A stretch of DNA of 21,513 nt from Candidatus Desantisbacteria bacterium CG1_02_38_46 (GTDB lineage: Bacteria; Desantisbacteria; UBA1551; UBA1559). Both the position numbers and the translations under genes were made by a program. The stretch lies in assembly GCA_001871015.1 (NCBI GenBank), contig MNUO01000052.1:1-21513 (forward strand), given 5' to 3'. This document shows positions 1 through 21,513 of the stretch, in pieces; position 1 is the first letter of the stretch; every line of letters starts with the position of its first letter. The notes below the pieces were generated by a model. The model did not search any database. It had not been told where the DNA came from and saw nothing but the letters and a program-made list of their open reading frames with translations.

Positions 1-1007
1 GGAGGACTGACCGCCTGGATGTTATGGCAGGGAGCAAGTATATAGCCCCCGCCTTTTCCTAAAATTCGAATGTTGTCCACAACTTCTTTGCGAACTTCTT
101 CAACTGAGCCAAATGCAAGAGTATACTGATTGTCCACACCGCCATGGAATATTAATTTATTCCCAAAATCACGCTTTAAAGCTTCCCGTTCCATTCCCTT
201 GCAGCGCCACTGGATTGGATTTAAAACATCAATGCCAGCCTCAATCATATCAGGAATAATCTTACGGATTGCTCCATCACTGTGATGAAAAACAAAAGCT
301 CCTGCCTGATGTGCAAGGTCCATCATTTTTTTCATTCTGGGAATAAGGAATTCACGGATATGCGCCGGAGAGTACATTAAATCTTCCTGGCTCCCAAAGT
401 CTTCAGCAACATATGTAAGCATAACCTTTCCAGGAATCTGCTCGTAAATTCGCATGGTATTCTGGTAAGCGAGTTCAAAGAGTTTGTCAAGGCAGAAATG
501 TACAATGTCTGGATTCAGAGCCAAATCCATAAATGCCTGCTCCTGACCCCGTAGTCCTTTATATGTAAGGAATGGTTCAGATCCGCCTCCCTGAATTGGA
601 TAATCTTCTTTGCCAGCAATCTGTTTTGGAATTTCAGAATAATCGTACCAGTCAGGGCTTGGCCATTTGTAATTTTTCTTGATTTCATCAAGGGTTTTAT
701 ACTGCGCAAGGGGATTGTATATACACTCATTATATACACCTGTTCCATAGTCAACATTTTTAAAACGGCATCCAAAAATATCACTGCCTTCAGGAACTGG
801 CGGTCCGATATACTTCGCTCCTACTGTTATTGGACGGTCAATGTGCAGACGTTCAAAAAGAGCTCCATCCTCCTCACATCCGAGATATTTCTTCAGTTTA
901 TTATGTGCTTCTGCTGTAGCCCAGTAATCCATAGGTATTCTGTCTGGTTTCTGTCGTTTAAGTACGGCGAGCCATCGTTCTTTTGGCGTCATCGTTTCCT
1001 GTGGCAT
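1..1007 (-). CDS. UroD-family methyltransferase-like protein (C-terminus beyond the window)
   Basis: Reading the minus strand from an ATG at 1007 gives about 335 uninterrupted codons up to the window edge. The family usually has 340-380 residues, so only a little is missing. The protein starts MPQETMTPKERWLAVL, the typical opening of uroporphyrinogen decarboxylase-like proteins. It later carries a FVFHHSDGAIRKIIPDMIEAG segment near residue 240, then FHGGVDNQ, and at the edge APCHNIQAVSPP; these are hallmarks of the corrinoid-methyltransferase side of the UroD family. Such proteins move methyl groups between methylated substrates, corrinoid proteins and thiols or folates; the substrate cannot be told here. 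An AAGGAGGA ribosome-binding site (1014-1021) overlaps the stop codon of the upstream ATPase gene, 13 nt away, so the two genes are co-transcribed. A true heme-pathway HemE is less likely because no heme genes lie nearby. Confidence 0.85.
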   Translation of the reverse strand, partial: MPQETMTPKERWLAVLKRQKPDRIPMDYWATAEAHNKLKKYLGCEEDGALFERLHIDRPITVGAKYIGPPVPEGSDIFGCRFKNVDYGTGVYNECIYNPLAQYKTLDEIKKNYKWPSPDWYDYSEIPKQIAGKEDYPIQGGGSEPFLTYKGLRGQEQAFMDLALNPDIVHFCLDKLFELAYQNTMRIYEQIPGKVMLTYVAEDFGSQEDLMYSPAHIREFLIPRMKKMMDLAHQAGAFVFHHSDGAIRKIIPDMIEAGIDVLNPIQWRCKGMEREALKRDFGNKLIFHGGVDNQYTLAFGSVEEVRKEVVDNIRILGKGGGYILAPCHNIQAVSP

Positions 1008-1020
1008 AACCAATCCTCCT

Positions 1021-1779
1021 TCAGTAACCCACTTTTTTCATAATTTCCTTTATAGAATTGAATGCAGGAGAATCTTCTATTAGTTCAAATATTGATTTAC
1101 CTGACAGGCTATAATTTTCTATATCCTCATCGTATCTCAACTTGCCGGCAAACTTCAATCCGGTTTCTTTTTCAATTGACTCCAGGCGTTCATCCGGGAA
1201 TCTATAATTGGCAACAGCATAAAAATTCTTGAACTTAATACCTATTTCCTGCACAAGTTTATGTACTCTTTTTGCACTCTCAAATGCCTTCCAAGACGGA
1301 TCAATTATAGCAAAAATTTCATCTATGGAAGATGTTATTCTTCTGTTTAAATGTTCCAGTCCCGCCGGGGAATCAATTAAAACATAGCTGTAATGTTTTT
1401 CAATTTTTGCAATAATACCTTTCAGGATATTATTGGGTTGGCAGTAGCAACCTTCTGTCCACTTTGTGCCAATAGAGATAAAATCGAAATACTTGCCTTC
1501 ATACAGTACTTTCTGATTGAATAGATAATCTATTTTGTCTGCAAGTGCTAAGGATTTTAATCCTTCTTCAATTTTATCAAATTTCACATCAAAAAGAATG
1601 TCTGAAACTGTCTTTGTTCCATTTTTTCCCAAATCAACGCCAGTCATTTCAGCAAGGTTCTGGTCAGGGTCAGCATCTATGAGCAAAATAGGTTTTTGGT
1701 CTCTAAAATACTTTGCAAGAAGCGCAATAAAAACAGTTTTACCAACTCCACCACGACCTATTGAAACAATCTTTTTCAT
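1021..1779 (-). CDS. CooC/AcsF-type nickel-insertion ATPase (MinD/ParA superfamily)
   Basis: This 252-residue P-loop ATPase has a deviant Walker A GRGGVGKT at residues 8-15 and a DADPDQ motif at 35-40. Its TEGCYCQPNN segment places Cys111 and Cys113 in the C-x-C arrangement that, in CooC proteins, binds nickel at the dimer interface. CooC and AcsF load nickel into CO dehydrogenase/acetyl-CoA synthase. The usual signature lysine of the KGGxGKT form is replaced by arginine (R9). It is the first gene of a two-gene unit with the UroD-like methyltransferase, which fits one-carbon or corrinoid metabolism, although no CODH/ACS subunit is in the window. The start has a strong promoter 25 nt away but no good Shine-Dalgarno sequence. 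The family call is confident; the client enzyme is inferred. Confidence 0.85.
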   Translation of the reverse strand: MKKIVSIGRGGVGKTVFIALLAKYFRDQKPILLIDADPDQNLAEMTGVDLGKNGTKTVSDILFDVKFDKIEEGLKSLALADKIDYLFNQKVLYEGKYFDFISIGTKWTEGCYCQPNNILKGIIAKIEKHYSYVLIDSPAGLEHLNRRITSSIDEIFAIIDPSWKAFESAKRVHKLVQEIGIKFKNFYAVANYRFPDERLESIEKETGLKFAGKLRYDEDIENYSLSGKSIFELIEDSPAFNSIKEIMKKVGY

Positions 1780-1810
1780 ATTTTATAATTTTTGCTTATT
1801 CCTAAGTTAA

Positions 1811-1839
1811 AGTATACACTTTTTTCACGGTTTTGTCAA
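1811..1839 (-). promoter_or_regulatory. Sigma-70-type promoter of the cooC-like/UroD-like unit
   Basis: On the minus strand, TTGACA (1839-1834) is followed after exactly 17 nt by TATACT (1816-1811). Transcription should begin near 1804, leaving a leader of about 25 nt before the ATG at 1779. Confidence 0.8.
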
Positions 1840-1845
1840 GAAAAA

Positions 1846-1868
1846 TCAGACCTGAAGGTCTGAGTTAC
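1846..1868 (-). repeat. Palindromic hairpin between two divergent promoters
   Basis: TCAGACCTGAAGGTCTGA (1846-1863) is a perfect 8-bp inverted repeat with a 2-nt centre. On the minus strand it is preceded by GTAAC (1868-1864), the same lead seen in the GTAAC hairpins near 21089. It lies between the -35 boxes of the cooC-like and yggS promoters. It is most likely a member of the dispersed hairpin family; an operator is possible but there is no regulator gene beside it. Confidence 0.6.
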
Positions 1869-1878
1869 GTAAGAGGAA

Positions 1879-1906
1879 TTGACAAATGCAAAAAATTGTT
1901 TATAAT
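1879..1906 (+). promoter_or_regulatory. Sigma-70-type promoter of yggS
   Basis: TTGACA (1879-1884) and TATAAT (1901-1906) are separated by 16 nt. Initiation is expected near 1912-1914, so the mRNA leader would be only about 12-14 nt and would start almost at the GGAGG ribosome-binding site (1914-1918). Confidence 0.8.
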
Positions 1907-1925
1907 ATCTGTTGGAGGCTTAAAG

Positions 1926-2630
1926 ATGTCAATTGCAGAGGATTATGTTAAAATAAGGAATGAAATTCCTGAAAATGTAGTTATAGTAATAGCAGCCAAG
2001 ACAAGAACGATGAAAGAAATAGAAGAAGTAATTGATGCCGGTGCAACAGACATAGGTGAAAATTATGTTCAGGAAGCAGAAAAGATATATAAAGGCTTAT
2101 CTCCAGAAAAGGCAAAGCAGGTGAAATGGCATATGATAGGACCTTTGCAGAAAAATAAAATAAATAAAGCTCTGGGAACTTTTGATGTTATACAGACAAT
2201 TGATTCTTTTGAAATTGCCCGGGCCATAGACAAGCGGGTATCCACCCATGGAGTAGTGCTCCACCCCGCCGAGGCGGGTCGGGTGTGGGAAATAGTTCCT
2301 GTTTATATAGAAGTAAACATCGCTGGAGAAAAAACTAAGAGCGGTATTGCACAGGAAAGAGTGCTGGAATTAATAGAATTGATGTCCGGACTTGAAAATA
2401 TAAAGGTGGAAGGGCTCATGACTATGGAGCCATATTCTGAAAATCCGGAAGATGCAAGACCATATTTTAAAAAGATGAAAGAACTGTTTGAAAAAGCAAA
2501 AGAAATAAAGATGCCAAATGTTGATATAAAAATTCTTTCAATGGGAATGTCGAATTCCTACAAAGTAGCTATTGAAGAAGGTTCAAATATGGTCCGCATC
2601 GGCACAGCCATTTTTGGACCCAGAAATTAG
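1926..2630 (+). CDS. yggS: YggS/PROSC family PLP-homeostasis protein, with a short in-frame insertion
   Basis: The 234-residue protein is a fold-type III PLP-binding protein that buffers pyridoxal phosphate in the cytosol. Visible motifs are IAAKT with the PLP lysine at K25, GENYVQEA, WHMIGPLQKNK, VNIAGEKTKSGI, GLMTMEP, and the C-terminal LSMGMSNSYKVAIEEG with VRIGTAIFG. Start ATG 1926 is chosen because GGAGG sits 8 nt upstream and the family motifs begin soon after; an upstream in-frame start would lie above the promoter. Between AIDKR and WEIVPVYIEVN sits an extra segment, VSTHGVVLHPAEAGRV, that the family does not have. It is encoded by GC-rich palindromic DNA and looks like a repeat insertion. 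The key residues are intact, so the protein is probably functional. Confidence 0.92.
   Translation: MSIAEDYVKIRNEIPENVVIVIAAKTRTMKEIEEVIDAGATDIGENYVQEAEKIYKGLSPEKAKQVKWHMIGPLQKNKINKALGTFDVIQTIDSFEIARAIDKRVSTHGVVLHPAEAGRVWEIVPVYIEVNIAGEKTKSGIAQERVLELIELMSGLENIKVEGLMTMEPYSENPEDARPYFKKMKELFEKAKEIKMPNVDIKILSMGMSNSYKVAIEEGSNMVRIGTAIFGPRN
2237..2284 (+). repeat. In-frame GC-rich palindromic insertion within yggS
   Basis: About 45-48 bp interrupt yggS without breaking its frame. The core is CCCGCC (2265-2270), GA, GGCGGG (2273-2278). Base composition is clearly richer in GC than the surrounding gene. The exact ends are uncertain because they were judged from where YggS homology is lost and regained. 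Confidence 0.55.
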
Positions 2631-2634
2631 GGAA

Positions 2635-3378
2635 ATGAAAGAAGATATAGTTTTGATTGGAGTGTTGAAGAATAGGCGGGACCTGAATCTTCTCTTGAGA
2701 AAGAAGTGGTATCGCATTCCTTCGCTTTACGCTCCAAGAAGGAGAGCCAGGTTTATTGCTTTTTATCAGCCTTCAGTATTTGGGAAGAGTGGACAGCGCA
2801 TCCGCTATTATGCCAGGATAAAAAATTGTGAGATCGTGAAAAGGAAGTGGATTCTGCCCGGGGAACCAGACCATATCCGAGCAGATGAAGATTATCTAAA
2901 AATAAACCTTTCGGGGATACAAAGACTTCCCAGGCCAATAATCAACAAAAACAGAACACGCATATCTTTTGGATTTACCACACTGAAGAAACTTCTATTT
3001 GTAAATACAGTGATGGAATTATTTGATATCCCACCGATTGAAGAAATATTATCGGATGCACTCTCAAAAAGAAGAATCAAATTTTCGAGAGAGCACATAT
3101 TCTCTTTGCCTGACGGCAAAAAATATCGGCTGGACTTCGTGATATTTTGCCGAGTAGGTCTTGACGATAAAAACGGACTTCTCAATATAGAATGCGACGG
3201 AGAGAAATGGCACTCTATCCGTTCTCAGCGATTGAAGGATTCCTTAAGGGATAGAAATTTGAGAAAAGAAGGATGGAGTATTTTAAGGTTAAAAGAAAAA
3301 GATATTGTCAATAATTTGCAAAAATGCATTGATAGGATTGAGAAAAAGATGGAAGGCTTGGGTGGTGCGGTAATGTAG
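2635..3378 (+). CDS. Conserved hypothetical protein with C-terminal DUF559/Vsr-like nuclease domain
   Basis: This 247-residue protein has two parts. Residues 1-150 form a domain I recognise only as conserved but uncharacterised, with RKKWYRIP, FIAFYQPSVFG, IRYYARI, LPGEPDHIRADEDY and LPRPI blocks. The C-terminal part looks like a PD-(D/E)XK nuclease of the DUF559/Vsr type: a YRLDFVIF strand, NIECDGEKWHS, and RDRNLRKEGWSILRLKEKDI. ATG 2635 begins 4 nt after the yggS stop, so the pair is probably one transcript. The TAG stop at 3376-3378 lies inside the GTAG lead of the first unit of the downstream repeat array, so the last residues may have been set by that insertion. A DNA-cleaving or repair role is plausible but unproven. 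Confidence 0.75.
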   Translation: MKEDIVLIGVLKNRRDLNLLLRKKWYRIPSLYAPRRRARFIAFYQPSVFGKSGQRIRYYARIKNCEIVKRKWILPGEPDHIRADEDYLKINLSGIQRLPRPIINKNRTRISFGFTTLKKLLFVNTVMELFDIPPIEEILSDALSKRRIKFSREHIFSLPDGKKYRLDFVIFCRVGLDDKNGLLNIECDGEKWHSIRSQRLKDSLRDRNLRKEGWSILRLKEKDIVNNLQKCIDRIEKKMEGLGGAVM

Positions 3379-3569
3379 CGGTGCGATTCATTGCACTTAT
3401 ATGTCATTCCCGCGCAGGCGGGAATCCAATATTGTAGTTGCCTGATTTATCAGGCTTTTTGGTAGCCATAGGCTTTAGCTTTGTTTGTAGTGGCAGAGTT
3501 TACTCTGCTTGATGTAGCGTTGAGGTTAATCCTCGGCATTATTTTTGTAGCGCCGGGGTTTGTCCCCGG
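3375..3569 (+). repeat. Array of about seven short hairpin repeat units
   Basis: The gap before lexA is packed with inverted repeats, most led by GTAG. The units are: GTAG plus a GTGC/GCAC stem (3375-3396); ATTCCCGC/GCGGGAAT (3406-3425); GTAG plus GCCTGA-TTTA-TCAGGC (3434-3455); a half unit GTAGCCATAGGCTTTAGC (3462-3479); GTAG plus GCAGAG-TTTA-CTCTGC (3487-3508); GTAG plus GTTGAGG-TTAAT-CCTCGGC with two G-U pairs (3514-3536); and GTAG plus CCGGGG-TTTGT-CCCCGG (3547-3569). Lead and loop are similar while stems differ but stay complementary. The GCAGAG unit recurs inside uvrA and the radical SAM gene. Confidence 0.8.
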
Positions 3570-3632
3570 TTTATTTTGATTTGGTAGATTCTTGCCACTT
3601 TTTAAAAAAATCACCAAAATTTCATTTTTTAC

Positions 3633-3661
3633 TTGACAACTGTAAGAATTTACAGTATAAT
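3633..3661 (+). promoter_or_regulatory. lexA promoter with SOS box in the spacer
   Basis: TTGACA (3633-3638) and TATAAT (3656-3661) are 17 nt apart. The spacer holds CTGTAAGAATTTACAG (3640-3655), a perfect palindrome fitting the CTGT-N8-ACAG LexA-box pattern of Proteobacteria. LexA bound here would block polymerase directly, giving autoregulation. The predicted leader to ATG 3702 is about 34 nt. Confidence 0.9.
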
Positions 3662-3701
3662 ATATAATGTAGGTAAAACAAAGGTTTTTGGAGATTTTGA
3701 A

Positions 3702-4367
3702 ATGAATGCTGAATTAACTTCACGCCAGAAAGAAATCTTGGATTTTATCGGACAAAGCATCTCAATCCATGGCTATCCACCTTCTCTTCTGGATATTCAG
3801 AAAAAATTTTCTTTCAAATCCCCCAATGCCGCTAAGGATCATTTGCTTGCGCTTGAACGAAAGGGTTATATCAAACGCGAACCTCACAAATCCCGCAGTA
3901 TCAGTCTTGCCAGAGGAGTAGAACCTTCAGGTTCGTACAATGGTTTACATAATGGCGTTCAAAATAATGCTTCCGCAATAAATATTCCTATTGTCGGTAG
4001 AGTCGCTGCAGGAGAGCCAATTTTTGCTGAGCAAAATATTGAAGGAGCACTCGCTGTTGATAATAGCCTTATAAAAAACTCTCAGGATATCTTTGCTCTG
4101 CGAGTCAAGGGCAACAGTATGATTGATTCTGGAATTCTTGACGGTGACTATGTCATAGTGCACAAACAATCTGCTCCCGACTATAATGGCGATACCGTAG
4201 TTGTATTAATTGATGGCGAAGCCACAGTTAAGAAATTATATAAGGAAAGAGATGGCAATTTCCGTTTGCAACCCGCAAACGAAAATCTGGAGCCAATAAT
4301 CATTGACCCTGCAGATAAACAGGTCTGGGTTGCAGGGAAAATTAAGGGTGTAATTAGGAAATTTTAA
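3702..4367 (+). CDS. lexA: LexA SOS repressor
   Basis: The 221-residue protein has an N-terminal winged helix-turn-helix (LTSRQKEILDFI, GYPPSLLDIQKKF, SPNAAKDHLLALERKGYIKRE) and a C-terminal S24-type self-cleavage domain. The Ala103-Gly104 cleavage site lies in VGRVAAGEPI. The catalytic Ser139 is in KGNSMIDSGILDGD and Lys177 in ATVKKLY. The SPNAAKDHL recognition helix resembles proteobacterial LexA, which agrees with the CTGT-N8-ACAG box in its own promoter. ATG 3702 is preferred over an upstream in-frame start at 3633 because that one lies on the -35 box. The gap to the methyltransferase gene is 74 nt with no clear terminator or promoter, so the R-M genes may be transcribed from the SOS promoter. 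Confidence 0.95.
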   Translation: MNAELTSRQKEILDFIGQSISIHGYPPSLLDIQKKFSFKSPNAAKDHLLALERKGYIKREPHKSRSISLARGVEPSGSYNGLHNGVQNNASAINIPIVGRVAAGEPIFAEQNIEGALAVDNSLIKNSQDIFALRVKGNSMIDSGILDGDYVIVHKQSAPDYNGDTVVVLIDGEATVKKLYKERDGNFRLQPANENLEPIIIDPADKQVWVAGKIKGVIRKF

Positions 4368-4441
4368 AATTTTTTAGACGCAGATAAAGATTTAATTTGT
4401 AGAGAATGTATCACAGTATCTTGACGAAGGAGGAGACGAAT

Positions 4442-5788
4442 ATGAAAACACAGCAGATGACAGAACAATTAATCGAAGTACCTTATCTTTTTGATATGGA
4501 GAAACTGGCGATGAAAGAAATAAAAATTCGCGGTGATTTTATTGATCTTCCAGTAGACACCAAACCAGTTGTTTTACTTGGCGACGTGATGGAGGCATTA
4601 AAAAAGATTCCTTCTGAGTCTATTTCCTGTATAGTTACTTCGCCTCCTTATTGGAATTTGAGGGATTACTATACAAATGGGCAAATTGGAAGAGAGAAAA
4701 CTCCGGAAGAATACATAGATAAAATTTGTGAAATTTCCAAAGAGCTCCTCAGAATTCTTACAAAAAAGGGAGCATATTTTTTAAATATAGGTGATACCTA
4801 TATTGATAAAGGTCTCCAGATGATTCCTCAAAGGATAGCTGCTAAGATGACAAAGGAAGTGAAAATTAAGAACGGGAAAGGTTTAAAAATAGGTTGGCTG
4901 CTCAGGAATCAAATCATATGGCACAAACCAAATCATATGCCTTCCCCAGCAAAAGCCAGATTTACTAATACATATGAACCAATATATTTCTTCACAAGAG
5001 ATGATTGGGAAAAAGAAGTATATTTTGACATTGACAAAATTAGAGTGCCTTACAAGTCGAACGGAGATGATAATGGAAAAGATTTGGGATTGCCTGAATT
5101 TTTGAGTGAAGAAGATTATAAAAAAATGCGTGGTGTTATAGAAGAAAAGAAGAAGAGAATTGATTATAACGGAAAATTTAAGGGGAATGAAGTTAATGTA
5201 GGTGCTTCCCCTGGTGGTCGTGCTTCAATAACTGGAATAAATTATGTTAAAAAAAGAAAAGCCGAACTTCCTCAGGAAGTAATATGCGATTATCTTAGAA
5301 AATGGCGTGAAAAAGTAGGAATTTCTACGAAGGAAATAGATGAAAAACTCGGATACGCCCACACTGCTGGACATTGGTTTCGTAAAGATGCAGGTGGTTC
5401 TTTACCACTACCAGAAGATTGGTTAAAATTAAAAGGTATTTTGAAATTTGATGATAAATATGACAAAGAAATGACAGAAATGCACTATGTTCTTCAAACA
5501 ATAAGAAGGCACCCAAACGGAAAAAATCCGGGAGATATATGGGAGATGAATACAGCAAAACTAAACGATAAACATTTTGCCGTTTTTCCTGAAGAACTTC
5601 CAAGAAAAGCAATATTGTCCTGCTGTCTTCCTGATGGCATAGTGCTTGACCCATTTGCTGGTTCAGGAACAACGGGCAAAGTAGCAAAAGAATTAGGAAG
5701 AAAATCAATTTTAATAGAAATTCAATCTCAATTTCTTAAGATTATGAGAAAACGGTGCGGGGAAATAGAAATTGTGAGAATCGAATAG
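4442..5788 (+). CDS. Type II DNA methyltransferase (beta class, N4-cytosine or N6-adenine)
   Basis: The 448-residue enzyme has motif IV TSPPYW at residues 66-71 and the AdoMet-binding motif I DPFAGSGTT at 403-411. This IV-before-I order defines the beta class, and TSPPYW with a DPFAGSGTT partner is commonest in N4-cytosine methyltransferases. Between them are the NIGDTY, IWHKPNHMPSP and FTNTYEPIYFF blocks typical of these enzymes. A central region around residues 215-350 contains a helix-turn-helix-like stretch (GISTKEIDEKLGYAHTAGHWFRKD) and is the likely target-recognition domain. Start ATG 4442 follows AAGGAGGAG (4427-4435). The endonuclease gene begins 9 nt after the stop, forming an M-R pair. 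The recognition site cannot be read from the sequence. Confidence 0.9.
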   Translation: MKTQQMTEQLIEVPYLFDMEKLAMKEIKIRGDFIDLPVDTKPVVLLGDVMEALKKIPSESISCIVTSPPYWNLRDYYTNGQIGREKTPEEYIDKICEISKELLRILTKKGAYFLNIGDTYIDKGLQMIPQRIAAKMTKEVKIKNGKGLKIGWLLRNQIIWHKPNHMPSPAKARFTNTYEPIYFFTRDDWEKEVYFDIDKIRVPYKSNGDDNGKDLGLPEFLSEEDYKKMRGVIEEKKKRIDYNGKFKGNEVNVGASPGGRASITGINYVKKRKAELPQEVICDYLRKWREKVGISTKEIDEKLGYAHTAGHWFRKDAGGSLPLPEDWLKLKGILKFDDKYDKEMTEMHYVLQTIRRHPNGKNPGDIWEMNTAKLNDKHFAVFPEELPRKAILSCCLPDGIVLDPFAGSGTTGKVAKELGRKSILIEIQSQFLKIMRKRCGEIEIVRIE

Positions 5789-5797
5789 GGGGGAGAA

Positions 5798-6544
5798 ATG
5801 TTAGATGATATAGAGCTCGAAGAGTTAGAATGGGAATATTTTAAAATGTTAAAATTATATCTTAAACAAGACTTCACCCATATATTGGAAGGGCTAGATT
5901 CAAGGTTGAAGATTAAAGAGAATTGGTACGAAAATTTTATCCAAACCGCAAGAAAAGGATATAAAGCATCTGATTTAGATACTGGCGCTGAAAGAATTTT
6001 TCATCATTTTTTTGCACCAATTTTTAAATTTCCCAATTCTGCTCCTGTAGGTGCAGATTTAATGTATGAACTTCCTGAAGCTATTTTGCACGTAGACATC
6101 AAAACTGCCTTAATAGATAATCCAGCAGATTATAAAGGTAAGATCAATGTAGCAACAAACCAGACATCATATGGGAAAAAAGCAAATATACGTACAAATC
6201 TACCAGAATATTATTTGAAAAATAAACCCTGCCTCACTTATGCCATACAAATTATACACGAACATGCTAAACCAGGCATTAAAGCATTGATATTGATATC
6301 GATTCCAAACGGACAACTTTTCTCCATCTATGGTAAAAGTGTGATAAAGAGTGGAAAAGGCGGTTATGAAAAAGGCCGTGATTTTAGATATCACTATGCT
6401 GAAGAGCCATATTTTAAATTGCTAAAGGAAAAATATAAAAAAGATATTTTTAGAATCGAGTTTTTATACTTAGACAAAGATTTGCTATCAAAAAAAATTG
6501 CAGTATTTGACAATGCTCCAATATGGAAACAAACACAAGATTAA
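5798..6544 (+). CDS. Putative Type II restriction endonuclease (PD-(D/E)XK type)
   Basis: This 248-residue protein was not matched to a named restriction family. Its place directly behind the methyltransferase, 9 nt away with a strong GGGGGGAG ribosome-binding site (5788-5794), is the main evidence. A plausible PD-(D/E)XK core is GADLMYELPEAILHVDIKTA, with candidate metal ligands D87 and D100 and the catalytic lysine K102. It is followed by a conserved-looking NVATNQTSYG stretch. No other domain, membrane segment or signal peptide is visible. It would cut DNA at the site protected by its partner methylase. Its local AT richness, like that of the methylase gene, is consistent with transfer of the R-M unit. 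Confidence 0.7.
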   Translation: MLDDIELEELEWEYFKMLKLYLKQDFTHILEGLDSRLKIKENWYENFIQTARKGYKASDLDTGAERIFHHFFAPIFKFPNSAPVGADLMYELPEAILHVDIKTALIDNPADYKGKINVATNQTSYGKKANIRTNLPEYYLKNKPCLTYAIQIIHEHAKPGIKALILISIPNGQLFSIYGKSVIKSGKGGYEKGRDFRYHYAEEPYFKLLKEKYKKDIFRIEFLYLDKDLLSKKIAVFDNAPIWKQTQD

Positions 6545-6546
6545 AA

Positions 6547-6618
6547 ATGGACGAAGAACTAAAATCAAAAAATCTCTTGAAAAACATTTTGCCGATGTGG
6601 AAAAGTGATGAAATGTGA
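6547..6618 (+). CDS. Very small ORF behind the endonuclease gene (uncertain)
   Basis: An ATG 2 nt after the endonuclease stop opens a 23-codon frame, MDEELKSKNLLKNILPMWKS and three more residues. It ends inside the start of the next small ORF in another frame. One lost or gained base would join the two into a protein of roughly 95 residues, so this may be the N-terminus of a frameshifted gene. No family was recognised. Confidence 0.3.
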   Translation: MDEELKSKNLLKNILPMWKSDEM

Positions 6619-6823
6619 TGGATTGGAAACTTCTATGAAGGAATATAAGGACAAAAATTATTATTTTTATCATCAGCCAAAACTAGTAAATCGATCCAGA
6701 TGTTATACTTATGATCCCGGAGGAGGTTGTTTGTTCTGTGGCAATAAGACTTTTCGTTATTATTCAACTGCATATGGCAAAAAATATTTTCAATGTGAAA
6801 AATATAGTGGGATAAATCATTAA
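6608..6823 (+). CDS. Small cysteine-rich hypothetical protein, possible zinc ribbon
   Basis: About 71 residues (start at ATG 6608, or GTG 6605). A GGGCLFCGNKTFRYY segment followed by YFQCEKYSG gives a CxxC plus single-Cys pattern, with further cysteines near the N-terminus and at RCYTYD; this could be a small zinc-binding fold. It is the last frame before the terminator and appears to belong to the R-M transcript, so an accessory R-M role is conceivable. It may instead be the 3' part of a frameshifted gene beginning at 6547. No family was recognised. Confidence 0.4.
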   Translation: MKCDGLETSMKEYKDKNYYFYHQPKLVNRSRCYTYDPGGGCLFCGNKTFRYYSTAYGKKYFQCEKYSGINH

Positions 6824-6833
6824 TTGGAGAATT

Positions 6834-6864
6834 ATTCAATTCTTATAAATATTTATAAATTGAA
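6834..6864. repeat. AT-rich palindrome upstream of the R-M terminator
   Basis: TTATAAATATTTATAA (6843-6858) is a perfect 16-bp palindrome. Outer TTCAAT and ATTGAA arms extend it with a 2-nt bulge on the left. Confidence 0.6.
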
Positions 6865-6868
6865 AAAC

Positions 6869-6890
6869 AGAAGGGCGTTTCGCCCTTCTT
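6869..6890 (+). terminator. Hairpin terminator ending the lexA/R-M transcript
   Basis: AGAAGGGCG (6869-6877), loop TTT, CGCCCTTCT (6881-6889) forms a perfect 9-bp stem preceded by GAAAAAC and followed by TTGAGTTCTTT. The trailing T tract is interrupted, so termination may be only moderately strong. Confidence 0.65.
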
Positions 6891-7421
6891 GAGTTCTTTG
6901 AGATTGTGTTTTCGAGAAGATGGATTTTCTGATCACCTCAAAAAATGGAAGATGATTCCATTCCTCTAAAATGAGGCTTTAACAAGGATTTCAAAACTTC
7001 TGTTTGTTGATAATTTAGATTAAACAAATTAAAAGTAGAAATTCTTGTATTGGATAATAGATTAATTTCAAGAAAACCTATTTTTTAAAAAAACTAATCT
7101 ATTTATTCAAGGATAATTAAACAAGCAATATAAATGTTGCTTGTTCATGGAAGGTGAGAATTAAGAAAAAGACCATACTTCTTCAAAGGAGAACACAAAT
7201 TTCCTACGAGGAAGGTGAGGTTTTTGAAAGCATCGATTACCGCGCCCTAATGAGGGTCGTTAAAACCTTCCATGTAATTTATCCCATTCAGGGTTTATAT
7301 ATAAAAAAATATTAAAAGTGGTTAAAGCATAAAATAAACAAAACAAATATGCAATGTTCAAAAACAAAAATTAGTTTTTTATCATGTCAATTAGGATTTT
7401 ATCAAAACTATCTTAAGAAGA
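6891..7421. other. AT-rich intergenic stretch without a supported gene
   Basis: I find no convincing coding region here on either strand: stops are frequent and no protein motif appears. The only organised sequence is the set of inverted repeats at 7121-7274, described separately as a candidate RNA. Confidence 0.6.
7121..7274 (+). ncRNA. Candidate structured RNA (unidentified, strand uncertain)
   Basis: ACAAGCAA (7121-7128) pairs with TTGCTTGT (7137-7144). Right after it CATGGAAGGT (7146-7155) pairs perfectly with ACCTTCCATG (7265-7274), closing a 109-nt domain. Inside are TTCCT-ACG-AGGAA (7201-7213) and CCCT/AGGG (7245-7256). AGGTTTT (7218-7224) can also pair with AAAACCT (7262-7268), and the GGAAGGTGAG of the closing stem is repeated at 7210-7219, so alternative folds compete for the same 3' strand. 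No known RNA family was recognised and no clear promoter was found. Confidence 0.4.
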
Positions 7422-7768
7422 TTGCCAATAAGGCGCAAAGATGGTTTTGAAATAAATGAAAACAAAAAGGCATGTTTTAATAATGCGCTATCGGGAATAA
7501 ATGTGCAGGTTCAACCCATGACAGGCAGAGTAGACTTTTTTAATAACCTGTTTTGTGGCGGAAAGTATCTACCAGGCGAAAAAGGTCTGAAGCCACAAAT
7601 CATACTTTTCCCGAGGAGCTAAACGAAATCGTTTATCAACGATTTAAAGGTAAAAGAACTTCTCGCGAAGCACTTTGGCGCAAGAGACACTCAAATAGAT
7701 TTTTGGCAAAGATATATCAAGTTACCAAAAAATTAAATATTTCGTTAGAAAATTTTCTTTTTGGTTAA
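7422..7768 (+). pseudogene. Decayed small ORFs, possibly a remnant of a helix-turn-helix regulator
   Basis: Two overlapping frames lie here. The first (7422-7622) has no recognisable motif. The second (7553-7768, starting from a GTG) ends FPEELNEIVYQRFKG... IYQVTKKLNISLENFLFG; this tail resembles the C-terminal helix of short XRE-type helix-turn-helix proteins (…ALNISLDEFLFG). Neither has a good ribosome-binding site, and switching between frames would be needed to make one longer protein. I read this as a frameshifted remnant; chance open frames are the alternative. Confidence 0.3.
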
Positions 7769-7795
7769 AAATAGGGATAGACATTATTTTTATGG

Positions 7796-7823
7796 CCCGC
7801 CAGTTCGTGCGGCGGGATTTTTT
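7796..7823 (+). terminator. GC-rich hairpin with T tract upstream of uvrA
   Basis: CCCGCC (7796-7801) and GGCGGG (7811-7816) flank a 9-nt loop and are followed by ATTTTTT. It has the form of a Rho-independent terminator isolating uvrA from upstream transcription, and may derive from one of the CCCGCC-type repeats. Confidence 0.6.
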
Positions 7824-7824
7824 A

Positions 7825-7852
7825 TTGACTTTTTGGGGCAGGGGGATATAAT
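7825..7852 (+). promoter_or_regulatory. Sigma-70-type promoter of uvrA
   Basis: TTGACT (7825-7830) and a perfect TATAAT (7847-7852) are 16 nt apart. No CTGT-N8-ACAG box is visible here, so unlike lexA this uvrA does not look LexA-repressed. Confidence 0.75.
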
Positions 7853-7870
7853 AAATATATAGCAAAAATA

Positions 7871-7905
7871 GATTGCTTCCCCCGATGTAACATCGGGGTC
7901 GCAAT
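7871..7905 (+). repeat. Two-part hairpin repeat in the uvrA leader
   Basis: CCCCGATG (7880-7887), loop TAA, CATCGGGG (7891-7898) sits inside an outer ATTGC (7872-7876) / GCAAT (7901-7905) stem. The GATTGCTTC...GCAATGACAGG frame is a common style of dispersed intergenic repeat. It lies 17 nt before the uvrA start and could affect translation or mRNA stability. Confidence 0.6.
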
Positions 7906-7922
7906 GACAGGCAAAATAAGAA

Positions 7923-10841
7923 ATGGCAAATACAGATAAAATTATAATTCGTGGGGCGAGAGAGCATAATCTTAAGAATATTGATGTGGAGATACCGCGA
8001 AATAAACTGGTTGTAATCACTGGTTTGAGCGGGAGTGGGAAGTCCACGCTTGCATTTGATACACTCTATGCTGAAGGACAGCGTCGGTATGTTGAATCAC
8101 TTTCAGCATATGCAAGGCAATTTCTTGAGCAGATGGAAAAGCCAAATGTGGATGAAATCATCGGTCTTTCTCCGGCAATTGCAATTCAGCAGCGTGCTGC
8201 AAGTCACAATCCCCGTTCAACTGTTGCCATAGTTACTGAAATCTACGACTACCTGCGTGTATTGTTTGCACGCACAGGCATTCCTTACTGTTACAAATGC
8301 GGCAGAAAAATCAAGCGTCAGAGCATTGACGAAATTATTGAGCGAATAATACAGATAACTCGCGATACTAAACAAGATAGCAGAGTAAACTCTGCACTTC
8401 CTCTTACAGAGCCTACTTCGGCAGAGTGCCACTTCCAGAGTGCCTACAGTCGGCTACTTTCGGCCACCACAATAGACCACGACGGTATTCGTATTGACAT
8501 TCTCGCTCCACTTGTAAGAGGAAGAAAGGGAGAATACAGACACATTGTGGACGAGGTAAAAAGGCAGGGATTTGTCAGGGTGCGGATTAATGGAAAAATT
8601 TATGATATATCAGAAGAATTGCCGAAGCTAGCAAGATACAAAAAACATAATATTGAAGTTGTAGTTGATAGAATTGTGCTCACGCCAGATTCCCGCAACC
8701 GTCTTGCTGACTCACTGGAAACTGCATTAAAAATCGGCAAGGGTTTGGTGATGGTGCAGTACAAACGGATGGCGATTTTGTTCTCCGAGCAGTTGTCCTG
8801 TCCAAAATGTGGAATAAATTATGAAGAAATTTCACCCAGGTCTTTTTCATTCAATAGTCCGTATGGCGCTTGTCCCGAATGTTCTGGTCTTGGTGCAAAA
8901 ATGGTTGTTGACCCGGATTTAGTTGTCCCTGACAGAAGTAAATCTGTGCAGGAGGGAGCACTTGAACCCTGGTCAAAAGGAATGGGATTTTATCGCTGGA
9001 AGGCAGCTGCAAGCAACTGGTACTATTCAATGATTGAGGATGCTGCAAAAGAACATAATATTGACCTGAGTCTTGCGTTCAATAAACTTCCAAAAGAGCA
9101 CCAGAATATTTTGCTTTATGGCAGTCCGGAAATTGATTTTGAAGGTATTGTTACCAATCTGGAACGTAGATATAAAGAAACTGATTCAGATAATGTGCGC
9201 GAGGATATCTACGAGAAATACATTTCTTATGTGACCTGCAAAGCCTGCAAAGGTGACCGTCTTAAACCAGAAAGTCTGGCGGTAAAAGTCGGCAACAAAA
9301 ATATTACTGAGATGACAAAGATGTCTGTGCAGGAATCAATGGAATTCTTTTCAGATTTAAAATTGACCCAGCAGGAAAAGATAATTGCCTCTGAAATTAT
9401 AAAGGAAATTAAGGCAAGACTCGGATTCCTTATGAATGTAGGACTTGATTATCTTACGCTTGACCGGACAGCAGAGACGCTTTCAGGTGGAGAAGGGGAA
9501 AGGGTGCACCTTGCAACCCAGATTGGCTCAGGGCTTGTGGGCGTACTTTATATCTTAGATGAGCCCACAATTGGATTGCACCAGAGAGATAATCAGAAAT
9601 TGCTGGTCACACTTAAAAATCTAAGAGACCTGGGTAATACTGTGCTTGTTGTTGAGCACGACAAGGAAACAATTCTGTGTGCTGATTATGTAATTGACCT
9701 GGGCCCGGGTCCTGGAATTCATGGCGGAGAGGTAGTTGCTGCAGGAACAATCAAGGATGTGACAAACTGCTCAAAGTCATTGACAGGAAAATATCTGAAG
9801 GGAGAACTCGAAATTCCTGTCCCTGAGATTAGACGCAAGCCAAAAGGTTTTCTTACGGTCGTCGGCGCAAGCCAGTTTAACCTAAAAGATATCACAGTTA
9901 AAATTCCATTAGGGATTTTTACCTGCGTTACTGGCGTATCAGGTTCGGGCAAAAGTACACTGGTTAATGAAATTCTCTACAAGGCACTTGCAAAGAAAAT
10001 CTATAACTCAAAAGAAAAACCGGGACAATTTAAAAAAATGTTAGGTACTGAAAATATTGACAAAGTCATTATAATTGACCAGTCACCCATAGGTCGTACT
10101 CCCCGTTCAAACCCAGCAACCTATACAGGAGCATTTTCGCCGATAAGAGATGTTTTTGCAATGTTGCAGGAATCACGGGCTCGTGGATATTTGCCTGGCA
10201 GGTTTTCCTTTAATGTCAAGGGTGGAAGGTGTGAAGCCTGCCAGGGAGAGGGTGTTAAAAAAGTAGAAATGCACTTTTTGCCAGATGTCTATGTTACCTG
10301 CGAAGTATGCAATGGAGCACGGTATAATCACGAGACACTTGAAATTAGATATAAAGGAAAAAATATCAGTGAAGTTTTAGATATGATTGTGGAAGAAGCG
10401 CTGGAATTTTTCAAGAACATTCCACGCGTCCGAAGAAAATTACAGATGCTTAACGCTGTAGGGCTTGGTTATATAAAAGTGGGTCAATTTGCAACTACTC
10501 TTTCAGGCGGGGAAGCGCAGAGAGTAAAACTTGCTACTGAACTTAGTAAGATTGGCACAGGAAAGACCATTTATATTTTAGACGAGCCAACAACAGGCCT
10601 TCATTTTGCAGATGTAGAAAAATTGTTGAATGTCCTGCACAGACTTACTGATGCGGGTAATACCGTTATTGTAATTGAGCACAATCTTGAAGTGATTAAA
10701 ACAGCAGATTATATCATTGACCTGGGCCCTGAAGGCGGAGATGCTGGTGGAAGGGTTGTGGTTGCAGGAATGCCAGAGGAAGTAGCTAATAATGGAAAGT
10801 CATACACAGGTCAATTCCTGAAAAAAATGCTAAGTCATTAA
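7923..10841 (+). CDS. uvrA: Excinuclease ABC subunit A (UvrA) with in-frame repeat insertion
   Basis: UvrA is the damage-recognition ATPase of nucleotide excision repair. The 972-residue protein has Walker A1 GLSGSGKST (residues 34-42), zinc-binding CYKC near 122 and CPKCG near 292 with its CPECSGLG partner, first signature [14 protein letters not shown] near 520, Walker A2 GVSGSGKST near 671, [18 protein letters not shown] zinc module, second signature [12 protein letters not shown] near 859 and [10 protein letters not shown] near 885. E. coli UvrA has 940 residues; the excess lies at residues 153-183, where DNA shared with the radical SAM gene interrupts the normal join between IIERI and [16 protein letters not shown]. 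This is in the signature-domain region before the UvrB-binding module, and both sides continue in frame. The first signature motif is slightly unusual (GEGER rather than GEAQR). Confidence 0.97.
8380..8470 (-). repeat. In-frame palindromic element inside uvrA
   Basis: The segment starts with the palindrome GCAGAGTAAACTCTGC (8380-8395). Bases 8380-8430 are the exact reverse complement of 20896-20946 in the radical SAM gene (51 of 51 by eye). The uvrA copy then has about 24 extra bp before a shared GTGGCCGAAAGTA-like end. It encodes [20 protein letters not shown] and following residues, which are foreign to UvrA. Confidence 0.85.
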
Positions 10842-10845
10842 TTTA

Positions 10846-10865
10846 AATTATGTGGATTCATAATT
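10846..10865. terminator. AT-rich hairpin between convergent uvrA and mazF
   Basis: AATTATG (10846-10852), a 6-nt loop and CATAATT (10859-10865) sit in the 42-bp gap between two convergent genes. The stem is weak and has no T tract, so a terminator role is only suggested by position. Confidence 0.3.
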
Positions 10866-10883
10866 CTGAACCTGTGTTCTTAC

Positions 10884-11240
10884 TTATTCTATCTCGCGGG
10901 GGTCTATTACTAAATGAACCCCTTTAAGAATTTCGCTTAACCTTTGGCGTGACAGTGTTCCTATTTTTTTGACCAGATCTGATTTATCTACAGTAACAAT
11001 CTGAGAGACATTTGCTACACTACGTTTTGGCAAATTTGCTTCACCCTTAAAAAGCAAAATATTGCCAGGTACTCTTGCTCGTTCCAGATTTGATGTTAAG
11101 GCACAAACAATAACCGTGTTAATACGACTGCGATTAAAGAGATTGTTCTGTATAACGAGGTGTGGATGTCGATATCCAGGTTCAGACCCGGTTGGTTTAC
11201 CCAGCTGGACCCAGAAAATATCTCCCTGGTTAATAACCAT
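10884..11240 (-). CDS. mazF: MazF/PemK-family toxin endoribonuclease
   Basis: The 118-residue protein opens MVINQGDIFWVQLGKPTGSEPGYRHPHLVIQNN, the typical MazF start with its GDI-W and G-E-xGxxRP-type block (here GYRHPHLV). It continues with TVIVCALTSNL, PGNILL, LPKRSVANVSQIVTVDK and a C-terminal GxLS-type helix region. MazF toxins cut mRNA at short sequence motifs and stop growth when free of antitoxin. The start ATG 11240 lies inside the last codons of the antitoxin gene (stop 11230-11232), an overlap of 11 nt that implies translational coupling. A longer in-frame start further upstream within the antitoxin gene is rejected because the MazF fold begins at this ATG. Confidence 0.92.
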   Translation of the reverse strand: MVINQGDIFWVQLGKPTGSEPGYRHPHLVIQNNLFNRSRINTVIVCALTSNLERARVPGNILLFKGEANLPKRSVANVSQIVTVDKSDLVKKIGTLSRQRLSEILKGVHLVIDPREIE

Positions 11241-11490
11241 TGTTTTTCTCCAAAATTTTCTTGTGTGATAGTCTTGTTCCACGTTGCCACCTTTTTTCTT
11301 CCGTGCTTGGCGCAGTACTATAGACGGCGTTAAGTTCCTTAAGAATCTGCTGATTTTTTTGCCTTTCCAGAAAATCTCCTACTGCTTTTTCAAATAAATT
11401 ACTTCTCGGTATATGTGTTTTGTGGGCAAGAGCATCCATTTCCTGAAAAAGATAATCCTGTATTGAGATTGCAGTTTTTACTTTGCTCAT
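11230..11490 (-). CDS. MazE-type (ribbon-helix-helix) antitoxin
   Basis: The 86-residue protein begins MSKVKTAISIQDYLFQEMDALAHKTHIPRSNLFEKAVGDFL, a ribbon-helix-helix pattern common among MazE-like antitoxins paired with PemK toxins. The C-terminal part (about residues 50-86) is charged and would wrap the toxin. ATG 11490 is preferred over one 13 codons upstream because AGGAGG (11506-11501) sits between them at proper distance. Such antitoxins bind their own promoter with the toxin; no clear operator palindrome was seen. Confidence 0.88.
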   Translation of the reverse strand: MSKVKTAISIQDYLFQEMDALAHKTHIPRSNLFEKAVGDFLERQKNQQILKELNAVYSTAPSTEEKRWQRGTRLSHKKILEKNNGY

Positions 11491-11517
11491 ATTAGTTATA
11501 CCTCCTTTCCTACTATA

Positions 11518-11546
11518 AGTATAACACATATTTATTGTTTAGTCAA
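11518..11546 (-). promoter_or_regulatory. Sigma-70-type promoter of the antitoxin-toxin pair
   Basis: On the minus strand, TTGACT (11546-11541) and TATACT (11523-11518) are separated by 17 nt. It lies just beyond the ppiD stop codon, so the pair is expressed independently of ppiD. Confidence 0.8.
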
Positions 11547-11579
11547 GCGTTCCCACACTTTTTTGTTATTTTTTCAATC

Positions 11580-13082
11580 TTATTTTTCAGCGGTTTCTTC
11601 TGTTTGCTCCCCTGCTTTTTGCTCAGGGTAGAGGACATTTTCAATTTTGGCATTTTTGCGTATATTCGCAAACCACTCCTGAGCGGTCTGGTACTGGCGA
11701 ATCTGTAATAATTCTTCACTGAGTGTACCTAATTGAGTCGCATCCACAACAGTGGGAATAATCCTAGCATCAAGTTTGAGCAGACAATAACCATTACTTG
11801 TTTTTACAGGCTCGCTCCACTCATCCTTGCTCAATTCAAATATCACTTTCTTCAATTCCTTTTCTCCGGATAAACCAGGAATTTCGCCTTTAGCACTGAA
11901 AAATGGCGTTGTTTTAATACTGGTTCGCCAATCAGCAGTGGCGGATTTTATTTCCCCGGTTTTCAATTTTTTCAAGATTTCTTCAGCCCTTGCTTTTGCA
12001 AGCGTATCCTGCCTGTCAGTTTTTATTTCCTTTTCAACTGCATCTTTTATTTCATCAAGCCCCGGAATATGCGCATCCACTCTCTTGATTAACTTGATTA
12101 TGTAATAATAATTAGGTGATTGGACGATGTCTGTAATTTCGCCAGGATCAGACAGGGTGAACGCGGCACGGGTAAAGACTTGAAAATCCAGGTCTTGAAT
12201 GAACTGTCTTTTCTCAAAAAAGGGAGTCTCATCGACCTCTAAACTATATTTTTTACCAATAGACTTCAAATCCTGACCTTTATCCAGCTCCTTTAAAGCG
12301 TTTTCCATGGTTATTCCGATGTTTTTGATTATTGTTTCTCTTGTCGAACTATCCGGAATGTCTTCCTCGCCGGGTTTGCGCGCAGACAGATATTCAACCT
12401 TAACCTGGTCAGCCCTGCGATATTCCTCTTTACGTATTTCATAAAATTTCTTGAGTTCATCCTGTGAAACAGAGACAGAACCAAAGGAGGAACGGGGTAT
12501 AAGTAAATAACTTATTTTGAAACTCATATTTTTTTCTTTAAAATACTGGCGAACTTCTTCATCAGTTACCTTTACTGCCATTTTAATTTGTGCTTCCAGT
12601 TTCCTTGCCATCAATGTTTTTTTAGTTTCTTTTTCCTGTGCTTTCCACCAGGTTTTAGGTAACACTTTTTTCCCCTGTGCATATCTTCCGGGGTCGAATT
12701 CGCCTTTGTCATTTTTGAAGATGGGGGACATTTTAACCACCTCTTCAATTTCATCTTTTGTGACCTTTATACCTTCCTTGAGCGCCTCTTTGTATAAGAG
12801 TTCACCTGCTATTATATTGCTGAGCAATAGGCGGCGCAGGTTCTCAGCCATTTCATCATCCAGTGCCTCCCCATAGATTTCCCTGTACCGATTTATCCAA
12901 TCTCTGTAAAGAGAATAAAACTCTTCATTGGTGATTTTTTTTCCGTTTATCTTTGCTACATAATTCTTTTCACCTCTTCCTCCTGTAAAGTGCATTCCCC
13001 ATGCAATAAATATAGTGGCTAAAAAGGAAAAAAGAATTATCCAGATGACCAGCTTCATATTTTTGCGCAATACCTCAAGCAT
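11580..13082 (-). CDS. Membrane-anchored PpiD/SurA-type peptidyl-prolyl isomerase chaperone
   Basis: The 500-residue protein has a short cytosolic start (MLEVLRKNMK), one membrane helix at about residues 11-29 (LVIWIILFSFLATIFIAWGM) and a long extracytoplasmic part. Residues 40-190 match the SurA_N/PpiD N-terminal chaperone fold (VAKINGKKITNEEFYSLYRDW, LLLSNIIAGELLYKEALKEGIKVTKDEI, FDPGRYAQ). A parvulin-like region follows around 240-345 (AFTLSDPGEITDIVQSPNYYYIIKL), with a second related block at 390-440 (IFELSKDEWSEPVKTSNGYCLLKL). It would help fold secreted or outer-membrane proteins. ATG 13082 follows an AGGAGGAG site. It is divergent from mreB; the name ppiD is a family-level call. Confidence 0.85.
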   Translation of the reverse strand: MLEVLRKNMKLVIWIILFSFLATIFIAWGMHFTGGRGEKNYVAKINGKKITNEEFYSLYRDWINRYREIYGEALDDEMAENLRRLLLSNIIAGELLYKEALKEGIKVTKDEIEEVVKMSPIFKNDKGEFDPGRYAQGKKVLPKTWWKAQEKETKKTLMARKLEAQIKMAVKVTDEEVRQYFKEKNMSFKISYLLIPRSSFGSVSVSQDELKKFYEIRKEEYRRADQVKVEYLSARKPGEEDIPDSSTRETIIKNIGITMENALKELDKGQDLKSIGKKYSLEVDETPFFEKRQFIQDLDFQVFTRAAFTLSDPGEITDIVQSPNYYYIIKLIKRVDAHIPGLDEIKDAVEKEIKTDRQDTLAKARAEEILKKLKTGEIKSATADWRTSIKTTPFFSAKGEIPGLSGEKELKKVIFELSKDEWSEPVKTSNGYCLLKLDARIIPTVVDATQLGTLSEELLQIRQYQTAQEWFANIRKNAKIENVLYPEQKAGEQTEETAEK

Positions 13083-13138
13083 TTTCTCCTCCTCACACCT
13101 TATTTCGCTCGGTTATATACAGATCGAACCTACTTTCT

Positions 13139-13166
13139 ATTATACTAAAAATTTCATAAAAAGCAA
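13139..13166 (-). promoter_or_regulatory. Promoter of the ppiD-like gene
   Basis: On the minus strand, TATAAT (13144-13139) is preceded after 16 nt by TTGCTT (13166-13161). The -10 is perfect and the -35 is weak. Confidence 0.55.
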
Positions 13167-13182
13167 CAAAATATAAAAAAAC

Positions 13183-13211
13183 TTGCCAAAATTCCAAAAA
13201 TCTGATATAAT
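13183..13211 (+). promoter_or_regulatory. Promoter of the mreB elongasome operon
   Basis: TTGCCA (13183-13188) and TATAAT (13206-13211) are 17 nt apart. Transcription should begin near 13218 and the leader carries AAGGAGGAGA (13241-13250) just before mreB. Confidence 0.8.
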
Positions 13212-13251
13212 ATTACACCACACAATGCACAATTTTTAACAAGGAGGAGAC

Positions 13252-14313
13252 ATGGATTTATTCAGGAATTTCAAGGATTTATTTTCAAATGACATTGGTA
13301 TTGACCTGGGAACTTCAAGCACTCTGGTATATGTTAAAGGAGAAGGAATTGTGAGCACTGAACCATCAGTTGTAGCAATAAACAAGGATACGAACAGGGT
13401 TCTTGCAGTTGGTGAAGAGGCTAAAAGGATGGTGGGGCGTACCCCGGCAAATATAATTGCAATCAGACCTCTGAAAGATGGTGTCATTTCCGATTTCGCA
13501 GTTACAGAAGAGATGTTGCGTTATTTTATTGGGAAGGCACACAGGCGGCGTAAGTTAGTCCGTCCCAGAGTTGTGGTGGGAGTTCCGTCCGGGATTACTG
13601 AGGTTGAGAGGAGAGCGGTGAAGGAATCTGCAGAGAGGGCGGGCGCACGGGAGATATATTTAATTGAAGAACCAATGGCCGCTGCAATAGGAGCGGGATT
13701 ACCAGTGCAGGATGCAGGTGGAAACATAATTGTCGATATAGGAGGAGGGACAACCGAGGTGGCTGTAATTTCCCTGGGTGGAATTGTGGTCAGTAAATCT
13801 GTCAGGGTCGCCGGGAATGAAATGGATGAGACGATTGTCACCTATATTAAAAATGAATATAATTTGATGATTGGAGAGCGTACCGCTGAAGAGGTGAAAA
13901 TCCAGATTGGTTCAGCTTTTCCATTGGAAAACGAAGAGGAAATGGAAGTAAAGGGGAGAGATTTGATTACGGGTTTACCGCGCACATTAAAAATTACTTC
14001 CCAGGAGGTGCGAGAGGCACTTACAGAAACAGTAAAAATAATCGTTGATACTATAAAGATGAATTTAGAACAGACTCCCCCGGAACTATCAGCGGATATT
14101 GTGGAAAAGGGATTGGTCCTGTGCGGTGGAGGAGGGCTGTTGCAGGGTTTAGATAAACTGTTAGGGCAGGAAACAGGACTCCCGATTCATTTAGTGGAAG
14201 ATCCGGTTACCTGTGTGGTGTTTGGCACAGGTAAGGTGTTGGAGGAATTGAAAACTCTAAAAGAAGTCCTCAAAGAAAGGCCGACCTCAGAGTGGGAATC
14301 AGGCATTACTTAA
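13252..14313 (+). CDS. mreB: Rod-shape-determining actin MreB
   Basis: MreB is the bacterial actin that forms membrane-bound filaments guiding lateral wall synthesis. The 353 residues cover the whole fold: phosphate-1 [20 protein letters not shown] (near residue 15), [34 protein letters not shown], phosphate-2 [31 protein letters not shown] and the adenosine motif [17 protein letters not shown]. An N-terminal [14 protein letters not shown] segment could form the short amphipathic membrane anchor. It has its own promoter and strong ribosome-binding site and leads the elongasome operon, 25 nt before mreC. Confidence 0.98.
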
Positions 14314-14338
14314 ATCTAAAATACAGAATGAGGGGTAA

Positions 14339-15085
14339 ATGCGCAGGTATTTAATACTGAGCTCGATTTTAGTATTTGTGGGATTTTTTCTTCAATTGCC
14401 GGGGATCAGGAATGCAACCAGGACAGCTTTCCTGTTCCCTTCGAAGGTTATTCAGGGAACCCTGAATGGGCTCGGTGGTTTTTTCTCCTTCTTATATCAT
14501 GCAAAGCAGGTGGAGGAAGAAAATAGATTTTTAAAAGAACAACTTAATGAAGTTGAAACACAAAATTCCCTTTATAGAGCTAAGATATCTGAACTGGAAA
14601 GGTTAAGGAAATATGAATCATTGTCTTCTAACCTTTTCCTCTCAAAAGTAATAGCCAGAGATCCAGGCAATTGGTTTAAGACTCTCTTTATTGATAAGGG
14701 AGAAGAATCCGGAGTTACCCTTAATATGGTGGCGCTGCTCCCGGATGGAGTGGTTGGCAGGATAATAGAAGTAAGCCCAAAATGTTCAACTGTCCTTCTT
14801 GCGGTTGACCGTGGAAGTAAAATAGCGGCAATTGTCAGAGAGACACGGGAATTTGGGGTTGTTGAAGGAATGGAGAGTTTCATTCAGATGAGTTTCTTTA
14901 ACAGGGATATTCAAGTAAAACCCGGGGATACAGTTTTGACCTCGGGTCTGGGTGGAACATTCCCAAAAGGTTTAATCCTGGGGAAAATAACACAGGTGAA
15001 AAAGGGAGGACTTGTACCAAAGGCAGACATAGAACCAGCAGTTGATTTCAATAAATTAGAGGAAGTTTTTATACTACTTAAATGA
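14339..15085 (+). CDS. mreC: Rod-shape-determining protein MreC
   Basis: The 248-residue protein has one N-terminal membrane helix (about residues 4-20), a coiled-coil stretch at about 54-95 (KQVEEENRFLKEQLNEVETQ and on), and the beta-rich extracytoplasmic domain with ARDPGNWFKTLFIDKGEESGV, LLPDGVVGRIIEV, GSKIAAIVRETREFGVVEG and GDTVLTSGLGGTFPKGLILGKI. MreC activates PBP2-RodA and links it to MreB. Its last 4 nt overlap the mreD start (ATGA), so the two are translationally coupled. Confidence 0.96.
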   Translation: MRRYLILSSILVFVGFFLQLPGIRNATRTAFLFPSKVIQGTLNGLGGFFSFLYHAKQVEEENRFLKEQLNEVETQNSLYRAKISELERLRKYESLSSNLFLSKVIARDPGNWFKTLFIDKGEESGVTLNMVALLPDGVVGRIIEVSPKCSTVLLAVDRGSKIAAIVRETREFGVVEGMESFIQMSFFNRDIQVKPGDTVLTSGLGGTFPKGLILGKITQVKKGGLVPKADIEPAVDFNKLEEVFILLK

Positions 15086-15660
15086 CATATTATATATTAG
15101 TGATTATTTCAATTGTCATAACGATGATTGTGCAAATAAGTATAGCCCAGTTTATACAGATTGCTTCTGTGGTTCCAAACCTCCTTGTAATTCCCCTTAT
15201 ATTTTTCAGCCTCGCACGACCCTCAAGATACAAATCAGGAGAGAGGTATTGCGACCAGCCCACGACGTTTATTTTACGAGCAACAAGCTCTGCTTATTTT
15301 GAAAATGTATTTCGCGGGATTTTTTTAGGGTTTTTTGCTGGATTGAGCCAGGGAATTAATTCCCGGTTATTCTGGGCGGATGTTTTCTCCTGGGTCCTGG
15401 TTGGTTTTCTCCTCGGGTTAGTTATTGGCCCCATCAACAGGGAAAACCCGGTAGTCCAACCTCTGCTCTTATTCTTATGCACTTTCCTTCAGGGAATGTT
15501 TTTCTTTATACCTCTTTATATTTCACCTTTTACTCCTTCACCTTCTTCATTTTTCTTGCGCCTTTTATTTTGCAGTCTTTACACCACCCTTTTAGGTACA
15601 TTTATCCTGCGGTTAACTGAAGAAAAAAGAAAAGAAGGAGTAATCCTGGATGGAGATTAA
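15082..15660 (+). CDS. mreD: Rod-shape-determining protein MreD, with an odd inserted loop
   Basis: The 192-residue protein is an integral membrane protein with about five to six helices. Its position between mreC and the PBP2 gene, with a 4-nt overlap at the front and 2-nt gap at the end, supports MreD. VVPNLLVIPLIFFSLARP and GIFLGFFAGLSQGINS are the usual second and third helix blocks. Between them lies a polar stretch of about 25 residues (RYKSGERYCDQPTTFILRAT and on) where MreD proteins usually have only a short turn. The DNA there contains inverted repeats and is probably another in-frame insertion. Confidence 0.88.
   Translation: MTYYILVIISIVITMIVQISIAQFIQIASVVPNLLVIPLIFFSLARPSRYKSGERYCDQPTTFILRATSSAYFENVFRGIFLGFFAGLSQGINSRLFWADVFSWVLVGFLLGLVIGPINRENPVVQPLLLFLCTFLQGMFFFIPLYISPFTPSPSSFFLRLLFCSLYTTLLGTFILRLTEEKRKEGVILDGD
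15240..15300. repeat. Probable in-frame repeat insertion within mreD
   Basis: The stretch includes GCGACCAGCCCACGACG (15251-15267) and the inverted repeat GAGC-AACAA-GCTC in the segment 15278-15290. It lies exactly where MreD gains a polar loop. The borders are approximate and no second copy is present in this window, so this is weaker than the uvrA case. Confidence 0.4.
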
Positions 15661-15662
15661 TC

Positions 15663-17453
15663 GTGATACGGCGATGGTTTTTTCTGTTATTTGTTGTGTG
15701 TGTTTTTTCAATATTCCTTGCAAGATTATTCTTCTTGCAAATTATCCGTGGTGATTTTTACTACAGAAAATCCGAGAATAACAGAATCCAGTTAATCAAG
15801 AATATTGCTCCCCGCGGTAGAATTTATGATTGCAAAGGAGAATTATTAGTTGATAACCGTCCTTCTTTTTGTGCGTACCTCGTTCCGTGGTTGGCTAGAA
15901 ACAAAATTGATGAAGCGGTAGAGCACTTCGAGAGAATATATAAAATTGATGTGCAAGAAATCAAGAGGAGGGTGAAAAGACAGAGGTTCCGTCCATTCCA
16001 ACCGATTCCCCTTGCTCAGGACCTTCCTCCTGTAGTTGTTTCGAGAATACTTGAATCCGGAAATGAATTTCCGGGTATCATCATTGAAACTATACCATCG
16101 CGATGTTATCCAAATCATTCCCTTTGTGCACATCTGCTTGGATATGTTCAGGAAATTAGTGAAAAAGATCTACGAGAGAAATTGAAAGATGAGGGATATG
16201 AATATGGTGACCAAATTGGTCAGGTTGGAATAGAGAGGTTTTGTGAACCTTTCTTGAAGGGTATAGATGGAGGTACGAAGATTGAAATAGATGTTCGTGG
16301 AAGACCAGCACATCCTCCACGTATCCTGGGCGAGAGAGAACCAATTATTGGCGCTGATGTCCTTCTTACAATCGATAAGAAAATCCAGGAGGCCTGTGAA
16401 TTCGCTCTCCTTGGAAAGCGTGGTGCAATAGTGGTTACAGATCCTTTCAACGGCGATATCCTGGGAATGGCGAGTAGTCCTGATTTTGATCCAAATATGT
16501 TCACCCACCCTATTCCTTCAAGGAAGTGGCAGAAAATAGTAAATAGTCCAGGCCACCCAATGCTGAACAGGACTGTGCAAGCTACTTATCCACCAGGCTC
16601 TGTTTTTAAGATTGTTGTTGCTGTGGCTGCACTTGAGGAAGGGAAGATAGACCCCCAAGAAGTTTTTAATTGTGAGGGAGTGCACAGGGCAGGTACAAGG
16701 GTTTACAGGTGCTGGAACCGAACAGGGCATGGATTGGTCAATTTTACTCGCGGGGTAGCAGAATCCTGTGACATATATTTTTATCATTTAGGAGTAAGAT
16801 TGGGACCGGAGATTATAGAAAAATATGCCAGGTTATTTGGTCTTGGAGTTCGTTCTGGGATTGATATACCAGGGGAGAGGAGCGGTGTTGTTCCTGGTCC
16901 TGACTGGAAGAAAAAGGTAAAGAAAGAGCGCTGGTTTCTCGGGGATACATTTAATTTTTCCATCGGTCAGGGGTACCTTCTTGCTACACCTTTACAAATG
17001 GCAAATGTTGTAAATGTCATATTTAATGGTGGAAAACTTTATAAGCCCAGACTTATTCAAGAAATATTATTTCGGGGAGCGGATACCACGATGTTGCATC
17101 GGGGTGGGAAAAAATTCGTTCCTCAATTAATCAGTGAAATCAATCTGAATCCTGCAACAGTAAATCTGATGAAAATGGCATTGCGGTTGGTGGTTACAAA
17201 GGGAACTGGTACACTTGCCAATATTTTAGAGGCAGAGGTTATGGGCAAAACTGGAACAGCTCAGAACCCCGGCGGGGAGGACCATGCATGGTTTGTCTGT
17301 TTCGCCCAGCCAAATATGTCAATCCCGCACGCGGTAGATTCGCGGGCTACTCCTGTTACAATTGTGGTGTTTGTGGAAAATGGTGGAAGCGGTTCAACGG
17401 TAGCATCTCCGATTGCTGCCCAAGTTTTACGCTCAATATTCTATGGACCATGA
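15663..17453 (+). CDS. mrdA: Penicillin-binding protein 2 (elongasome transpeptidase)
   Basis: The 596-residue class B PBP has an N-terminal membrane helix (about residues 4-22), a dimerisation/pedestal region (APRGRIYDCKGELLVDNRPS, then the IGQVGIERFCEPFLKG and DVRGRP blocks) and a transpeptidase domain. Active-site motifs are SVFK with Ser313 and Lys316, SCD at 368-370, and KTGT from Lys529. It cross-links lateral-wall peptidoglycan with RodA as the glycan polymerase. GTG 15663 is used because it begins 2 nt after the mreD stop and directly precedes the membrane helix. Just after the KTGT strand, between CFAQPN and VTIVVFVENGG, about 13 residues (MSIPHAVDSRATP) appear extra and are encoded by palindromic DNA. 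All catalytic motifs are intact. Confidence 0.96.
   Translation: MIRRWFFLLFVVCVFSIFLARLFFLQIIRGDFYYRKSENNRIQLIKNIAPRGRIYDCKGELLVDNRPSFCAYLVPWLARNKIDEAVEHFERIYKIDVQEIKRRVKRQRFRPFQPIPLAQDLPPVVVSRILESGNEFPGIIIETIPSRCYPNHSLCAHLLGYVQEISEKDLREKLKDEGYEYGDQIGQVGIERFCEPFLKGIDGGTKIEIDVRGRPAHPPRILGEREPIIGADVLLTIDKKIQEACEFALLGKRGAIVVTDPFNGDILGMASSPDFDPNMFTHPIPSRKWQKIVNSPGHPMLNRTVQATYPPGSVFKIVVAVAALEEGKIDPQEVFNCEGVHRAGTRVYRCWNRTGHGLVNFTRGVAESCDIYFYHLGVRLGPEIIEKYARLFGLGVRSGIDIPGERSGVVPGPDWKKKVKKERWFLGDTFNFSIGQGYLLATPLQMANVVNVIFNGGKLYKPRLIQEILFRGADTTMLHRGGKKFVPQLISEINLNPATVNLMKMALRLVVTKGTGTLANILEAEVMGKTGTAQNPGGEDHAWFVCFAQPNMSIPHAVDSRATPVTIVVFVENGGSGSTVASPIAAQVLRSIFYGP
17316..17354. repeat. Short in-frame palindromic insertion in the PBP2 gene
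   Basis: About 39 bp (13 codons) contain CCCGC (17324-17328) and GCGGG (17342-17346) around a centre with GTAG. The flanking protein sequence would join into a normal PBP2 strand if the segment were removed. Confidence 0.5.
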
Positions 17454-18547
17454 TGATATTTGACCGTAGATTAATAAAAAATTTTGATTTTGGTTTGATG
17501 ATTCTGTGTTTAACCCTCGGTTTTATAGGAATAATTAGTATTTACAGTGCTACGCATTTCACCGGGGAGACTGAGATATACCTGCGTCAGGCAATATGGT
17601 TAGGGGTAGGCGTAATAATAATGATTTGCTTAACTTTTTTTAATTATCGCTTACTACGGGAATGGGGATGGCTTATATATATTTTTGCCATAATTCTTCT
17701 GATAGGTGTTCTGGTTTTTGGCAGGCAAATCCTCGGGGCGCAGAGATGGTTTAAAATTGGTTCATTTTCATTTCAACCTTCTGAATTTGCTAAATTAGCG
17801 TTCATAATTTTGCTTGCCAGGTATTTATCTCCTGAAGGAATAGAGAGAAAAATGACCAGGTTTACTGACTTATTTATCCCGATTATTCTTTTAGGCATTC
17901 CCTTCTTCCTCATAATGAGGCAGCCTGACCTCGGCACAGCTTTTGTTTTCATTTTCATCTTCTTCGGCATGCTATATTTCGCCGGCGTGAGAATTAAACA
18001 CCTTGTTACACTTTTGTTAATTGGTCTGGGAATTTCCCCCCTTGCCTGGTTTTTATTAAGGGATTATCAAAAGGCAAGGATATTGATATTTTTTGAGCCA
18101 AGCCGCGATTCTTTATCTTCAGGGTATCATATTATTCAATCTAAAATCGCAATTGGTTCTGGAAGATTTCTCGGAAAGGGCTTCTTGAGCGGAACTCAGA
18201 CTCAGTTGCGATTCCTTCCTAAACAACATACGGATTTCATACTTTCTGTAATTGGAGAAGAGTTCGGATTCGTAGGAGTTTCTATATTATTTCTCCTTTA
18301 TTTTCTTCTAATCTACAGAGCAATGAAATTTGCTTCTACCAGGGATATGTTTGGAAGACTCCTCGTCACAGGAATAATTTGCGGGATTACATTTCAAATT
18401 TTAGTTAATATTGGAATGGCAATAGGATTTGCACCGGTTACTGGTTTACCTCTCCCCTTGTTGAGCTATGGAGGGTCTTCTCTTATCTTTACACTTATTG
18501 GTATAGGAATTATCCTCAATGTCCGTATGCGCCACTTTATGTTCTAA
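17450..18547 (+). CDS. rodA: RodA SEDS-family peptidoglycan glycosyltransferase
   Basis: The 365-residue polytopic membrane protein has about ten helices. SEDS landmarks are IYSATH near the first loop, FGRQILGAQRWFKIG, FQPSEFAKL, MRQPDLGTAFVF, the long loop with LSSGYHIIQSKIAIGSG, GFLSGTQTQLRFLPKQHTDFI, VIGEEFGF, and GFAPVTGLPLPLLSYGGSSL. RodA polymerises glycan strands with PBP2. The ATG at 17450 overlaps the TGA of the PBP2 gene by 4 nt, so translation is coupled; a second ATG follows immediately at 17453. Confidence 0.97.
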   Translation: MMIFDRRLIKNFDFGLMILCLTLGFIGIISIYSATHFTGETEIYLRQAIWLGVGVIIMICLTFFNYRLLREWGWLIYIFAIILLIGVLVFGRQILGAQRWFKIGSFSFQPSEFAKLAFIILLARYLSPEGIERKMTRFTDLFIPIILLGIPFFLIMRQPDLGTAFVFIFIFFGMLYFAGVRIKHLVTLLLIGLGISPLAWFLLRDYQKARILIFFEPSRDSLSSGYHIIQSKIAIGSGRFLGKGFLSGTQTQLRFLPKQHTDFILSVIGEEFGFVGVSILFLLYFLLIYRAMKFASTRDMFGRLLVTGIICGITFQILVNIGMAIGFAPVTGLPLPLLSYGGSSLIFTLIGIGIILNVRMRHFMF

Positions 18548-18601
18548 GGGGGTCAGACCTCAACATCCAACAACTCAGTTATAAAAACAGGATGTGCCCC
18601 T
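18547..18601. repeat. Long-range inverted repeat between rodA and the radical SAM gene (REP-like)
   Basis: AGGGG (18547-18551) can pair with CCCCT (18597-18601), and CATCC (18564-18568) with GGATG (18590-18594). The GGTCAGACCTCAACATCC wording is similar in style to REP elements of tyrosine transposases. ATTTTTC follows the closing stem, so it could also act as a partial terminator. Confidence 0.45.
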
Positions 18602-18614
18602 ATTTTTCATAGGT

Positions 18615-21290
18615 ATGAAAACCACAATTGAAGAAATTCTTGGGCAAGTTTCAAAGCCAACAAGGTATATTGGCAACGAATGGAATTCCGTCCATAAACG
18701 ATGCACGATGGATGACATGCGAATTGTTCGTGTCGCTCTGGCATTCCCGGACCTTTATGAAATTGGAATGTCCCATCTCGGAATGAATATACTTTATCAT
18801 TTACTTAACCAGCAAGAAGATGTAATTGCGGAGAGGGTTTACGCACCCTGGATTGACATGGAAGAGAGATTGCGTCATAATAAAATTCCTTTATTCAGTC
18901 TTGAGACGCACACACCCCTTAAAGAATTTGATATAATTGGTTTCAGTCTCCAGTATGAAATGTGCTATACAAATGTCCTGACAATTCTTGATTTAACAGG
19001 TATTCCTGTTCTTGCCCGTGACCGCAACGAAGTACATCCTTTAATTATTGCAGGTGGAGCCTGCGTATTCAATCCCGAACCTGTTTCTGAATTTATTGAT
19101 TTATTCGTAATTGGTGAAACCGAAGAATCAATACTTGATATAATGAAAAGATTTAAGGATTTGAAGATTCAAAGATTCAAAAGACAAGAAATATTAAGAG
19201 AGATGGCTAAGATTGAAGGAGTTTATGTTCCTTCACTTTATGAAGTAAAGTATAATTCTGACAGTACTGTGAATTGCATTAAACCCAGATATGATGATGT
19301 TCCATCCATGGTAAGGAAAAGAATCGTTTGGGATTTGGATTCGATGTTTTGTCCTGTAAAACCAATTGTTCCATTTCAATCAATTGTCCATGACCGTGCA
19401 GTAGTTGAAGTTTTCCGCGGTTGTACCCAGGGCTGCCGGTTCTGTCAGGCAGGTATGATTTCGCGTCCTGTCCGGATGCACTCTCTCAATCGTCTGCGCG
19501 AACTTATCACGCCATTGATGGAAAATACGGGGTGGGAAGAAGTCTCTTTGCTGGCATTAAATATTTGTGATTATCCTGACATTGAGGAAACAGTATCGGA
19601 CATTGCAAAGAAATACAGGGAGAAGGGTGTAAATATTTCTCTCCCATCACTTCGTCCTGACAACTTCTCCCTGCACTTAGCTCAACTTATCTCGATGGGT
19701 GCTCGTGTTAAGCCAACCCTTACTTTTGCTCCTGAGGCTGGGACACAGAGGTTAAGAAATATAATCAATAAGAATATCAATCAGGATGAACTGATGAAGA
19801 GTATTGGAAATGCCTATCGTGCAGGATGGGATTCCTGTAAATTGTATTTTATGATTGGTTTGCCCCAAGAGACTGAAGAGGACATAAAAGGAATTGTTAC
19901 ACTTGTAAAAGAGTTAAAAAAAATAGGACAGAAGATAAATCCAAAAGCAAGTATCCGTCCAAGCATTTCCCCTTTTGTCCCTAAATCCCATACACCATTT
20001 CAATGGGAGCCGCAGGAGAGAATTGAATCTTTAAGAGATAAACAGAAGAAAATTCTAAGTGGTTTGAGGAGAATAGAGGTCAGGTGGAACAGGCCTGAAA
20101 TGAGTTTCCTGGAGGGTGTATTTGCACGCGGAGACAGGCGGCTGAACGAAGTGCTTTTGTGCGCATGGAAAAACGGTGCCAGGTTTGATGCATGGGAAGA
20201 AACTTTTAAATTTTCCATATGGGAAAAGGCATTTCAAGAATTTAGAATAGACCCATCATTTTATTTATATCGCAAAAGAGAATATAATGAGGTCTTGCCC
20301 TGGGACCACATTGATACGGGTCTGACAAAAGAATTTCTAATCAAGGAAAACAAAAAATCAAAAGAATCCCTTACCACTCCAAATTGTGTATTTGATGAAT
20401 GCCAGGAATGCGGCGTCTGTGATAAAAAACCGGACAAAAAGGGGACCGTCCCTGACCCCGATGATAAAATGGGGACTGTCCCCATTTTACAACCATCAAC
20501 TAAAGTAAGACAGAGGGTCCGCATAACTTTTAGCAAAGGTGAGGAACTAAAATATATTTCCCATCTTGATTTGCACCGTCTGCTTAAGAGAGCATTGCGT
20601 CGCGCAAATATACCTGTTGCTTTCTCCAAAAGTTTTCACCCACATCCTGAAGTTATATTAGGATTACCTCTTTCAGTGGGGATGATAAGTGATTGTGAAC
20701 TTTGTGATATTTTCTTAAGTGAAAGAATGGAACTGGATGAGTTCATAAGAAGGTTATCCACTCAGTTGCCCGCTGGATTTACACTGAAAGAATTTGAGGA
20801 AATTTTTCTTTCTGCTCCGGCTCTGCCAAACATCATCAATGGAGTAAAATATAATGTAGTGGCAGAGTTTACTCTGCTTGTAGTGGCCGAAAGTAGGCAC
20901 TCTGCCGAAGTAGGCTCTGTAAGAGGAAGTGCAGAGTTTACTCTGCCCGTAGTGCAGGACTTTATGTCCTGCCTTTCTAAAAAAATTGAAGAATTTCTCA
21001 ACCAGGATGAAATCATCGTTCACCGCAAAACTCCAAAGGTTGACAAAGCGTTAAACATCCGCCCATTGATTGAGAATATTGAATGTGTAACGCAGGACTT
21101 TGAATGTGTAACGCAGGACTTTGAATGTGTAACGCAGGACTTTAGTCCTGCTAATAATAATTCTATCACATTTGAAATTTCCCTCAAAATTACCAATGAA
21201 TTCAGTGCCAGGCCCGATGAAGTCATCAGGTCACTTTTAGGACCGGATGCCAGAATTATAGAAATTAAACGCACAGAAATTAAATTTTAA
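18615..21290 (+). CDS. Fused radical SAM protein: TIGR03960-type radical SAM plus TIGR03936/DUF2344 domain
   Basis: The 891-residue protein begins MKTTIEEILGQVSKPTRYIG with GNEWNSVHK, the standard N-terminus of this fusion family. Residues 30-250 form a B12-binding-like region (FPDLYEIGMSHLGMNILYHLLN, GFSLQYEMCYTNVL, GGACVFNPEPVSEFIDLFVIGETEE). The 4Fe-4S radical SAM motif RGCTQGCRFCQ has Cys270, Cys274 and Cys277. PEAGTQRLRNIINKNI and FMIGLPQETEEDI follow. A cysteine cluster (CQECGVC) leads into a repeat-rich linker, and from about residue 634 the DUF2344 domain (ITFSKGEELKYISHLDLHRL, FSKSFHPHPEVILGLPLSVG). Function is unknown. ATG 18615 is chosen over GTG 18594, which lies in a hairpin. The gene carries three separate repeat insertions in frame. 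This family is often followed by ribonuclease G and ribosomal L21/L27 genes; here an IS110 element follows. Confidence 0.92.
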   Translation: MKTTIEEILGQVSKPTRYIGNEWNSVHKRCTMDDMRIVRVALAFPDLYEIGMSHLGMNILYHLLNQQEDVIAERVYAPWIDMEERLRHNKIPLFSLETHTPLKEFDIIGFSLQYEMCYTNVLTILDLTGIPVLARDRNEVHPLIIAGGACVFNPEPVSEFIDLFVIGETEESILDIMKRFKDLKIQRFKRQEILREMAKIEGVYVPSLYEVKYNSDSTVNCIKPRYDDVPSMVRKRIVWDLDSMFCPVKPIVPFQSIVHDRAVVEVFRGCTQGCRFCQAGMISRPVRMHSLNRLRELITPLMENTGWEEVSLLALNICDYPDIEETVSDIAKKYREKGVNISLPSLRPDNFSLHLAQLISMGARVKPTLTFAPEAGTQRLRNIINKNINQDELMKSIGNAYRAGWDSCKLYFMIGLPQETEEDIKGIVTLVKELKKIGQKINPKASIRPSISPFVPKSHTPFQWEPQERIESLRDKQKKILSGLRRIEVRWNRPEMSFLEGVFARGDRRLNEVLLCAWKNGARFDAWEETFKFSIWEKAFQEFRIDPSFYLYRKREYNEVLPWDHIDTGLTKEFLIKENKKSKESLTTPNCVFDECQECGVCDKKPDKKGTVPDPDDKMGTVPILQPSTKVRQRVRITFSKGEELKYISHLDLHRLLKRALRRANIPVAFSKSFHPHPEVILGLPLSVGMISDCELCDIFLSERMELDEFIRRLSTQLPAGFTLKEFEEIFLSAPALPNIINGVKYNVVAEFTLLVVAESRHSAEVGSVRGSAEFTLPVVQDFMSCLSKKIEEFLNQDEIIVHRKTPKVDKALNIRPLIENIECVTQDFECVTQDFECVTQDFSPANNNSITFEISLKITNEFSARPDEVIRSLLGPDARIIEIKRTEIKF
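20441..20488. repeat. GGGGAC-GTCCC hairpins in the linker of the radical SAM gene
   Basis: Two related palindromic units lie back to back. The second has arms AAAATGGGGA (20466-20475) and TCCCCATTTT (20479-20488) around CTG. They encode KKGTVPDPDDKMGTVPIL, a twice-repeated GTVP linker between the radical SAM part and DUF2344. Confidence 0.7.
20856..20972 (+). repeat. Cluster of three GTAG palindromic units within the radical SAM gene
   Basis: The units are GTAG plus GCAGAG-TTTA-CTCTGC (20856-20877); a longer unit (20880-20946) whose last 51 bp (20896-20946) are the reverse complement of 8380-8430 in uvrA; and GTAG plus GCAGGAC-TTTAT-GTCCTGC (20949-20972). The block adds about 40 residues inside DUF2344 between INGVKYNVV and KKIEEFL. 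Confidence 0.85.
21081..21151 (+). repeat. Three 21-bp tandem repeats ending in a hairpin, in the radical SAM gene
   Basis: The 21-bp unit containing GTGTAACGCAGGACTTT occurs exactly three times (21081-21101, 21102-21122, 21123-21143). The last copy continues AGTCCTGC, completing a GCAGGAC-TTTA-GTCCTGC hairpin. Being 21 bp, each copy adds seven residues, ECVTQDF, three times in a row. Confidence 0.9.
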
Positions 21291-21344
21291 AGATTATCCT
21301 ATAAAGTCAAGTTTTAAATTTCCAAAGAGCGTTCTTTGATAAAT
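21291..21344. other. Short gap, probably including the right end of the IS110 element
   Basis: About 54 bp of AT-rich sequence separate the stop codons of the radical SAM gene and the transposase. The element boundary cannot be fixed because IS110 elements lack long terminal inverted repeats. Confidence 0.35.
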
Positions 21345-21513
21345 TTATGTGTTAGCATATACCTGAATCGGGTTATATGTCTTTCCTGACTTAAGCATAG
21401 CCAGCATTACCTCTAAGAGTTTCTTTGCCACAACAATAAGTGCCTGTTTTGCTGATTTACCCTGCGAGATTTTTCGCTGGTAAATCACGCGCATCTCTTT
21501 GTTGTGGATAAGG
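21345..21513 (-). mobile_element. IS110-family transposase, C-terminal fragment at the window edge
   Basis: The minus strand reads LIHNKEMRVIYQRKISQGKS, then AKQALIVVAKKLLEVMLAML, KSGKTYNPIQVYANT and a stop at 21347-21345. This is the characteristic end of the IS110/IS116/IS902 (Transposase_20) C-terminal domain. The N-terminal DEDD RuvC-like domain lies outside the window, so completeness is unknown. In IS110 elements a non-coding bridge RNA next to the transposase directs target choice; it would lie beyond the edge for this orientation if the element is of the IS110 group. Confidence 0.88.

Follow-up and report, generated by a model that had tools for sequence, protein, structure and literature searches.

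The window analysed here, a stretch of 21,513 nucleotides, is one entire contig (C41) of the draft genome of Candidatus Desantisbacteria bacterium CG1_02_38_46 (1.73 Mb in 133 contigs, 87.8% complete). On its forward strand lies uvrA (7923-10838), which encodes a protein of 972 residues and is the draft genome's sole UvrA match (NF001503, 1457.6 bits against a cut-off of 1147). The gene contains an insertion of 41 codons (8358-8480, forward strand; residues 146-186) that is without counterpart in orthologues and solved structures. Inside this insertion sits a palindromic repeat of the REP type. Its core GCAGAGTAAACTCTGC, located by a core pattern search, occupies 8380-8395, while the whole element, recognised in the sequence as a composite REP of 91 nt on the reverse strand, extends over 8380-8470. 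A near-identical 91-nt variant is found intergenically on contig C109 and again at the end of contig C51.

The second host in the window is a gene for a radical SAM protein of 898 residues (18594-21287, forward strand; TIGR03960 and TIGR03936), which bears several repeat-derived inserts. Between 20856 and 20972 three of them adjoin one another, all on the forward strand: a 22-nt REP unit GTAGTGGCAGAGTTTACTCTGC (20856-20877), read as VVAEFTL, a composite REP of 67 nt (20880-20946) and a third GTAG-footed hairpin, GTAGTGCAGGACTTTATGTCCTGC (20949-20972, recognised in the sequence). The fold of 20855-20975 gives a z of -5.24. The last 51 nt of the 67-nt composite are the reverse complement of 8380-8430. 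Sequence comparison thus agrees with the first-pass annotation, which had reported that 8380-8430 and 20896-20946 are exact reverse complements over 51 bp and had placed each copy, with correctly quoted peptides, within a long open frame. As a description of the element's extent, however, the 51 bp fall short, being part of the 91-nt composite in uvrA and of a region of three units in the radical SAM gene. Likewise, both strands are open, as had been claimed, in the 51-bp core and in the radical SAM variant, but the 91-nt version has stops in all three frames of its GTAG strand. Two further in-frame features of the radical SAM gene, at 20472-20482 and 21082-21144, are a GGGACTGTCCC palindrome and a set of three 21-bp units in tandem (ECVTQDF). 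The GGGACTGTCCC palindrome occurs in 23 copies in the source genome and in 23 in the related genome G001, many of them paired. The window's third core copy belongs to an intergenic cluster of three GTAG-footed hairpins (beginning GTAGTGGCAGAG, GTAGCGTTGAGG and GTAGCGCCGGGG; 3487-3568, forward strand).

An oriented copy of the repeat reads GTAGTG-GCAGAGT-TT-ACTCTGC: next to the GTAG tag stand two unpaired bases, and the hairpin that follows has a stem of 7 bp and a loop of 2 nt. GTAGTG is the exact foot in 57 of 82 mapped cores, the others being GGAAGT (20), GTGGTG (3), ATAGTG (1) and GTCGAG (1), and the loop is TT in 69 of the 82. The GGAAGT foot marks the inner junction of the composite, whose core lies at its far end. 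The composite itself (46-91 nt) usually starts with GTAGTGGCC, and its own foot is usually GTAGTGG. The same composite, its GTAG foot conserved, recurs at many unlinked sites, and other stems with the same type of foot coexist with it (GTCGAGC, GTCGAGT, GCAGAGC, CCCGAT and others). Tandem arrays of 24-30 bp units are also seen. As single-stranded DNA the 22-nt unit folds into a hairpin of -5 kcal/mol (z -4.2, equalled by no shuffle), in which the fold program pairs six of the seven stem base pairs. The repeats are probably copies of one lineage-specific REP family of the GTAG type, which comprises the simple hairpin and mosaics built from the same modules; this family forms part of the joint reading weighed below.

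The search of the draft genome for the core, proposed in the first-pass annotation, returned 110 occurrences of the 16-bp pattern GCAGAGTNNACTCTGC, against none for the reversed control pattern. Chance could thereby be rejected as an explanation, and the repeat is clearly not confined to the two genes. Copies occur singly and in clusters (1-7 copies per cluster), and several contigs of the draft genome terminate at these repeats. The core was not found in G001, the sole same-order relative searched, and only one other match, in a distant genome, was obtained among the 98 genomes searched. A phage-borne origin was considered and rejected, since the longer form of the repeat has no match in IMG/VR.

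For the location of the copies, 336 kb around the matches were fetched and genes were called with a simple codon-based finder (coding fraction 0.86). The copies in these fetched stretches, which are not all 110, form 55 clusters: 34 intergenic (62%), 12 internal to genes, 5 N-terminal, 2 C-terminal and 2 overlapping. With 34 of 55 clusters intergenic against 14% non-coding DNA, genes are strongly avoided; about a fifth of the clusters are nonetheless internal. Gaps bearing a REP lie between co-directional genes in 29 of 30 cases, though most gaps in those regions are co-directional. In four flanking genes, the stop codon appears, from the 5-nt spacing, to be the TAG of the REP itself. Pseudogenes split by a REP were also looked for in ten proteins of the flanking genes, five of which had no match, and no two halves of one gene were seen. 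The internal hosts named by NCBIfam are topA, dprA, leuC, ispE, ispG, a P-type ATPase gene, asd, aroA-cmk, uvrA and the radical SAM gene. Fragments of the composite without the core also occur in larA-, mobA- and mannose-1-phosphate guanylyltransferase-like genes. In the mobA-like gene (contig C127, L085 3826-4611), about five 18-bp units (TFGRVP) are present in frame; they stem from the composite REP. In a gene for a PorV-like protein (contig C99, L077 225-1271), a REP appears to encode part of the apparent signal-peptide core (VVAEFTLL).

About a dozen conserved proteins, UvrA among them, carry such repeats as in-frame inserts. When UvrA is aligned with a solved chain, residue 145 of the query is followed by 187, where the chain passes from 164 to 166. 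Residues 146-186 are missing from about 30 aligned orthologues as well as from the solved chains, so the insert could be rejected as a conserved UvrA domain. Because the segment is absent from orthologues and the repeat is multi-copy, the earlier proposal of a palindromic element inserted into these genes stands. AlphaFold2, run on the UvrA alignment, gave a mean pLDDT of 81.7, but residues 150-186, which lie between a helix and a strand, stay under 50, a drop that in part reflects the lack of aligned sequence; the insert is predicted to be unstructured. Compared with solved homologues, Asd and LeuC each have about 30 extra residues and IspE about 60, while IspG has a shorter insert. In ispE the insert consists of seven tandem in-frame 24-bp units.

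The in-gene arrays hold a period of 24 or 30. Of their 13 pairs, 12 are spaced by a multiple of three, compared with 18 of 45 elsewhere, a contrast with some circularity, since only copies in an open frame could be called "internal". The lone exception probably lies upstream of the true start. The first-pass annotation had suggested testing insertion lengths for multiples of three; the rule applies to these array periods but not to the 91-nt uvrA element, whose length is not divisible by three, so that extra bases must have come in with the element or been adjusted later. Four frames of the repeat are stop-free, and a hand count finds all internal copies in three of them. The fourth (QSKLCHY) is used at none of 13 internal loci, for which 0.75^13 = 0.024, and avoidance of this frame is suggestive only.

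The sister species G001 is without this REP, and its orthologues bear unrelated repeats, among them heptamers (uvrA, leuC, ispG, the radical SAM gene), a dprA octamer and, in asd, a palindrome between GGGACTGTCCC copies. Microsatellites of 7 and 8 nt, in about 3-6 copies, are numerous in coding genes of G001; overall they stay in frame, and some lie near the protein C-terminus. In ten orthologue pairs, 6 of 14 G001 arrays, listed by hand with stated cut-offs, lie in the loop that holds a REP in the source genome, and 6 of the same 10 loops are affected (p about 8e-5 under uniform placement). The mobA- and larA-like hosts had no match in G001 in the orthologue search and were left out of this comparison. 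The uniform null ignores that only loops tolerate inserts; the result therefore shows shared permissive loops and not targeting. It is conceivable, though unlikely, that in this order certain loops of conserved proteins repeatedly receive whatever repeat is expanding, perhaps through biased targeting as well as tolerance. If so, with REPs in one species and heptamer or octamer microsatellites or palindromes in the other, selfish or slippage DNA would steadily supply new protein sequence.

Enzymes of the TnpA-REP (RAYT) type are known to recognise GTAG-preceded hairpins and to cut single strands in vitro (PMC8266576). The draft genome contains two Y1_Tnp genes of RAYT type, one intact and the other interrupted by a stop. 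The intact gene (327 aa; contig C109, L081 6886-7866) scores 79.9 bits with NF047646, against a cut-off of 80, and its product has a DnaA-domain-like C-terminus. It sits between 18-bp perfect inverted repeats, GGGTCAGACCTCAACATC, which is a TIRtron arrangement. No RAYT flanked by the present REP was found in the 87.8%-complete assembly. A Y1_Tnp fragment on contig C53 was discarded as the cognate RAYT, since by its sequence it looks like a TnpA of IS200/IS605 type cut by the contig end. With the intact RAYT gene lying between inverted repeats and not beside this REP, mobilisation by a RAYT is a step that we infer.

Overall, the best joint explanation, to which a probability of roughly 0.78 can be assigned, is that of lineage-specific GTAG-type REPs that were presumably spread by a RAYT and are kept in genes where they are in frame and in a permissive loop. 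The REP hairpins would be, or would have been, copied as single strands by a REP-associated tyrosine (HUH) transposase and would land mostly between genes. Survival within a gene would require a net insertion divisible by three, a stop-free frame and a position of the peptide in a surface loop that tolerates it. Such copies would then be translated as 10-60 extra residues, with a presumably near-neutral effect on the protein. The nearest relative is only of the same order, and the insertion boundaries are therefore putative; translation of the inserts is presumed.

Three other explanations were weighed against this one. Without any transposase, slippage during replication or template switching at hairpins could create and amplify the repeats, and any repeat would build up in the loops. 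The tandem 24-30 bp units, the sister species filling the same loops with microsatellites that resemble slippage products and the lack of a REP-flanked RAYT in the assembly all agree with such an origin; yet it would explain the local arrays and not the dispersal of one composite, with its conserved GTAG foot, over many unlinked sites, which makes it improbable as the whole account. A separate class of element specialised for reading frames, of the Rickettsia type (RPE), would share the behaviour of in-frame palindromes in conserved proteins, with several frames used and inserts in loops. The parallel drawn in the first-pass annotation is apt in this sense. However, an element with 62% of its clusters intergenic is not specialised for genes, its tag is GTAG whereas PMC3733652 places RPE-4 and RPE-6 in the CGTC class, and among the relatives searched it is absent from all but one distant genome. 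An RPE assignment is hence very improbable.

The inserts might finally be removed by RNA splicing or skipped by ribosomal bypass, leaving normal proteins. The hairpins do lie in conserved genes, which is compatible with removal but gives it no direct support. Neither an open frame nor multiples of three would then be needed, whereas the internal copies seen use stop-free frames, although the reliance on open frames in calling internal copies may have hidden copies that break a frame, and the in-gene arrays keep their period of 24 or 30. Removal is therefore extremely improbable, and RAYT-spread GTAG-type REPs retained in permissive loops are preferred.

On the preferred reading, REP insertion with apparent translation is now seen in an uncultured, deep lineage, where it is dense: 12 of 55 clusters lie in genes, several of them housekeeping genes. 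The relative with other repeats in the same loops provides a natural test case for the conversion of mobile or slippage DNA into protein sequence. The repeats also explain odd peptides such as SRVNSATT, SGRVYSAS and VVAEFTL, which annotators will meet in such genomes.

Among known systems, MITEs measure 70-300 bp and have terminal inverted repeats and a target-site duplication; the 22-nt unit is far shorter. REPtrons and TnpA-REP (RAYT) systems (PMC2817692, PMC8266576) share the GTAG-preceded hairpin substrate and the presence of RAYT-type genes, but the intact gene of the source genome is flanked by terminal inverted repeats (TIRtron type) and not by this REP. The Rickettsia palindromic elements (Ogata et al. 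2002, cited in PMC3733652) are likewise in-frame palindromic inserts in conserved housekeeping proteins. They are set apart by their tag (CGTC and not GTAG), and the present repeat is mostly intergenic and belongs to an unrelated bacterium.

The closest counterpart is the GTAG REP superfamily. In Di Nocera et al. 2013 (PMC3733652), GTAG REPs are defined and reported inside genes in several species, many of them repair genes. More than half of the intragenic REPs are dimers or groups encoding 20-30 residues, and double inserts are present in both O. terrae uvrA genes and in a Thioalkalivibrio uvrA. The same paper describes the TAG of the tag serving as a stop codon and identifies intragenic R. 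conorii CGTC repeats as RPE-4 and RPE-6. With intragenic GTAG-REPs, some of them in uvrA, thus already published, the system can no longer be called undescribed, as had been proposed. Shared with the superfamily are the terminal GTAG, the two unpaired bases ahead of the stem (a trait of GTAG-1 and GTAG-2), the 7-bp stem and the 2-nt loop, together with more than 100 copies, singly and in clusters, mostly intergenic, the TAG stop and the inserts in genes including uvrA. The features by which the class is recognised (GTAG end, hairpin palindrome of 20-50 nt, high copy number, mostly intergenic location near the 3' ends of genes) are all present. The comparison covered anatomy, copy number and location. 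The present repeat differs in its composites, which reach 91 nt and have GGAAGT as a second foot, in the seven tandem in-frame copies of ispE and in its deep-branching uncultured lineage. The element fits the GTAG class by every tested feature except the flanking RAYT; the phenomenon is not new, and the repeat is, judged by its architecture, one of the known GTAG REPs and probably a new family of them.
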